Source: a virus. Taken from it: 51,249 nucleotides of DNA. The notes under the pieces were generated by a model. The model ran no database searches and was not told the DNA's origin. It worked only from the letters and a program-made list of their open reading frames with translations. Of this stretch, positions 1-51,249 are shown piece by piece; the stretch's first letter is position 1, and each line of letters opens with the position of its first letter. The stretch is from IMG/VR virus record IMGVR_UViG_3300033145_001039, positions 1 through 51,249 of that record. The stretch is one strand, 5' to 3'. A program made the position numbers and the translations under genes.

Positions 1-114
1 TCCCCGAGAATCCACCGCCCGTATCTACGTCATAGTAGATGTTGTAGTGCGAGAACCGCACCCATGAAGATTTGGGAAGCCGAAACTTGATAAAGATGCG
101 CTCCCTGCCAACTA
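1..114. repeat. Direct terminal repeat, left copy
   Basis: These 114 bases are identical to 51136-51249. The tail-fibre reading frame continues unbroken across the join, so the molecule is circular or circularly permuted, or the overlap was left by the assembler. The unique genome is then 51,135 bp. A true physical terminal repeat is possible but is not needed to explain it. Confidence 0.95.
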
Positions 115-616
115 AAACAGATTCGGCATTTCCTGTAGACCAATCATCTACCACGGGATCGGGAGGGACATCCTCTTGTGCCCAACCGCTTGCTGAAACT
201 TCGCTACTAAGATCAGAGGCGTTGCCCTCGGTATCCATGGCCTGTACAGCGAAATAGTAAGGTCCCGGACAACTTGAGGGATCCGGGATGGTGAATGTAA
301 ACCTCTCTCCGTTGATCCATTCTTTACCATCATAGGATGAGGGATCGGTAGGGTCTATGCCGGGACTATCACCCCAATACAGCCAGAATCCAGCCAGCTC
401 TCCCGTTTTAAGCAAGGTCCCATCGGCATGAGTTGTTGGCTTAGACCAAGTTACCACGATGGATTCTAGCGCTCCAGATGCAGATACATTAGAGGGAATC
501 GCGGGGCCGCTTGGACGTGTGGGCATCTGGGTAAATACGGGAGTAGACCAATCAGACAGATTGGCCCTGACTCCATACACTCCGCTGCGCGGCAACCCAC
601 TAGTTGAACCCAGCAT
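1..616 (-). CDS. Tail fibre / tip protein, N-terminal part (continues at 51135 on the circle)
   Basis: On the minus strand the frame opens at ATG 616 (MLGSTSGLPRSGVYG...), directly after an in-frame TGA and behind the RBS-like GGGAGTGAGGA, and runs off the left edge. On the circle it joins the frame at 51135-50006, giving 581 residues. The N-terminal ~200 residues look like fibronectin type III folds (for example SIVVTWSKPT, PYYFAVQAMDTEGN). It follows a C1q-like gene and a glycosidase-like fibre gene, so it is most likely a tail-tip fibre. The start is solid because no upstream start in this frame is available. Confidence 0.85.
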   Translation of the reverse strand, partial: MLGSTSGLPRSGVYGVRANLSDWSTPVFTQMPTRPSGPAIPSNVSASGALESIVVTWSKPTTHADGTLLKTGELAGFWLYWGDSPGIDPTDPSSYDGKEWINGERFTFTIPDPSSCPGPYYFAVQAMDTEGNASDLSSEVSASGWAQEDVPPDPVVDDWSTGNAESVLVGRERIFIKFRLPKSSWVRFSHYNIYYDVDTGGGFSG

Positions 617-677
617 TCCTCACTCCCTGGACGATGTGCCAGTCTTTTAGATGGACTCCGATTGCTTTATCTGCCAT
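600..677 (-). pseudogene. 25-residue ORF just upstream of the tail fibre, +1 to it
   Basis: ATG 677 follows a strong purine-rich RBS (GGGGGGAGAGGA) and encodes MADKAIGVHLKDWHIVQGVR... ending at TAG 600. It overlaps the fibre start at 616 in another frame. The strong RBS and the fibre-like composition suggest either a tiny coupled leader gene or the detached N-terminus of the fibre after a one-base change. No slippery heptamer is visible in the overlap, so programmed frameshifting is unproven. Confidence 0.4.
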
Positions 678-729
678 TCCTCTCCCCCTCTTCCCGTTCC
701 GCCTTCCGCCCTTTTCTTTGGGAGGGTTG

Positions 730-1224
730 CTATGCTACTCGGACAACGATTAAAAACGTGTTTTTTTCTCCACTCAGGATTGTCTGGTCAGTGCCAGTAG
801 TGTTGTAAATAGTCAAGTATATTTTGTCCCCGGCGTTCAGAGACACCATAGTAGAAAAGCGGACAGCCGCGGCCATGACTGTAGGCACCGCATAAGGGAC
901 AGTTACATATGGGGTGCTATGGCTATCTGCAACAGGCGTGAAATAATTCCAGAGGACTGTATCAGCAGGTGCGTTGTCCCACACTACCTGCCCCATAACT
1001 AGATATGTACCTCCTTGATGTGCCTCAAAACAATGGGCAGTTGTATCGAATTCACCTCGTTGATCTATAGTTACAGCGTTGAGATGGATTGAGTGGTCTC
1101 CCGATCCACATATCTGGCCTTCGCCTGACAGATAGGCTTTCACCAGGCTGCGTTTTTTCCCCAAGAGGACATGTCCGTCTACTCGGTAGTTTTCTAGTAC
1201 GTTGAATTCTACGGGCAATCCCAT
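730..1224 (-). CDS. C1q/TNF-like jelly-roll tail protein
   Basis: 164 residues behind AAGGAGG. The second half reads like a C1q-type head domain: a GGTYLVMGQVVW strand followed by AVRFSTMVSLNAGDKIYLTIYN and a closing FLIVVRV strand, matching the 'F..G.Y.....V.L..GD.V.L' pattern of that fold. Such trimeric beta-sandwich domains are common receptor-binding tips in phage fibres. It sits between two fibre-like genes, so a host-binding role in the tail is the natural inference. The family assignment rests on pattern only. Confidence 0.6.
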   Translation of the reverse strand: MGLPVEFNVLENYRVDGHVLLGKKRSLVKAYLSGEGQICGSGDHSIHLNAVTIDQRGEFDTTAHCFEAHQGGTYLVMGQVVWDNAPADTVLWNYFTPVADSHSTPYVTVPYAVPTVMAAAVRFSTMVSLNAGDKIYLTIYNTTGTDQTILSGEKNTFLIVVRVA

Positions 1225-1236
1225 TTCGATCCCTCC

Positions 1237-2850
1237 TTATAAGTCAAGATAGGCAATTCCAAATTTCCTAGCTGTATCACTCTCATCGCCGCCTTCATAT
1301 ATACAATACAACCTTCCGTTCTCTATAATAAAAGACTGCGGACCGTACCGAAGTACCTCGTCCCATTCGCCAGGATCTCCGGGCGTTATGACTAGAGGAG
1401 CAACTTCCGACCAAGTAATACCGCCATCTTGTGAAGTGAAGAGGTACGTCTTTTTAGACTCGCTGCCTGTTTGCGTCTCTACAGGAGCGAAAATGACTCC
1501 CTCATGAATAAAAGGATGGTCCATCCTGCCGATCATGTCTTGTGTGGTTACGGCATTGTTCATGATCTTGCCAAAAAATGTAAAGTGTTTTCCGTCAGGA
1601 TCATCGGCTATTGCAAGGCAGGTCTTTCTCAGCGTCTCGCCTTCTAGGCTCTTCGTTCCATAGAACATGCGAAGCTCGCCCCCTATGCTGATGACTTCGG
1701 GGCAATGCAGCTCGATCTGCGTATCACTCTGATAGCCGGGCTCCCCCTTGTCCGGATCGTCTAACACAGGCTGCGTGACTCCCTCCACTTGATACTTAGT
1801 CCACGAAAAGCCGTCTGTGGACGTAGCCTTGCCAATCCTCCAGCCACCGCTTCCCTCCATGTCAAACCACATGTGCCACATGCCATTGAAGAAGAGCACA
1901 ACGGGGTCTGCCACAGCAATCTCGTCAGGATCTCCACTTACTCCAGTGTAAGTGATGATAGGATTGCCAGCGTATTTAGTGTAAGGTCCGAATATATTAG
2001 AAGACGTCGCCACACCAATTTGCCAGTCATGCGCAGTAGCAGATGAGGTTGCTTCGTAAAAGATGTAGTATGTATCTCCGTGTTTAACCCAACAAGCACG
2101 ATGGATCATTCCCGCGTCCCACCCTGAATCAGAAGGAGTAAGAATTGGATTACCGCTGTATTTCGTCCAAGGAATGTTTTCACGTAGGGGCAAATAGGCT
2201 CGTCTAGTTTTATCTGCAGGACGATGGATTACGCGCAAAAGACCCCTAACGGAGTGGCCATTCGCATCGAGATCACCATTGAGGGGAACCGAGCCATCAG
2301 CAGCCAGAATGCCCGCTTCACTCGGCGTTTGATTGATCCATTTCCCAGATCCAGAGTCATAGGTCAGGAGCTCATTGTCCGTCGGGGCATCGACAGTAAC
2401 ATCACTAAGATCGCTAATGGCGTGGGTGTGCCCAGCCTCCGCTAGCCCGGCTTCGGCAGGAGTTTGGTTAATCCATTTCCCCGCCCCCGAATCGTATGCC
2501 AAAACTTCATCATTCACAGGAGAGCTGATAGTTACATCAGAAAGGCTACCGAGGGTTTCTCCTTTGCTCGCCAAGTAGACATCATTCAGCATTTCATTGG
2601 CTGCCGTAAAATCATAGTCTGTTTTAGATAATTCTATTTTTATTCGGGGATTGGTTTCGACGTCTACATAGAATTCGGCTATACCATCAACGCCGGTTGT
2701 GAATGGATTCCCCTTTGTGGTTCCTGCCCGATCACTATAGATAGTAATGGGATCCCCTGTATCAGGGTCTTTTACTGTAACAGTTACTGACGGTATGACA
2801 ATGCCGCTATCGTCAACAATCGTATCTGCCCACTTGACATAAGTTGCCAT
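1237..2850 (-). CDS. Tail fibre with C-terminal five-bladed beta-propeller (GH43/GH32-like)
   Basis: 537 residues. Residues 1-80 resemble phage fibre attachment domains (VTVKDPDTGDPITIYSD, FYVDVETNPRIKIEL). Two copies of a ~35-residue repeat follow (LSDVTI...DEVLAYDSGAGKWINQTP and LSDVTV...NELLTYDSGSGKWINQTP). From about residue 205 there are repeated propeller blades typical of glycosidase clans F/J: KYSGNPIL, YYIFYEATSS, GVATSSNIFGPYTKYAGNPII, ADPVVLFFNGMWHMWFD, GELRMFYGTK. It probably recognises or trims host surface glycan at the tail tip. The ATG directly follows motif GGGGGCGGTCGG. Catalytic residues were not assigned. Confidence 0.75.
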   Translation of the reverse strand: MATYVKWADTIVDDSGIVIPSVTVTVKDPDTGDPITIYSDRAGTTKGNPFTTGVDGIAEFYVDVETNPRIKIELSKTDYDFTAANEMLNDVYLASKGETLGSLSDVTISSPVNDEVLAYDSGAGKWINQTPAEAGLAEAGHTHAISDLSDVTVDAPTDNELLTYDSGSGKWINQTPSEAGILAADGSVPLNGDLDANGHSVRGLLRVIHRPADKTRRAYLPLRENIPWTKYSGNPILTPSDSGWDAGMIHRACWVKHGDTYYIFYEATSSATAHDWQIGVATSSNIFGPYTKYAGNPIITYTGVSGDPDEIAVADPVVLFFNGMWHMWFDMEGSGGWRIGKATSTDGFSWTKYQVEGVTQPVLDDPDKGEPGYQSDTQIELHCPEVISIGGELRMFYGTKSLEGETLRKTCLAIADDPDGKHFTFFGKIMNNAVTTQDMIGRMDHPFIHEGVIFAPVETQTGSESKKTYLFTSQDGGITWSEVAPLVITPGDPGEWDEVLRYGPQSFIIENGRLYCIYEGGDESDTARKFGIAYLDL

Positions 2851-2862
2851 CCGACCGCCCCC
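2851..2862 (-). promoter_or_regulatory. Start-associated motif 1
   Basis: GGGGGCGGTCGG, directly followed by ATG of the glycosidase-like fibre gene. Confidence 0.85.
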
Positions 2863-2866
2863 TTAT

Positions 2867-4642
2867 TTACCGCTCTATTCCACGCGGCACCGTCGCTACC
2901 TCTGCCATTATATAGGCTCCCTCTTTAAGACCAGGCACCTGCACATAGGGATATTTGTCCGTTGAGACCACATTGTAGTCGCCACTAGGCTCCAAGATTA
3001 GATATGATTCTCCCGCCGATGGAGCATCATCCCATGCCTCCTCAACTATGATTTCTGTAGCTGTATTGGACAGGATCTTGCGGATTATGTTAGTCCCTTT
3101 GCGCCCGCTACCCTGGAGGGCCACATAGAATCCGCGCCATTGGTCTGTGCCCCACGATTTCGATGTATCTTGGAGAGTTGTGGCAGTTCCCCCTGTAGCC
3201 GTACCATAATCGGAAAGAGTTAGCTCCTTGTAACGAACCCGGTAACCCTTTGCCAGCCAATCCCGCGTACCGTGCCAATGAACATGTAGTACGGGAGCGG
3301 GACTTCCATCCTCATTCTCTCCCCATATCCCTATGGCCTCTATCTCTGTAGGAGGACTAGGGGTAACCCCGTGAAGGTCATCTCTGTCCCTATCGTGCTT
3401 TCCTATCCAATCCGTGCGTCCACGCACAAACCAGTATCGGGTAGCCCCCACACGCCGGCCAACTGCACCCCTGATTACTGTGCTCCCCATTACATCCTCT
3501 GGAGAGGCTATATTCCACTCTATCTCTGTGACACCAATATCGATGGTTTCGGATGGAGTCTCTATCCTTACCAGATCGCCGCCTTCTACCCCCAAAACCA
3601 GCCACGGGATAACTGCTTCAGCCCCAGGACATGGAGTAGACAGATCATGTAGCGCTGCATTGGCCTCTTTCTGTGCTTCGGCTCGCGTGTCGATCCATGA
3701 ACCATCCTTCTCTACGATCCTCATATAGCGGTGCAGTCGGCCGCCGCTGCCATCAGGAACGCCATAAATAGTCCTGGCTGTATCATCTTTTGAATCTGCA
3801 TGAGCCTGTTTGCCTGTAGTGCGGTCCGTATATAGCACCCTGACCCATGTCCGCACATTGGCCTCCGTGTAGGTCAATCTAGTAGTACGGATATTTCCGC
3901 CCAGGTCTATATCGGGAGTGGTATTGCTCCTCTGTGGGTCAACTACTGTGGGCCTAAACTCCCCAGCCGTAGCGTTGTATTTCTCCATCAATAGGTAACC
4001 TATGGAGTTAACTGGCCTCATAATCGCATCGCCTATACTGGTATCCCCGATAGCATAACGGTTCACGTAGTAATTGGGGTCATCTTGGACAACGATTACA
4101 GGAGCGAATCCGTAGTCCTCCAGGATTTGGTTGAGTACATTCACGGAAGCCGAAAGATAAGTCTCCTTGTATTCTCGTCCGTTTTCTTTGTCTATATAGT
4201 AATCAAAGTACGGCTGCATAGTACCGTAGAAGTCAACTGTGATGTAGTCCTCCATCTCAACATCTTCCCCGCTCGTAAGATCGCCTGGTCCAACAAAGCC
4301 CTGGAACACTAGCCCGGCCGCACCACCGCCTTTGCCGATCTTGATTCTGACATCATGATAGGCCCCCAAGAGGGGAACGCCACTAGGATTGAAGATGCTG
4401 GTATGACCAGGATCAAGAGACTCATTGGCCGCCCGAAAATCTTGCGTGTTGAAAATGATAGCCTGTGCCCGCCATCGCCCATCTACATAGCGAAACGACA
4501 ATGCTTTTATTCGGGACTTGCCCGGAAAAGAGCTCCCCGCCGGATTGGTAAGATCAATCCAACTGGAACCATTATATATCTCCACAGACTGGGAACTGAT
4601 TTTGGCCTGACTATTGGCATTCGCTATATCTGTTCTAGCCAT
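2867..4642 (-). CDS. Tail hub / baseplate-type protein with C-terminal FN3 domain
   Basis: 591 residues, directly downstream of the tape measure; the tape-measure stop abuts the start (GGGGGTGTGAATG). The first ~330 residues have the beta-rich character of siphoviral distal-tail/hub proteins (DVEMEDYITVDFYGTMQPYFDYYIDKENG, LRALEDYGF-like region, VIPWLVLGVEGGDLVRIETP). The C-terminus has an FN3-like domain (VLHVHWHGTRDWLAKGYRVRYKEL) interrupted by a module (GTATTLQDTSKSWGTDQWRGFYVAL) often seen in phage tail proteins. Its role is to close the tail tube and carry the fibres. The exact family is uncertain. Confidence 0.65.
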   Translation of the reverse strand: MARTDIANANSQAKISSQSVEIYNGSSWIDLTNPAGSSFPGKSRIKALSFRYVDGRWRAQAIIFNTQDFRAANESLDPGHTSIFNPSGVPLLGAYHDVRIKIGKGGGAAGLVFQGFVGPGDLTSGEDVEMEDYITVDFYGTMQPYFDYYIDKENGREYKETYLSASVNVLNQILEDYGFAPVIVVQDDPNYYVNRYAIGDTSIGDAIMRPVNSIGYLLMEKYNATAGEFRPTVVDPQRSNTTPDIDLGGNIRTTRLTYTEANVRTWVRVLYTDRTTGKQAHADSKDDTARTIYGVPDGSGGRLHRYMRIVEKDGSWIDTRAEAQKEANAALHDLSTPCPGAEAVIPWLVLGVEGGDLVRIETPSETIDIGVTEIEWNIASPEDVMGSTVIRGAVGRRVGATRYWFVRGRTDWIGKHDRDRDDLHGVTPSPPTEIEAIGIWGENEDGSPAPVLHVHWHGTRDWLAKGYRVRYKELTLSDYGTATGGTATTLQDTSKSWGTDQWRGFYVALQGSGRKGTNIIRKILSNTATEIIVEEAWDDAPSAGESYLILEPSGDYNVVSTDKYPYVQVPGLKEGAYIMAEVATVPRGIER

Positions 4643-7600
4643 TCACACCCCCAATGGAGCCAGGTTGTATCCGCTTGCTACGTTGTTATCTCGCCGTAGT
4701 TCTCTGAGTACAACACGGGCAATTTTCTCATTGCCAATGTGTATATTGAAAATGAACGGTCCTTGATTTTCTTTGCCCATGAATTCGGGCAGCTTGGAGA
4801 GGGGGAGCACGGCTTCTGGCCCCGCTTCCCCTATGCGAGCAAATCCCGGCTTCATTGCAATGCCGCCCCCGGCAAACGTCCCGAGCCATTGGTGAAGTAA
4901 GTATGCTAGACCGATTCCCCCGGCAACTCCTAGAGCAGCGCCCCCTATGGCCGCCCACCCCATAATGGGATTCATCGCGGCCATGGCACCAATCAGAGCC
5001 CCCGCTGCGCCGAACATTGCATAGATCAGTCCCGCCTTCAAAGCGTTTAGCGTACCAATCAGTCTATCCAGTGAGGTGCGTACCTGATCCCAGGATGGAA
5101 GTTTGTCCAGTTCGTCGATGAATCTGTCGAACGCCCCTCGGATGTCATCCCACGAAGGAAAGTTACGAACGACCCAATTCCAGACATCCTTTCCAAGCTT
5201 GAATAATCCCAGGATGAACTCTGTAATATCGGCCGCTATCTGAGGAAGATTTTGAATTACCCAATCTACCCCTTTGGCCAACCACTCGGCTATAGAGTCC
5301 AAACTGACCCCGTGCTTTGCTAATACTTCTCCTACCGTTGCAATTGCACCGGAAATGGATTCGATGATGTCTGGCATCTTGCCGGTTAGCCAATCCCACA
5401 TCCCTACCGCGGCATCCCGGAATGCGGATAAGAGATCAGTCCAGCTATCTATGCCGAATCCTTGCAATAGGTTCATTATGTACTCGGCAATCTTCTTTCC
5501 GACGGCATCTGCCCAGGCAGGAACCTCGGTACCCGCAGTAGTTTCTAGTAGTGGCTCTCCTGGAGTAGCAGCCCCATACCTGATCCGTTCTGCCTTCCAG
5601 CCCACAGGAACATTTAGACTTGAGGCTACTTGTCTATTGACTTCATCTTGTATCCCTAGCCATTCTTTCAGGTGGCGAATGATTGCCACTAGCGGCCACA
5701 AGAATTCACCAAATAGGTCGGCTATGGCTTTCCAAACTGAATCCGTTTCCTTTTGAAGTGCCGAGTATGCCTCAGATTGCTTGATTAAGTTGGCAAAGCT
5801 ACTGGCAAGCTGGCCGATGAATCCCACTAGCATATTGATCCCCTCAGTTAGTAGCTCGACTCCCGAAAGAAAAGTCATCTTGATTGCCGAGGTTATGGCG
5901 GCCATGAGGGCTCCGAAAAGTCCACTAAGCGGCCCCCCAAGGCCCAGGGATAGCGATTGAACCAGACCGGCAATGGCCGAGCCCAACTGCTTGAAACTGG
6001 ATATGTAGAAATCCATGATCTTTTCAAGCTGGGCCTTCTTTTCTTGCAGTGCGGCTATCACAACTGCAAAGACCGTCTGTAGGCCAGTTATAATTGCTTG
6101 CTTGACGTCTCCCTTGAAAAGGCTGTCGATTGCACTGCGAGCTCCAGCTATGGCTGTGGATATAGCTTTCGGAATATCCCCCATGGCACTGAGTGCTTCG
6201 TTTAGAATATCCAGTCCCTCTGCGGCCCAGCCAAACTTTTCCTGGGCTTTCTCCCACCACGTAAGTCCACCCCTAGCAGCTACCTGTAAATCATTGAGGG
6301 CCTTGGCAGCCTTTGTGGTATCCTGGCCGAACTTTTCCATAATTCTAATTTCATCCTCAGCCTCAGAAACAAGCTCATCCAGAAATTTGGCTACTAGAGT
6401 AGGATCAAAAGTTTCGGCCAATTTTCGCAGTTGTTCCCCGGCTCCAGTGGCATCCGCTTTCCAGGTCGCTCTGATCTCATCAAATGCGGACCGCAAGCCC
6501 TCGGGCAGGGTAAATGATTCCTTTATCCTCTCGTACTGTTTCTGCAATTCGGCGGCGAGATCAAATTTTCCCGCTAGCTGTGCCAGTCTAATCCTGTCTT
6601 GCAATGCCGATAGCAGTTGCCGCTCGGCCCCCATTAGCAACTGGAGGACATCTCTCTCGTCAAGTCGCTTGCCGTTGACCTCTGCAAGTGCCTGGGCTTC
6701 TTGGACCAGATCATCGTACATTTGAGCCATCTCGTGGACGGCTTTGGCTGCACCCTCCCAGTCGCCGGTTGCCAGGGCGCCTAGGGCGGGCAAGTCGAAC
6801 TTACGCTTGAATGCCTCTTGCGCCTCTCGGGCTGCCTCCTCGGCTGCCCTTTGGGCTTCACGGGCTGCCTTCTCCCTCTCTCGCCGGGCCTTCTCCGCCT
6901 CCCTCTTTAAGCGCTCGGCCTCTCTCCGTCTCTCTTCCGCTATTTCTTCCGGGGTCTTGCCACTCGTGACCGAATCTATATATTTCTTTAGGACCTCAAC
7001 TGAATTCTGGAGATCTCCCGCGCCGGCCCCGACTCGGTACAATCCCTCGCGAAAGGCCTCTACTCCACCTTTAAGTGCTTGTAGCTCGCCCCATAGCTTT
7101 AGCCACTCACCTACATTTTCCACATCCCCAGTGCGCAGTTTCTCCACAATTTCTCCGGCTCGGGGGATAATATCTCCGATATTTGCCAAAGAAAGGGCGT
7201 TGAGTTGGTCGGCTAGGCTCTGAGCCGCACTCGTAGCATTGCCCAGGGCATTGGCCAGTGCTTGGGCCGCACTTTCTGCTTCCTCTGATGACAGGCCCAG
7301 GCTTTCGAGGATCGGCACCAGCATCTCGTACCGGTTTTCGAGATCTTGAAGCCTTTGGTAGTGATACACAAGCTGTTCAGCATCATCTGCATTGGCCCGC
7401 ATATGATCTTGGACAATACCGATGAATTCTTCTATGGACAGAGTTCCATCATCTAGTTGCTTTATCCACTTATCCCACTGTTTGGCCCATTCCTCTTGAC
7501 GGCTTTTGGTTTGCTCTATCTGAATGGTGTATTCTTTGAGTTGCTCAATTAGCCCCTGGACATCTGTCTCTGATATGCCCGCCCCAGCCCGCATCTCGGC

Positions 7601-9484
7601 AGGAAGAGCAAGCCAGTCCTCTAGAATGCCTATCAGTGTCTCGGCTGTGTCGGCTGCGGCTAGCATGGCACTGGGAATACCTTTGAATGTGCCGATAAAT
7701 TCTGTAAGGGCACTTACGGCTTTGATAGGATCTTCAGCTAGTTGGTCAGTAAGCTTGTCCAGCTCCTCCTGCCACTTTTTAGCTGCTTCTTCTGTAGCAT
7801 CGGCTGCCTTTTCTGTTGTGCTGGCTGCTTCTTCTGCTGTATCGGCTGCCTCCCCTGTTACTGATTTCAGCTTTCCCATCTTCTCTGCATAATTCCTAAT
7901 GGCCTGTGATGCTTCTTCAATCGTCAAAGTGGGGCTGGGCTCTATTTCAAATTCGGTCAATCCGGCCGCCTCGGCAATTTGTCGTGCGGCCTCTACGATA
8001 TTCTCGGCACCTTCCTGCAAAGTATCGGCAAAGTCCTCTGTTGTTTGCTCTAATACCTCAGACTGCTGTTCTACTCTGTCAATGCCCAGTGTATATGGTA
8101 ACGGGGCCGTAATTTCTAGTTCCTCTGGCGGAATTGGTTTCTCCGGGCCTTCAGGCATCTGCATGGCAGCTTCTACTGCTTCCTGTTGCTCTTTTATGGT
8201 TTTTAGTATCTCTGTTTTTGCCGTTTCGACGTCGATAGGTTCGATTCCTGTCCCCAACTCACGCATGGTGTCTACTAAATCCTTTATCATGTTGACCAGA
8301 ACAATAAGTCCGCCGATAATTCCTCCAATGACACCGCCGGACAGGCCGCCGAATAGGGCACCTAGGGTGGTAGTGCCCAGCACGGTGACAATATGCTTGA
8401 GTGCATCGCCCATCTTGGACAGGGGGCCGATTATGCTCTGCACTATCCGCAACAGTTTGCTAATTTCGGGCAGGAACGTTTCCCCTAGTGTAGTAGCCAC
8501 TTCAGCGAAATAAGCCTTGACCTGTCGTAGCTGAAATGCCAGCCCCTTCTGTTTCTCGAATGCCGCTGCGGCTGCACCTGTAGCATTTGCTATCTCTTTC
8601 ATGTCCTCTGCATATTCACCCGCAGATGTAGTAGCAAGAGGGAGCACAGCCAGTACAGCTCGAATATTCGTGAACATGTCTGATAATTCAATGTTGTGTT
8701 CCTTGGCATAGTCAGTCACTTCGGCAAGGGCCTCAGCAAACCCGAGTTCTTCCATCATAGCCGCGCCTGATTCATAGCCCAGAGCCTCAATCACTTTGGC
8801 TGTTTCCTCAGTAGGACGTGCTAGCTGAACAATTGCTTGCCTTACGGCAGTAACTGCTTCATCGGTAGAGATTCCCTGTCTGGTCAAAGTCGCCAAAGCA
8901 GCCGTAACTTCTTCAAAACCGGCCCCAAGCGGTGCCGCAATGCCGATTAGGCGGCCAATGCTGGATGACAATTCGCCGAATGTAGTTTTGCCACGTTCGA
9001 CTGTCTTGAACAGCACGTCATTGACATAGCTTGCCTTATCCGCAGACATCTTATACGCATTAAGAATAGAGGTGGTAGCGTCTGCCGCCGTGAAGACATC
9101 TGTAAGACCCGCCGCTGCCCCAATCAAAGAAGCTTTGAGTACCTCAATGCCCTCTGCCCCCTTGTATCCCGCTGAATAGATTTGATATAGGGCCTTAGTG
9201 GCTTCTGTGCCTGCTATGCCGAACTTCGGGGCCAGATCGCGTACTTCCTGGCCCACCTTCTGCATCTGCTCCCATGTTGCATCAGTTAGAGTCCACACAT
9301 TGCGCAGGGCTTCATCGAAAGAGGCGAAGGCCCCCACTGCGGACTGTATTCCCCGCTTGAGGGCATACAATCCTGCTCCCACCCCGATCAGGCGGGTCAA
9401 AGAACCAGTTATCCTGCTTGCCGATGCCGTGATGGAGCTTGCACCAGACCGAAATGTGCTTTCGGCCTGCTTAATTCCAGACAC
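4643..9484 (-). CDS. Tail tape measure protein
   Basis: 1613 residues from GTG 9484. It is the largest gene of the genome and lies immediately after the frameshifted tail chaperone. It shows the TP901-type tape-measure core (FDEALRNVW, AGTEATKALYQIYSAGYKG, FGELSSSIGRLIGIAAPLGAGFEEVTAALATLTRQGISTDEAVTA), long coiled coils (residues ~870-910, RREAERLKREAEKARRERE), hydrophobic segments, and a C-terminal AGGGIAMKPGFARIGEAGPEAVLPL typical of tape measures. It sets tail length. Coding similarity extends upstream of GTG 9484 (EKIGTAYAELVLDQSKF) to a possible ATA start at 9538, so the true N-terminus is probably 18 residues longer. Confidence 0.9.
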   Translation of the reverse strand: MSGIKQAESTFRSGASSITASASRITGSLTRLIGVGAGLYALKRGIQSAVGAFASFDEALRNVWTLTDATWEQMQKVGQEVRDLAPKFGIAGTEATKALYQIYSAGYKGAEGIEVLKASLIGAAAGLTDVFTAADATTSILNAYKMSADKASYVNDVLFKTVERGKTTFGELSSSIGRLIGIAAPLGAGFEEVTAALATLTRQGISTDEAVTAVRQAIVQLARPTEETAKVIEALGYESGAAMMEELGFAEALAEVTDYAKEHNIELSDMFTNIRAVLAVLPLATTSAGEYAEDMKEIANATGAAAAAFEKQKGLAFQLRQVKAYFAEVATTLGETFLPEISKLLRIVQSIIGPLSKMGDALKHIVTVLGTTTLGALFGGLSGGVIGGIIGGLIVLVNMIKDLVDTMRELGTGIEPIDVETAKTEILKTIKEQQEAVEAAMQMPEGPEKPIPPEELEITAPLPYTLGIDRVEQQSEVLEQTTEDFADTLQEGAENIVEAARQIAEAAGLTEFEIEPSPTLTIEEASQAIRNYAEKMGKLKSVTGEAADTAEEAASTTEKAADATEEAAKKWQEELDKLTDQLAEDPIKAVSALTEFIGTFKGIPSAMLAAADTAETLIGILEDWLALPAEMRAGAGISETDVQGLIEQLKEYTIQIEQTKSRQEEWAKQWDKWIKQLDDGTLSIEEFIGIVQDHMRANADDAEQLVYHYQRLQDLENRYEMLVPILESLGLSSEEAESAAQALANALGNATSAAQSLADQLNALSLANIGDIIPRAGEIVEKLRTGDVENVGEWLKLWGELQALKGGVEAFREGLYRVGAGAGDLQNSVEVLKKYIDSVTSGKTPEEIAEERRREAERLKREAEKARREREKAAREAQRAAEEAAREAQEAFKRKFDLPALGALATGDWEGAAKAVHEMAQMYDDLVQEAQALAEVNGKRLDERDVLQLLMGAERQLLSALQDRIRLAQLAGKFDLAAELQKQYERIKESFTLPEGLRSAFDEIRATWKADATGAGEQLRKLAETFDPTLVAKFLDELVSEAEDEIRIMEKFGQDTTKAAKALNDLQVAARGGLTWWEKAQEKFGWAAEGLDILNEALSAMGDIPKAISTAIAGARSAIDSLFKGDVKQAIITGLQTVFAVVIAALQEKKAQLEKIMDFYISSFKQLGSAIAGLVQSLSLGLGGPLSGLFGALMAAITSAIKMTFLSGVELLTEGINMLVGFIGQLASSFANLIKQSEAYSALQKETDSVWKAIADLFGEFLWPLVAIIRHLKEWLGIQDEVNRQVASSLNVPVGWKAERIRYGAATPGEPLLETTAGTEVPAWADAVGKKIAEYIMNLLQGFGIDSWTDLLSAFRDAAVGMWDWLTGKMPDIIESISGAIATVGEVLAKHGVSLDSIAEWLAKGVDWVIQNLPQIAADITEFILGLFKLGKDVWNWVVRNFPSWDDIRGAFDRFIDELDKLPSWDQVRTSLDRLIGTLNALKAGLIYAMFGAAGALIGAMAAMNPIMGWAAIGGAALGVAGGIGLAYLLHQWLGTFAGGGIAMKPGFARIGEAGPEAVLPLSKLPEFMGKENQGPFIFNIHIGNEKIARVVLRELRRDNNVASGYNLAPLGV

Positions 9485-9534
9485 AAACTTACTCTGGTCA
9501 AGAACAAGCTCAGCATAGGCAGTTCCTATCTTTT

Positions 9535-9843
9535 CTATTCTGGCCCCCTCACTCCTTTAGCCTCACATTCCTTGCTGATCTCCTCAATATATGCTTCACT
9601 GATTGCTAGCGGTTTGGGTGCCGCCTCCATAATCTTTCTTCTGGTATCTTCCCCAGCCATGGCAGGAGGATTTAAAGCCATGTTCCACCTCCCGATTGCA
9701 CCCAATCCCGCAAGCAGATACCCAAACTGCTCATCATCAAGCTCCCATATATCATCTAGGCTGAGTCCGTACGCTGCCGAGACGATCGGGATGAAGTCGA
9801 GGTAGTTGATTTCTTTGGTGGCTTTCTCTCTGATACTTTTGGG
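9535..9843 (-). CDS. Tail assembly chaperone, frameshift extension (GT-type)
   Basis: A -1 frame relative to the upstream chaperone is open from the slippery site at 9843 to TAG 9535 and encodes about 100 residues (EKATKEINYLDFIPIVSAAYGLSLDDIWELDDEQFGYLLAG, split here for reading). The zero-frame end of the upstream gene becomes low-complexity Ser/Thr/Arg, while this frame looks like a folded protein containing a WN-A-N-P motif. The fused product would be 305 residues. This matches the lambda G/GT arrangement, in which the minor fusion product recruits the tape measure during tail assembly. Confidence 0.85.
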   Translation of the reverse strand, partial: PKSIREKATKEINYLDFIPIVSAAYGLSLDDIWELDDEQFGYLLAGLGAIGRWNMALNPPAMAGEDTRRKIMEAAPKPLAISEAYIEEISKECEAKGVRGPE

Positions 9844-10451
9844 TTTCCCACCAACTGTTCTATCATGTCATCTAGAGTTGTAGCGACATCTTGGGCTTCC
9901 TTCTTATCCGGCACATCTACAAGACCCAAAACCCAATGAAACATGGTCTCGATCTTTTGCGCCGGTTCATTCGATAGAAGCCGATCCACGAACTCCTTGT
10001 TCACGACTATTGTCTCGTCCCCTTCCTCTATCTCCATGCCGTATTCCTGTTGGAACGCCAGCGTCAGTGCTTCCAACATGAGATCCCGAGGGGAACGATC
10101 GGGATTGTGGTTAAATGGCTCAAAAATGGCATCTACATACGGTCCCCACTTGGCTATAATGCCTGCCTTGAATCGAGCCATCCATAGCCGTGCCTCATCC
10201 TTGCTCTTGAATTGATCGGGGAGCCCTTCTTCCCTCAACGCACCCAAGACACTATCCACACAGTCCGCAATTGCCATAGCAGCCTTGTTGCGGATTGCGC
10301 CCAAGTTGATTCCGGCCAACTTTTCAAATTGGGCCTGGCGAAGCAAGGACAGACGGGGCAGGATGATTTTCTGCCCCGCCACCTCAAACTCCCGCTTGTG
10401 AGCCTCTTTGGCCCCAGCCTTATAAGCTTTGAGCAAGCTAGACTTGCCCAT
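9756..10451 (-). CDS. Tail assembly chaperone, zero-frame product (G-type)
   Basis: 231 residues, ATG 10451 behind AAGGAGGCGTA. The start overlaps the previous gene's stop by one base (TAATG). It is mostly helical and acidic in the middle (EEGDETIVVNKEFVDRLLSNEP), as expected for a chaperone coating the tape measure. The last ~27 residues are low-complexity (KKSTTSTSSRSSRQR) because the real coding pressure moves to the -1 frame after the CCCAAAA site at codons 204-205. It is named from position and the frameshift rather than from direct similarity. Confidence 0.8.
   Translation of the reverse strand: MGKSSLLKAYKAGAKEAHKREFEVAGQKIILPRLSLLRQAQFEKLAGINLGAIRNKAAMAIADCVDSVLGALREEGLPDQFKSKDEARLWMARFKAGIIAKWGPYVDAIFEPFNHNPDRSPRDLMLEALTLAFQQEYGMEIEEGDETIVVNKEFVDRLLSNEPAQKIETMFHWVLGLVDVPDKKEAQDVATTLDDMIEQLVGNPKVSERKPPKKSTTSTSSRSSRQRTDSA
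9837..9843 (-). promoter_or_regulatory. Slippery heptamer CCCAAAA, -1 programmed ribosomal frameshift
   Basis: On the minus strand the zero frame reads C CCA AAA G, a perfect X XXY YYZ heptamer. Slipping back one base turns CCA-AAA into CCC-AAA and enters the open extension frame. The position just upstream of the tape measure is where tail-chaperone frameshifts occur across siphoviruses. Confidence 0.85.
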
Positions 10452-11347
10452 TACGCCTCCTTAGTCGCCCCGATAATGCCGTTTACCTGTAGCGTGATGT
10501 TGCGATTCTGTACTCCTTCGAGCGGAATCGTGTGTTCTACGCCCTTTATATATGCCCAGAACTCAAACCGATCTTTGACGGTCCCCTTCTGTGTGAACAA
10601 AGCCACGAATACTGGGGTATCAGAGTCGATTTCCGGATATTCCTCGGTTGTACCCCAGTACGTAGTCACGGGAATCTCATCCGCCCGCTTGAGTGTCATG
10701 GTAAACGACCTGTATCCATCGTTGGCTTGAGCAGAAGCAAACGTAGTGGTGTCTTGGGCCTCGGCCACCAAGTTGACTCCCAATGTGCCATAGGCCCCCG
10801 CAATCTGCTCCATGAAAGCCACTTCGCAGTTGTCCACGTACCAGGTAAAGGCCGCTGCGGAATAGACCTCGAACTTGGCCTTCTTGGTATCCACGGGTGC
10901 CGATGTAAGGATTGACCATAGCCCCCAATCCCCATCCTCGCCTAGATATGGAGTGGACGATATAGACCGGGTAGCGCTGCCAAGTTCTACATCAGAGGCA
11001 TCTAGGAACGTGACCTTAAGAGTAGCTGTATTGCCACTCGCTAACTTGGCATAGCAGCGTGCAATGCAGTCACTGGCCTCGGTAAGGGCCGAATCGAGTG
11101 TAACTGTTTGCTCTAGTTCAACTCCCAATCCATCGTCCACGATCTTGACGCCTTTGGAGTTAATACCATAACCCCAATCTCCGACCGTAGCTGTACCAGT
11201 ACCAGTATCGCCAATGTTGACCGTCCACCCAGTGAGGTCGCCAGTCTCGAAATCGGGGTTCGTAAGGAGCTGATGCAGCGTGCTCCCTCCTACGGCCACA
11301 CCTATAGATTTATAGATGGCCGCCAAATACCCCTGAATTGCAGTCAC
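10451..11347 (-). CDS. Tail tube-type protein with inserted carbohydrate-binding-like domain
   Basis: 298 residues, GTG start behind GGAGGTAG. The ends resemble a tail-tube protein: MTAIQGYLAAIYKSIGVAVGG at the N-terminus, then DGYRSFTMTLKRADEIPVTTYWG...FEFWAYIKGVEHTIPLEGVQNRNITLQVNG at the C-terminus. Between them, about residues 26-175 form a jelly-roll like CBM4/9/22 modules: NPDFETGDLTGW, a cluster of VTLDSALTEASDCIARCYAKLASGNTATLKVTF strands (split), and AFTWYVDNCEVAF. It probably decorates the tail tube and may bind glycans. The neighbouring gene encodes an undecorated relative. Confidence 0.65.
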   Translation of the reverse strand: MTAIQGYLAAIYKSIGVAVGGSTLHQLLTNPDFETGDLTGWTVNIGDTGTGTATVGDWGYGINSKGVKIVDDGLGVELEQTVTLDSALTEASDCIARCYAKLASGNTATLKVTFLDASDVELGSATRSISSTPYLGEDGDWGLWSILTSAPVDTKKAKFEVYSAAAFTWYVDNCEVAFMEQIAGAYGTLGVNLVAEAQDTTTFASAQANDGYRSFTMTLKRADEIPVTTYWGTTEEYPEIDSDTPVFVALFTQKGTVKDRFEFWAYIKGVEHTIPLEGVQNRNITLQVNGIIGATKEA

Positions 11348-11358
11348 TGGCTACCTCC

Positions 11359-11760
11359 TTACAGGTTGTCCGTGGTTGGTGCGCCATTCAGCAAGAACTC
11401 GATGGTGTACTCCTGGTACCCATCCATAGTTGTCCTCCAGCCGCACTGCGTCACCAGATAATCCGCGACCCAAAGCGTGGTCCCGGATTCGGACTCAATC
11501 GTCATTGTGACCGTGGTCTCGTTTGTCCAGGCCGTCCGACATGCCGCAATGGCTGCATTGGCAGCTTCATATCTCACTGGGAGAGAGAACCGCTGCTCAT
11601 CCACCAAGCCCAAGATATAAGTCCGGTATGGTAGCGAAGTATCCCCCAGTGCCGTCTCGTCAATCGAGGCTTTCGCCTTGGTCACGACCACATCCCCCTT
11701 TACCGGGAGAATGTCGGTCCCTATCTTCACTACGCCTTTGTAGCCCGCTATACCAGCCAT
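11359..11760 (-). CDS. Major tail tube protein (short form)
   Basis: 133 residues starting MAGIAGYKGVVKIGTDILP, ending EYTIEFLLNGAPTTDNL, behind GAGGTGACAC. Length, beta content and position between tail-completion and chaperone genes fit a siphoviral tail tube. Its start (AGYKGVVKIG) and end parallel the flanks of the 298-residue downstream gene, so the two appear to be paralogues. One could be the tube and the other a decorated tube or terminator subunit. Confidence 0.65.
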   Translation of the reverse strand: MAGIAGYKGVVKIGTDILPVKGDVVVTKAKASIDETALGDTSLPYRTYILGLVDEQRFSLPVRYEAANAAIAACRTAWTNETTVTMTIESESGTTLWVADYLVTQCGWRTTMDGYQEYTIEFLLNGAPTTDNL

Positions 11761-11771
11761 GTGTCACCTCC

Positions 11772-12191
11772 TCAAGAGCACAAAAGTACCCAATACCTAT
11801 GCATCCCCCGGAAGTACGTGACTCCCGCCTCTTCCTCTCTCTCCACAAAACCTGTCGGCAGAGGGAAGACCCGTACCGACCCCCAGCCCGACACTGTTAG
11901 TGTTGCAGTGGCCAATGAGACAAATAGAGCGTCCCCGAGCTGCACTGCCTCGGTATAGCTGGTGCTATACCAATCCACCTGGAACCGGACCCAACTAGCA
12001 GCCGGATCTACCACACCTAGCACATACTCGTGGCGCGAGGAGATCGGGAGCGTATACGTGATGTAGGGCATGGCCGGATTCTCGGCTACCCCCGCAGGGT
12101 AGACCCGGGTATCGACAAAAGTGGTAATGCTGTCATCGCCCACTATATGAGCACGCAAAGCCTTGGCCAGCTCCTCCATCCACGCATTCAT
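11772..12191 (-). CDS. Tail completion / minor tail protein (DUF3168-like)
   Basis: 139 residues. ATG 12191 is preferred over an upstream start at 12341 because it forms an ATGA overlap with the previous gene and removes an unlikely basic extension. The sequence MNAWMEELAKALRAHIVGDDSITTFVDTRVYPAGVAENPAMPYITY (split) resembles the DUF3168/gp17-type family ('L...v..r.vyp...p.....PyivY'). These proteins close the head-tail joint or terminate the tube. Its position after an HK97 gp10-like gene supports this. Confidence 0.75.
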   Translation of the reverse strand: MNAWMEELAKALRAHIVGDDSITTFVDTRVYPAGVAENPAMPYITYTLPISSRHEYVLGVVDPAASWVRFQVDWYSTSYTEAVQLGDALFVSLATATLTVSGWGSVRVFPLPTGFVEREEEAGVTYFRGMHRYWVLLCS

Positions 12192-12568
12192 ATTGCCCCC
12201 AGCATTCGCTTCCAGTCGCCCCACACCTGGTCCATCGTGAGAGACAGCCAAGGTCGCTGCTTCATGTGTTCGGTTCCTACTTCCAGCCAGTATGCATAGT
12301 CCAGTGATTTGCCCTCGGCTTCTCTTTTCAGTACACCCCACCTACCCACTATCTGCGTTGCCCCAACGATTAGCTCAAAGGTGATATTGTCGCGCAAAGT
12401 GCCATAATCTACGCGGGGATAGCCACCCGGTGGCGAAGGCACGTCCATGTGGAGCATATTGTCCTTGGCAGTCTGTACGGCCAGGGCCACACAATCTCTC
12501 ACCCGATCTTGGGCATTGCCCTGAACTGAAGCGATAAATGATCGTGGAGCCCAAGTCACTTTTTTCAC
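12188..12568 (-). CDS. HK97 gp10-like head-tail joining protein
   Basis: 126 residues from GTG 12568, overlapping the upstream stop (GTGA). It has the family landmarks: ALAVQTAKDNMLHMDVPSPPGGYPRVDYGTLRDNI early and YAYWLEVGTEHMKQRPWLSLTMD late ('Y...ve.GT..m..rPfl'). HK97 gp10 relatives act in neck/tail assembly, and the surrounding connector genes agree. Confidence 0.85.
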   Translation of the reverse strand: MKKVTWAPRSFIASVQGNAQDRVRDCVALAVQTAKDNMLHMDVPSPPGGYPRVDYGTLRDNITFELIVGATQIVGRWGVLKREAEGKSLDYAYWLEVGTEHMKQRPWLSLTMDQVWGDWKRMLGAI

Positions 12569-12903
12569 GATGTTACCCCCTCCACGTACACAGCCCAGGC
12601 CTCTTTGTGGTGGCCCATCTTGTCCACGTCTTCTACCGACAGAATTTCATAGTATTCATTGAGGAATGCCACCCGATCCCCGGGCCTCACATCGGCTGTG
12701 CTATAGAACAAGATCTTATGTGTAGCCACCTCGTGTTCTCCCCCTGCCACCGCTGCCATTCCCTGCCTCTCCAAAGGAGACGCCGATATAATCCGGGCCT
12801 GAACCGCTGCCGTTACCGTTGCCCAAGTCTTTACGGGTTCCCCGAGGTCATTTACGGTCTCGGTTGCTCTCTCTACGCTTACCAGTTGATTTAGCCCTAT
12901 CAT
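12565..12903 (-). CDS. Head closure / head-tail adaptor (SPP1 gp16-like)
   Basis: 112 residues. VSVERATETVNDLGEPVKTWATVT, then VQARIISASPLERQG and VRPGDRVAFLNEYYEILSVEDVDKMGHHKEAW match the phage head-tail joining family ('rv...r......g.....W...a..wa.i....g.E......I..DrI...g..yeI..i....'). It seals the portal after packaging. It overlaps both neighbours by 4 bases. Confidence 0.85.
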   Translation of the reverse strand: MIGLNQLVSVERATETVNDLGEPVKTWATVTAAVQARIISASPLERQGMAAVAGGEHEVATHKILFYSTADVRPGDRVAFLNEYYEILSVEDVDKMGHHKEAWAVYVEGVTS

Positions 12904-13502
12904 TCGATCACCGGTAGCTTGAACTGATCCAGACGCCGCAAGAGATCTGCCATATCGTCTTCAGGCGATACAAATACAGCGGACATCTCCCCTACCGTGA
13001 TCCTTTCGGCGTTCTTGTCCTCTCGGTACCGCTGGTCAATCCTGAGCAGCCATCGACAGGCAATCTCCAGCACTATCTCCTTCAGCTCAGACGGAATGGG
13101 GATGTGATCCCCGGAATCGTCAGAGTATCCGCCGACATACGTGATGGATATAGCCTTCGGATCGCGCTCAAATGGCGCCCGGCTCTCTAAGTCACGCAAC
13201 CGAGTTCCCTCTATGTAGATGTAGAACGGATAGATATAGAAGTCATCATTCTCGGCAAGCGCGACGCCGTTATAGGTTAAAGATGAAACGGACACGATGG
13301 GGGGACGAGAGATGCCGATGACCACCCCCCCATCGTGTTCTTCGGTTACCTCTGCTTCATCAAAGGAGCGGTGGCAATAAGATTCGGCAAATGCCTTGGC
13401 TCTATCCAGAAGCTCAGACACATCGAGCCCATAGGAGGTTGCCCCATCAGTCAAGGCAATCCCCGTACGAGCCTCTACGTCACTAGCTGTAGGCCATGAC
13501 AT
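12900..13502 (-). CDS. Head-tail connector (gp6-like)
   Basis: 200 residues from ATG 13502; a GTG one codon upstream at 13505 is the alternative. MSWPTASDVEARTGIALTD...LLDRAKAFAESYCHRSF at the start and PPIVSVSSLTYNGVAL...ITYVGGY...PSELKEIVLEIACRWLL follow the adaptor pattern of HK97 gp6 and related connectors ('PP i..v.sv...g...y....' and 'P..l..A..ela..l'). The ring would bind beneath the portal. The gene begins just after motif GGGGGCGGTCGG. Confidence 0.8.
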   Translation of the reverse strand: MSWPTASDVEARTGIALTDGATSYGLDVSELLDRAKAFAESYCHRSFDEAEVTEEHDGGVVIGISRPPIVSVSSLTYNGVALAENDDFYIYPFYIYIEGTRLRDLESRAPFERDPKAISITYVGGYSDDSGDHIPIPSELKEIVLEIACRWLLRIDQRYREDKNAERITVGEMSAVFVSPEDDMADLLRRLDQFKLPVIE

Positions 13503-13504
13503 CA

Positions 13505-13516
13505 CCGACCGCCCCC
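13505..13516 (-). promoter_or_regulatory. Start-associated motif 2
   Basis: GGGGGCGGTCGG, two bases before ATG of the head-tail connector. Confidence 0.85.
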
Positions 13517-13522
13517 TCTAGC

Positions 13523-13912
13523 CTAGCTCGCCGGAACCTGGAATCTATTCCAGCCCACCACAACTGCACCAATCAATGCATTCTTGGCGTTGGTCACTTT
13601 ATACTGGATCCGCACATACCTCTTGAGGTTTTTAAGCTCATAGGCATGTACGGCATTGGCTCCAGTATTCGTGAAGGACTGGTCCGCGCTGAGTACATCC
13701 GCAGCCCCGGTCCCCGAATCATCCTCCGCCGTTTGGCACTGAATAGTGACTGTAGTGGCAGCATCAATGGCGCCCGCCGAGACAAGCAGGACGCCATCCC
13801 GGAAGTTCTTCAAGTCCACCCAGCTGCCATCATGCTCAGACCCATCGCCAGAGATGGTCTGCGGATCTAGCAACTGGACAGCGTACTTGCTATCGCTATA
13901 GTTCTCCCTCAT
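13523..13912 (-). CDS. Small virion protein, possible capsid decoration
   Basis: 129 residues, MRENYSDSKYAVQLLDPQTISGD... with RBS GGAGGTGATATAG. Sequence is beta-rich with a V-DLKNFRDGVLLVSAGAIDAATTVTIQ section and ends in KNALIGAVVVGWNRF. It lies directly after the major capsid gene and before the connectors, the usual place for a decoration or head-stabilising protein. No family was recognised with confidence. Confidence 0.55.
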   Translation of the reverse strand: MRENYSDSKYAVQLLDPQTISGDGSEHDGSWVDLKNFRDGVLLVSAGAIDAATTVTIQCQTAEDDSGTGAADVLSADQSFTNTGANAVHAYELKNLKRYVRIQYKVTNAKNALIGAVVVGWNRFQVPAS

Positions 13913-13924
13913 CTATATCACCTC

Positions 13925-15121
13925 CTACGAGGTGGTCACGCCAGTCAGAATCTGGAACTTGTCCGGCTGGCGAGGCACGCCGTCTACCCGATGCACGGCC
14001 CGAATTCCAATCTGCAGATGCTCAGCATAGCGCTCTCGAAGCACCTTGATCTCGATACCGCCGCCCTCTGCGATAGCGAAGTCCGGGAAGTTCCCAAGCA
14101 CGATGAAGGACTCGTTGCCGCCCGCACCCAGGTTCACGGGGATCTGCGAAGTGGTATAGACCGGCAGACCCAAGATCCGGTTCGGTGGAGTATTCGACAG
14201 ATCAAGCACATAGTCGTAAGCAGCCGCACCGGTCTTGTGCTTGCGCAGGTAGTACAGGATGTTGGAGTGCATCAACCAGGCGTTGTATTCTCCATCCCGA
14301 GCTTCAATAGAAGCCATGGCATCAATGAGGTCATCGAATGTAGGGGTCCCGCCAATGGATGTAGTGTTGATCTCTGGATTATTGTATATGCCCAGGGGTT
14401 GATCCCCGCCGGTGCCAAGGAGAAACGCATAGTCCTCGGCAAGGGCAATCTGTTGCACCAAGTCATTCCGGACCACGGTCTCCGCAGACACTACCGAGTG
14501 AAGAAGCAAGTCCTCATCAATCTTAGTCAGCGCAGCCAAGCGCCGCAGATCAAGGGTGACTTGCCCGAAGGTCTGTTCGCTGGCCGTAATCGTGGAATTG
14601 GATTGCCCCACCCAGTATGCTGTAGCGCTTCCAGTGAGCCGCGGGATGTTAAGCCGTTGTGGAGCATTGGGAATGACCAGGGCACCCGCAGCCCTCATCA
14701 CAGCCTTAGCCCGTAGTTTGTCAATCAGCTCACTAGAAAGCTCCGTGGGCACCAAGAACCCGCCGGACGTGTCGTCTTCAATGTTGAGTTCCTTCATCGT
14801 GTACTGCACCCACTCTTTTTCGAGGTCCGCATCCTTCCACACGCCCAAGGCTACGCCTCGCACCGCTTTGGCGATGCTGAACTGTTTCAACTCCTTGGGC
14901 TTCTTGGGATGAATCGCGGGCTTGCCAAAGGTAGCTTCGTTCTCGCGATTGACCGCATCCTCCGGGTCAACCGCAGCTACCTTCGTGGGATCTTTGCGCT
15001 CCACCCCCTCGGTCTTGGCAGACTCTTTGCCCGCCTCTTCTGCCTCTAGCTTGGCCTTGGCCGCAGCTATTAGCTCCTTGACTTCCTCATTCGTCAGGTC
15101 ATCGAGGATTTTTTCCTCCAT
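13925..15121 (-). CDS. Major capsid protein, HK97 fold
   Basis: 398 residues from ATG 15121 with RBS GGGGGTGAGG; the upstream alternative at 15178 would overlap the protease gene. The N-terminal ~110 residues are a charged coiled-coil scaffold (delta) domain (LTNEEVKELIAAAKAKLEAEEAGKE). The body has HK97 features: DDTSGGFLVPTELSSELIDKLR, ALTKIDEDLLLHS, GTGGDQPLGIYNN, NAWLMHSNILYYLRK, ILGLPVYTTSQIP. The delta domain is expected to be cut by the upstream protease. Confidence 0.93.
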   Translation of the reverse strand: MEEKILDDLTNEEVKELIAAAKAKLEAEEAGKESAKTEGVERKDPTKVAAVDPEDAVNRENEATFGKPAIHPKKPKELKQFSIAKAVRGVALGVWKDADLEKEWVQYTMKELNIEDDTSGGFLVPTELSSELIDKLRAKAVMRAAGALVIPNAPQRLNIPRLTGSATAYWVGQSNSTITASEQTFGQVTLDLRRLAALTKIDEDLLLHSVVSAETVVRNDLVQQIALAEDYAFLLGTGGDQPLGIYNNPEINTTSIGGTPTFDDLIDAMASIEARDGEYNAWLMHSNILYYLRKHKTGAAAYDYVLDLSNTPPNRILGLPVYTTSQIPVNLGAGGNESFIVLGNFPDFAIAEGGGIEIKVLRERYAEHLQIGIRAVHRVDGVPRQPDKFQILTGVTTS

Positions 15122-15126
15122 AAGCC

Positions 15127-16515
15127 TCACCCCCTCAGTATGGTTCGAGCTGCCAATTCGGCACACTCTTTTCTCCACCTGGCCGCCTCTTTATTGGCAG
15201 CCCCCAGCTCCTCCTCCATCCGCCGCACGATCTTCCCGATCAGGGCAAATGCTTCCTCGGCCCCGATGGCCCCCGCTACCCATGCTATCCGCACATCATT
15301 GGGCGTCTTCAGGTCGTCATATGCCTCCGGGAACAGCTCTACGAGCTCCTCCGCCGTGTAAGCCCGGAACTCGGGTGGCTCCTTGTCAAACTCCTTGTAG
15401 TGCTTGACCAAGTGGTTGTAGCAACCTTTGCGATCACTATCTGGGATGTTGACTCCACCCCGGGCACCGAACAGTACTCCCGTAGCCGCAGCGACACCCC
15501 GCCACACCACAGCATGCCCCTTCGCTTTGTGGTGGGGGAGCTTGTAAGAGCCCTTGACATCAGGCTTCTCAGAATCGTACCAAGTACACATCACCTTGAG
15601 ATCCGCTATATCCGCCGCCGTAACTTCGGCCGATCCATTCCAGGGCTCATCTTCGGGAGCCTTCGGTGTCCCATTGGGATGAGCAGCCCCGTAAGTAATA
15701 ACGCCTTTTTCGATATCTTCTGTTGTAGGGATGTCCTCTATAACGATCTTGACGGCGCCGATAGGAGGTATTTCCTTCGAAACCGTCCATGCCGACGTAT
15801 CCGGAGTAGCTGTGCCACTGTCAATTCTCGCTATAGGGTCAACTGTGCCATTGTCAATCCTCGCTATAGGATCATCGGTGGACCATACCCCTCCAGCAGC
15901 GCCCTTGACCACAGCAGGCCAATACTTCTTGGCAGAGTCAGTTCGCAATGCCTCCTGATTGGCCGGGACAGTCACAACAGAGAATTCCAGTAGCTCCCAT
16001 TCCGGAAAAGCGAGACCGCTAAATCGGATCCCCCCAAACTTCCCATCGGCTTCATCGGCCGTGATGATTTCCCGAGGCAGAAAGCCTATTGAGGTAGCAT
16101 TCAAGAATCCCCCCGCCCACAGTTTGTATGCATACTCGGCCAATGGATTCTCATCAGCTCGCGCAAACTCCCACTCTGCGACAATTTTCTTTTTCTGCCG
16201 TTCGAGTTTGCTTGTCCTCCCTATAGGAAGCCCACCATGGTTATGGTTTAGCAGTACGACGGGATTCTTTTCATAGTTCTCGGTAATTGCCCCCGAAGGA
16301 ACCACCACATCGCCGTCCCGGTCCTGGACCAGAGACGTGATAACAGCACGACCGAGCCGCCCCTCTGAATTCAACCGTCCGACAGACAGTTTGTAGATCG
16401 CTGCAAGTTCCCCGGCCTTATACGCTTCTATCACGCCCTCGGCTGGAAGGACTAGGGGCTTGTCCTCATGTGTTAGAAGGACTTTGGTCGCAACCGGCCC
16501 CGTTTTCACTTTCAC
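15127..16515 (-). CDS. Prohead serine protease with C-terminal extension
   Basis: 462 residues from GTG 16515, overlapping the zinc-ribbon stop. Residues ~55-195 form the HK97-type U35 protease: ITSLVQDRDGDVVVPSGA, VVLLNHNHGGLPIG (catalytic His region), LNATSIGF (Ser region), LLEFSVVTVPANQEA. It then has a duplicated 11-residue block (DPIARIDNGTV / DPIARIDSGTA) and a ~230-residue C-terminal region ending in a charged helix (VRRMEEELGAANKEAARWRKE). The protease matures the capsid. The extension is unusual in length and may serve scaffolding. Confidence 0.88.
   Translation of the reverse strand: MKVKTGPVATKVLLTHEDKPLVLPAEGVIEAYKAGELAAIYKLSVGRLNSEGRLGRAVITSLVQDRDGDVVVPSGAITENYEKNPVVLLNHNHGGLPIGRTSKLERQKKKIVAEWEFARADENPLAEYAYKLWAGGFLNATSIGFLPREIITADEADGKFGGIRFSGLAFPEWELLEFSVVTVPANQEALRTDSAKKYWPAVVKGAAGGVWSTDDPIARIDNGTVDPIARIDSGTATPDTSAWTVSKEIPPIGAVKIVIEDIPTTEDIEKGVITYGAAHPNGTPKAPEDEPWNGSAEVTAADIADLKVMCTWYDSEKPDVKGSYKLPHHKAKGHAVVWRGVAAATGVLFGARGGVNIPDSDRKGCYNHLVKHYKEFDKEPPEFRAYTAEELVELFPEAYDDLKTPNDVRIAWVAGAIGAEEAFALIGKIVRRMEEELGAANKEAARWRKECAELAARTILRG
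15812..15877 (-). repeat. 33-bp tandem duplication inside the protease gene
   Basis: Two near-identical 33-bp units (starting GTGCCA at 15812 and 15845 on the plus strand) encode the 11-residue duplication DPIARID(N/S)GT(V/A). They fall in the linker after the protease domain and differ at a few bases, so the duplication is not brand new. Confidence 0.8.
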
Positions 16516-16646
16516 TTTTTCACCTCCCTGGCTTTCCTTCGAGTTTTGCGGATAGGGAGCCGCCCCAACTTAAGCATAGGTGAACCGCATCTGGGGCACT
16601 CTCGTGCCCAGCCCTTGACTATCATGCCGCAGTTAGGACATACCAT
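16512..16646 (-). CDS. Small zinc-ribbon protein
   Basis: 44 residues from ATG 16646 (GGAG 8 bases upstream; an ATG at 16652 would add two residues). MVCPNCGMIVKGWARECPRCG has two CxxCG knuckles, followed by a basic tail (KTRRKAREVKK). Its TGA overlaps the GTG of the protease gene (GTGA), implying coupling. Function unknown; the zinc ribbon plus basic tail suggests nucleic-acid or head-protein binding. Confidence 0.7.
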   Translation of the reverse strand: MVCPNCGMIVKGWARECPRCGSPMLKLGRLPIRKTRRKAREVKK

Positions 16647-16660
16647 CCGCATATCTCCAT

Positions 16661-17365
16661 CTAGCTACCTGGGGTTCCAGTAGTCCAGTAGATATAAATC
16701 GTTGCGGAACCCGCAGAAGCATCTCCGTTTTGACCCGTGTAAGAACCAGTGATAGTTAGATCGCTGCCCCCCACATCCCCGATATTGGCATACGGCATAG
16801 TGGCCCCACTCCCCATCCTTGCTACACCCTCAGAGTTAACATCATGGTCATCGACAAGGGCATCTGGATCGGCAGACCACCCAACATTTAGCAAGTCTGT
16901 CCCAGAATCATCAAAAGCCGTGTCTACAATTACGACCACATCTACGATGTCAGCATCCGCCGGCAAGACAAACAGATCTTTAGCTGTAGAATCGGTATAG
17001 GCCACAGTATTTACTGACACAAAGACCGGCCCTGCATTGGTTGCGGAAGCATGAGAGATATTGGCACTCCCCACTAACTCAAGTTGGTCATCGCTTTCAT
17101 CCCACTGCAGAGCAGCCCCGGCGGTTGCCCCGTAGAAGGTGATGTCATAGCCAGTGTCGTCCTCCCCCACAGTAAGGGTGCCGGACAGACTTATATTGCC
17201 TCCGAACGTTGCCCCGGCCAGCGTATCTAGCCGTCCACTGGCCGTTATCCCTGCAATTACCGTGTCGCCGCTTACCCAGTAGATCCAGTAATTGGACGCA
17301 GTTAGGGCAAACGCACTCAAGCCCGCCATTACGAGCAGGCCCACAACTGCCATAAACTTCTTCAT
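16661..17365 (-). CDS. Virion-region protein with signal peptide
   Basis: 234 residues. The N-terminus MKKFMAVVGLLVMAGLSAFA is a textbook Sec signal peptide. The mature part is beta-rich and Gly/Asp/Thr-rich (GRLDTLAGATFGGNISLSGTLTVGEDDTGYDITFYG), resembling tail-spike or S-layer-like beta structures, with a VNVGWSADPDALVDDHDVNS-like region and YIYWTTGTPGS end. It overlaps the portal stop by 4 bases. A secreted protein between portal and protease is odd: it may be an exported surface protein or a virion decoration protein whose hydrophobic start is not a true signal. Confidence 0.7.
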   Translation of the reverse strand: MKKFMAVVGLLVMAGLSAFALTASNYWIYWVSGDTVIAGITASGRLDTLAGATFGGNISLSGTLTVGEDDTGYDITFYGATAGAALQWDESDDQLELVGSANISHASATNAGPVFVSVNTVAYTDSTAKDLFVLPADADIVDVVVIVDTAFDDSGTDLLNVGWSADPDALVDDHDVNSEGVARMGSGATMPYANIGDVGGSDLTITGSYTGQNGDASAGSATIYIYWTTGTPGS

Positions 17366-19524
17366 GCCCCACCTCCTTCACCCGCCATCTCAAGGAAATA
17401 GCGGACATATCTGTCTCCTTCGCGCCTGAAAAACGCGGCCAGCTCCTCTTGGTACTTGTGCCCTTCCCCTTGTTCAACGCCCAGAAGAAACACGTCGAAC
17501 TCTTTCCAGTACTCCTCGTCATTGATCTTTGCGCCCTCTATTACAGGCGCCTCGGTACAACGGCAATTTATGATGTTGGATGCAGACGCACCCAAACTAC
17601 CATCCCTGGGATGCATCATCTGCTCTATATCGCCATTCTCATTGGGCACCTCGAACGGTTGATCCATGGGGCGTTCTTGACGGTGAATCTGCATGTGCCA
17701 ATCCCTCACTCTCATATCCAACGTCGCTATCCACATGTGCCTTTGGATGCCTACATCGTTGTACAGCTTGTGTTGTCCAAAAGCCGTAGCAGCTCCTGCT
17801 TCAGTTCGTGCTATGCGCTCAGCCCGTACCGTAGACATCCAGTCGAACCGTCGCCGAATGCGGCTAGCTATTGCCTTTGGCCCTTCCCCTTCTCTCATTC
17901 CTTCCCGAATTACTCGTACAATGTCGCGCCGGGTGACCTCGTCAATGCCCTTGATTAGCTTGCCCATGCGCTGGTCTATCCAGTGCTGAATCGCATCAAT
18001 GAAGTTGAACCGCTCTTCCCAGTCAATCGGCACCGGATGGCCCAAATCACCAAGGGTATTGACCGCATGCTTGGCCCCCAGTAAAGCCAGAATAGGCAGG
18101 AACGATATGTGAACCCGCCGCTGGTCTTCCAAGCTCTCGCTTTCGGGAGGCAAGAATGCTTCGGGAACTCCTCCCGCGGGCTTGTCTTTTACAATGGATT
18201 TGTTGGCAAAAGATTTTTGAGGGGCAACCGTTCCCGCAGCCTGTACATTGATCGGGAGAATGACAGCATCTACAAGGTCCCCTTCAGCCCTAGGTTTGCC
18301 CCACCAATTGCGCAGCTCGTTCTTAGTCCAGCCTTGATCGGTAAGAAGCCGCCCAACCCTGGCCTTTTCTGTCACATCCTCCTGCAGGGCCTCGATCGCA
18401 GACACATCGAATACCAGCCGGACATTCTCTCCATCAGGGACTAGAGCATAGTTCAGCACAGATTCAATCTTCCCTAGACGGGGGAGAACTGTATTTTCAT
18501 AGAACAGCCGCCGCATGGTCTGTGCCGCTGCTCGGTTCACATCCTTGTAAAGCCCCACCACGATGGGCGGTACCCCGTATACAGCCAGGACCTCTTCTCT
18601 GGTCCAGCCACGCAACTCCAGGAAACCCATGTCCCTGTGAGAGGGAGATACGGGTTGATATTTGAGTCCTTTGCCGAGCACTGCCGTGCGGTGGGCCTTG
18701 CGCGGCCCCCGGTAGCGCTCCTCCCACAGCGCCCGCATAGCCCGAGATTGAGCCGGAGTAATATCTTGCTCGGTGCTCAAAACACCGCCGGGAGTAGCAT
18801 CGTTGTCGAAAAACATCCTATTCCAGTCAATCGCCCGCAGGTCGGCAATCAACGCCTGGCGCAGGACCTCAGTAGGGGCTAAGCCATAGTAAGGGTTCTC
18901 AGGATGGAAATATTTGAAGGCCACAATCTCATCACTAGCGAATACAATTGCATTAGCTCCGCGCCTATAAATATACCCTTGTACCAGTTTGTCTTCGCCG
19001 GGAATTACCCAGATATGTCGCGGGTCGATGTAAGGCCACAGCCCTCGAAGGGTTCTCTTGGCCTGGTCAGCAAAAATCTTCTCAGCATAAGCCACCCCCT
19101 CCAGCTCAAGATAGGTTACTATGGCCTCTAGAAACTCATGTCGCGTGATGTGGGCCTCGGGGAGCGGATTCTCCAGCACTGAAAGGAGAGGATGATTTTC
19201 AAGAACCTCGCCCCCCTCGGCCTTGACCCGCTCTAGTACATCCTCCCAGCGTTTGATCCCTAGAATAGACTTGTATGCGATTAGGGACTTCGGGATTCCG
19301 CCCTTAACACGTATTACCCGCAAGGGCACATCGGCAGCAGCTCGGGCAATGGCCTTTACTCCCGCATGAACCCACGGGTGGACGCGATACGCCTGAGAGA
19401 GGTCAGTCCACCTCCCACTATGGGAAGCCTCAGCCCCTGCATAATCGGCCCAAGCAGCCACAACACGGCTGCCTGTTTCGGCCTTGATCCCTAATCCCTT
19501 CTCTAGCGCCGCCAGTATTCCCAC
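17362..19524 (-). CDS. Portal protein fused to MuF-type minor head protein
   Basis: About 720 residues. GTG 19524, directly after motif GGGGGCGGTC, is preferred; a TTG at 19536 lies inside the motif. Residues ~40-420 are an HK97-family portal (YRVHPWVHAGVKAIARAAADVPL, YFHPENPYYGLAPTEVLRQAL, FDNDATPGGVLSTEQDITPAQ, GVPPIVVG, NRAAAQTMRRLFYENTVLPRL). Residues ~560-690 are a Mu gpF-like domain (TVRAERIARTEAGAATAFGQ, HMWIATLDMRVRDWHMQ, NIINCRCTEAP). The fusion links the DNA channel to an internal head protein. It is the first gene of the late operon. Confidence 0.92.
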   Translation of the reverse strand: MGILAALEKGLGIKAETGSRVVAAWADYAGAEASHSGRWTDLSQAYRVHPWVHAGVKAIARAAADVPLRVIRVKGGIPKSLIAYKSILGIKRWEDVLERVKAEGGEVLENHPLLSVLENPLPEAHITRHEFLEAIVTYLELEGVAYAEKIFADQAKRTLRGLWPYIDPRHIWVIPGEDKLVQGYIYRRGANAIVFASDEIVAFKYFHPENPYYGLAPTEVLRQALIADLRAIDWNRMFFDNDATPGGVLSTEQDITPAQSRAMRALWEERYRGPRKAHRTAVLGKGLKYQPVSPSHRDMGFLELRGWTREEVLAVYGVPPIVVGLYKDVNRAAAQTMRRLFYENTVLPRLGKIESVLNYALVPDGENVRLVFDVSAIEALQEDVTEKARVGRLLTDQGWTKNELRNWWGKPRAEGDLVDAVILPINVQAAGTVAPQKSFANKSIVKDKPAGGVPEAFLPPESESLEDQRRVHISFLPILALLGAKHAVNTLGDLGHPVPIDWEERFNFIDAIQHWIDQRMGKLIKGIDEVTRRDIVRVIREGMREGEGPKAIASRIRRRFDWMSTVRAERIARTEAGAATAFGQHKLYNDVGIQRHMWIATLDMRVRDWHMQIHRQERPMDQPFEVPNENGDIEQMMHPRDGSLGASASNIINCRCTEAPVIEGAKINDEEYWKEFDVFLLGVEQGEGHKYQEELAAFFRREGDRYVRYFLEMAGEGGGA

Positions 19525-19534
19525 GACCGCCCCC
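19525..19534 (-). promoter_or_regulatory. Start-associated motif 3
   Basis: GGGGGCGGTC immediately followed by GTG of the portal gene, after leader A. Confidence 0.85.
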
Positions 19535-19536
19535 AA

Positions 19537-19590
19537 AAATTAAGGCCCCCGCATAGCGAGGGCCGTGTGTCTCACGGGCTACCTTGTGCC
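19537..19590 (-). ncRNA. Operon leader A: AGACA-loop hairpin overlapping a terminator
   Basis: Downstream of the promoter at 19592-19620, the minus-strand leader contains CCGTG-AGACA-CACGG (19563-19577) followed with two shared bases by hairpin GGCCCTCGC-tat-GCGGGGGCC (19544-19564) and TTAATTTTT. The second hairpin is terminator-like and precedes the portal start by ~20 bases. The same arrangement occurs in leaders B and C. The shared bases make the two stems compete, as in an attenuator. Confidence 0.75.
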
Positions 19591-19591
19591 T

Positions 19592-19620
19592 ATTCTACCA
19601 CAATCTGCGTTACTAGTCAA
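19592..19620 (-). promoter_or_regulatory. Late promoter, TTGACT-17-TAGAAT
   Basis: Minus strand: -35 TTGACT at 19615-19620, 17-bp spacer, -10 TAGAAT at 19592-19597. It overlaps the end of the parB-like gene and faces the virion operon. Predicted start about 19585, just before leader A. Confidence 0.75.
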
Positions 19621-20285
19621 GCCAATTGTCTGTCTTCAAGACGAGAAATTATCTCGGCCATATAAAGAAGTGCCCTTCCATGTCCCTTGCGATCATTTCC
19701 AAAACCGCATAGATCAGCTATTCTTTCAATCTGGCTCATAATGGTTTCTTTCTCGACTTCATCTCTTACGACAAAACTTAAGGTAATGGCACTTGAAGCC
19801 GACCCTTCCTCGGCTTCCGCTGCGACCCGATCCCAGTCAAAGTCAATTAGGTCCCGGACATCATTAAGCTCCTCCATATTCCATGGCACGGTTTCCTCAA
19901 AGTCCTCTAGGCTTATCCCGCCGTCCAAGACAATCTGTAGGGCTTCGGCCTGTTTGATCGGATCTACCTCGAAGTACTCGACAACTTCGTGCGCAATGCG
20001 TATTGCCTCTTCTTGGGAGATTGGTCCATGATCGTAAGCCAGTACCTGTTTGATTCCCAGCTCTTTGAAAGCAATCAGACGATGGTTTCCATCGATCATT
20101 TCATAGCGTCCATCCTCTAATTGACGAACATTACAGTTTTTGATCTGCCCATTGCGGCGGATGTTCTCTGCCAGTTTTCTAGCCTTATCTTCGTCATCTT
20201 GCTTAAAGTTCCAGGGAGCTGGTACTATCTTGTCAATCGAGATCATCTTCAGTTGCGCCGGGAGCTTGGCTTTAGTACTAGACAT
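19617..20285 (-). CDS. ParB/sulfiredoxin-fold protein, DpdB-like candidate
   Basis: 222 residues. Residues ~14-110 are a ParB N-terminal-type domain: ISIDKIVPAPWNF, LAENIRRNGQIKNCNVRQL and the signature YEMIDGNHRLIAFKELG. The rest is acidic and helical. It overlaps the upstream transglycosylase-like gene by 8 bases and is the last gene of the preQ0 operon. In bacterial dpd clusters a ParB/DndB-type ATPase (DpdB) works with DpdA to insert preQ0 into DNA, so a partner role is the attractive inference. A generic phage ParB-like protein is the alternative. Confidence 0.7.
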   Translation of the reverse strand: MSSTKAKLPAQLKMISIDKIVPAPWNFKQDDEDKARKLAENIRRNGQIKNCNVRQLEDGRYEMIDGNHRLIAFKELGIKQVLAYDHGPISQEEAIRIAHEVVEYFEVDPIKQAEALQIVLDGGISLEDFEETVPWNMEELNDVRDLIDFDWDRVAAEAEEGSASSAITLSFVVRDEVEKETIMSQIERIADLCGFGNDRKGHGRALLYMAEIISRLEDRQLA

Positions 20286-21072
20286 TCCAGTTCACCCCCC
20301 TCTTTTCCCAAAGTCTATTCAAGAACTCTTCCATCTTTAGTAGCTCGCGTACATTGTGGGCATTTCGTTCTAAGTACGCACTACGTTTGATAATACCAGG
20401 CCCGATTCTATTGATTGCTCTTTTGGGGTTTTTCCGTGGAAGAGCAGTCGATATCGTGCCATTCCGAAAACCAAGAACCATGCCAAATCTACCCCCAGCA
20501 TTCCACGTTGTAGCATCGCAGGAGTACGCGGGTACCCACTTAAGAACAGAACAAGAGGAGACTCCAAACAAGTGAATCCTGGTCCCGCGCTCAAAAGCAT
20601 ACTGAATAGGACGTGCGATCCGAGCCAAAAGCCCCTTCCAAGAGTTCTTTTGCTTGCCCACTATTCCACCAATAGCTACATAGTTAAAGTCTCTACAGTA
20701 GTCTTCAAATATTGACCAAGCCCAGCCAGGATGCCATACAGGGACGGGCTTCAGGCCAGCTTTTAGAAGACGATATAGATTAGCATTGGATTCATCAGGA
20801 GAATCAGTATCCAGATTTGCATATGCACTTAGATAAGGCCCTAGCTGGTGCAAGCAGTCTATATAGACCCCAATGTCTATCTGGGTCCCTGACACGCGGG
20901 CACTGTATCCTCCCGAATCCATGAAGATGTCCAATTGAGACGCATCGCGCATAATATTGGCTACTGTCTTGGAATCAGAATAGCAAAAGGAAAAAAGAAG
21001 CCGCGTAACGCCGCATGAACGCAGCAGCTTATAGAATTTACTCGACTCGCCACCCGCAAAGTACAATTTCAT
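20278..21072 (-). CDS. dpdA: DpdA-like DNA 7-deazaguanine transglycosylase
   Basis: 264 residues. It is a divergent relative of tRNA-guanine transglycosylase: IFMDSGGYSARVSG around residues 49-62 (D52 matches the TGT DSGG aspartate), ANLDTD at 86-91, YVAIGGIVG at 131-139, IHLFGVSS at 166-173, and CDATTW at 185-190, where D186 is the candidate nucleophile. TGT paralogues of this length next to preQ0 genes in phages exchange guanine in DNA for preQ0-type bases. It overlaps queC (ATGA) and the parB-like gene. No tRNA-specific C-terminal zinc site is present. Confidence 0.85.
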   Translation of the reverse strand: MKLYFAGGESSKFYKLLRSCGVTRLLFSFCYSDSKTVANIMRDASQLDIFMDSGGYSARVSGTQIDIGVYIDCLHQLGPYLSAYANLDTDSPDESNANLYRLLKAGLKPVPVWHPGWAWSIFEDYCRDFNYVAIGGIVGKQKNSWKGLLARIARPIQYAFERGTRIHLFGVSSCSVLKWVPAYSCDATTWNAGGRFGMVLGFRNGTISTALPRKNPKRAINRIGPGIIKRSAYLERNAHNVRELLKMEEFLNRLWEKRGVNWNV

Positions 21073-21992
21073 TGATCACCGTTTCGCGCCACAAATGCAG
21101 CATTGATTCCGCTCTTGTTAAGAGCATTTATAATGTCCTTGGCTGCCACTATAGATATTTCTTCATGGGCTAGCGCATAGCCCCTACAATGGACACGTAC
21201 AGCCTCTCTTATCTTTTTATTAATCAGAGGGTCATTAAGATTCGGCGGGGGAGATAGCCACTTTTCATCCTGGGCAATGCCATTGTTTACAAAGGCAACC
21301 CACCGCCTAAAGCATGCCTGACATGCTCCACAATGGATGCTTTTCCCTTCCTGACACGATAGCGTGTCCAATATGTTTGCTTCGTTGACATTTTTCAGCC
21401 ACCATCTGACTATATCGGTCTTGCTCCATCCCGAAAAAGGAAAGTATACGCGCACAGGATAGGGCCTAGTCCCCAGCACAGCATTCAAAGCTCCCCAGAA
21501 CTGCCAGCTCTTATCACCACCACGGGGCTTGATCTCTCCCTCGGTAGCGGATAGCCAGATCTCCCCACCCTTATCAAGGAGCTCGGAAGCAGCCATTATG
21601 AAAAGCAAGTTACGGCCAGGAATCATATAGCCGTAACGCTCGCGATTATGAGTGAAATCTGAAAAATCCAAGATCAATGGGTCGATCCCCAGCTTTTCAA
21701 GCGCCCTCAATTCAAGATCCTCATAACCGGTCCGAATCTTGCAATATACTGGTATTGCCTCACCCCGGGCTCGTCTCTTCGCCATGAAGTAGGCTGCCGA
21801 GCTATCTAGCCCCCCAGACACAAGAACCACAATATCATGCGCCGGCTGGCCAACTAAAAACTCTACTTCCTGCACCATGTGGGGATGATAGAAAGCTTCT
21901 TGAAGAAGGGTGCCCCAGATTCCAGGAGGCAAAGTTACGGGCTTCCCTTCGGCCACATCCCTCATTAGCTTTAAGATATCTTTAGCGGTCAT
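21069..21992 (-). CDS. queC: 7-cyano-7-deazaguanine (preQ0) synthase QueC
   Basis: 307 residues. PP-loop motif VSGGLDSSAAYFMAKRR at residues 58-74, substrate region MIPGRNLLFIMAASEL, and a zinc site at C212, C220, C223 and C226 (SCQEGKSIHCGACQACFRRW). It converts CDG to preQ0 with ATP and ammonia. It is longer than typical QueC (~230) because of a ~50-residue N-terminal and ~70-residue C-terminal extension. Neither extension looks like the glutamine amidotransferase domain of Gat-QueC, which argues against conversion to the archaeosine-type base. Overlaps folE and dpdA. Confidence 0.93.
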   Translation of the reverse strand: MTAKDILKLMRDVAEGKPVTLPPGIWGTLLQEAFYHPHMVQEVEFLVGQPAHDIVVLVSGGLDSSAAYFMAKRRARGEAIPVYCKIRTGYEDLELRALEKLGIDPLILDFSDFTHNRERYGYMIPGRNLLFIMAASELLDKGGEIWLSATEGEIKPRGGDKSWQFWGALNAVLGTRPYPVRVYFPFSGWSKTDIVRWWLKNVNEANILDTLSCQEGKSIHCGACQACFRRWVAFVNNGIAQDEKWLSPPPNLNDPLINKKIREAVRVHCRGYALAHEEISIVAAKDIINALNKSGINAAFVARNGDQ

Positions 21993-22573
21993 TTCATCCC
22001 CATCAGTCGCAAGAACTCCTCACGAGTTGCGGGGTTGTCTTTGAACGCCCCCCTTAGACAAGATGTCACCATCTCGCCTTGAGACTTGGCACCCCGAAAT
22101 CTCATACAGGAATGAACCGCCCTTATAACGACCGCTACGCCATGAGGGGCAAGATTAGGATTGTCAATAGCATCGGCGATTTCTTGGGTAAGCCTTTCCT
22201 GTAGCTGTAGCCTAGCAGCTAACGCATGAACTACCCGTGGGATCTTTGACAATCCCACTACCTTTCCTTCGCTAGGGATATAGGCCACTGACGCAGTTCC
22301 GAAGAAAGGCATCAGATGGTGTTCACATAGAGAGACGAAAGGAATATCCTTGACTACTACCATCTCATCGTATTCGGTACGAAAGATCTTTCCCAGAATC
22401 TCTTTTGGATCTGCGCCGTAGCCCCAGGTCATTTCTTTGAGAGCCTTAACTACCCGGTAAGGAGTCTCGATGAGCCCTTCCCGGGAGACATCCTCGCCCA
22501 GATACTGCAGAAGCCCACTTACGAATTCCTGGGCCTGCTTTGTCGTTATTCCGACCGCCCCTTGATTAGACAC
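21989..22573 (-). CDS. folE: GTP cyclohydrolase I
   Basis: 194 residues from GTG 22573. It carries the family signature: REGLIETPYRVVKALKEMTWGY, FVSLCEHHLMPFFGTASVAYIP with zinc Cys/His, VVGLSKIPRVVHALAARLQLQERLTQEIADAI and CMRFRGAKSQGEMVTSCLRG. It makes dihydroneopterin triphosphate, the first intermediate of preQ0 synthesis. Its N-terminal codons contain the GGGGCGGTCGG motif; the in-frame stretch after it (GGA ATA ACG) also reaches the conserved region, so the exact start is open. It overlaps queE and queC. Confidence 0.95.
   Translation of the reverse strand: MSNQGAVGITTKQAQEFVSGLLQYLGEDVSREGLIETPYRVVKALKEMTWGYGADPKEILGKIFRTEYDEMVVVKDIPFVSLCEHHLMPFFGTASVAYIPSEGKVVGLSKIPRVVHALAARLQLQERLTQEIADAIDNPNLAPHGVAVVIRAVHSCMRFRGAKSQGEMVTSCLRGAFKDNPATREEFLRLMGMK
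22551..22561 (-). promoter_or_regulatory. Start-associated motif 4
   Basis: GGGGCGGTCGG 12 bases inside folE from its GTG. Confidence 0.8.
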
Positions 22574-23207
22574 CTCGTGCCTCCTCTCCCCAGATCACTT
22601 TGTGCCACTGAATTTGTATGGCGTAGTTATAGGCAATACACCATTGGGCTAACTCTTTAAAAGGCATCGCTCCCCATACGGGACTAAAGATCGGAAGCGC
22701 CTCAGTGGGGTAGCGCTGTAGAAGTTCGTGAGCATGATCGCATTCCTTTATGGACGAAACCACGAATTTCACATCATCTATTGGCCTCAACTTGACCAGA
22801 TTTTCTAGGCACATCTCATCTTGCATTCCCGAGGCCTCGGTCTTGATGTCCATGACATAGCGTGCACGAAGGGGAACGAGGGCTATACTGCCATTGGTTT
22901 CTATCTCAATGGCTTCTTTCTGAAAGCCCATTCGGTTGAGTTCCATAACCAAAGCCCATAATCCATCCAGTTGGATCATGGGCTCCCCCCCAGTAATACA
23001 GACGCGACTGGCACCGCTTTCGGAAACTCTTTCAACAATCTCCTTTATGGTTAGCTCTTTGCCTCCCCCAAGATCCTGGGCATACTTTGTGTCGCAGTAC
23101 AAGCAGCGAAGATTGCATCCCTGGAAACGCACAAAGAAAGTGGGTCGGCCCGCATAGCGACCCTCTCCTTGAATAGAATAGAACAGTTCATTTATCTTAA
23201 CCTTCAT
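22566..23207 (-). CDS. queE: 7-carboxy-7-deazaguanine synthase QueE
   Basis: 213 residues. Radical-SAM motif FFVRFQGCNLRCLYCDTKYA (CX3CX2C) near residues 25-44, glycine motif VCITGGEP at ~69-76, and IEIETNGS. FYSIQGEGRYAGRP is the usual N-terminal QueE signature. It converts 6-carboxytetrahydropterin to CDG. It overlaps queD by 11 bases and folE by 8. Confidence 0.95.
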   Translation of the reverse strand: MKVKINELFYSIQGEGRYAGRPTFFVRFQGCNLRCLYCDTKYAQDLGGGKELTIKEIVERVSESGASRVCITGGEPMIQLDGLWALVMELNRMGFQKEAIEIETNGSIALVPLRARYVMDIKTEASGMQDEMCLENLVKLRPIDDVKFVVSSIKECDHAHELLQRYPTEALPIFSPVWGAMPFKELAQWCIAYNYAIQIQWHKVIWGEEARGV

Positions 23208-23565
23208 ATATGACTCCTTGATTGGGCGTCTCCCATAGCTCTATGCGCTCCAAGGCCACAGAATCGGGCAACTTCCATTCAATCTCTCTCCACAGATGGA
23301 AAGCTATTTCTTCGGCCGTGGGATTAGCTATTAAATCATTCAATAGCCTATGGTCAGGGAGGGTACTATTAACAATTGCCTTTATCTCATTGAAGTCCAA
23401 TAGCATGCCGGTTTTCTCGTCGATGTCTCCAGACAGGTAGACTACAAGCTCCCACCTATGCCCATGTAGATTTCCACAGGGACCGTAATAGCCGGGAAGG
23501 TAATGTGCAGCATCAAAACTTGTTCTGTAAACCAGCCCCACTCTTCGACCGCCCCGCATAGCCAT
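23197..23565 (-). CDS. queD: 6-carboxytetrahydropterin synthase QueD
   Basis: 122 residues. ATG 23565 has the RBS GAGAGGAGG 5 bases upstream, so the GTG/ATG further up is unlikely. It has the zinc-binding and catalytic pattern YRTSFDAAHYL...PCGNLHGHRWELVVYL with Cys and HGH, then GMLLDFNEIKAIV and PTAEEIAFHLW. It is the first gene of the preQ0 operon, behind leader B. The GGGGCGGTC motif lies inside codons 3-7. Confidence 0.95.
   Translation of the reverse strand: MAMRGGRRVGLVYRTSFDAAHYLPGYYGPCGNLHGHRWELVVYLSGDIDEKTGMLLDFNEIKAIVNSTLPDHRLLNDLIANPTAEEIAFHLWREIEWKLPDSVALERIELWETPNQGVIYEG
23546..23555 (-). promoter_or_regulatory. Start-associated motif 5
   Basis: GGGGCGGTCG in codons 3-7 of queD. 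Confidence 0.8.
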
Positions 23566-23585
23566 GATGCCTCCTCTCACAAACA

Positions 23586-23634
23586 AAGGCCCCCGCCCTT
23601 TCGGACAGGGGCCTGTGTCTCAGGCTATACCTGC
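23586..23634 (-). ncRNA. Operon leader B: AGACA-loop hairpin overlapping a terminator
   Basis: Minus-strand leader of the preQ0 operon: GCCTG-AGACA-CAGGC (23611-23625), then hairpin GGCCCCTGTCC-gaaa-GGGCGGGGGCC (23588-23613) with TTTGTTTG. Three bases are shared by the two stems. It matches leaders A and C in order, stem length and loop. It is not a preQ1 riboswitch, since the same element precedes unrelated operons. Confidence 0.75.
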
Positions 23635-23640
23635 TGTCAT

Positions 23641-23669
23641 ATTATAGCATTCAAGATGCCCTGGGGCAA
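23641..23669 (-). promoter_or_regulatory. preQ0 operon promoter, TTGCCC-17-TATAAT
   Basis: Minus strand: -35 TTGCCC at 23664-23669, 17-bp spacer, consensus -10 at 23641-23646. Predicted start near 23634, at the beginning of leader B. Confidence 0.75.
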
Positions 23670-23741
23670 CTGCGCAAGGTCATTCACCCGCATTATTTAA
23701 CAGAAGACCTCTTAGGTTAAAAAAATCCCCTCAAAAAGGAC

Positions 23742-23770
23742 TTGACACATGGACCGAAACATGTTATAAT
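23742..23770 (+). promoter_or_regulatory. Consensus sigma70 promoter for the plus-strand operon, with internal dyad
   Basis: TTGACA at 23742-23747, 17-bp spacer, TATAAT at 23765-23770. The spacer region contains ACATG-N8-CATGT, an inverted repeat placed where a repressor would block RNA polymerase. It is the closest to consensus of the promoters seen here and probably drives early genes. A GGGGG/CCCCC stem (23782-23802) follows in the leader. Confidence 0.85.
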
Positions 23771-23826
23771 ACTAGTAGAAAGGGGGAGGAAAGAAAGCCC
23801 CCGAAAAAGAAAAGGAGGAGACAAAG

Positions 23827-24159
23827 ATGAACTTGAATGAAAGGATCGAGGCACTAAAGAAGGCCCAGGAGACTTATTGGAGGTCCGAAGTTGAGGACCG
23901 AGATCTTGAAAGGATGCTCGACAAGCTAATCTTTGTCCTAGAGCAAGCAGCCGACAAAATGCGCTGGATCCGTAACGGCCTAGAAAAGGTAGAGCAAGGC
24001 GGCCCCGTTGGCTGGAACAGCCTGGGAGAGCTCCAGTCTACCGCAACCGAGTTCGAGGTAACGGTAGGTCAGGCAAAGGTTTTGGCGGACCTGCTTGTTC
24101 TCAAGATCAAGCATGGTGTGCCAGAGGATCTGGCGGATAGCATCCGCCAGGGGCTGTAA
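23827..24159 (+). CDS. Hypothetical protein, first gene of the plus-strand operon
   Basis: 110 residues behind AAAGGAGGAGACAAAG. MNLNERIEALKKAQETYWRSEVEDRDLERMLDKL is followed by mostly helical sequence with a short Gly-rich linker (EQGGPVGWNSLG). No cysteines, no membrane segment. The strong promoter and RBS suggest abundant early expression. Family not recognised. Confidence 0.75.
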   Translation: MNLNERIEALKKAQETYWRSEVEDRDLERMLDKLIFVLEQAADKMRWIRNGLEKVEQGGPVGWNSLGELQSTATEFEVTVGQAKVLADLLVLKIKHGVPEDLADSIRQGL

Positions 24160-24171
24160 AGGGGGGCAGAG

Positions 24172-24399
24172 ATGAATCAGGACCTTATCAAAAAGATCTT
24201 GGAAGATGCCCCCGAGCCAGGCTGGTCCGATCCAGACCTGGCAGGATGGAGGCTCCCGAACGGGCTGGTGCTATGCGCCGAGTGTTCGGGACGAATTATG
24301 ATGCGTGGATTTAATCTCCCGAATGCCTCGACCCCACTTTGGCGGGATCGAAAGTTTCCCATTACGAAGTGCGCGGGGTGCGGAAAGGAGGTGGCGTGA
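24172..24399 (+). CDS. Small protein with two CxxC pairs
   Basis: 75 residues, RBS AAAGGGGGG. CAECSGR at ~35-41 and CAGCGKE at the C-terminus form a probable zinc ribbon. The middle (MMRGFNLPNASTPLWRDRKFPITK) is uncharged to basic. It overlaps the next start (TGATG). It is one of several small CxxC proteins in this operon. Function unknown. Confidence 0.75.
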   Translation: MNQDLIKKILEDAPEPGWSDPDLAGWRLPNGLVLCAECSGRIMMRGFNLPNASTPLWRDRKFPITKCAGCGKEVA

Positions 24400-24617
24400 T
24401 GGCAAAGATAAGTGCACGAGGAGATAAGGAACTAGACAGAGCCAAGTTTGTGGATGGTTCGGCCCTGATCCTTACATGCCAGGGCCGGATCTTGTTCAAG
24501 GATCCGGTGGATGGAAGAATACGGCTACTGGCTACCAGGAAACAGGTCCGGGACCCACGTGATGCCTTCAAAAGGCTTGTAGCTTCTCGGACACAGAAGG
24601 TTGATAAGAGGAGATGA
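24399..24617 (+). CDS. Hypothetical basic protein
   Basis: 72 residues from ATG 24399, which overlaps the previous stop and has AAAGGAGGTGG upstream. MAKISARGDKELDRAKFVDGSALILTCQGRILFKDPVDGRIRLLATRKQ has a short beta-rich core and ends basic (SRTQKVDKRR). No family recognised. Confidence 0.7.
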   Translation: MAKISARGDKELDRAKFVDGSALILTCQGRILFKDPVDGRIRLLATRKQVRDPRDAFKRLVASRTQKVDKRR

Positions 24618-24712
24618 TTATCCTACCCCGTCAGGTGAAAGATCCTGGCGGGGTAGCCAGAATCGAACCACCCAGCCCCTGAGAGGGTGGTAAAGGGGCA
24701 AGGAGGAGAAAA
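24618..24712 (+). other. Intergenic 13-bp RNA stem in the plus-strand operon
   Basis: CTACCCCGTCAGG (24623-24635) pairs with CCTGGCGGGGTAG (24644-24656) across an 8-base loop, with a single G-U pair and no U tract. It splits the plus-strand operon and could be a processing or stability element rather than a terminator. Confidence 0.6.
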
Positions 24713-24898
24713 ATGACATATAGGTGGAACAATCCGCATGAGTGGTTGGCGTGGTACGTTCAAAATGTACCCGCCCAGGAATTACCCGCAATCATCATGG
24801 ACCTAGCCCGCCATTTGGATGGAGACGTAATCCAAGATCTATACCAAACCGAGATGGAAAAAAGCGGATATTTCGAAGAGCAAAAGGAGGCAGCATGA
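24713..24898 (+). CDS. Small acidic protein
   Basis: 61 residues, RBS AAGGAGGAGAAAA. MTYRWNNPHEWLAWYVQNVPAQELPAIIMDLARHLDGD, with an aromatic-rich N-terminus and acidic helices. Overlaps the next ATG (ATGA). Function unknown. Confidence 0.65.
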   Translation: MTYRWNNPHEWLAWYVQNVPAQELPAIIMDLARHLDGDVIQDLYQTEMEKSGYFEEQKEAA

Positions 24899-25023
24899 GC
24901 GATCGGGATAGGGCTTGGGCAAAAGCATTAGAGGTAGCCCAGGAGATCGGATTCCGCGATCCTGGGCAAGCTCACGAGTGGGCATTTGAGCATCTAGAAG
25001 AGTTTATGGAGGAGGAATCATGA
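24895..25023 (+). CDS. Very small acidic protein (42 aa)
   Basis: ATG 24895 overlaps the upstream TGA and has AAAGGAGGCAGC before it. MSDRDRAWAKALEVAQEIGFRDPGQAHEWAFEHLEEFMEEES is acidic and helical. It ends in an ATGA overlap with the next gene, strongly suggesting a translated member of the operon. Confidence 0.65.
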   Translation: MSDRDRAWAKALEVAQEIGFRDPGQAHEWAFEHLEEFMEEES

Positions 25024-25505
25024 GTGCTTTTGTACCAGACAGAAAAGAGATCTGGTATCTTGTGAAGGCCGCGGAAATGTACCGGCCCCGATTGGGGTTT
25101 CACTACTGGAATGGAAAGCTACATAAAATTGCCGACATCAAAGATGCGCTTCGAATAGCGCAAATGCTGTGGGATGAAGCCCTGCATGCTGTCTGTATCC
25201 GCTATCCTGACGGTGAGATCCCCGGGCCAATTGATGAAGACTTCATCATTAGGGAAGAGGACCACGGCCAATATACCTGGTACCACATTGACCCCGTACA
25301 GGTCCTCAAATCCTGCGCGTACTACGAATATCAAGCATGCGAGGATCCCGAGTATCACAAGTCCGAGGCCAGGGCCTTCATTGAGGCTCTAAGACACCGG
25401 GCAATACAAGCCCTGCCAGGGTATGAAGAAGCTATATGGGGAGCTCCGGAACCGTGGGCCTATATGCCCAAAGGAGGGGTGAAATGGGCTACACGCGAGA
25501 AGTGA
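25020..25505 (+). CDS. Hypothetical protein (161 aa)
   Basis: RBS GGAGGAATC. MSAFVPDRKEIWYLVKAAEMYRPRLGFHYWNGKLHKIADIKDALRIAQMLWDE is an alpha/beta start, the C-terminus is rich in aromatic and His residues. It shares 22 bases with the next gene. No domain recognised. Confidence 0.7.
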   Translation: MSAFVPDRKEIWYLVKAAEMYRPRLGFHYWNGKLHKIADIKDALRIAQMLWDEALHAVCIRYPDGEIPGPIDEDFIIREEDHGQYTWYHIDPVQVLKSCAYYEYQACEDPEYHKSEARAFIEALRHRAIQALPGYEEAIWGAPEPWAYMPKGGVKWATREK

Positions 25506-25714
25506 AGTATTTCAAGCGGATAGGGCCGTACGCCTACGAACCCCATAGCTGTTCCCGAAGGGACATGAAGAGGGAGATGGAGTTCAGGGCAGAGCACCTG
25601 GGCATCGTGGAAGCGTGGTGTCCAGAGTGCCGGGCTGTGGTGGAGCCAGAGCCAGAGCTGAACGCTACCGGCATAGATCATGTGTGTCCGTGGTGCGGAA
25701 CCAGGTTGTACTAA
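25484..25714 (+). CDS. Small zinc-ribbon protein
   Basis: 76 residues; ATG 25484 follows AAAGGAGGGGTGAA. Knuckles CPECRAVVE and CPWCGTRLY at the C-terminal half, with a Cys-Ser-Arg start region (PHSCSRRDMKREME). Typical rubredoxin-like or transcription-related zinc ribbon layout. Role unknown. Confidence 0.75.
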   Translation: MGYTREVKYFKRIGPYAYEPHSCSRRDMKREMEFRAEHLGIVEAWCPECRAVVEPEPELNATGIDHVCPWCGTRLY

Positions 25715-25723
25715 GGAGTGGGG

Positions 25724-26167
25724 ATGAACACATTAGATCTAACAGCAAAACAAGTGGCAGAGATCGCAAACGTTCCAGCCCCGACATTCGGGCACTGGCT
25801 GGTAACCGGGCTAATCCGCCCTATCCGTGCATGGGGACATGGGCGTGGCCGCCGCTATGTGTTCAGCCTAGCGAACGTCGTCGAAGCTATGGTAGTAACA
25901 GACTTGCGGAATCGGCACGTGCCTAAGCACAAGCTATACGCAGTGGTCAGAGAGATAGAGAAACATCGCTCACTCGTGGAAAGTGGCAAGGACATGTTGA
26001 CATTAGTGACCGATACGGTAACGGCAAGGGCCATAAAAGGGGAACAGGAATTGGCGCGATTTGTTCGCAATTTCGATGGAGGCCCGTTGATTTCAGTGCC
26101 TTTGGACACGCTAAGAGAAGAAGCATTGGAGAAGCTTCGTTGGATGTGCGAAAGGAGGGCAGAATGA
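25724..26167 (+). CDS. MerR-like helix-turn-helix regulator
   Basis: 147 residues from ATG 25724 (RBS AAGGAGTGGGG). LTAKQVAEIANVPAPTFGHWLVTGLIRPIRAWGHGRGRRYVFSLANVVEAMVVTDL (split here) is a winged MerR-type HTH: helix pair, then a basic wing and the start of the dimer helix. The rest is a helical effector region. It may control the divergent preQ0 and plus-strand promoters. No cysteine metal site. Confidence 0.8.
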   Translation: MNTLDLTAKQVAEIANVPAPTFGHWLVTGLIRPIRAWGHGRGRRYVFSLANVVEAMVVTDLRNRHVPKHKLYAVVREIEKHRSLVESGKDMLTLVTDTVTARAIKGEQELARFVRNFDGGPLISVPLDTLREEALEKLRWMCERRAE

Positions 26168-26382
26168 GGCCATGGACTAGGATGAAAGGAGATCCACGAT
26201 GGATAGAGGCCAAATACGGTGGTCTGTGCTCTCAGTGTGGGGCAGAACTGCACCCTGGGGATCGCATTCTCTATTGGCCACGAACTCGCACTGTGATGTG
26301 CGAAAAGTGCGGCGAATCTGCCTGGCAACGGTTCGTCTCGGAAGCCGCGGATGAAGAATTCATGTCTGGCGGCCTATTCTAG
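26164..26382 (+). CDS. Small zinc-finger protein
   Basis: 72 residues. CSQCGAELHPGDRILYWPRTRTVMCEKCGESAWQRF shows two CxxCG knuckles framing a short beta hairpin, resembling phage proteins related to DksA-like or restriction-associated zinc ribbons. Overlaps the regulator gene by 4 bases. Confidence 0.75.
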   Translation: MRPWTRMKGDPRWIEAKYGGLCSQCGAELHPGDRILYWPRTRTVMCEKCGESAWQRFVSEAADEEFMSGGLF

Positions 26383-26390
26383 GAGGTAGC

Positions 26391-26636
26391 ATGGCAAAAC
26401 TACCAGGAGGATTATATCGGATCTGGAAAACAGGCAGCCAGCGATTCGTTACCATCCCATTGGACAAGGTACGCCTACTTGATATCCCAGACAAAGCCTT
26501 CGCCAAGTGGCATGTTCCCGCAGCCATGCCCAGGGAGCGGCTCAAGCAATTGCTCAAGAAGCGGGGCGTGCTGCTTTTGGAAATCATTGTACCGGACAGG
26601 GATAGCGAGGGAGGAATCCATGAAAGACATGATTGA
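26391..26636 (+). CDS. Hypothetical basic protein (81 aa)
   Basis: RBS AGGAGGTAGC. MAKLPGGLYRIWKTGSQRFVTIPLDKVRLLDIPDKAFAKW, helical basic centre (RERLKQLLKKRGVLLLEIIVPD). The pattern is that of a small beta-barrel or AbrB-like fold but is not diagnostic. Confidence 0.65.
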   Translation: MAKLPGGLYRIWKTGSQRFVTIPLDKVRLLDIPDKAFAKWHVPAAMPRERLKQLLKKRGVLLLEIIVPDRDSEGGIHERHD

Positions 26637-26784
26637 GGGAGCACGCACGTTTTTGATTTTGTACCATAAAAAGCCTTTTCGTTGGCTCCAGGCCAACGAT
26701 GAAGAGGTCATAACTGAGCTGGCCAAGATCTGGCAAACGTTTATTGATTACATAGTTGAAAAACTGACAGAATGTAATCAGTAA
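26620..26784 (+). CDS. Small protein closing the plus-strand operon
   Basis: 54 residues; ATG 26620 behind GGGAGGAATCC, overlapping the preceding gene by 17 bases. MKDMIEGARTFLILYHKKPFRWLQANDEEVITELAKIWQTFIDYIVEKL is amphipathic. Function unknown. Confidence 0.6.
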   Translation: MKDMIEGARTFLILYHKKPFRWLQANDEEVITELAKIWQTFIDYIVEKLTECNQ

Positions 26785-27163
26785 TCAATGTTCATTGACA
26801 GCAACGTTTTAGTGGCCCTCCACTATTGTGAAGGGCCACTATTACTAACATGCTAACAACGGCATACTAGCGTGCCTAGTAAGCATGCTAATCAGCATGA
26901 ATAGAATCCATTCTCCCCGTGGATGGATTTCAGCCGCCGGTGTTACGATATATTGGTTTGCTACATGATCCTTACCTGCTAGTGTGACTTATATGCCCCG
27001 AACTAACAGATCGTGCTACTCCACTTGACATCAGAACGCGAAAGGAGCAAAACTTTTGCGCCTTTCGTGCGCCTTTGTCAGGTGGCGTGCTATCCCACAG
27101 ATTCAGCGCAATAACTTGCCAAATTTGGCAAGTAAGTAGAATGCACCCCCTAACTGGCCGTCC
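26785..27163. other. Noncoding region between convergent operons, rich in dyads
   Basis: 379 bases with no convincing gene. It holds a 10-bp perfect stem (26810-26841), a run of CATGCTAA-like repeats (26845-26900), a 29-bp near-perfect inverted repeat centred at 27053 (14-bp arms, one mismatch) and the 20-bp perfect palindrome ACTTGCCAAATTTGGCAAGT (27114-27133). A 16-bp palindrome CTATCAGATCTGATAG follows at 27169-27184. Such density suggests a control, partition or DNA-processing locus. Confidence 0.7.
26810..26841 (+). terminator. Stem-loop at the end of the plus-strand operon
   Basis: TAGTGGCCCT and AGGGCCACTA pair perfectly across a 12-base loop, 25 bases after the last plus-strand stop. 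The tract after it (TTACTAAC) is only weakly U-rich, so termination efficiency is uncertain. Confidence 0.6.
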
Positions 27164-27415
27164 TCATTCTATCAGATCTGATAGAGCTAATGTCTGGCGG
27201 CTGGCCGCACATTTTACAAGCAACTTGTCGAGGTATTCGACAGCCTCATATCGGGCCTCGAAGCCTTCCGTAATAATAGAAGCCCATCCCAGCGGCGGTC
27301 GTACCTCTACATACCAACGCACCTCTTCACGAAGATTAGTGCGACACACCACACGGACACGAACTCCAGTTTCGAGACATACCATCTCGTCCGGGGCAGT
27401 TCTAATCCATGTCAT
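27164..27415 (-). CDS. Hypothetical protein (83 aa)
   Basis: MTWIRTAPDEMVCLETGVRVRVVCRTNLREEVRWYVEVRPPLGWASIITEGFEARYEAVEYLDKLL (split) has a beta-sheet start and a helical end; RBS GGGAGGAGAGAGCAG. It is the last gene of the minus-strand early/middle block. Its final codons contain the palindrome CTATCAGATCTGATAG. Not recognised. Confidence 0.6.
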   Translation of the reverse strand: MTWIRTAPDEMVCLETGVRVRVVCRTNLREEVRWYVEVRPPLGWASIITEGFEARYEAVEYLDKLLVKCAASRQTLALSDLIE

Positions 27416-27445
27416 CTGCTCTCTCCTCCCCCTTTTTCTCTCTTC

Positions 27446-27841
27446 TCAATTGCCCCACTCCCATTCATCAAGTTCCCGTATCCAGAGCTCTACTCTCGGC
27501 TCCCGCCTATCCCATTTCTTCTCTGAAACTTTTCTCACAATATAACGGTCATCAGATATCACGTCGGCTTTTTCCAGGCAATCTTGAATAAGCTCCAGCG
27601 ATAGATCAGATGTCCACTTGTGCCGCATAAAGACTCGTGCTTGCAACTCCAGTGGATGTTTTTGGGAGCCTAGTCTCTGCCTTGCCCATTGTGGTACTTG
27701 CCGCTCAAAGGTCTCCTCATAGTGAAGGGCTTCGGCGCTCTTTATAATCATCCAACGACCCGTCCTTCGATCACGAACGATTCGCCGAGAGTTGGACTTA
27801 CGCGCCGGCTGCCCATAGATGACCAGGTGAATGCCCTTCAT
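27446..27841 (-). CDS. RusA-like Holliday junction resolvase
   Basis: 131 residues. IYGQPARKSNSRRIVRD at the start and DLSLELIQDCLEKADVISDDRYIVRKVSEKKWDRREPRVELWI near the end (split) match RusA: the conserved 'D..N....' and 'D.D' acidic cluster with I.DD..I and a closing hydrophobic strand. RusA proteins resolve branched replication intermediates before packaging. Overlaps the RNA ligase gene by 4 bases. Confidence 0.8.
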   Translation of the reverse strand: MKGIHLVIYGQPARKSNSRRIVRDRRTGRWMIIKSAEALHYEETFERQVPQWARQRLGSQKHPLELQARVFMRHKWTSDLSLELIQDCLEKADVISDDRYIVRKVSEKKWDRREPRVELWIRELDEWEWGN

Positions 27842-28788
27842 AATACTCCGTTGAAGTAGGCCAGCGCAATATCCCGAGTCTTTCGTTCCACCAACTTGCG
27901 GGCAGCCCGAAAGTCAAACTTGCCAACTCTGTGCTTTTTTACAAAGCCCCAAAGCTCCTCGTTGAACACATCATGCCATGCCCGCCCTAGGATCTCGGGC
28001 ATATTGCGCACACTCACCGAGCCCCGCTCATCACGTATCTTGTCAATGATCTTGAGCACTAGGTGCTCAGTTACACAGGCTGCGGCAAACTGAAGCTCTA
28101 CTGGCTCTTTATGCCCAGCACCGAAATGCAGTTTGTTCTTTTCCCTGAAATCAGCAGAGACCAACTTGCCCCATACCGTACGGCCATAGCAGTTTACAAA
28201 GTCATATCTCTTAGCCACTATACCTTCGCGTTCACCACCACCCAGCAGGCTAGGCTCCTGGGTCAAAGGGACAAGATCCGCCACGGTAGGATTCTCCATA
28301 ACTGCAATATGTGGCACCATTTCAATCTCGAATAAAGAGAGAACATCTTTGTATTCTTGCCAAGGAATATAACTGCCATCCCGAAGCTGCACATCGAACA
28401 CGTACAGCTTGTTCATGTACTCAATGGGATAGACAACGCTATGACGAACTAGCCACTCACCTCGCAAGATCCAATCAGGATGGGATTGGAAAAGTTCTTT
28501 GATTCCATCGTGGGCTAGCACATATTCGACAAGGCCCCTGAAACCGTTAGGAGGTTCACCGCCAATAGATATAGCCCGGTTACGTGTACAAACTAAAAGC
28601 CCAGCATCCTCATCCCATGCTACGGTGGCATTAGCTCCATCAATCTTCTCCTGTACAACTACCGTGCCATCAAGCAGGCCGTCTACTTCATCGTCGCCAA
28701 GTCGCTCGACATGTTGATAACGATATAGCCAGTCACCGTACAGCTTCCTTTGCTCTCGCAGCTTGGCCTGGAATTCCGCTGCCTTCAC
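27838..28788 (-). CDS. RNA ligase, T4 Rnl2-like nucleotidyltransferase
   Basis: 316 residues from GTG 28788, directly after GGGGGGCGGTC. Ligase motifs are visible in order: motif I VVQEKIDGANATVAW (nucleophilic Lys in EKIDGAN), LLVCTRNR, motif III-like YVFDVQL after LRGEWLV, motif IV EREGIVAKRYDF, and motif V VWGKLV. The length and spacing fit Rnl2-type rather than DNA ligases. It would seal nicked RNA, possibly as protection from host anticodon nucleases. It may instead act on its own small RNAs. Confidence 0.8.
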   Translation of the reverse strand: MKAAEFQAKLREQRKLYGDWLYRYQHVERLGDDEVDGLLDGTVVVQEKIDGANATVAWDEDAGLLVCTRNRAISIGGEPPNGFRGLVEYVLAHDGIKELFQSHPDWILRGEWLVRHSVVYPIEYMNKLYVFDVQLRDGSYIPWQEYKDVLSLFEIEMVPHIAVMENPTVADLVPLTQEPSLLGGGEREGIVAKRYDFVNCYGRTVWGKLVSADFREKNKLHFGAGHKEPVELQFAAACVTEHLVLKIIDKIRDERGSVSVRNMPEILGRAWHDVFNEELWGFVKKHRVGKFDFRAARKLVERKTRDIALAYFNGVL

Positions 28789-28984
28789 GACCGCCCCCCT
28801 TGTTATATCCGACCGCTGGAACTAGGTGTAGCCTCTGCTCGCCTCCGTCAACTAGCACTGCTCCTTCAATAGTAATCCTGCGAATGCGCCCCTGATGCAT
28901 ATGCACCACTAGCTGCCCTGTATATCCCAGATTGGCTAGCTCTTGTAACTGACGATCACACAGCTCTATATCGGCAAGCGACAC
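28733..28984 (-). CDS. Hypothetical small protein (83 aa)
   Basis: MSLADIELCDRQLQELANLGYTGQLVVHMHQGRIRRITIEGAVLV has a helix followed by a beta hairpin reminiscent of DUF2292-like peptides (short 'G.i..I....'). Its last 19 codons overlap the ligase start and contain the motif region, so the C-terminus may be low-pressure. Unrecognised otherwise. Confidence 0.5.
   Translation of the reverse strand: MSLADIELCDRQLQELANLGYTGQLVVHMHQGRIRRITIEGAVLVDGGEQRLHLVPAVGYNKGGGREGSGIPGQAARAKEAVR
28789..28799 (-). promoter_or_regulatory. Start-associated motif 6
   Basis: GGGGGGCGGTC followed directly by GTG of the RNA ligase; a partial second copy GCGGTCGG lies 10 bases upstream, flanking TATAAC. Confidence 0.85.
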
Positions 28985-29377
28985 CTAGCTCCTCCGCGGC
29001 CGCCATGATACTGGACACACCCCCCACTCCCCATTTTCATCGGGTTTATAGGGTTCGCTCTCTTTTATCACACGCAAAGTACCAGATAGCCACCGCAGAG
29101 GATAGCCACCCGTAGGACTTAGTAACAGCTCGACATCAACTTCGCGCACAGTCTTATCATTCCATCCTGGAACTTTGCGCACTCGTTGGATTTTATATCC
29201 TTGAAAGACCGGGATAGCGGGCTCCGCCTTGGAATCCCGAAAGGTTAGCTGGGCAAACTCACGCCAACTCTTCCTGGGCTTATCTTGAGGTCCCCTCATT
29301 AGAGCCTCAAGAAACCCCTTGACGACAGCCTTGATTGCTGGTACCTCTTTCGGCCCAGGCTTACCTTTCTCAGTCAC
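28985..29377 (-). CDS. Hypothetical protein (130 aa)
   Basis: MTEKGKPGPKEVPAIKAVVKGFLEALMRGPQDKPRKSWREFAQLTFRDSK then a beta-rich half (DVELLLSPTGGYPLRWLSGTLRVIKE) ending CPVSWRPRRS. Overlaps the next gene by 4 bases. Not recognised. Confidence 0.6.
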   Translation of the reverse strand: MTEKGKPGPKEVPAIKAVVKGFLEALMRGPQDKPRKSWREFAQLTFRDSKAEPAIPVFQGYKIQRVRKVPGWNDKTVREVDVELLLSPTGGYPLRWLSGTLRVIKESEPYKPDENGEWGVCPVSWRPRRS

Positions 29378-29688
29378 GGTGTCCCCTTGTAAGGCCCTAC
29401 TACGTCTACTGCACGTACCTCTAAGGTGTGCCCGTCCACATCGATAATGCCGGTCTCGCCTTCAACTCCTACATATTGCAACATAGGCCCTACCAACATG
29501 GCACGGTCTACCGTCTTGATATATTCACCATCAAGATAGATTTCGTAGTCGGCCACGTTGGGGCTGGGCACTGGCCCAAGCACGCCCCACTCATACCCCC
29601 ACATCTCGCCGGGGACCACCGAAAACACTACGGCTAGCCCCACCAGCACCACCGATATGCCCACCACTACACCAATCCACCAATTCAT
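29374..29688 (-). CDS. Membrane-anchored small protein
   Basis: 104 residues. One transmembrane helix at residues 3-25 (WWIGVVVGISVVLVGLAVVFSVV, split), followed by a beta-rich extracytoplasmic-type domain (YEIYLDGEYIKTVDRAMLVG). The neighbouring gene encodes a soluble protein with a similar YING-EHIK segment, suggesting related folds. It could be a spanin-like or lysis accessory protein; unproven. Confidence 0.6.
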   Translation of the reverse strand: MNWWIGVVVGISVVLVGLAVVFSVVPGEMWGYEWGVLGPVPSPNVADYEIYLDGEYIKTVDRAMLVGPMLQYVGVEGETGIIDVDGHTLEVRAVDVVGPYKGTP

Positions 29689-29945
29689 GTTTCACCCCCC
29701 AATCCTTTCCCCTTAAAGACTCCCCTAATAGGGATTTCTACGCGGCCCCGCCCCAAAGATTTCTGCCCCGGAGCCCCCTTTGGACAATATTCCAGTACCA
29801 GCATAGGACTTTCGTTTCGTATGTCGTGGAAAATACCGATCAACGTCAAATGCTTGATGTGTTCCCCATTGATATAGATATTTGTCGCCCAAGGTTCCTC
29901 AAAGCGTATCTCTACATCCTGTGCGAGTTTTTCTTCTATATTCAT
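29685..29945 (-). CDS. Hypothetical soluble protein (86 aa)
   Basis: ATG 29945 (AAGGAG upstream) overlaps the stop of the two-helix membrane gene. MNIEEKLAQDVEIRFEEPWATNIYINGEHIKHLTLIG resembles the NGE-HIK-type strand pair of its downstream neighbour (DGEYIKTVD). Function unknown. Confidence 0.6.
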   Translation of the reverse strand: MNIEEKLAQDVEIRFEEPWATNIYINGEHIKHLTLIGIFHDIRNESPMLVLEYCPKGAPGQKSLGRGRVEIPIRGVFKGKGLGGET

Positions 29946-30175
29946 GCCATACTCCTTATCAGTGCATTCCCAACTGCCCAAGCAGCAAGCCCCAATGTAA
30001 CGGCTATTGCCACCAAAAGAACCCATTGCCCGACCTTGTATACCACGCGCCCTTTCTTGGGCAACCGCTGCGCCTCTCCGTCTGATGTAGTCACGTAGAA
30101 CCAGACAGACCAGCCCATAGCTGCTAGAGTAAGAAGCACAGCAAATCCCAGGAATGGAGCTGCTATATTAGGCAT
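29942..30175 (-). CDS. Two-helix membrane protein, holin candidate
   Basis: 77 residues from ATG 30175 (RBS GGAGGGACC). Two hydrophobic helices (IAAPFLGFAVLLTLAAMGWSVWF and VLLVAIAVTLGLAAWAVGNAL, each split) flank a charged loop DGEAQRLPKKGRVVYK. Size and topology fit class II holins. No endolysin was found nearby, so this is inference from topology. Confidence 0.55.
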   Translation of the reverse strand: MPNIAAPFLGFAVLLTLAAMGWSVWFYVTTSDGEAQRLPKKGRVVYKVGQWVLLVAIAVTLGLAAWAVGNALIRSMA

Positions 30176-30365
30176 GGGTCCCTCCAGGAAAAACAATTAT
30201 CCCCTCATCCCCAGCGCATACTTCAAAGCCCGCCTCTTCCAGCACATGCTCGACAACCTCTGTGAGATCCGATGTGGGCTGCAAAACAATCGCCCATTGT
30301 CCGGGTTCAGCACTAATAGTGATCTGGGGATTCAGACAAGCTTTCCTAACGATCTTTGCATGCAA
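30168..30365 (-). CDS. Hypothetical small protein (65 aa)
   Basis: TTG 30365 lies one base after motif GGGGGCGGTCGG and behind its own promoter. MHAKIVRKACLNPQITISAEPGQWAIVLQPTSDLTEVVEHVLEEAGFEV has an alpha/beta pattern. Role unknown. Confidence 0.6.
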   Translation of the reverse strand: MHAKIVRKACLNPQITISAEPGQWAIVLQPTSDLTEVVEHVLEEAGFEVCAGDEGIIVFPGGTHA

Positions 30366-30366
30366 A

Positions 30367-30378
30367 CCGACCGCCCCC
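30367..30378 (-). promoter_or_regulatory. Start-associated motif 7
   Basis: GGGGGCGGTCGG one base before TTG 30365 and a few bases after the predicted transcript start. Confidence 0.85.
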
Positions 30379-30387
30379 TCTGGTCAC

Positions 30388-30416
30388 ATTCTACACAATC
30401 TGGGCCAATCAGACAA
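30388..30416 (-). promoter_or_regulatory. Promoter TTGTCT-17-TAGAAT
   Basis: -35 TTGTCT at 30411-30416 and -10 TAGAAT at 30388-30393 on the minus strand, 17-bp spacer, overlapping the 3' end of the terminase gene. Predicted start ~30381, so the mRNA would begin a few bases before the GGGGGCGGTCGG motif. Confidence 0.65.
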
Positions 30417-31953
30417 ACAACTGTACCCGTTGCCAAATTGGCCTTTCGTCCCGAACCACCTCAGAATACGTAAATGCATGGGCATAGTGATCCGGCCCGC
30501 TCTCTACCCAAGATGCGTACTCCTTTCCACCGCCCCGTACGATCTGCCTAGTTAGCACCCGGAAATGTCTGATCACCTCCTCTGGCAGATCCTCGGGCAC
30601 TGATTCTTCCTTGTTCAGTATGCGGGCAAAAGCACGGTCCATCGCCTCTGTCCTAGGGACCGTGATAATCGTTACCCCATCCTCCTGTGTCTGTTTCCCC
30701 CCAATCGCCGTCGGGCTGGTATGGTAGCGTATAAGCACGACGCGCCCGGGGAACCTCCTGGCAAACTCTTTTGCCTTAGTTGTCTCTGGCATCGCATCAA
30801 TGCCGCACATCTGAACGTTGTACGCCTGCATTTTTCTTTCCAGCTCATGCCAGTCACACGTTCCTGTCCATACCGTGCCCCCCTCTATGCGTCGTATCCA
30901 CACATGAAGCACAGCCCCCACATCAACCCCCATAACCGTTGGCCGATCGGAGCTAAGGGCCATCTGGCCACCCCTCGGCAAAGCTCTGAATGCTTGCTCA
31001 TCTATCCGTGCCCCTTCTTGGGCATACGGCAGGCCAAGGTGAAAGTTAAAGAATACCTGTAGCTTAGTGGCGTCTCCCTTGGCCTCTTTCCAAAGCTCCA
31101 TCAACTCCCAAGGTCGCACCGTGGGAGATATGAGCTGCGACATTCTAAATGACCGATAGGGGGCATCCGGATTAAGTGCCCGCCACTTGCCCGAATACTT
31201 ATCAATGGGGCATCCACACTCGGGACAGACAATACTTTCCGGTTTCCCGGGGTCAATACTATCCGGCCAACGCGGTTCGGCTCTTGTCCCACACTTCGGG
31301 CATTCAATCTCCCAAACTTCCTGCGTGCCCTCTAGGTAGGCCAGATGAATCCCGGACTCGGGAAACTGTGGGTTCGAAAGGTCAACTTTGTACTTGTACC
31401 GGCTAGCGCCCAAACGAGATTCTGCTTGCTCGCGCCCCTCGGGGTCCATGGCCCCAAACTCATCTCGCACCAAGGCACCGACCGGAATCTCAAGCAGTTT
31501 TTGCTTTGAGTTAGCACCGCGCAGATACAGAGACTGCCCAAACCCAATCTTGAGCCCTACGTTATCTGTGTCCGTAAATGCGTGCTTGAGGTAGGGAGAC
31601 AGTTTGATCGCTTTGTTTACCCGAGCTTGGGCAAAATCTGAAAGCTGGCGATCCGTGGGGAGCATGTACAGCACGCCCTCTTGCCGTCTGTCCATAAACC
31701 AGAATGTGAAGTTTAAGGCTGCTTCGGTCCAACCACTCTGAGCACACTTCATCACTACAATGCGCCCACCAGGTAAGAGTGCGCCCATGGCCTCATATAT
31801 CGCCATAAGATACGGTTGGCGGAACGGCTCATCTGCAATGCTGTATGCCCCGCCATCCGGCATTCGCCGATGTGCTACAGCCCACCAGAGAGGGGTAGTC
31901 CCTTCCAGGGCTCGTATGCGTTGAGCTACAGCAACCGGACTAATCACCGGCAT
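30409..31953 (-). CDS. terL: Terminase large subunit, GpA family
   Basis: 514 residues. ATPase: Walker A VVMKCAQSGWTEAALNF at ~66-82, Walker B-type ALVRDEFGAMDPEGREQAESR at ~155-170. Zinc ribbon inserted in the middle (CPKCGTRAEP...CPECGCPID). Nuclease half with VMGVDVG, CGIDAMPETTKAKEFARRFPG and a late H/D region (GPDHYAHAFTYSEV). The order matches lambda gpA-type terminases. It cuts and pumps genome DNA into the prohead. It lies far from the portal gene, which is uncommon. Confidence 0.92.
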   Translation of the reverse strand: MPVISPVAVAQRIRALEGTTPLWWAVAHRRMPDGGAYSIADEPFRQPYLMAIYEAMGALLPGGRIVVMKCAQSGWTEAALNFTFWFMDRRQEGVLYMLPTDRQLSDFAQARVNKAIKLSPYLKHAFTDTDNVGLKIGFGQSLYLRGANSKQKLLEIPVGALVRDEFGAMDPEGREQAESRLGASRYKYKVDLSNPQFPESGIHLAYLEGTQEVWEIECPKCGTRAEPRWPDSIDPGKPESIVCPECGCPIDKYSGKWRALNPDAPYRSFRMSQLISPTVRPWELMELWKEAKGDATKLQVFFNFHLGLPYAQEGARIDEQAFRALPRGGQMALSSDRPTVMGVDVGAVLHVWIRRIEGGTVWTGTCDWHELERKMQAYNVQMCGIDAMPETTKAKEFARRFPGRVVLIRYHTSPTAIGGKQTQEDGVTIITVPRTEAMDRAFARILNKEESVPEDLPEEVIRHFRVLTRQIVRGGGKEYASWVESGPDHYAHAFTYSEVVRDERPIWQRVQLFV

Positions 31954-32539
31954 TATCTTCCCCCTTAGCCATCATCGTTGCCCTGCGCCACACCCGTTGG
32001 AGTACCTCTGCTTCCTCATCTGTGACCTCTATTGGCCGCTCTGTCATCTCTATTCGCTCTGTAGGCTCCCCCATCAGTAATTGCTCGATCCGTATCAATT
32101 CTCCCGCCGTGCGCACAATCTGGGGCAGCAACCTCGCACGCGTAGCAGCTGGCAACTGTGCCCATGCTCTGCGTATCTCCTGAATCGTCTCCTGGGGATC
32201 ATTGGCCGTAGGGACTAGGCCCCGACCCACTTCCCGCGCTAGCCCTACCAAGTAATCTCTCAGCCACTTGATCATCTTGGCAGTCCGCTCTCTTTCAGAT
32301 TCATTGCCTCGAACGGCCCGGGCCGCGCTCTGCCTAGCACTTTGTTTGAGATTATCCACAACCGTAGTTCTCCAGTATGATTCTCTCTGTGCCCTCCATT
32401 GCTCTTGTGCGGAATATTTTTCGACTGTGCGGATAGCCACACCATACTTTGCGGCAAGTGCCCGCAGTGATGGCCGCTCCGGTGAGGTCACGTACTCAAC
32501 CCGGATCGCTTCTTTAAGGGCTTCTTCTAGTTTTTTCAT
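31940..32539 (-). CDS. Terminase small subunit
   Basis: 199 residues, overlapping terL by 14 bases. RPSLRALAAKYGVAIRTVEKYSAQEQWRAQRESYW is the N-terminal HTH with the characteristic 'W...R' following segment of phage small terminases. The remainder is helical (LRDYLVGLAREVGRG, AATRARLLPQIVRTAGELIRIEQLL), fitting the oligomerisation core. It recognises packaging DNA and regulates terL. Confidence 0.88.
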   Translation of the reverse strand: MKKLEEALKEAIRVEYVTSPERPSLRALAAKYGVAIRTVEKYSAQEQWRAQRESYWRTTVVDNLKQSARQSAARAVRGNESERERTAKMIKWLRDYLVGLAREVGRGLVPTANDPQETIQEIRRAWAQLPAATRARLLPQIVRTAGELIRIEQLLMGEPTERIEMTERPIEVTDEEAEVLQRVWRRATMMAKGEDNAGD

Positions 32540-32545
32540 CGTGTT

Positions 32546-32776
32546 CTATTCTAGCCCTCCATCTGCATGTGGGCCAAACATGATGCGGATACCGAACATC
32601 TCCCACAGTATCTTTCGGTAATGTCGAGAAGGGACTTCCTTGCCTCGTTCCCACTTGCCCCATCTATTACAAGACGCACCAAGTGCAAGAGACATCTCTG
32701 TTTGAGTGGCTCCACGCTCTTTGCGCACATCTTTTAATATCGCCGGCAAGTCCGACCGCCTCATAATTGGATACAT
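32546..32776 (-). CDS. XRE-family HTH regulator
   Basis: 76 residues, RBS GGGAGGTGAT before ATG 32776; an internal ATG at 32764 also has the motif GAGGCGGTCGG right after it. LPAILKDVRKERGATQTEMSLALGASCNRWGKWERGKEVPSRHYRKIL (split) is a canonical Cro/CI-type HTH. Directly upstream of terminase genes, it might tune packaging gene expression. Confidence 0.8.
   Translation of the reverse strand: MYPIMRRSDLPAILKDVRKERGATQTEMSLALGASCNRWGKWERGKEVPSRHYRKILWEMFGIRIMFGPHADGGLE
32752..32762 (-). promoter_or_regulatory. Start-associated motif 8 (variant)
   Basis: GAGGCGGTCGG, overlapping ATG 32764 of the XRE regulator upstream of terminase. Confidence 0.6.
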
Positions 32777-32785
32777 ATCACCTCC

Positions 32786-32995
32786 CTATATCTTGCCGCA
32801 AGAATGCTCTACAAACTCTCTGCTTTTCTCCCTTTCGGTCTTCATGCAAAGTGGCACAAGGCTGAACCCCCAATTGATCCAATACTCCTTTCCACATACT
32901 GGGCACGTCCATGTTTCCGTCTCGGGGGTACAGCAAGCCCCGTCATGGCTTCCGCAACTCGGGCAAACTATGTCAATGATCCATCTGGTTCCCAC
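32786..32995 (-). CDS. Small zinc-ribbon protein
   Basis: 69 residues; GTG 32995 follows the previous TAA by two bases and avoids a spurious 72-residue upstream extension that overlaps the membrane gene in another frame. IVCPSCGSHDGACCTPETETWTCPVCGKEYWINWG has paired CxxC knuckles. Unknown role. Confidence 0.65.
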   Translation of the reverse strand: MGTRWIIDIVCPSCGSHDGACCTPETETWTCPVCGKEYWINWGFSLVPLCMKTEREKSREFVEHSCGKI

Positions 32996-32997
32996 GG

Positions 32998-33189
32998 TTA
33001 GTCCACCAATAGCCTGGCTACAGACACTGCCAATGCAGCCAGAACCGACGGTGCTGCAATTGCCAATAGCCAGCTTGCCCACAAAGGAAATGTGTCCACT
33101 AGAACCCAGCCGCCAAGCCACCCCAACGAACCGAACAGCACGTATTCTCCCAAGATACCCCACATCATCTTGGTCTCTTTGCACATCAT
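32998..33189 (-). CDS. Small membrane protein (63 aa)
   Basis: RBS AAAGGAGGAC. Two hydrophobic stretches (MWGILGEYVLFGSLGWLGGW and LWASWLLAIAAPSVLAALAV) separated by a short polar turn. Could be a holin or antiholin; no direct evidence. Confidence 0.6.
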   Translation of the reverse strand: MMCKETKMMWGILGEYVLFGSLGWLGGWVLVDTFPLWASWLLAIAAPSVLAALAVSVARLLVD

Positions 33190-33198
33190 GTCCTCCTT

Positions 33199-33312
33199 TC
33201 ATTCTCCACAATCATACCCGGCCCATTTGGCCCACTCGCGCAGAGTGGGCTTTTGTTTGGTCTCCTCTTTGTCCTCATCGATCGCTCGATCAAGCAATTT
33301 CTTCTTAACCAT
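33199..33312 (-). CDS. Small basic/acidic peptide gene (37 aa)
   Basis: ATG 33312 has AAAGAGGAC just upstream, eight bases after the preceding stop, and ends 10 bases before the membrane-protein gene. MVKKKLLDRAIDEDKEETKQK... then PTLREWAKWAGYDCGE. The spacing on both sides and the RBS support translation. Confidence 0.55.
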   Translation of the reverse strand: MVKKKLLDRAIDEDKEETKQKPTLREWAKWAGYDCGE

Positions 33313-33320
33313 CGTCCTCT

Positions 33321-33668
33321 TTACCATTCTGTCTTAACCGTCACGGGCCAGCCCCACCGCAGTAACCACTCCTCTAGGTAGCGCTGGAGCCCATCTGCAC
33401 CGGGATCGGCCTCATCCACATGGGCTACGTACAATTCACCACGCTTCTCGACGTGCGTACAAGCAAGATCGCCAAAGTTCACGGCCCCCGGATCGCCCAC
33501 CAGCCGGTCCAGCCGTTCATCGTCAACTGCATACTGCAACTCCGCATCCGGGCGATATAAGACCACAAGGAGGAAGTTCACACAATCTTGTATGATCTCC
33601 TCCGCCGGTGGGCGCAAATCCTCCGGCAACTTCTCCCATTGCTTCTTCCTCATTGCATGAAAATACAT
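33321..33668 (-). CDS. Hypothetical acidic protein (115 aa)
   Basis: ATG 33668 follows GAGGAGAGGAGGCACC. MYFHAMRKKQWEKLPEDLRPPAEEIIQDCVNFLLVVLYRPDAEL, ends in WLLRWGWPVTVKTEW. Mixed alpha/beta, acidic middle (VDEADPGADG). No family recognised. Confidence 0.65.
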   Translation of the reverse strand: MYFHAMRKKQWEKLPEDLRPPAEEIIQDCVNFLLVVLYRPDAELQYAVDDERLDRLVGDPGAVNFGDLACTHVEKRGELYVAHVDEADPGADGLQRYLEEWLLRWGWPVTVKTEW

Positions 33669-33743
33669 GGTGCCTCCTCTCCTCCAGTATTTCAATTATC
33701 TCTTCATGCAGCAAGAGGGCTGGGTATGCAAAGAGTGTCCAGT

Positions 33744-34082
33744 TCATTTTCTCTTTTTGAGAACCAAAAACGTCGGCTTCAACTGAACCGTGAATGTGGG
33801 TGCAACATAGTAGACAGCTCGCAGATGTTCGCCCCAATCAAGAATACCTTTTTCGCGACAGAATCTATCAAAACACGATATGCAGACCATGTCCAGCCGT
33901 AAGTCTTTCGGTTTGTCACCCATGACTTGCTGCCAAAACCGATCTGTGACTGAAAAATCGAACTGTATCTTTCGCCCACAGGCTGCGCATACGCCCTCTT
34001 GATTTGGTACAGCCTCAACCCGATCTGAAGCATCTTCAAGCTCGATCACCAGAGGCCGACCTATATCCGCAAAAGCTTTCAT
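33744..34082 (-). CDS. Zinc-knuckle protein (112 aa)
   Basis: RBS GGAGGGTGAGCC. CAACGRKIQFDFSVTDRFWQQVMGD and DMVCISCFDRFCREKG form a CxxC...CxxC site typical of small phage HNH-like or nuclease-associated zinc proteins. A short ORF from 33747 (MNWTLFAYPALLLHEEIIEIL) overlaps its stop in ATGA fashion and may be another tiny gene. Confidence 0.65.
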   Translation of the reverse strand: MKAFADIGRPLVIELEDASDRVEAVPNQEGVCAACGRKIQFDFSVTDRFWQQVMGDKPKDLRLDMVCISCFDRFCREKGILDWGEHLRAVYYVAPTFTVQLKPTFLVLKKRK

Positions 34083-34121
34083 GGCTCACCCTCCTTTCTC
34101 CTGCCGCACAGCCGCTTTCGC

Positions 34122-34172
34122 TCATTTGTTAGCTTCCTCCCACAGTCTTTCGTAGACCTCCTCATCCGTCAT
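34122..34172 (-). CDS. Possible 16-residue peptide ORF
   Basis: ATG 34172 behind a GGGAGG-rich stretch encodes MTDEEVYERLWEEANK. It fills the gap between the 45-residue zinc-ribbon gene and the next start. Evidence is only RBS and position. Confidence 0.25.
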   Translation of the reverse strand: MTDEEVYERLWEEANK

Positions 34173-34193
34173 CCCTCGATCGATTCCTCCCTC

Positions 34194-34331
34194 TTAAGTG
34201 TGGCCACACTTGCACCACCAGAACCAAGGATATTGCAGTGGATATGAAGCCAGTACGCGCGGTTCGTAACGTTTGATCATCCGCTTTCCACATCGAGGGC
34301 AGACACGAGTTTCGCTCATGGACGGTTCCAT
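34194..34331 (-). CDS. Small zinc-ribbon protein (45 aa)
   Basis: ATG 34331 overlaps the upstream TGA (TGATG) and has AGAGGGGCG before it. MEPSMSETRVCPRCGKRMIKRY then YPWFWWCKCGHT: two CxxCG/CxCG pairs of a zinc ribbon. Unusually Trp/Tyr rich. Confidence 0.6.
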   Translation of the reverse strand: MEPSMSETRVCPRCGKRMIKRYEPRVLASYPLQYPWFWWCKCGHT

Positions 34332-34335
34332 TCCA

Positions 34336-34770
34336 TCACGCCCCTCTCTTTCTCAATCCCAAATCGCAACGCTTCTTGGCCACCGCATTGCGGTTCCTTA
34401 CCTTTCCTCGTGCTCGGTTACAGGGAAGGTCACTTATCGCTCTGGCAAGCTCTTCATCGGCCATGTACTGCCAGTTGGCGTACAAATACTCTATTTCTTC
34501 CCGAAGCCACCTATCTTTGCTATCCTGAATGCGGTGCGCTGCAGCGGTCCGAGCAGATTCTCTAAGCTTTCTCCATTTCATGCTCTGCCTATAGCAGCGT
34601 GTGCGAAACAGACTCCACACAAACTCTTCGGTATCGCCATATTTCTCTGCCAACTTCTTTACCGTTTCAGGTTTGGGTTGCCCCCTATAAGCATCAACCT
34701 CCCGAATCAGTTCTTTGAGCTGAGTCTGTCTCCACAATGTCCCTTTAGGAGTAGACACTTTTACTAGCAT
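34336..34770 (-). CDS. HTH / Myb-like DNA-binding protein
   Basis: 144 residues; ATG 34770 (RBS GGAGGAGGGCG) is preferred to a start 220 bases upstream that would overlap the previous gene. The C-terminal half, DRWLREEIEYLYANWQYMADEELARAISD...RNRNAVAKKRCDLGLRKRGA (split), has the three-helix pattern of SANT/Myb-like phage regulators ('W..eE...L......s...iA..l....r...av..r...LgL.'). Confidence 0.7.
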   Translation of the reverse strand: MLVKVSTPKGTLWRQTQLKELIREVDAYRGQPKPETVKKLAEKYGDTEEFVWSLFRTRCYRQSMKWRKLRESARTAAAHRIQDSKDRWLREEIEYLYANWQYMADEELARAISDLPCNRARGKVRNRNAVAKKRCDLGLRKRGA

Positions 34771-34781
34771 TCGCCCTCCTC

Positions 34782-35300
34782 CTATTCCACCGCCGCCCTG
34801 ACCAAGACCGTGTAGATAATCTCGTTGTGCCCTGGAAAGGTCTGAAAGTTCACGGAACGCCCTGTAAGACGCAACCACCAGTAACGCAACTTGCTCCTCA
34901 GAGACCATGTAAGCAGGCGGTCTATCCTCATCTTTAGCGCCGTATTCCCCAGGAAGATGCGATGATAGAGGGCAAACTCTCGGCGGCATTCATTCTCCAA
35001 ATGAGTTACGGCATAGTCCAAGGCCCCTGCAACGTCCGGTACACAGACCTGAGCACGCCACTCCCGGACCTCCAGCCGCTTTCGCTTGGGTTCAATCGGC
35101 TTGTCAGACTCAATATCTACCGATATGGCATCCGGCAACTCAAACATCTCCACCGTATCTACGTGCTTAGGTATCCCTTGGACAGTTTTTCCCTCAGTGA
35201 TAGCAGCACCAATCTCGGAAGGAAAGCAAAGCTCTGTCTCTTTAAGTGTAACGCTAGTAGGACACCGAAAGCGTTCAAATATTAAATATAGCCTAGTCAT
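34782..35300 (-). CDS. Hypothetical protein (172 aa)
   Basis: ATG 35300 overlaps the upstream stop region. MTRLYLIFERFRCPTSVTLKETELCFPSEIGAAITEGKTVQG...RLEVREWRAQVCVPDVAGALDYAVTHLENECRREFALYHRIFLG. Beta start, helical end with aromatic cluster LRYWWLRLTG. No match recognised. Confidence 0.6.
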   Translation of the reverse strand: MTRLYLIFERFRCPTSVTLKETELCFPSEIGAAITEGKTVQGIPKHVDTVEMFELPDAISVDIESDKPIEPKRKRLEVREWRAQVCVPDVAGALDYAVTHLENECRREFALYHRIFLGNTALKMRIDRLLTWSLRSKLRYWWLRLTGRSVNFQTFPGHNEIIYTVLVRAAVE

Positions 35301-35733
35301 CGGTTCCCTCCTCCAATGCTGCAAGGGCTTCTTCCAGCGCCTGGAACCGTTTGGCCGACTCTTTGATCGGATCGACTGTTTCAAACTGCCTTCCCAGTAC
35401 CACATAAGCCCGTGCTGCCTCGATCACCGCTTCCGACCGTTCTAATCGTGCAAACAGCTCTCGCACAACTTGGCACAGCCAAGGGTTATCCTCACGGCAC
35501 GCAGCGATGAAATCAGCATCTGCCTGGCGCACTTCAACGGAAAGACAGTCCTCATCCTCTGGATATGGGCCAAGCACTTCGGGGTCTGACAGCCATCTGT
35601 TCTGCGACCATAGCCCCCAATACCTTCCCGCACCATCTTCAGGGATTTCATCCCACTTCCACGGCCCTGGCGTCGCTTTGGCCGCCCGAGCTTCAATCTC
35701 TTCGAGCCGCTTGAGGATCTCTTGATTCATCAT
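35293..35733 (-). CDS. Ea22-like phage accessory protein
   Basis: 146 residues. EIEARAAKATPGPWKWDE, then EVRQADADFIAACREDNPWLCQVVREL, follow the widespread phage pattern 'ATpGPW......DA.FIA.aR...p.Ll..v..L'. The family is common in early regions of lambda-like phages; its role is undefined. Confidence 0.7.
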   Translation of the reverse strand: MMNQEILKRLEEIEARAAKATPGPWKWDEIPEDGAGRYWGLWSQNRWLSDPEVLGPYPEDEDCLSVEVRQADADFIAACREDNPWLCQVVRELFARLERSEAVIEAARAYVVLGRQFETVDPIKESAKRFQALEEALAALEEGTDD

Positions 35734-35947
35734 TCACCTCTTTCAGCGCTCTGAGAGCTTTCCCCAAGTCCATCATCGCGCCTAATAATCCAGGCATTTC
35801 TCTTTCGAGGGTCTGCCACTCAAATTGACGATGCAATAACAATTGCACCCTCCGTGCCGTCTCGGCCACTTCCTCTAGCCTTTCCATTCGGTCCAGTAAA
35901 TCCTGAATGGCTTCCCTCCTCATTTTGTCCAGCTTTTCACTCTGCAT
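35693..35947 (-). CDS. Coiled-coil small protein (84 aa)
   Basis: MQSEKLDKMRREAIQDLLDRMERLEEVAETARRVQLLLHRQFEW is a charged coiled coil, followed by a second helix. Overlaps the Ea22-like gene by 41 bases and the next gene by 11. Unknown. Confidence 0.6.
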   Translation of the reverse strand: MQSEKLDKMRREAIQDLLDRMERLEEVAETARRVQLLLHRQFEWQTLEREMPGLLGAMMDLGKALRALKEVNDESRDPQAARRD

Positions 35948-36347
35948 CGCCTGCCTCCATTACGGCCAGCAAAGCGGCTCGGGAAATGGCGAAGGGCAAA
36001 GACTTTGCCCTAACATTGACAGAACTCATCCCGTTCTTCGTGTCATACCAGAACATTGCAACCCACTCTTTGTTTTTCGTAAACCAAACACCATACATCA
36101 CCGGTATCATGCCCCGATTGTATAGGACTTCCGCCACTTCCCACGCCACCGCAATGTCGGTGGAAGGGGACCAATCGAGGTTGCCCGCCGGGTCTTCAAA
36201 TGCCCGGTCAAACCCGGTATCATCTCTCCAATAAGCACACCCTACCAGAACCTTGTCAATTGTGCGTTTCCATCCCATTACTCGCTCGGCTATAAGCCGA
36301 TTGAGTTTTGGGCCAGGTTCCATCCTCAAGATCTCTTCGCGGGTCAT
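35937..36347 (-). CDS. Phage ABA-sandwich domain protein
   Basis: 136 residues. MTREEILRMEPGPKLNRLIAERVMGW is the hallmark N-terminus of the phage ABA-sandwich family, followed by PSTDIAVAWEVAEVL and a late SLPFAISRAALLAVME. Widespread in early regions; no known function. Confidence 0.8.
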   Translation of the reverse strand: MTREEILRMEPGPKLNRLIAERVMGWKRTIDKVLVGCAYWRDDTGFDRAFEDPAGNLDWSPSTDIAVAWEVAEVLYNRGMIPVMYGVWFTKNKEWVAMFWYDTKNGMSSVNVRAKSLPFAISRAALLAVMEAGDAE

Positions 36348-36610
36348 TTCACCTCTCCCAACGACACATTTCCATGGCCGTCAACTGTTGCATAGCCCCA
36401 GGCAATCAACTGAAGCACAGCCCCACAAGCAACAGTAAGCCTGGCTGCCCTTTTAATTCCTATTGGCTCAGGTATAGCATCGGCTATCTGATCAACTAGT
36501 TTGGCATATCTCATACTTCCCTTTTGTAGCCGATCTACTGCCAGCTGCAGGGCCTCCTTCAATGCTTCCTCAACTTCCACAGTTGACTTTTTAGATTCTT
36601 TGTTCATCAC
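36344..36610 (-). CDS. Hypothetical helical protein (88 aa)
   Basis: MMNKESKKSTVEVEEALKEALQLAVDRLQKGSMRYAKLVDQIADAIPEPIG..., mostly helices with a hydrophobic AARLTVACGAVLQLIAWGYA segment that is too polar at its ends for a sure membrane helix. Overlaps both neighbours by 4 bases. Confidence 0.6.
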   Translation of the reverse strand: MMNKESKKSTVEVEEALKEALQLAVDRLQKGSMRYAKLVDQIADAIPEPIGIKRAARLTVACGAVLQLIAWGYATVDGHGNVSLGEVK

Positions 36611-37491
36611 GATAAAGTCACCCCCATTTTTTGAACTATCACTTCTCGTAGCCCCTCAGCCAACTTTCGTATTTCCCATTGAGCACTTGGAGATGTCCTT
36701 AGTTCAATAAAATGTTTCCACATCTCCAAGCTCATGCTCGCCACAAGGTTAGTCTTAGCCCCCAAGGGATAAATGAACCGGGCATCTTCTTTAGGCACTC
36801 CAGCTTCTATTAACCTGGTATATGCTTTTTCCGCATAAGCCACCGCAGCGAAGAATGTGCCCGTATGATGTGAATTATTTATACTAGGAGGAACTTTGAC
36901 CCCATTCTTTGTGGCATAGCAGTACCGTTGTGATTCTTGCATATAGCTAGCGATCCTGTGACGCACTATCTGATTAGCCGCAATCCGGGAAATCCGCCGG
37001 AAGTGTACTGTAACATAACTGTGGCGTGGCAGAAATCTAGCGGGCACAGGGGGCTTGTAAGCATCCATGAGATATACATTGCCGTCTACCACAGGAGCTG
37101 GCTCGGGATTTCCTTCTAGTAAAGCTTTCCATGGCCCGGGGAGTAAGGACACCATATCGCCTACTAAGTCACTACGCCGTTGTAGTAACTCATATATGGT
37201 CCTTGCATTCAAAGTGAGATAGACAGCACCACGATCCAATGATGCAGCCCATCCGTGACTATCTGCCATTATCTCCACCACTTCTTCTCGAACTTGCCGG
37301 AACCCGTTAGGGCTAACATAGAAGGTGGCTCTGGCAAACTCTAGAGATGAAAGGTGTCCAAGCTCAATTAGTTTGCTCACTAGCCGGGCGTTATTCTGGG
37401 GAGATGAAACCGCAAACGAATTATGGGAAACTCTAGCACAAGCAGCTATTAACCCCACCGGGTTCTCCGTGCAATCGATCAGCTCAAACAT
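36607..37491 (-). CDS. thyX: FAD-dependent thymidylate synthase ThyX
   Basis: 294 residues from ATG 37491 (RBS AAAGGGGGACGGC). The ThyX signature is RHRIASYMQESQRY, with GHLSSLEFARATF ahead of it and LGAKTNLVASMSLEMWKHFIELRTSPSAQWEIRKLA (split) near the end. It methylates dUMP using folate and flavin. A 23- or 29-residue upstream ORF and an inverted motif pair lie in its leader (37479-37575), suggesting regulated expression. Confidence 0.92.
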   Translation of the reverse strand: MFELIDCTENPVGLIAACARVSHNSFAVSSPQNNARLVSKLIELGHLSSLEFARATFYVSPNGFRQVREEVVEIMADSHGWAASLDRGAVYLTLNARTIYELLQRRSDLVGDMVSLLPGPWKALLEGNPEPAPVVDGNVYLMDAYKPPVPARFLPRHSYVTVHFRRISRIAANQIVRHRIASYMQESQRYCYATKNGVKVPPSINNSHHTGTFFAAVAYAEKAYTRLIEAGVPKEDARFIYPLGAKTNLVASMSLEMWKHFIELRTSPSAQWEIRKLAEGLREVIVQKMGVTLS

Positions 37492-37511
37492 GCCGTCCCC
37501 CTTTGGGTGGT

Positions 37512-37521
37512 GGGGCGGTCG
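37512..37521 (+). promoter_or_regulatory. Inverted copy of the start-associated motif
   Basis: GGGGCGGTCG on the plus strand, the only full copy in this orientation, forming a 10-bp dyad with 37555-37564. Confidence 0.8.
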
Positions 37522-37553
37522 AAAAAGGAGGTGATAGGCAGAATCGCCATGAA

Positions 37554-37564
37554 CCGACCGCCCC
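37554..37564 (-). promoter_or_regulatory. Start-associated motif 9
   Basis: GGGGCGGTCGG in the thyX leader, three bases before the uORF ATG 37550; pairs with the inverted copy at 37512. Confidence 0.85.
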
Positions 37565-37577
37565 ATCACGCATAATT

Positions 37578-37865
37578 TTATTCCTCTTTGGACTCTAAGT
37601 CAAGCACACAAATCCTGCCGATCTTCTGCATGATTCTGCGCCTGAACGATTTGTCCCAAAGTCGCGCGATCCACAACTTTGAGTCTCCGTACTCCATGAG
37701 GAGATCTATCTGGCCGCCTAAACTTACTCGCGGCCACGATTGCATTATGCTATTGGGGATGCCATCTGGTTCTATGCCCTTCCAACGACATACTTCCTCT
37801 GCAACGCCAATCGCAAGTTGTTTCGCAAGTGCTTCTGTGCAATGCAGCGTGATTTCAGAGTACAT
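37578..37865 (-). CDS. Hypothetical protein (95 aa)
   Basis: ATG 37865 behind GAAAGGAGGCACG. MYSEITLHCTEALAKQLAIGVAEEVCRWKGIEPDGIPNSIMQSW..., alpha/beta, basic C-terminal RRRIMQKIGRICVLDLESKEE. Not recognised. Confidence 0.65.
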   Translation of the reverse strand: MYSEITLHCTEALAKQLAIGVAEEVCRWKGIEPDGIPNSIMQSWPRVSLGGQIDLLMEYGDSKLWIARLWDKSFRRRIMQKIGRICVLDLESKEE

Positions 37866-37921
37866 CGTGCCTCCTTTCGGCAGTCCCACTACCAATCCCC
37901 ATTTCGCGTCGGTTTGTCAGG

Positions 37922-38113
37922 CTAGCCATTTTCGCCCTTTTCTCCAAACTCTTTCAAGATATCTGCCAGTTGCTTTGTCTCATCTTTATCGAATGTAATA
38001 TGAAAACCATAATCCGTGTAGACATGCAAATCTCCCAATTTATCCACACGAGCAGTAAATACATCACCCTTGTACTCTCCCACATTGCTTGCTCTCAGAT
38101 CCTGTAAATACAT
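37922..38113 (-). CDS. Small beta-rich protein (63 aa)
   Basis: ATG 38113 overlaps the HNH gene stop (TGATG) with AGAGGAGGTGG upstream. MYLQDLRASNVGEYKGDVFTARVDKLGDLHVYTDYGFHITFDKDETKQLADILKEF (split). Looks like a small beta-sheet domain with a C-terminal helix. Unknown. Confidence 0.65.
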   Translation of the reverse strand: MYLQDLRASNVGEYKGDVFTARVDKLGDLHVYTDYGFHITFDKDETKQLADILKEFGEKGENG

Positions 38114-38958
38114 CAGTCCACCTCCTCTTGGTCTTGGCCAATCACAATGCTTCCACCATGAATTACCATCTCGTCTGGCCCATACTCTACCTCCTCTATT
38201 GCCCTTGCTTTCACCGTCCGCACCGGGACGCGTGGAAGTACCCGGAACGTCCTCATACGCTCTTTCGAATAGCGTTGATTGAACTGCTCCCATGCCTCGG
38301 CCGGGGGCAGTTCAGCAAACCATCCCAGTACTTCTTCCAGGTCTCCTTCCGGCACACGTCGCAAAGCACTCGCCACGTCTATATCCACAACCTCTACGGC
38401 ATCCCGCAAGTCTTGTTCTTGAGCCCATCTAGAAGCCCGGATGAACCGCTTTACTTGTGCGCTGGTATAGCCAAGGGCCGCCCCGAGCTCGTAGACATCG
38501 TCCCAACCCACCATGAAGGCCACGTCATGCTCTTTGAACCAGCGGAATATATCGGCGATTAGCCACATGGTAGCCCGGACGCTACGAGCCGCCATCGAAA
38601 GTGTTGCTAACTTTTCCTGGGCGAGCTTGGCATTCTGTCTGTGATAGAACCAGAGTTTTTTATGAGGAACCCTGCGCCCTTCACGGTCCACGACCTCCAG
38701 GCCGGCAGTCAAATCTCCCGGATTCCATCGCACGATCTGGTATGGAATGCCAGGGCCGTGGAGTTTCATGTGACACTGATGACAAACCAAAATGAGGTTG
38801 TCAGGTTGATTGACCTCGGATTCGGGAGAATCCCCACCCATGCCTTGGTGCCTGATATGGGCTATTTCGAGCCCCTCTGTTACAGGCCGATTGTGAAACA
38901 GTTGGCACTCGCCGCCGTCACGTTCCCAAACGTACTTCCGAACTTGCTCGCTGATCAT
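38113..38958 (-). CDS. HNH endonuclease-domain protein
   Basis: 281 residues, ATG 38958 immediately after motif GGGGCGGTCG. Residues 1-70 are an HNH nuclease: VWERDGGECQLF, LEIAHIRHQGMGGD and NLILVCHQCHMKLHG. The C-terminal 200 residues are helical and acidic (FKEHDVAFMVGWDDVYELGAALGYTSAQVKRFIRAS, split) and may bind DNA. In this replication context it could be a nicking enzyme or a homing-type nuclease. Confidence 0.8.
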   Translation of the reverse strand: MISEQVRKYVWERDGGECQLFHNRPVTEGLEIAHIRHQGMGGDSPESEVNQPDNLILVCHQCHMKLHGPGIPYQIVRWNPGDLTAGLEVVDREGRRVPHKKLWFYHRQNAKLAQEKLATLSMAARSVRATMWLIADIFRWFKEHDVAFMVGWDDVYELGAALGYTSAQVKRFIRASRWAQEQDLRDAVEVVDIDVASALRRVPEGDLEEVLGWFAELPPAEAWEQFNQRYSKERMRTFRVLPRVPVRTVKARAIEEVEYGPDEMVIHGGSIVIGQDQEEVD

Positions 38959-39563
38959 CGACCGCCCCTTTCATTGAGCTTTGTTTGCCAATTTACTGCC
39001 CGTATTTCCCCGACCTCCTTTATGCTCCAGTTTGGCCCCGTGATAGGGATAATCCTCGCATCCGGGGCCAAGAACCGCCGCATAATCCGGGGATCGTACC
39101 TGCGCTGGAACTCATCGTCCTCACCTCCTACCACTAAGTTAGTTGTCACGATTAGGGGTTTCTGATCTCTCCACCTGCGGTCCACCAATACCTCAATCGC
39201 CTCTAGTGCGTACTCAGATGGCTTCTCTACTCCCAAGTCATCTATTACAACCATGGTAGCATCTATGGCCCGCTTAAGTGGATCTTCTCCTCCATGCTGG
39301 ATTGCCCACCTGCGTGCTAAGGCAAGCTCGGCCATAGGCCAATAGACATACCGCCCATGTGGCCATTTAGCATCAAGCTCGTTCAGTAAAGCCGTAACTA
39401 GTCTAGTCTTACCCCGTCCCGTCTTGCCCCACAGAAGGAGAGACCATGATTCACCCGCCACTATCTTTTGACAATATTCAAGGGCTTCGGCAATTCCGTC
39501 GTGTACTTCTATGGCCTCGAAACCACCGTGAAACCGCCGCCCTAGGGGTGCCCCCAAGATCAC
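38955..39563 (-). CDS. DnaC/IstB-like helicase loader
   Basis: About 202 residues from GTG 39563, whose GTGA overlap with the initiator stop is favoured over TTG 39578. Walker A LLLWGKTGRGKTRLVTALL, Walker B MVVIDDLGVEKPSEY, and sensor region PLIVTTNLV...DPRIMRRFL. AAA+ loaders deliver the replicative helicase. It pairs with the initiator gene like lambda O and P. Confidence 0.88.
   Translation of the reverse strand: MILGAPLGRRFHGGFEAIEVHDGIAEALEYCQKIVAGESWSLLLWGKTGRGKTRLVTALLNELDAKWPHGRYVYWPMAELALARRWAIQHGGEDPLKRAIDATMVVIDDLGVEKPSEYALEAIEVLVDRRWRDQKPLIVTTNLVVGGEDDEFQRRYDPRIMRRFLAPDARIIPITGPNWSIKEVGEIRAVNWQTKLNERGGR
38959..38968 (-). promoter_or_regulatory. Start-associated motif 10
   Basis: GGGGCGGTCG directly followed by ATG of the HNH gene. 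Confidence 0.85.
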
Positions 39564-40435
39564 GTCCCCCTCCCGCAAAGCCTTGCTACCGCCTGGTTAA
39601 GGTCCTCCTCTATGCGGGCAGCATTTGATAGCCGTTGACCGTTGCCGTTCCTCTTGGAAGGCTTTCCCTTTTCCCTCCACTCTAAGGCCCTCTCATAGTA
39701 TTCATCGTAATGCTCTTTACTGAACAAAGTCGCAGGCCGCAAATAGACCCGCATTTTATCATCATCCCCCCATTCTTGGGCGAAGTAGTCAACGATAAGC
39801 TTGAGATGTTCCTTGGGCTTTCCTTCCTTCAACCTCGCCCGGATATACTTCATCTGCCCGCTGTCGGGGGGGAACCGCCGGCTACATTGCTTGTTTAGAT
39901 ACTCCCGGATTTCTTGAGCATCTTCCTCTAGCTGGGGTCGCCCGCCGGGGCGACACGTAGTGTTTTTTTCTATAGTCTTTACTTTTTCTACGTTTTTGAC
40001 TTCTTCTATATGTACCCTGGAATCCCTACCTAGGGAATCCCTACTTACGGAATCCAGACTTGGGCCTTCCTGTCTCGTTTTCTCCCGCTTTGGAGCCGAA
40101 AGTAATGTGATCTTGAGGCCGATGCGGTGTCCTTTCTCATCTCGTTCTTCCTCAACTTCTATGAGGCCCAACTGTTTTAATTTTTCTCTGGCCTTGACTG
40201 CGGTTTCGTAGGTGAGCCCCGAGTAAGTACAGATAGCCCGCATCCCCCCGCGAAGCTCCGCAGTTCTAATGTCGCTCTGTCTCCCATGGTCTGACACTAT
40301 CTCGGTCAAGGCAAGATAAAATGAACGCATAGCAACCAACATATGCCCTGTATAGTGGTCTCGCATAAGACGCAAGGCTTCTTTCTCTTGCCAACACCAT
40401 GTTGCTACCCGCAGATCACGTACTTTTACATCCAT
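39560..40435 (-). CDS. Replication initiator / replisome organiser
   Basis: 291 residues, ATG one base after GGGGGCGGTCGGC. N-terminal winged helix (YSGLTYETAVKAREKLKQLGLIEVEEERD). The C-terminal domain HLKLIVDYFAQEWGDDDKMRVYLRPATLFSKEHYDEYYERALEW (split) matches the conserved phage initiator C-terminus 'W..d..m..yLRP.TLFs...f..Y'. The linker is encoded by an AT-rich tract next to 15-bp direct repeats, a likely origin inside the gene. Confidence 0.85.
   Translation of the reverse strand: MDVKVRDLRVATWCWQEKEALRLMRDHYTGHMLVAMRSFYLALTEIVSDHGRQSDIRTAELRGGMRAICTYSGLTYETAVKAREKLKQLGLIEVEEERDEKGHRIGLKITLLSAPKREKTRQEGPSLDSVSRDSLGRDSRVHIEEVKNVEKVKTIEKNTTCRPGGRPQLEEDAQEIREYLNKQCSRRFPPDSGQMKYIRARLKEGKPKEHLKLIVDYFAQEWGDDDKMRVYLRPATLFSKEHYDEYYERALEWREKGKPSKRNGNGQRLSNAARIEEDLNQAVARLCGRGT
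39958..40063. other. Candidate replication origin: three 15-bp iterons beside an AT-rich tract
   Basis: Plus strand: GGAATCCCTAC at 40019 and 40034, GGAATCCAGAC at 40049, spaced exactly 15 bp. Immediately left (39958-40012) is a T-rich stretch with few GC pairs. Iterons inside an initiator gene next to an AT-rich unwinding region parallel lambda ori within gene O. Confidence 0.6.
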
Positions 40436-40731
40436 GCCGACCGCCCCCTGTTTTGTTTTCCCGCACCATCCCCTTTCCAGCGCCAGACGCCAATAGGTCT
40501 ATGGTGACACTCCCTTCTCTTGCTCTTCTTATACCCTACGCACTCCCAGCCCGGTTCTTTGAAGACCGCTCCCAATGCCCGCAGGTCTACTGTAACAGGA
40601 AGAACCCCCAGACGTTCCCGTACATCATCAATTGTGACCGTGCCTTGTTCCCGAGCAATCTCCTTGGCTATGATGCGGCCAGCGTTGATGAGCCCCGCCC
40701 GGTCTTGTTCGAATAGGCCCATTACATGCAC
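40426..40731 (-). CDS. Hypothetical replication-region protein (101 aa)
   Basis: GTG 40731 with RBS AAAGGGGGTAG. AGLINAGRIIAKEIAREQGTVTIDDVRERLGVLPVTVDLRALGAVFKEPGWECVGYKKSKRRECHHRPIGVW (split) resembles winged-helix phage proteins that precede replication initiators. The C-terminus is basic. Overlaps the initiator by 10 bases. Confidence 0.65.
   Translation of the reverse strand: MHVMGLFEQDRAGLINAGRIIAKEIAREQGTVTIDDVRERLGVLPVTVDLRALGAVFKEPGWECVGYKKSKRRECHHRPIGVWRWKGDGAGKQNRGRSAWM
40437..40448 (-). promoter_or_regulatory. Start-associated motif 11
   Basis: GGGGGCGGTCGG one base before ATG of the replication initiator. Confidence 0.85.
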
Positions 40732-40892
40732 TATCTACCCCCTTTCTTGACAGCGGCCCCCGGGGGCAGTACAATCACAATGCCGCCGGGGCGTCGCCGC
40801 CCAGTGTCGCATAAGCTCCCCGCCGGCCTGGAGCCGCCAACTCCAGTCCGTTCCGATTCCCCGCCTCCCTGAATTGGGAGGCCGTTTGCCAT
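40731..40892 (-). CDS. Possible small protein (53 aa)
   Basis: MANGLPIQGGGESERTGVGGS...GGIVIVLPPGAAVKKGGR, starting at the predicted transcript start of the promoter at 40897-40926 and ending one base into the next gene. Gly/Arg/Pro-rich; a perfect 7-bp hairpin (GCCTCCC/GGGAGGC, 40863-40882) occupies codons 4-10. It may be a leader peptide rather than a protein gene. Confidence 0.4.
   Translation of the reverse strand: MANGLPIQGGGESERTGVGGSRPAGSLCDTGRRRPGGIVIVLPPGAAVKKGGR
40747..40775 (+). promoter_or_regulatory. Antisense promoter TTGACA-17-TACAAT with palindromic spacer
   Basis: TTGACA at 40747-40752, TACAAT at 40770-40775, spacer 17 bp that contains the perfect palindrome GCCCCCGGGGGC. 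It points right, against the minus-strand genes, and would transcribe toward the 36-bp repeat array. It may be fortuitous, but spacing and hexamers are good. Confidence 0.5.
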
Positions 40893-40896
40893 CTGC

Positions 40897-40926
40897 ATTA
40901 TAACATGCTGCACGGTACAAATTCAA
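40897..40926 (-). promoter_or_regulatory. Promoter TTGAAT-18-TATAAT for the replication operon
   Basis: Minus strand: -35 at 40921-40926, 18-bp spacer, consensus -10 at 40897-40902. Start near 40890, followed at once by a 7-bp GC hairpin. It converges with the plus-strand promoter at 40747. Confidence 0.7.
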
Positions 40927-40938
40927 CTCCCGCTGGTC

Positions 40939-41181
40939 TCATAATGCCTTCCCTATAAAGCGCTCAAAGCCAAGCTTCTTCCAGCATTCTTCACACAAGA
41001 CGACGTTGTAGAAGACCCAGCTTCCTTCATGTACATCTATCTCCTCCCTGCTATCGGGCCTGTTGAAAACCACCCGTTTGCTTATAGCCTTGGGCGCATT
41101 ACGACTGATTTCGAACTCGTAGTACACTTCCTTCGCCCTGTCGATCTCCTTCTTGCACTCGTCACAGATGTACTTGATCAT
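40939..41181 (-). CDS. Zinc-knuckle protein (80 aa)
   Basis: MIKYICDECKKEIDRAKEVYYEFEIS and VVLCEECWKKLGFERF give a CxxC...CxxC zinc site separated by a beta-rich linker; RBS AGGAGGTGAAAA. It belongs to a family of small phage zinc proteins of unknown role. Confidence 0.7.
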   Translation of the reverse strand: MIKYICDECKKEIDRAKEVYYEFEISRNAPKAISKRVVFNRPDSREEIDVHEGSWVFYNVVLCEECWKKLGFERFIGKAL

Positions 41182-41199
41182 TTTTCACCTCCTAACTCT

Positions 41200-41667
41200 G
41201 GCTCGCTCGGTTCCCCTGGTTCCCTTGACCACTCTGGCTCGCTTCCTAGGCGTGGGTTTCTATTCGTTCACGGCTCGCTAGCCTCCCTCGGTTTTCTCTG
41301 TATTATTGGCTCGCTAATCCTTTCCGGTTTTCTTTAGGACCTCGGCTCGCTCCCCCACGTCGGGTTTCTGCTTTTGAGTGGCTCGCTTCGCGACAGCGGG
41401 TTTCTGTGGCGGCCTAGCTCGCTTCCTGCTATCGGATTTCTGGGGGCAAACGGCTCGCTTTCGCCCGCTGGTTTTCTCTCTTCCCAGGGCTCGCTGCCAA
41501 GAACTGGTTTTCTCTCTCTCCTTGGCTTGCTCACCTATCGCGGGTTGCTCTGTGCCGATGGCTCGCTGTGCCTTTTCGGTTTCCTTCCTTGCTCTGGCTC
41601 GCTGCGGTCTGATGGGTTTCTCCAGAATTCCGGCTCGCCCTCTTCCAAACGGCTGGCGACCCGGGAA
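41200..41667. repeat. 36-bp tandem array with two invariant 8-mers (13 units)
   Basis: Plus-strand unit: GGCTCGCT-N10-GGGTTTCT-N10 (second block GGTTTTCT or GGATTTCT in some units). GGCTCGCT recurs at 41200, 41236, 41272, 41308, 41344, 41380, 41416 (AGCTCGCT), 41452, 41488, 41524 (GGCTTGCT), 41560, 41596 and 41632 (GGCTCGCC), exactly 36 bp apart. The 10-bp interiors show almost no similarity. Half-units are 18 bp and the two 8-mers share GG-T--CT. Frames on both strands stay mostly open because 36 is a multiple of 3. Confidence 0.95.
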
Positions 41668-41691
41668 GCGGTCAAACTCCCCGGGCCGGAA

Positions 41692-41780
41692 GTGGCACCA
41701 CCCCAGCGGATTCGAACCGCCGACCGCAACGGTGGCGGAGGTTAAACCACCGCGCTGCCGGGTTGGGACCCCGGCTTGGC
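41692..41780 (-). other. tRNA-like 3' element (T-arm and hairpins), not a canonical tRNA
   Basis: Minus strand GGCGG-TTCGAAT-CCGCT is a perfect tRNA T-arm, followed by GGGGTGG-T-GCCA. Upstream are hairpins GCCGGG-GTCCCAA-CCCGGC and CGGTGG-N11-CCACCG, but the arms do not assemble into a standard cloverleaf. It may be a degenerate tRNA, a captured attachment-site half, or an unusual tRNA-like RNA. Confidence 0.4.
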
Positions 41781-41818
41781 CCCCTACCTTGGGTCTAGGA
41801 TGGCAGTTGTAGGCCATG

Positions 41819-42247
41819 TCAGAACGGGACTCCGTTCTTAGCCCGCTCTTGGGCACCCATAAGGGACTTGCCTACTCCAGGAGCCAAGTATTCTTCGACC
41901 TTCGGTCTGGTCTTACCTTCGTAGGTGTCCTTCTTTACCTTGATGTAGATTGTCTTATCGGGGAGTTCTGCACAACACCGATCTGCCAGATCTTGCAAGC
42001 CCTCGATCTCGTCCTCTGTGCTACCCCCGAGGGCTACCCACACCTGAACCCATTTCCAGGCTGCTTTTGCATTGACCGGGAGGTTGTCCCATATCATGGC
42101 TCCTTCCCAGCCCCCATTATTGACGACCTCCATCTGAAGTGAAACCATGGGATCGCCCGCTTTAGTTTTGCCTGTCGGATCTAAATCTTTGACCCGTACT
42201 TCGTAGATCCCAGGGTCAAGCACACTTATCAAGTCACCCACTTTCAT
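41819..42247 (-). CDS. DUF669-like ssDNA-annealing/binding protein
   Basis: 142 residues. VLDPGIYEVRVKDLDPTGKTKAGDPMVSLQMEVVNN and AMIWDNLPVNAKAAWKWVQVWVALGG then VKKDTYEGKTRPKVEEYL follow the DUF669 layout ('G.Y...v......T..G.pyl...fev....' and 'v....Y.G...n.v....'). It neighbours a Sak4-like ATPase and RecB-like nuclease, so a single-strand DNA role in recombination is likely. Confidence 0.7.
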   Translation of the reverse strand: MKVGDLISVLDPGIYEVRVKDLDPTGKTKAGDPMVSLQMEVVNNGGWEGAMIWDNLPVNAKAAWKWVQVWVALGGSTEDEIEGLQDLADRCCAELPDKTIYIKVKKDTYEGKTRPKVEEYLAPGVGKSLMGAQERAKNGVPF

Positions 42248-43002
42248 TCCACACCTCCTGCGATAAGCTCCTCGGTGTGAGGCTTACCCTTTTCGGTTTT
42301 CCTTGTTTGCGCGGATTTGGGCTCAAACAATGCCCGCAGCGCCTTGTAGCTCATTGGACACGATCCGGCCTTGTCCAGGATCGGATTCCGGCTCCCAGCC
42401 TCGATGCCCTCATAAGGCCGGAATACGATCTTGCGCTCACCCTTTTCCGTGGTGCAGAACAGGACGTTATCCACTACGGCGAGGGCGAACCTGGCCAAGC
42501 GCCCCGGCAGGTCTATCGTGTGGCCTACCGTGACTTCGCCGATCACTGCCCACCTGGAATGCGCAATGACAAGTACATTGACAGGCAGTTGAGAGAATGC
42601 CTTGATGAGTTCGATTACCCGATTCCGGGCCGCCCCCCAGTCTGCGCCGTAAGGAGCTTGCCCAAGTTGGGTAATACCCATCTCTTCGCAGACCTCACGC
42701 TCGATCCAGTCATTCACCACGTCTATGGTGTCAAGTGCGATCGTCTGATAGGGCAGTTCCCCCTTGTCAACCATGGCCCTTAGCTGCGCGTATACCTCGC
42801 GCAACTCGCCCAGGTTTTTGATCTCAGCCACGTAAGCGCCCTCTACGTAACGGGTGCCGCCTTCCATATCCAAGATCAGGCACTCAGGCCATTGGGCTGC
42901 GAAGGAGCTTTTGCCGATTTTCGGTGCGCCGAATACGAGCCAAGTGCCCCTCTCGGGAAAGCCAGTATCGGCCTTCTTCTTCTCCTTTGGCAGCACTACC
43001 AT
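42244..43002 (-). CDS. Sak4-like RecA-fold recombination ATPase
   Basis: 252 residues. Walker A LVFGAPKIGKSSFAAQWPECLILDMEGG, Walker B IALDTIDVVNDWIEREVCEE, sensor VNVLVIAHSRW. This is the phage AAA_24 / Sak4 single-strand annealing type. It lies between DUF669-like and RecB-like genes in an overlapping trio. RBS GGAGGTGGTGAC. Confidence 0.8.
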   Translation of the reverse strand: MVVLPKEKKKADTGFPERGTWLVFGAPKIGKSSFAAQWPECLILDMEGGTRYVEGAYVAEIKNLGELREVYAQLRAMVDKGELPYQTIALDTIDVVNDWIEREVCEEMGITQLGQAPYGADWGAARNRVIELIKAFSQLPVNVLVIAHSRWAVIGEVTVGHTIDLPGRLARFALAVVDNVLFCTTEKGERKIVFRPYEGIEAGSRNPILDKAGSCPMSYKALRALFEPKSAQTRKTEKGKPHTEELIAGGVE

Positions 43003-43922
43003 GTCACCACCTCCTGCAATTCGCTGTGCTTTCGGGTCTGTCTAAATCCCATCTTCCGGGCTAACTTTGAATCATTGATGCAAAGCTCCCGGTATACACA
43101 CCCGTGATAGCGGCATGCGTCGGGGTTTCTCCATGTCGCTCCCTTTCCTATGGCTCTCGCAATTTCAATCAGTTCTTTGCCGATCTGATCGAGGTCATCA
43201 CCAGACTTTGCTATCGCCTCTTTTTGGTAGTACCACTCGGGCCGAGGCTGGGTGCCATTGAAGGGAGCCGTCAGCCCAACTTCAACGGACAACCGCTTAA
43301 AGTAGGCATCAGAATCCTCATTCTTTCTGATACGGATCTGTGGCTTGCGGATGAGGTAATAGATGATCCCGATGGGTTTGAGCCCCAGTTGCCATTGTGC
43401 CCACATGTAGTAGGCCATCTGGTCATCTATCTGGAGCCTGTCTGTGTCTAGCTCTCGGGAACCGGTCTTCCAATCCCACAGCCAAGCATTGCCATGCGGA
43501 TCTTTTGTAATGAGGTCGATCTTCCCGGCCAGGGAAAACTTAGGAGACTTGCGGCCAGTAGCAGTCTTGAGGGGCACGATAAACTCTTTCTCGACTGCTA
43601 CCACCTCGTGCTCCATAGCCCGGACTGGATCGCGGGCCAGGAGCCCTCCAACGAGCACTTCGGCTATGCCCATGTTGTGCTCAGCCTCATCGTCTCCCCA
43701 TGGCGAAGTATTGGAAGTCAGGTGCTCCCGCATGGCTTCGAACGGGTCTTGCCCCCCGTAGTGGGCTCCCAGCCCTACATGAACCAAGGAGCCGAAATAG
43801 GGGGCGGGCTTGGGTTTCAGCGGTTCAAGCCCTTCGTGGTACTTGAACCACCACTTACGCGGGCACGCTTTCCACGTGCCGATTTCCGAACTAGTCAGAA
43901 CTATGCGCTCCGACCGCCCCAT
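42996..43922 (-). CDS. RecB/Cas4-like PD-(D/E)XK nuclease
   Basis: 308 residues from ATG 43922 with RBS AAGGAGGAGAC; a longer upstream frame covers the previous gene and is rejected. SEIGTWKACPRKWWFKYHEGLEPLKPKPAPYFGSLVHVGLGAHY (split) is the Cas4/RecB start. Active-site region FSLAGKIDLI...WLWDWKTGSREL (D...DxK). C-terminal cysteines CRYHGCVYRELC suggest an iron-sulphur cluster. Likely exonuclease of the recombination module. Codons 1-4 carry motif GGGGCGGTCGG. Confidence 0.88.
   Translation of the reverse strand: MGRSERIVLTSSEIGTWKACPRKWWFKYHEGLEPLKPKPAPYFGSLVHVGLGAHYGGQDPFEAMREHLTSNTSPWGDDEAEHNMGIAEVLVGGLLARDPVRAMEHEVVAVEKEFIVPLKTATGRKSPKFSLAGKIDLITKDPHGNAWLWDWKTGSRELDTDRLQIDDQMAYYMWAQWQLGLKPIGIIYYLIRKPQIRIRKNEDSDAYFKRLSVEVGLTAPFNGTQPRPEWYYQKEAIAKSGDDLDQIGKELIEIARAIGKGATWRNPDACRYHGCVYRELCINDSKLARKMGFRQTRKHSELQEVVTW
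43910..43920 (-). promoter_or_regulatory. Start-associated motif 12
   Basis: GGGGCGGTCGG overlapping ATG 43922 and codons 2-4 of the RecB-like nuclease. Confidence 0.85.
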
Positions 43923-43936
43923 GTCTCCTCCTTGTG

Positions 43937-44224
43937 TTATAATGGGGGGCCGCTTTCCGACCGCCCCAAAGTCTGAAACGCGGCTGGCCGCCCCGACCCC
44001 TTGGGGCGGCCACTTCTCTTTAGAGCAAGCTTGCCGCCCACGATGTCTATGCACCATGACCAAGGCGATTGACCATAGCACTTATCCAAGAGGATTTCGT
44101 GGGAGGGATACAGTTTTAGAAGACGAACTTGCACAATCCATGGCCCATCATCGAATAGCACGAGGGCCTTGCCGTGCTCTATCTGGGTAAGAGTCCCAAT
44201 GCGGGTACCATAGCGTACTAGCAC
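43937..44224 (-). CDS. Hypothetical basic protein (95 aa)
   Basis: GTG 44224 is one base after GGGGGCGGTCGG. MLVRYGTRIGTLTQIEHGKALVLFDDGPWIVQVRLLKLYPSHEILL is a small SH3-like beta-barrel pattern; the C-terminus is Gly/Arg/Pro-rich and spans a strong hairpin (GGCCGCCCC/GGGGCGGCC, 43986-44011) and a second motif copy. Confidence 0.55.
   Translation of the reverse strand: MLVRYGTRIGTLTQIEHGKALVLFDDGPWIVQVRLLKLYPSHEILLDKCYGQSPWSWCIDIVGGKLALKRSGRPKGSGRPAAFQTLGRSESGPPL
43957..43967 (-). promoter_or_regulatory. Start-associated motif 13
   Basis: GGGGCGGTCGG 35 bases upstream of the RecB-like start, in the 3' end of the preceding gene. Confidence 0.8.
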
Positions 44225-44225
44225 T

Positions 44226-44237
44226 CCGACCGCCCCC
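44226..44237 (-). promoter_or_regulatory. Start-associated motif 14
   Basis: GGGGGCGGTCGG one base before GTG 44224. Confidence 0.85.
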
Positions 44238-44332
44238 TTGCCTGGATTCTCTGTTCGTGCTACAATACTTCTGGGAGTCATGCGAGGCTCCTTTCGAGGG
44301 GGGCACATTAGACTAGCGGCTCTGTGCCCCTC

Positions 44333-44515
44333 TCAGTTTTTTTGTTTATCTGCGATCTTTATTCCCAACACGCGCTCTAGGCGCATCCTAAACAGCCGCA
44401 ATGGCTTGGTATGTCCCTTTTCCCAGTTATAGATGGTCATGGGAGAACAGCCAAGCTTCGCGGCCAGTTCATCGCGACTCATTCCGAGCCGCTCCCTAGC
44501 AGCTCTGATCTGCAT
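44333..44515 (-). CDS. XRE-family repressor-like protein
   Basis: 60 residues; ATG 44515 is 4 bases after AAAGGAGGTGGGG. MQIRAARERLGMSRDELAAKLGCSPMTIYNWEKGHTKPLRLFRMRLERVLGI (split) is a classic Cro/CI HTH with nothing else. Two good promoters and a palindrome lie upstream, so it may autoregulate a genetic switch. Confidence 0.82.
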   Translation of the reverse strand: MQIRAARERLGMSRDELAAKLGCSPMTIYNWEKGHTKPLRLFRMRLERVLGIKIADKQKN

Positions 44516-44548
44516 CCCCACCTCCTTTCTCTCTGTCATCATCGAACT

Positions 44549-44577
44549 ATTATATAAAGTTTTGATGCAAAAGTCAA
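44549..44577 (-). promoter_or_regulatory. Repressor promoter P1, TTGACT-17-TATAAT
   Basis: Minus strand: TTGACT at 44572-44577, 17-bp spacer, TATAAT at 44549-44554, about 35 bases before the XRE start. Almost consensus. Confidence 0.85.
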
Positions 44578-44588
44578 GTCTTGGGGGA

Positions 44589-44611
44589 AAGCCTGTCTAG
44601 AACAGAGGCTT
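44589..44611. promoter_or_regulatory. Operator-like palindrome upstream of P1
   Basis: AAGCCT-N11-AGGCTT on 23 bp, immediately upstream of the -35 box of P1. Size and location fit an XRE dimer site. Inner bases are only partly symmetrical. Confidence 0.45.
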
Positions 44612-44669
44612 GCACTTTTGGCGTTGCGGGAAGAAGCAGTATCGCATGTACGGGCATCGGTATCAGCCA

Positions 44670-44698
44670 ATTATATTGTGATTGTTTGCGCGTGACAA
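44670..44698 (-). promoter_or_regulatory. Second upstream promoter, TTGTCA-17-TATAAT
   Basis: Minus strand: TTGTCA at 44693-44698, TATAAT at 44670-44675. About 120 bases upstream of P1. It would read through a 27-residue ORF (MPVHAILLLPATPKVQASVL...) into the XRE gene. Confidence 0.65.
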
Positions 44699-44727
44699 GG
44701 GCAACGGACCAATGTCCCGCATACTGG

Positions 44728-45135
44728 CTAATCGGGTTCTTGTCTGCGAAAGAGCGATGGCAGCATCCGCCTCCACCGGGGAACCCGGAGAAGATCCACC
44801 TGGCGCTCAAGCTCATTCAGCCGCTTTTCTAACTCATTGAGCCGGATCTGGACCAATCTGACCTCTTTTCTTAGTGCTGGCTCCCTCTCTTTGGTCAAGT
44901 CTAACTCCCTGCGCAATTCCTCCGAGGCTTGACGGATGGTTCGGCCCTCTTTGATAAGTTCGTGGAGCCGCTGTAGCAATGCCACTCCATTGTCCGTGAG
45001 TATGATCTGGTTATGGGGGCCGCGCCGGATCGCCTGCATAGAGTCCAGAATATCACGGATAGCATTCAAACGGGATCTTAGTTCGTTGTACTTCAACCCG
45101 AGCATCTTTTCGAGTTCCGGCAGGGTCAATGGCAT
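44728..45135 (-). CDS. Winged-helix plus coiled-coil regulator
   Basis: 135 residues. LTLPELEKMLGLKYNELRSRLNAIRDILDSMQAIRRGPHNQIILTDNGVALLQRLHEL (split) looks like a winged helix, then a long charged coiled coil (EEVRLVQIRLNELEKRLNELERQVDLL type). Starts 12 bases after the tnpB stop. Possibly a DNA-binding dimer acting on the repressor region. Confidence 0.7.
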   Translation of the reverse strand: MPLTLPELEKMLGLKYNELRSRLNAIRDILDSMQAIRRGPHNQIILTDNGVALLQRLHELIKEGRTIRQASEELRRELDLTKEREPALRKEVRLVQIRLNELEKRLNELERQVDLLRVPRWRRMLPSLFRRQEPD

Positions 45136-45147
45136 ACCCTATTGTGA

Positions 45148-46290
45148 CTATTCCCCGCAGATAAAGCAAGGGGCTTCTAGGGCCTTGCAGCCCAGGCTCT
45201 GTAGTCCCAGAGCCAATATGTTTAATGCCGCATTATGGTCACGATCCAAACGAAGACCACAATGAGGACATTCATGAATACGAACTGAGAGATCCTTGGG
45301 AACGATAGCTCCGCACTGGGAGCATCTCTGGGTAGTCCCGCGTGGATCAACTTCGATTACACGACGACCAGCCTCTTCCGCTTTGTACATCGTGAACTGC
45401 CGAAGCTGTCGCCACGCAGCATCACCGATGCTCTTGTTCAAGCTGTGCCAGTTCCCATTTTGCATCTTTTGAATCTCCAGTTTTTCAAAAGCCAGCAATT
45501 GAAATTCATTTACCAGACGACGGCTTAGCTTGTGAGCAAAGTCGCGGCGCTTGTTTGTAATGCGCTCATGGATGCGGGCCACTACCTTGCGCCGCTTCTT
45601 GTATTCAGGGGTTCCTTTTTTAGCTTGGCTGAACTTGCGTTGGGCTTTAGCCAATGCCTTCTCTTCCCGGCGGAAGAACCGTGGATTCTCAATCTGCTCG
45701 CCTGTCGAAAGAGTGGCAAAGCTCTCCAAGCCAACATCTATCCCAACCGCGTTAGGAACAGGGGGCAATCTTTTCGGTTTGACTTCTACTGAGAAGCAAG
45801 CGAACCACTTGCCGGTAGCAGTGCGCCGAATAGTCAGGGTCTTGATTTGTCCTTCGATGGGCCGGTGAAGCCTGATTTTAATGTCCCCGATCTTAGAAAG
45901 ACGCAGCTTTCCCTCCTCAGTGAGTTTGAATCCCGACTGGGGATAGGTGAAGCTATCATATCGCCCCTTTCCTTTGAAACGGGGATAACCGGCTTTCCCG
46001 TTCTTGGCTTTAAGCCTGCGAAAGAATCCTTGAAAGGCCAAGTCAACACGAGTACAAACCTCTTGAAGCACCTGAGAATAGACATCATTGAGCTGGGGAT
46101 ATTCCTCTTTAAGTTGTGGTAACATCTTAATAGTATCATAGCGTGCAAGGGATTCCCGCCGCTCAGACCAGGCTTCGCGCCTTCTAGCTAATATTTCATT
46201 ATAGACAAACCGACAGGAGTCCAAAGTCTGCTCCAGTCGAGCACGCTGGCCTTTCGTAGGAAATAACCGATATTTAAATGTTCTCCTCAC
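45148..46290 (-). CDS. tnpB: TnpB, RNA-guided nuclease of IS200/IS605-type elements, without TnpA
   Basis: 380 residues from GTG 46290, or 386 from ATG 46308. RuvC-like triad: D191 (GIDVGLES), E275 (FEKLEI), D357 (DRDHNAALNI), numbering from 46308. Zinc finger C329/C332 and C347/C350. N-terminal VRRTFKYRLFPTKGQ is standard. All catalytic residues are intact. No tnpA or IS ends fit between the flanking genes (12 and ~37 bases). A promoter overlaps the 46308 start, so GTG 46290 is the better start. Confidence 0.92.
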   Translation of the reverse strand: MRRTFKYRLFPTKGQRARLEQTLDSCRFVYNEILARRREAWSERRESLARYDTIKMLPQLKEEYPQLNDVYSQVLQEVCTRVDLAFQGFFRRLKAKNGKAGYPRFKGKGRYDSFTYPQSGFKLTEEGKLRLSKIGDIKIRLHRPIEGQIKTLTIRRTATGKWFACFSVEVKPKRLPPVPNAVGIDVGLESFATLSTGEQIENPRFFRREEKALAKAQRKFSQAKKGTPEYKKRRKVVARIHERITNKRRDFAHKLSRRLVNEFQLLAFEKLEIQKMQNGNWHSLNKSIGDAAWRQLRQFTMYKAEEAGRRVIEVDPRGTTQRCSQCGAIVPKDLSVRIHECPHCGLRLDRDHNAALNILALGLQSLGCKALEAPCFICGE

Positions 46291-46296
46291 AGTTAT

Positions 46297-46325
46297 ATTA
46301 TATGACATTTATGCGGCGGCGTCAA
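46297..46325 (-). promoter_or_regulatory. tnpB promoter TTGACG-17-TATAAT
   Basis: Minus strand: TTGACG at 46320-46325, 17-bp spacer, TATAAT at 46297-46302. Predicted start ~46290, coinciding with GTG 46290: a possibly leaderless transcript. Confidence 0.7.
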
Positions 46326-46345
46326 GTACACAAAGAAGGACATGA

Positions 46346-46588
46346 TCACTTTTCGACATCCCGCGTAGTACCCCCTAGAGCAGTTTGAATCAACAAAAGA
46401 TTGCTTTTGATCGCGGCCTCAATCTCCTCCCGGGCCGCATCCCGAATCCCCTCATATAGCTGGGCTTTCACCGCCGTCAATAAATCTTCACCCTGCTCAT
46501 CCAGATAATCACGAAATGCCCGAATGACTAGTTCTGTGACAATGCGGCCAAGCTCCTCGTAAAGATCATCAAGGGTATCATCGTCCAT
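46346..46588 (-). CDS. Small acidic helical protein (80 aa)
   Basis: ATG 46588 overlaps the upstream gene's end, RBS AGGAGC. MDDDTLDDLYEELGRIVTELVIRAFRDYLDEQGEDLLTAVKAQLYEGIRDAAREEIEAAIKSN (split), acidic helices throughout. Function unknown. Confidence 0.6.
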   Translation of the reverse strand: MDDDTLDDLYEELGRIVTELVIRAFRDYLDEQGEDLLTAVKAQLYEGIRDAAREEIEAAIKSNLLLIQTALGGTTRDVEK

Positions 46589-47684
46589 AGCCGAGCTCCT
46601 CTGCTCCCCTATAAAGCCAATCACCTACTCGGCTTACATTACGAGCATAGAGGAAAGGATCATCTAGCTCTTGCTCAAGTATTTCGGGATCGGGGCGCAA
46701 TTCTTCCCAAACTAGATCGCCGCCGCGTACATAGAACAATGCACCGCCTATGGGCCTGAACGATTTTACCCTACGTGTATAACGCTGAAAGCCTCCGAGA
46801 GAGTGAAACGTAATGGAACTATTCCCCATGCTGAACCCCAGATTTAGCCAGTGCTGATGTCCATGTAAGATATGCTGCACTTGCTCTTCCGGTGGACGCA
46901 TGGCATTCAATTCCTGTATTCGCCGGATGGCATGATCTTGAAATGCCGGGCTTTGTGGGCGAAATCTAGAATATCCAAACCCATGTACCACTAGCATGCT
47001 TATCCCGGGAGCAAACTGAACGATTGCCTCAAGCGGGAAATAACTGATTTCCAAACCAAGTTTCTGTGCCTCTGTAGTGACCCACCATCCAAGATCCCCA
47101 CCGCTATCCCGGGACACATCATGGTTGCCCTGTACATATATGAATTCGGCATCAATTCCGGCTTGCTGAAACTGATAATAGATAACCCTTAGAGCCCAGG
47201 CCCCCACAATAGCCTGATGGTGTGGTGCATTGACAATATTGGAAATGGCCTGCCCCCGAAAGATTCCCGTGCCGCTGATAAGGTCACCGGGAATAATGAA
47301 CAGTATGTGCCTAAACCCGAGCAAGCTAACTCGCTCAATCGCCTTATCCAGGGCAGAGAAAAAGGATTCGTGCATACAGTCTACATCATTGAAATGCATA
47401 TCGCCGAACGCCACAGCACCATCAGGTGCGCCTACTACATCCAGAACAGAGCGGCCCCTGGGAACTCTGCTCGTAATGGATCTGATAATGTCGGCTATGT
47501 CACGCTTTCGTGTTTCTCCGGCTAGAGTTTTAGCAATTGTAAGAGTGTGGGGAGTGATGCCCTTCTTCCCATCCCGCCTGGGAATCTGTGTCGCTATTGC
47601 TTGATCTGACCAGTCGGGATGTTCTTCTTTAATCTGCCTGTACGCCTTTACTATCTCCAGTGCGCGCTCTTCTGATAACGGCAC
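46578..47684 (-). CDS. Calcineurin-like metallophosphoesterase with N-terminal HTH region
   Basis: 368 residues. All metal motifs are present: GDMHFND (~93), IIPGDLISG (~130), VQGNHDVSRDSG (~183), VVHGFG and HGHQH near 275. The first ~60 residues (EIVKAYRQIKEEHPDWSDQAIATQIPRRDG) look like a DNA-binding or linker helix region. Phage relatives act as DNA/RNA phosphatases or nucleases. RBS TAGGAGGTGGCG. Confidence 0.88.
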   Translation of the reverse strand: MPLSEERALEIVKAYRQIKEEHPDWSDQAIATQIPRRDGKKGITPHTLTIAKTLAGETRKRDIADIIRSITSRVPRGRSVLDVVGAPDGAVAFGDMHFNDVDCMHESFFSALDKAIERVSLLGFRHILFIIPGDLISGTGIFRGQAISNIVNAPHHQAIVGAWALRVIYYQFQQAGIDAEFIYVQGNHDVSRDSGGDLGWWVTTEAQKLGLEISYFPLEAIVQFAPGISMLVVHGFGYSRFRPQSPAFQDHAIRRIQELNAMRPPEEQVQHILHGHQHWLNLGFSMGNSSITFHSLGGFQRYTRRVKSFRPIGGALFYVRGGDLVWEELRPDPEILEQELDDPFLYARNVSRVGDWLYRGAEELGYGR

Positions 47685-47692
47685 GCCACCTC

Positions 47693-47956
47693 CTATTCCT
47701 CTTTCGATTGCAGCATATTTGCAAGATGCTGTAGAACATGCGTGTTGTGCTGTAGGGATTCGTCAACTCCCTCAATTACCTTGCGCATCTGTTTGCGTTC
47801 TTCTGAATCATGTTCTAGGTGATTTTCGATCAATTTGGAAAAGGGATTGACGATCCAGCGCAGGACACCGCGAAGAACTGCTACCAGGATAAATCCTGAC
47901 ACCAATAGAACTGCGACTGTCTCCGGTAGTCCTTTAAGTTGGCCTATCCAATCCAT
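47693..47956 (-). CDS. Membrane-anchored coiled-coil protein, holin-like
   Basis: 87 residues from ATG 47956, three bases after motif GGGGCGGTCGG. One transmembrane helix (AVLLVSGFILVAVLRGVLRW) then an amphipathic charged coil (ENHLEHDSEERKQMRKVIEGVDESLQHN, split). The layout fits haemolysin XhlA-like or type III holin-type proteins. No endolysin is adjacent. Confidence 0.6.
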   Translation of the reverse strand: MDWIGQLKGLPETVAVLLVSGFILVAVLRGVLRWIVNPFSKLIENHLEHDSEERKQMRKVIEGVDESLQHNTHVLQHLANMLQSKEE

Positions 47957-47959
47957 CCG

Positions 47960-47970
47960 CCGACCGCCCC
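47960..47970 (-). promoter_or_regulatory. Start-associated motif 15
   Basis: GGGGCGGTCGG three bases before ATG of the holin-like gene. Confidence 0.85.
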
Positions 47971-48000
47971 TTCTCTGCCCACCCCTGCCCCGCCGGGTAC

Positions 48001-48011
48001 CCGACCGCCCC
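48001..48011 (-). promoter_or_regulatory. Start-associated motif 16
   Basis: GGGGCGGTCGG 41 bp upstream of motif 15, in the gap before the holin-like gene. Confidence 0.8.
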
Positions 48012-48036
48012 ACCAGACCCGGCATCCCATCTTGCG

Positions 48037-48276
48037 CTACTGGCCGCCCGTTGCCCCCTCATCCGGTACCAGCCCCGATACGAATTCAGCTAACTTCCTG
48101 AGAGCCAACACGAAGTTTTTTTGCCACTCTATGGGCATCTGTAGCATTGCCGAAACAATGTACGGTTTGATCCGATCCGCTAGCTCTTCCGGGTCAATTG
48201 AAGTGAGAAGCTGGGCCACGAGCTGAGGTGCCCATCTCTTGACAATCGCTACTAACAGTTTTTGCCACCAAGACAT
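48037..48276 (-). CDS. Small amphipathic protein (79 aa)
   Basis: MSWWQKLLVAIVKRWAPQLVAQLLTSIDPEELADRIKPYIVSAML... is helical and amphipathic; ATG 48276 preferred over 48285 on RBS grounds (GAGGTGGTAGGC). It sits between the holin-like and OMP-like genes, so a lysis or membrane role is possible. Confidence 0.55.
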   Translation of the reverse strand: MSWWQKLLVAIVKRWAPQLVAQLLTSIDPEELADRIKPYIVSAMLQMPIEWQKNFVLALRKLAEFVSGLVPDEGATGGQ

Positions 48277-48278
48277 GC

Positions 48279-48722
48279 CTACCACCTCAGTTCAAATCTT
48301 AGAATGGTGTCGATATACCACCATCCCGCTCCATATATCAGACCCCAGGATACAGACCCGTTGAAGATCCTGAATCTGACACCGGCCAGGCCATACCATG
48401 GCGAGAAATACATGGCCGGATTAGTAATGTAGACTCCCACGCCCAGCCCTAAAGTGGGCTGCACGGCCACTTGGGAACTGATATTGATAGCAGGGAAGTA
48501 GCCCTGAGCATCCACAAGCCACGCCCCATCAAGCCCGAAATCCGCTGGGAAAACCTTGCTCGCCTGCACCCCAAAGTAGATGTCATCCCACCCAAAGGAG
48601 TAGCAGGGATACGCGGCCGGCACGCCCGGGTCTACAAACTGCCGAAAACCGATGAACGGTCCGGCAAATGCGACCGCCCCGAATAGTGCCGCCAGAATGA
48701 CCGCCCCAAATGCCTTTCTCAT
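48279..48722 (-). CDS. Secreted beta-barrel-like protein, outer-membrane type
   Basis: 147 residues. Signal peptide MRKAFGAVILAALFGAVAFA, then alternating hydrophobic/aromatic strands (AYPCYSFGWDDIYFGVQASKVF, AVQPTLGLGVGVYITNPAMYFSPWYGLAGVRF, VSWGLIYGAGWWYIDTILRFELRW, each split) ending in a Trp, as outer-membrane barrels do. Length suggests an 8-strand barrel. It could be a lysogenic-conversion or superinfection-exclusion protein. Two motif copies lie in the signal-peptide codons. Coupled (ATGA) to the upstream gene. Confidence 0.65.
   Translation of the reverse strand: MRKAFGAVILAALFGAVAFAGPFIGFRQFVDPGVPAAYPCYSFGWDDIYFGVQASKVFPADFGLDGAWLVDAQGYFPAINISSQVAVQPTLGLGVGVYITNPAMYFSPWYGLAGVRFRIFNGSVSWGLIYGAGWWYIDTILRFELRW
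48671..48680 (-). promoter_or_regulatory. Motif copy 17 in signal-peptide codons
   Basis: GGGGCGGTCG in the OMP-like gene, encoding Gly-Ala-Val; may be a coding coincidence. Confidence 0.6.
48699..48707 (-). promoter_or_regulatory. Motif copy 18 in signal-peptide codons
   Basis: GGGGCGGTC in codons 6-8 of the OMP-like gene, 16 bases after its ATG. Confidence 0.6.
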
Positions 48723-49015
48723 CCTTCGCCTCCTTTTTTCTTTTTTCCCGCAGGAGGATCTGGATACTCGATCCATCCCTCCTCAGGATTGTCAGATTGA
48801 AGATTCACCCTCCACTGACCGAATGCCCCGCCGGCCTTGGCCCTACGGGCCGCCCGCTCCATTGCCTCTTGCCACTTCTTTTCTAGTTCTTGCTTGCGCC
48901 GCTGCAACGATTCATACCTGGCCTGTAATAACTGTTCCTCTGCACCAATAGCACGTGCCTCCTGGTTTAGTGCCTTGAGCCTCCAGAAGTCCTCTTTGGC
49001 CAGCTTTGCTCTCAT
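48719..49015 (-). CDS. Charged coiled-coil protein (98 aa)
   Basis: ATG 49015 behind AAGGAGGCAGC. MRAKLAKEDFWRLKALNQEARAIGAEEQLLQARYESLQRRKQELEKKWQEAMERAARRAK (split), then NPEEGWIEYPDPPAGKKKKGGEG. First gene after leader C. Length and coil suggest a scaffold or partner of the holin-like protein; unrecognised. Confidence 0.65.
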   Translation of the reverse strand: MRAKLAKEDFWRLKALNQEARAIGAEEQLLQARYESLQRRKQELEKKWQEAMERAARRAKAGGAFGQWRVNLQSDNPEEGWIEYPDPPAGKKKKGGEG

Positions 49016-49091
49016 GCTGCCTCCTTGCGGGCTCAAGCAAAAAGCCCCCAGTCTTTCGACTGGGGGCCTTCGTCTAAGGCTCTGCCCGTCC
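49016..49091 (-). ncRNA. Operon leader C: AGACG-loop hairpin overlapping a terminator
   Basis: GCCTT-AGACG-AAGGC (49066-49080), then hairpin GCCCCCAGTC-gaaa-GACTGGGGGC (49044-49067) followed by TTTTTG: the best terminator of the three leaders. Two bases are shared by both stems. Same order as leaders A and B. Confidence 0.8.
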
Positions 49092-49097
49092 AGACTC

Positions 49098-49126
49098 ATT
49101 GTAGCACAAAGTCGCGCAAGGGGCAA
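49098..49126 (-). promoter_or_regulatory. Promoter TTGCCC-17-TACAAT
   Basis: Minus strand: TTGCCC at 49121-49126, 17-bp spacer, TACAAT at 49098-49103, ~10 bases before leader C. Identical -35 to the preQ0 operon promoter. Confidence 0.72.
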
Positions 49127-49165
49127 GTCTTCTATGCGAAAGTAGCCCCCAGGATAATAATGCGA

Positions 49166-49171
49166 TATAAT
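49166..49171 (+). promoter_or_regulatory. -10 box of a probable leaderless promoter
   Basis: TATAAT at 49166-49171, with no good -35. Start predicted at ~49178, just at GTG 49177 / ATG 49183 of the plus-strand gene, which has no Shine-Dalgarno. Confidence 0.5.
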
Positions 49172-49176
49172 ATTGG

Positions 49177-49662
49177 GTGATTATGATGCGCATAGACCTG
49201 GGAATTGGGTTTTGGATTACGATCGTCCCGCTAGTGATAGTTGCTTTGACTGGCTCTCAGATCTATGTAGAAAGAATTGAAATTCAAACCGTATCCACAC
49301 ATCTGGGCTGGGCAATCAATATCAATCCTGTGTTTGTAGCAGAGCTATCCTTCCCCTTTCAGGCATGGGCTCTCCAGTGCGGATACCTTGTGATTATTTC
49401 AAAGGACATCTATACAATTGGCGTCTCTAGATGGGGAGATGGTTTTCCAAAGAATGTTCTAGAGCACGAACTTATACATGTACAACAATTCCAGGCCATG
49501 GGGCCTTTTCTCTGCTGTCCCGGCATAGAGCACATAATCCCAATAGAGGGATGCAGTTATCTGTACGAAGCCCGAAACATTGCAGCCTGTAATAGAACTA
49601 TGTGGCACCCTGGTTCTGGTGTGTGTATCTTTCCGTTTGTAAGTATAAGGCCCGATTATTGA
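49177..49662 (+). CDS. Membrane-anchored HExxH metalloprotein
   Basis: 161 residues. N-terminal hydrophobic helix IGFWITIVPLVIVALTG, then a domain with VLEHELIHVQQFQAMGPFL: HELIH is a zinc-metalloprotease HExxH, with a following glutamine-rich helix and a late EARN segment that could give the third ligand. It is the only plus-strand gene of the right half. Host-cell wall or surface degradation at lysis is one idea, peptidase processing another. GTG 49177 or ATG 49183/49186 start. Confidence 0.65.
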   Translation: MIMMRIDLGIGFWITIVPLVIVALTGSQIYVERIEIQTVSTHLGWAININPVFVAELSFPFQAWALQCGYLVIISKDIYTIGVSRWGDGFPKNVLEHELIHVQQFQAMGPFLCCPGIEHIIPIEGCSYLYEARNIAACNRTMWHPGSGVCIFPFVSIRPDY

Positions 49663-50009
49663 TCCAACAGACTCCGTTGGGCCTTCTTTTGGGCCGTGTC
49701 AGACAATTTGTCCAACACTAAGCCAAGTAAAAGCTCTTCTCTTTTCTCTCTAATTTCACATTCTATCTCATACTCTTCACGCAGCATCAGCCGTGGATTC
49801 CCTGTGCTATCTTGTATTACAATCCAATTATTCGGGGTTCCATCCCAAGGAATTTCCTCTGGTACAGTAAGCGCTCCTGCCCCCTTTGGCCAAAGCCCCG
49901 GATTTCTGCGATAATAGTTCAAAATAAGCTCTCGCTGTCCCCATTCAGGGTGGGGGTCAACTTTCAAAATATCGCCTGTTTTGCGATCATAAAAAACCAC
50001 TATGCTCAT
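49656..50009 (-). CDS. Hypothetical protein downstream of the tail fibre (117 aa)
   Basis: MSIVVFYDRKTGDILKVDPHPEWGQRELILNYYRRNPGLWPKG..., C-terminal EYEIECEIREKREELLLGLVLDKL. Overlaps the fibre stop by 4 bases, so it is likely a tail accessory or fibre chaperone. Its 3' end meets the plus-strand gene tail to tail. Confidence 0.65.
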   Translation of the reverse strand: MSIVVFYDRKTGDILKVDPHPEWGQRELILNYYRRNPGLWPKGAGALTVPEEIPWDGTPNNWIVIQDSTGNPRLMLREEYEIECEIREKREELLLGLVLDKLSDTAQKKAQRSLLDQ

Positions 50010-51249
50010 GCCGGAACCTCCAAGATAATCCAGTTTATTCCGTTCGTGTAATCAATAAACTCTGTTCCATCGTCTCGAACCAGTTTAACTCGATGTTGTA
50101 CATATACATCCACATCGGTATGGCTTCCTGCCGTCAAGAACCCAGTTACTATCGACCCCTCCTTGAATTCTCCTCCTACCTGAAACAGAAAATCATCCAG
50201 CGTCCCAATGTTCATATCAGTATCGTGGAAATACGTCTCCCAAGGAGAGACAATGACGATCCACCTTTTCCCTGTCGGGACTGTCACAGATGCCCAAGAT
50301 TTCACAATTGTATAGCCCGTGGTGGGATTGGAAATATATCCTGCATCTACTAGCCGTGCCCCTTGGAACTTACTATAGGAATCGAAGATCGTAGATCCCG
50401 TAGAATCTGTGACTATAATCGCATCGCTGCTAGTTACCTCCAGGCTTCCGCGCACAGTTACATCGTTGAACTCTGCGTTGCCGAGCCCCGTAATACGAAA
50501 ACCAGAATATCCAGAGACATAATTTTCTGACTGGATATACCCGCCCGATCCTATTGTCAGGCTGGCGGTATTGGTGCCGGCGGTGATTTTGCTAAAAGTG
50601 AGGTCTGCGATTTTAGCATCAGTGATGGTAGCGTTAGCTATCTTGGCATTAGTAACTGCCAAATCCTGGATCTGGGCTGTGCCCACCACGTCTAGAGTCG
50701 CCAGAGCGCCGGCATCGGAAAGGTTAGAGATCCCGGATCCGCCCTGAATGGTGACGTTGCCAATAATAGAAAGTGTTGTGCCATCCCATGAGAGTTTAGG
50801 TGAATCAGAGCCGCCTAGCTTGAATGTGGCATTGTCAAGGTCTATTTCCGTCCCGGCACTTGGTCCCCAGTTCAAGCTGCGCAGAGTACCGCCGATCAGG
50901 GTTCGTGCAGTCAGATCATATGTAGCGATAATATGCTGGGCTGCCACCACGTCGGCTAGAAGATTGGATTGGTTGGCTTCGTTCGGTTGATAGCCTGCCC
51001 CGGAATTGTCATGGATTGTCCCCGTGGTCTCTGTGCCGTCCTCGGCCACCACCGTGATCTTGTATCTGTACTTGTAGGATTCGTTAAGGGGAGAATGCAT
51101 AAATCCAACTACCTCAGAGGCTAGGTAGGTCCAGGTCCCCGAGAATCCACCGCCCGTATCTACGTCATAGTAGATGTTGTAGTGCGAGAACCGCACCCAT
51201 GAAGATTTGGGAAGCCGAAACTTGATAAAGATGCGCTCCCTGCCAACTA
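50006..51249 (-). CDS. Tail fibre / tip protein, C-terminal part (continues from position 1)
   Basis: This is the remainder of the 581-residue protein that starts at 616 across the junction. It shows the end of an FN3-like region (YNIYYDVDTGGGFSG), then segments typical of central tail fibres downstream of phage J-type proteins: ATYDLTARTLIGG, a repeated AVTNAKIANATITDAKIADLTF stretch, and a beta-rich end. It probably assembles as a trimer at the tail tip and contacts the host. It overlaps the next minus-strand gene (50009) by 4 bases (ATGA type). A family name cannot be assigned with certainty. Confidence 0.85.
   Translation of the reverse strand, partial: VGRERIFIKFRLPKSSWVRFSHYNIYYDVDTGGGFSGTWTYLASEVVGFMHSPLNESYKYRYKITVVAEDGTETTGTIHDNSGAGYQPNEANQSNLLADVVAAQHIIATYDLTARTLIGGTLRSLNWGPSAGTEIDLDNATFKLGGSDSPKLSWDGTTLSIIGNVTIQGGSGISNLSDAGALATLDVVGTAQIQDLAVTNAKIANATITDAKIADLTFSKITAGTNTASLTIGSGGYIQSENYVSGYSGFRITGLGNAEFNDVTVRGSLEVTSSDAIIVTDSTGSTIFDSYSKFQGARLVDAGYISNPTTGYTIVKSWASVTVPTGKRWIVIVSPWETYFHDTDMNIGTLDDFLFQVGGEFKEGSIVTGFLTAGSHTDVDVYVQHRVKLVRDDGTEFIDYTNGINWIILEVPA
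51136..51249. repeat. Direct terminal repeat, right copy
   Basis: Exact second copy of bases 1-114. It lies inside the coding sequence of the junction-spanning tail-fibre gene. Confidence 0.95.

Follow-up and report, generated by a model that had tools for sequence, protein, structure and literature searches.

A Tas-less TIGR guide array in a phage genome with guides that match the homologous locus of an array-less relative

Introduction

In a viral genome record of 51,249 nucleotides (IMGVR_UViG_3300033145_001039; the whole stretch was analysed and is hereafter called the window) short constant repeats alternate in a 36-bp rhythm with interiors that differ from unit to unit. What is this array, and what are its variable interiors for? 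A first-pass annotation, made from the letters alone, offered an iteron-type array, a partition site, a decoy for a protein or a repeat protein. Here we describe the array, its counterparts in other genomes and the matches of its interiors to a close relative that lacks it.

Results

The repeats form a TIGR array read on the minus strand

The 36-bp repeat array is real, with a strict period over 41200-41639, where the plus strand reads GGCTCGCT-N10-GGKTTTCT-N10 in exact register. It is made of 12 complete units laid edge-to-edge, in which two constant repeats of 8-10 bp alternate and the interiors of 8-9 bp are random. Thirteen units up to 41667 had been counted at first; the thirteenth is present as a truncated repeat (GGCTCGCC at 41632), but 41640-41667 is non-repeat sequence, and the earlier end overshoots the last repeat by ~27 bp. 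Scanning the whole genome for the 26-bp half-unit pattern with up to 2 mismatches gave 12 forward sites, no reverse sites and none with a reversed-pattern control. Tandem Repeats Finder missed the repeat, presumably owing to the random sequence that fills about half of every unit, and Rfam returned no family for the array region.

The logo of 1,107 distinct units from other loci shows two 10-nt repeats, T-GGCTCGCT-Y and T-GGKTTTCT-Y, so that the constant part is ~10 nt, and two 8-nt spacers that are essentially random, carrying at most 0.05 bits at each of the 8 central interior positions. The hypervariable interiors of the first-pass annotation were thus confirmed, and its remark that the two 8-mers are related, giving an 18-bp half-period, was upheld. 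It had also placed the conservation in DNA or RNA rather than in protein, and this agrees with the stops found in all reading frames of these units (14-48% of units per frame), which rule out a protein repeat.

On the minus strand, along which the neighbouring genes also run, the edge repeat is RAGCGAGCCR and the loop repeat RAGAAAMCCR. Both have the ends RAG...CC(A/G), box C being CCA or CCG and not strictly CCA, while box D is AG, as in Salicola phage CGphi29, versus UG in TasR arrays. The first edge repeat is truncated, which is typical of TIGR arrays; in the last unit the loop repeat is degraded and the array passes straight into the next gene.

TIGR-Tas systems have alternating edge and loop repeats with 8-9-nt spacers and are processed to 36-nt tigRNAs that guide Nop-domain Tas proteins (PMC12045711). 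Clustering of the ORFs that neighbour such arrays led us to this identification, as one protein family was found near arrays in ~100 loci and a member of it scores to Pfam Transposase_20, an IS110-family domain. The alternating pattern, identical in its two 8-mers and its 36-bp spacing, occurs in at least 119 stretches of unrelated IMG/VR contigs, and a genome scan added 16 MAG contigs, assigned by their labels to widely differing bacteria and archaea, in which repeats and period are the same. Of 136 array loci, 100 have a Tas (Nop-domain) gene in the DNA that was fetched. The published TIGR-TasH locus of Salicola phage CGphi29, the SpTIGR-TasH example of Faure et al. 2025 (PMC12045711), carries the same edge repeat and spacing; it shares with the window the edge AGCGAGCC, an A-rich loop, the CC(A) box at the end of both, the 36-nt unit, spacers of 8-9 nt, a tailed-phage genome and a first edge repeat truncated at its 5' end. 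With two alternating 8-12-nt repeats, variable spacers of ~9 nt, a 36-nt unit and shared box C/D motifs, the feature belongs, judged by its sequence, to the TIGR (Tandem Interspaced Guide RNA) arrays with spacers of 8-9 nt, and its strand is the minus strand (Table 1).

The roles first proposed had one point in their favour: iteron and centromere arrays also have short constant motifs in phase. They are unsupported by what we found: the same repeats match published TIGR arrays and lie beside Tas genes in most other carriers, every frame holds stops, and the interiors behave like paired guide spacers whose pairs match targets (see below), all of which leaves an iteron, partition site, protein decoy or repeat protein next to no probability.

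Among the other carriers, ParB-like genes adjoin tas genes and arrays (L021:427-1131, L017:3420-4106, L042:9679-10356 and others), which fits the TasParB association described in PMC12045711. A phage group (L013, L023, L074, L078, L081 and L082) has several very short TIGR arrays scattered between replication genes.

Table 1. Features of the window and of the guide units that match the relative G001
Feature	Position in window	Strand	Remarks
Direct terminal repeat	1-114	+	identical to 51136-51249 (114 bp)
80-aa cysteine-containing ORF	40939-41181	-	starts directly after the array; absent from G001
TIGR array	41199-41640	-	from pattern scan, minus-strand reading and repeat identity to >100 other arrays
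tigRNA unit u41236	41200-41243	-	A GAGTGGTC(A), B GGGGAACC(G); target G001:10674-10692(+), 8+8 exact, 3-nt gap
tigRNA unit u41308	41272-41315	-	A ATAATACA(G), B AGGGAGGC(T); target G001:10592(+), 1 mismatch in 8+8
tigRNA unit u41524	41488-41531	-	A AGGAGAGA(G), B GTTCTTGG(C); target G001:9806-9822(+), 8+8 exact, 1-nt gap
tigRNA unit u41560	41524-41567	-	A TCGGCACA(G), B CGATAGGT(G); target G001:9672(-), 1 mismatch
tRNA-like element	41692-41808	-	immediately upstream of the array; hand-folded
SSB-like DUF669 gene	41819-42247	-	just upstream of the array; G001 homologue holds two of the four targets

No Tas gene is detectable in the genome

The feature is a TIGR array and not a complete TIGR-Tas system, because no Tas gene adjoins it. 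No Tas was found in this genome by tblastn, by a Tas profile HMM at maximum sensitivity, by a profile search of the whole record or by hhalign with all minus-strand ORFs. Compared with the systems of PMC12045711, the array thus lies in a genome without a Tas gene, and we noticed no terminator where it enters the next gene. The record appears to be a complete genome, because its ends carry a direct terminal repeat of 114 bp and both window ends are spanned by a syntenic relative. Given that the record is metagenomic and that Tas proteins are diverse, with a mean column identity of 21%, this could be an ordinary TIGR-Tas system whose Tas is missing from the assembly or too divergent to detect. 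We consider this improbable, as the terminal repeat and the relative speak for a whole genome, all searches were negative while control Tas proteins from outside the alignment scored 99.9-100% in hhalign, and three more array-bearing viral genomes with terminal repeats (G005, G026 and G030), apparently complete, likewise have no detectable Tas. The array of G026 has seven well-kept units, those of G005 and G030 are small, and no self-targets were found in these three genomes.

A ParB-like gene at 19617-20285, 21 kb from the array, was considered as a TasParB and rejected, since it sits among queuosine/7-deazaguanine genes and its protein has no match among the TasParB-like proteins at other array loci. 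It is part of a likely 7-deazaguanine DNA-modification cassette (19617-23586, minus strand; TGT/DpdA-like, QueC, GTP cyclohydrolase I, radical SAM, QueD-like and ParB-like genes) that lies within a 4-kb block absent from the relative described below. Also absent from that relative is a 1.2-kb insertion holding a TnpB-like gene (45148-46308, minus strand; OrfB_IS605, Cas12f1-like_TNB).

A close relative lacks the array

One close relative, IMGVR_UViG_3300033156_000254 (50,326 bp, with a 64-bp direct terminal repeat; G001 from here on), was found with the window's SSB-like, Sak4 and terminase proteins as queries, and searches with SSB, Sak4, terminase and the 80-aa protein found none beyond it. 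G001 covers 79% of the window, mostly at ~95% identity, and has neither the array nor a detectable Tas; in place of 40884-41652 of the window, which holds the array and the 80-aa ORF, it has a second tRNA-like stretch and a 128-aa ORF. Binned identity between the two genomes falls to 74-88% over ~41500-43500 and is back at 98% past that stretch, and their SSB-like genes differ at 51 synonymous versus 5 non-synonymous codons. Right after the last edge repeat, the window has a purine-rich stretch, TTAGGAGGTG, that looks like a putative ribosome-binding site of the 80-aa ORF.

The tRNA-like elements have the T-arm GGTTCGAATCC and a 3' CCA; besides the one in the window, they are found at 9852-9963 and ~10004-10170 (plus strand) of L145. 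Those of the window and the relative were called neither by ARAGORN at normal settings nor by Rfam. The homologous element of the relative has another putative anticodon (CCC versus CGU), and its second element replaces the array.

Four guides match the array-less locus

The two spacers of a unit, A and B, are expected to pair with opposite strands of a DNA target, and we therefore took as a target spacer A followed by the reverse complement of spacer B on one strand, A.rc(B), with 0-3 nt between the 8-mers. This geometry is our own derivation from the 8-nt 3' overhangs published in PMC12045711, because only that order gives 3' overhangs of this length. The allowed gap was widened from 0-2 to 0-3 nt after the first matches; without unit u41236, three matches remain.

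Four of the 12 units match G001 with at most 1 mismatch in 8+8 nt, in all cases as sequence matches only, and all four fall within G001:9672-10692 (~1 kb of 50 kb). The matches are colinear with the order of the units and lie around and at the edges of the place that lacks the array, so that the element-free relative carries the targets at the insertion locus. The ninth spacer base also matches in 7 of 8 cases, and the target of u41236 can alternatively be read as 9+9 exact with a 1-nt gap. The other 8 units have no target in G001, the single relative available, and no other carriers of guide u41524 were found.

Spacers of just 8-9 nt may match by chance, and arrays in general give match counts near background on mixed unrelated loci. 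In G001, 0.055 matches are expected versus 4 observed (Poisson P = 3.7e-7 before clustering is counted), and these fall in 1 kb of 50 kb. For comparison, 1,463 units from other arrays gave 11 matches in G001. Among 132 mispairs of the spacers there was one match, none exact, and 40 letter shuffles gave four in total, again none exact. The cluster arises only in the published geometry: the true pairs in three other geometries gave no exact and two one-mismatch matches, and an alternative pairing one one-mismatch match. When all arrays were compared with all collected loci, the window/G001 cluster ranked top and alone, scoring 8.0 against at most 4.0 in controls. Nor can plain homology explain the matches, because spacer B is inverted relative to A at each site. 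Chance or shared homology is thus a very improbable source of the four matches.

For these guides, nothing in the window's own genome matches with fewer than 3 mismatches, and its DNA at the positions of the G001 targets is diverged or absent. This bears on whether the array, instead of attacking rivals, regulates genes of its own phage or aids recombination at its locus. Such a role would suit targets that sit at the array's own locus, and TasA, which has no nuclease, is thought to bend DNA (PMC12045711). It is nevertheless distinctly unlikely, as no target with up to 1 mismatch exists anywhere in the window and the window copies of the target sites differ or are missing.

The matches also bear on whether the array is a decaying relic with no present function, as the lack of Tas, the degraded last loop repeat, the run straight into the next gene and the lack of a known target for most units could suggest. 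The repeats, however, are well kept over 12 units at strict spacing, and four guides match the present-day locus of the relative nearly perfectly, which is unexpected for a long-dead array; we regard a relic as unlikely, though less so than the role in the phage's own regulation or recombination.

Locus targeting in other array families

Two phage families with Tas-bearing arrays, for which 80 and 30 relatives were fetched, showed no enrichment of locus targeting, nor did 174 pairs of array-plus and array-minus loci, and targets in the arrays' own flanks did not exceed controls across all arrays. The claim of locus targeting therefore rests on the window/G001 pair, and its generality beyond this pair is unsupported.

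In the family of L087:4065-5855 (L151-L226), the presence of the array is highly polymorphic among close phage relatives; most relatives have no array in the fetched stretch, and the arrays do not match those relatives. In L096, L020 and L093, the guide AAGCATTC/CTTGCGCC matches the carriers' own DNA ~100-130 bp from the array with a single mismatch, possibly an escaped self-site.

Discussion

We propose, with a probability of roughly 60%, that this virus-borne TIGR array, itself without a Tas, makes use of a borrowed one to attack a competing relative at its array-less allele. The anatomy of the array, the lack of a detectable Tas and the clustering of the matches were observed; from them we infer the attack. 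The array would be transcribed leftward, on the minus strand, between the SSB-like gene and the 80-aa ORF, and, if it behaves like published systems, its transcript would be processed to 36-nt tigRNAs with two spacers each. Because the phage has no detectable Tas, the guides would have to be loaded into one provided in trans, whether from the host, from a prophage resident in it or from a virus that co-infects; at least 4 of the 12 guides appear to be aimed at the homologous locus of the array-less close relative. The likely effect would be interference with such a relative when it co-infects, i.e. superinfection exclusion, with target binding or cleavage and a fitness effect as presumed steps. 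Against the proposal stand the lack of a Tas in cis, the eight units that find no target in G001, the negative locus-targeting tests of other arrays and a box C that departs from strict CCA. One published result also counts against an attack: in E. coli, TasR did not block phage or conjugation, yet it drove plasmid loss (PMC12045711).

If a cut were repaired from the genome that bears the array, the array could spread as well, in the manner of homing. Mobile introns and homing endonucleases act on the allele that lacks the element, at the same locus. Like them, the array has targets in the element-free allele, and the flanks of the carrier are diverged from the relative; unlike them, it is RNA-guided and multi-site, no nuclease is encoded alongside it, and conversion would be a presumption here. 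As regards copying into the relative, a diverged block around the array is all that is seen in the comparison with G001. Sequence alone does not distinguish exclusion from cleavage followed by copying of the array. A wider version, in which Tas-less TIGR arrays are RNA-guided homing or allele-drive elements whose guides, taken from the rival's locus and aimed at the array-less allele of that same locus, direct a borrowed Tas to kill or convert co-infecting relatives, is put forward tentatively, as a possibility that we rate well below the attack itself.

A direct parallel is found in archaeal viruses, whose mini-CRISPR arrays have no cas genes and are directed at close relatives, at sites near the array, with the carriers' own sites mutated (Medvedeva et al. 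2019, PMC6858448). Those arrays likewise are guide arrays without an effector gene whose guides match a close relative near the array; the orthologous sites of the carriers are mutated or deleted, and superinfection exclusion with an effector supplied in trans has been proposed. They differ from the present array in belonging to CRISPR-Cas rather than to the TIGR/Nop type and in having 1-2 spacers rather than 12 units, and for the TIGR array no spacer-acquisition machinery is known.

The array type has been known since 2025. The genuine targets of TIGR arrays, the origin of their spacers and their biological role are stated as unknown in PMC12045711, which could not identify any natural targets, whereas candidate ones were found here. 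Our searches of the literature, made without subscription papers and some preprints, found no published natural TIGR targets. As far as we found in that literature, these matches are the first sign of natural targets for a TIGR-type array, and the combination of a TIGR array lacking a Tas with identifiable natural targets at a relative's homologous locus appears, as far as checked, to be new.

The two phages provide a concrete natural target set, with four guides, one relative, one locus and altered sites in the carrier itself, that points to conflict between related phages. Arrays of this kind occur without an effector, as do the virus-borne mini-CRISPR arrays, and the role of TIGR would thereby become directly testable with defined sequences.
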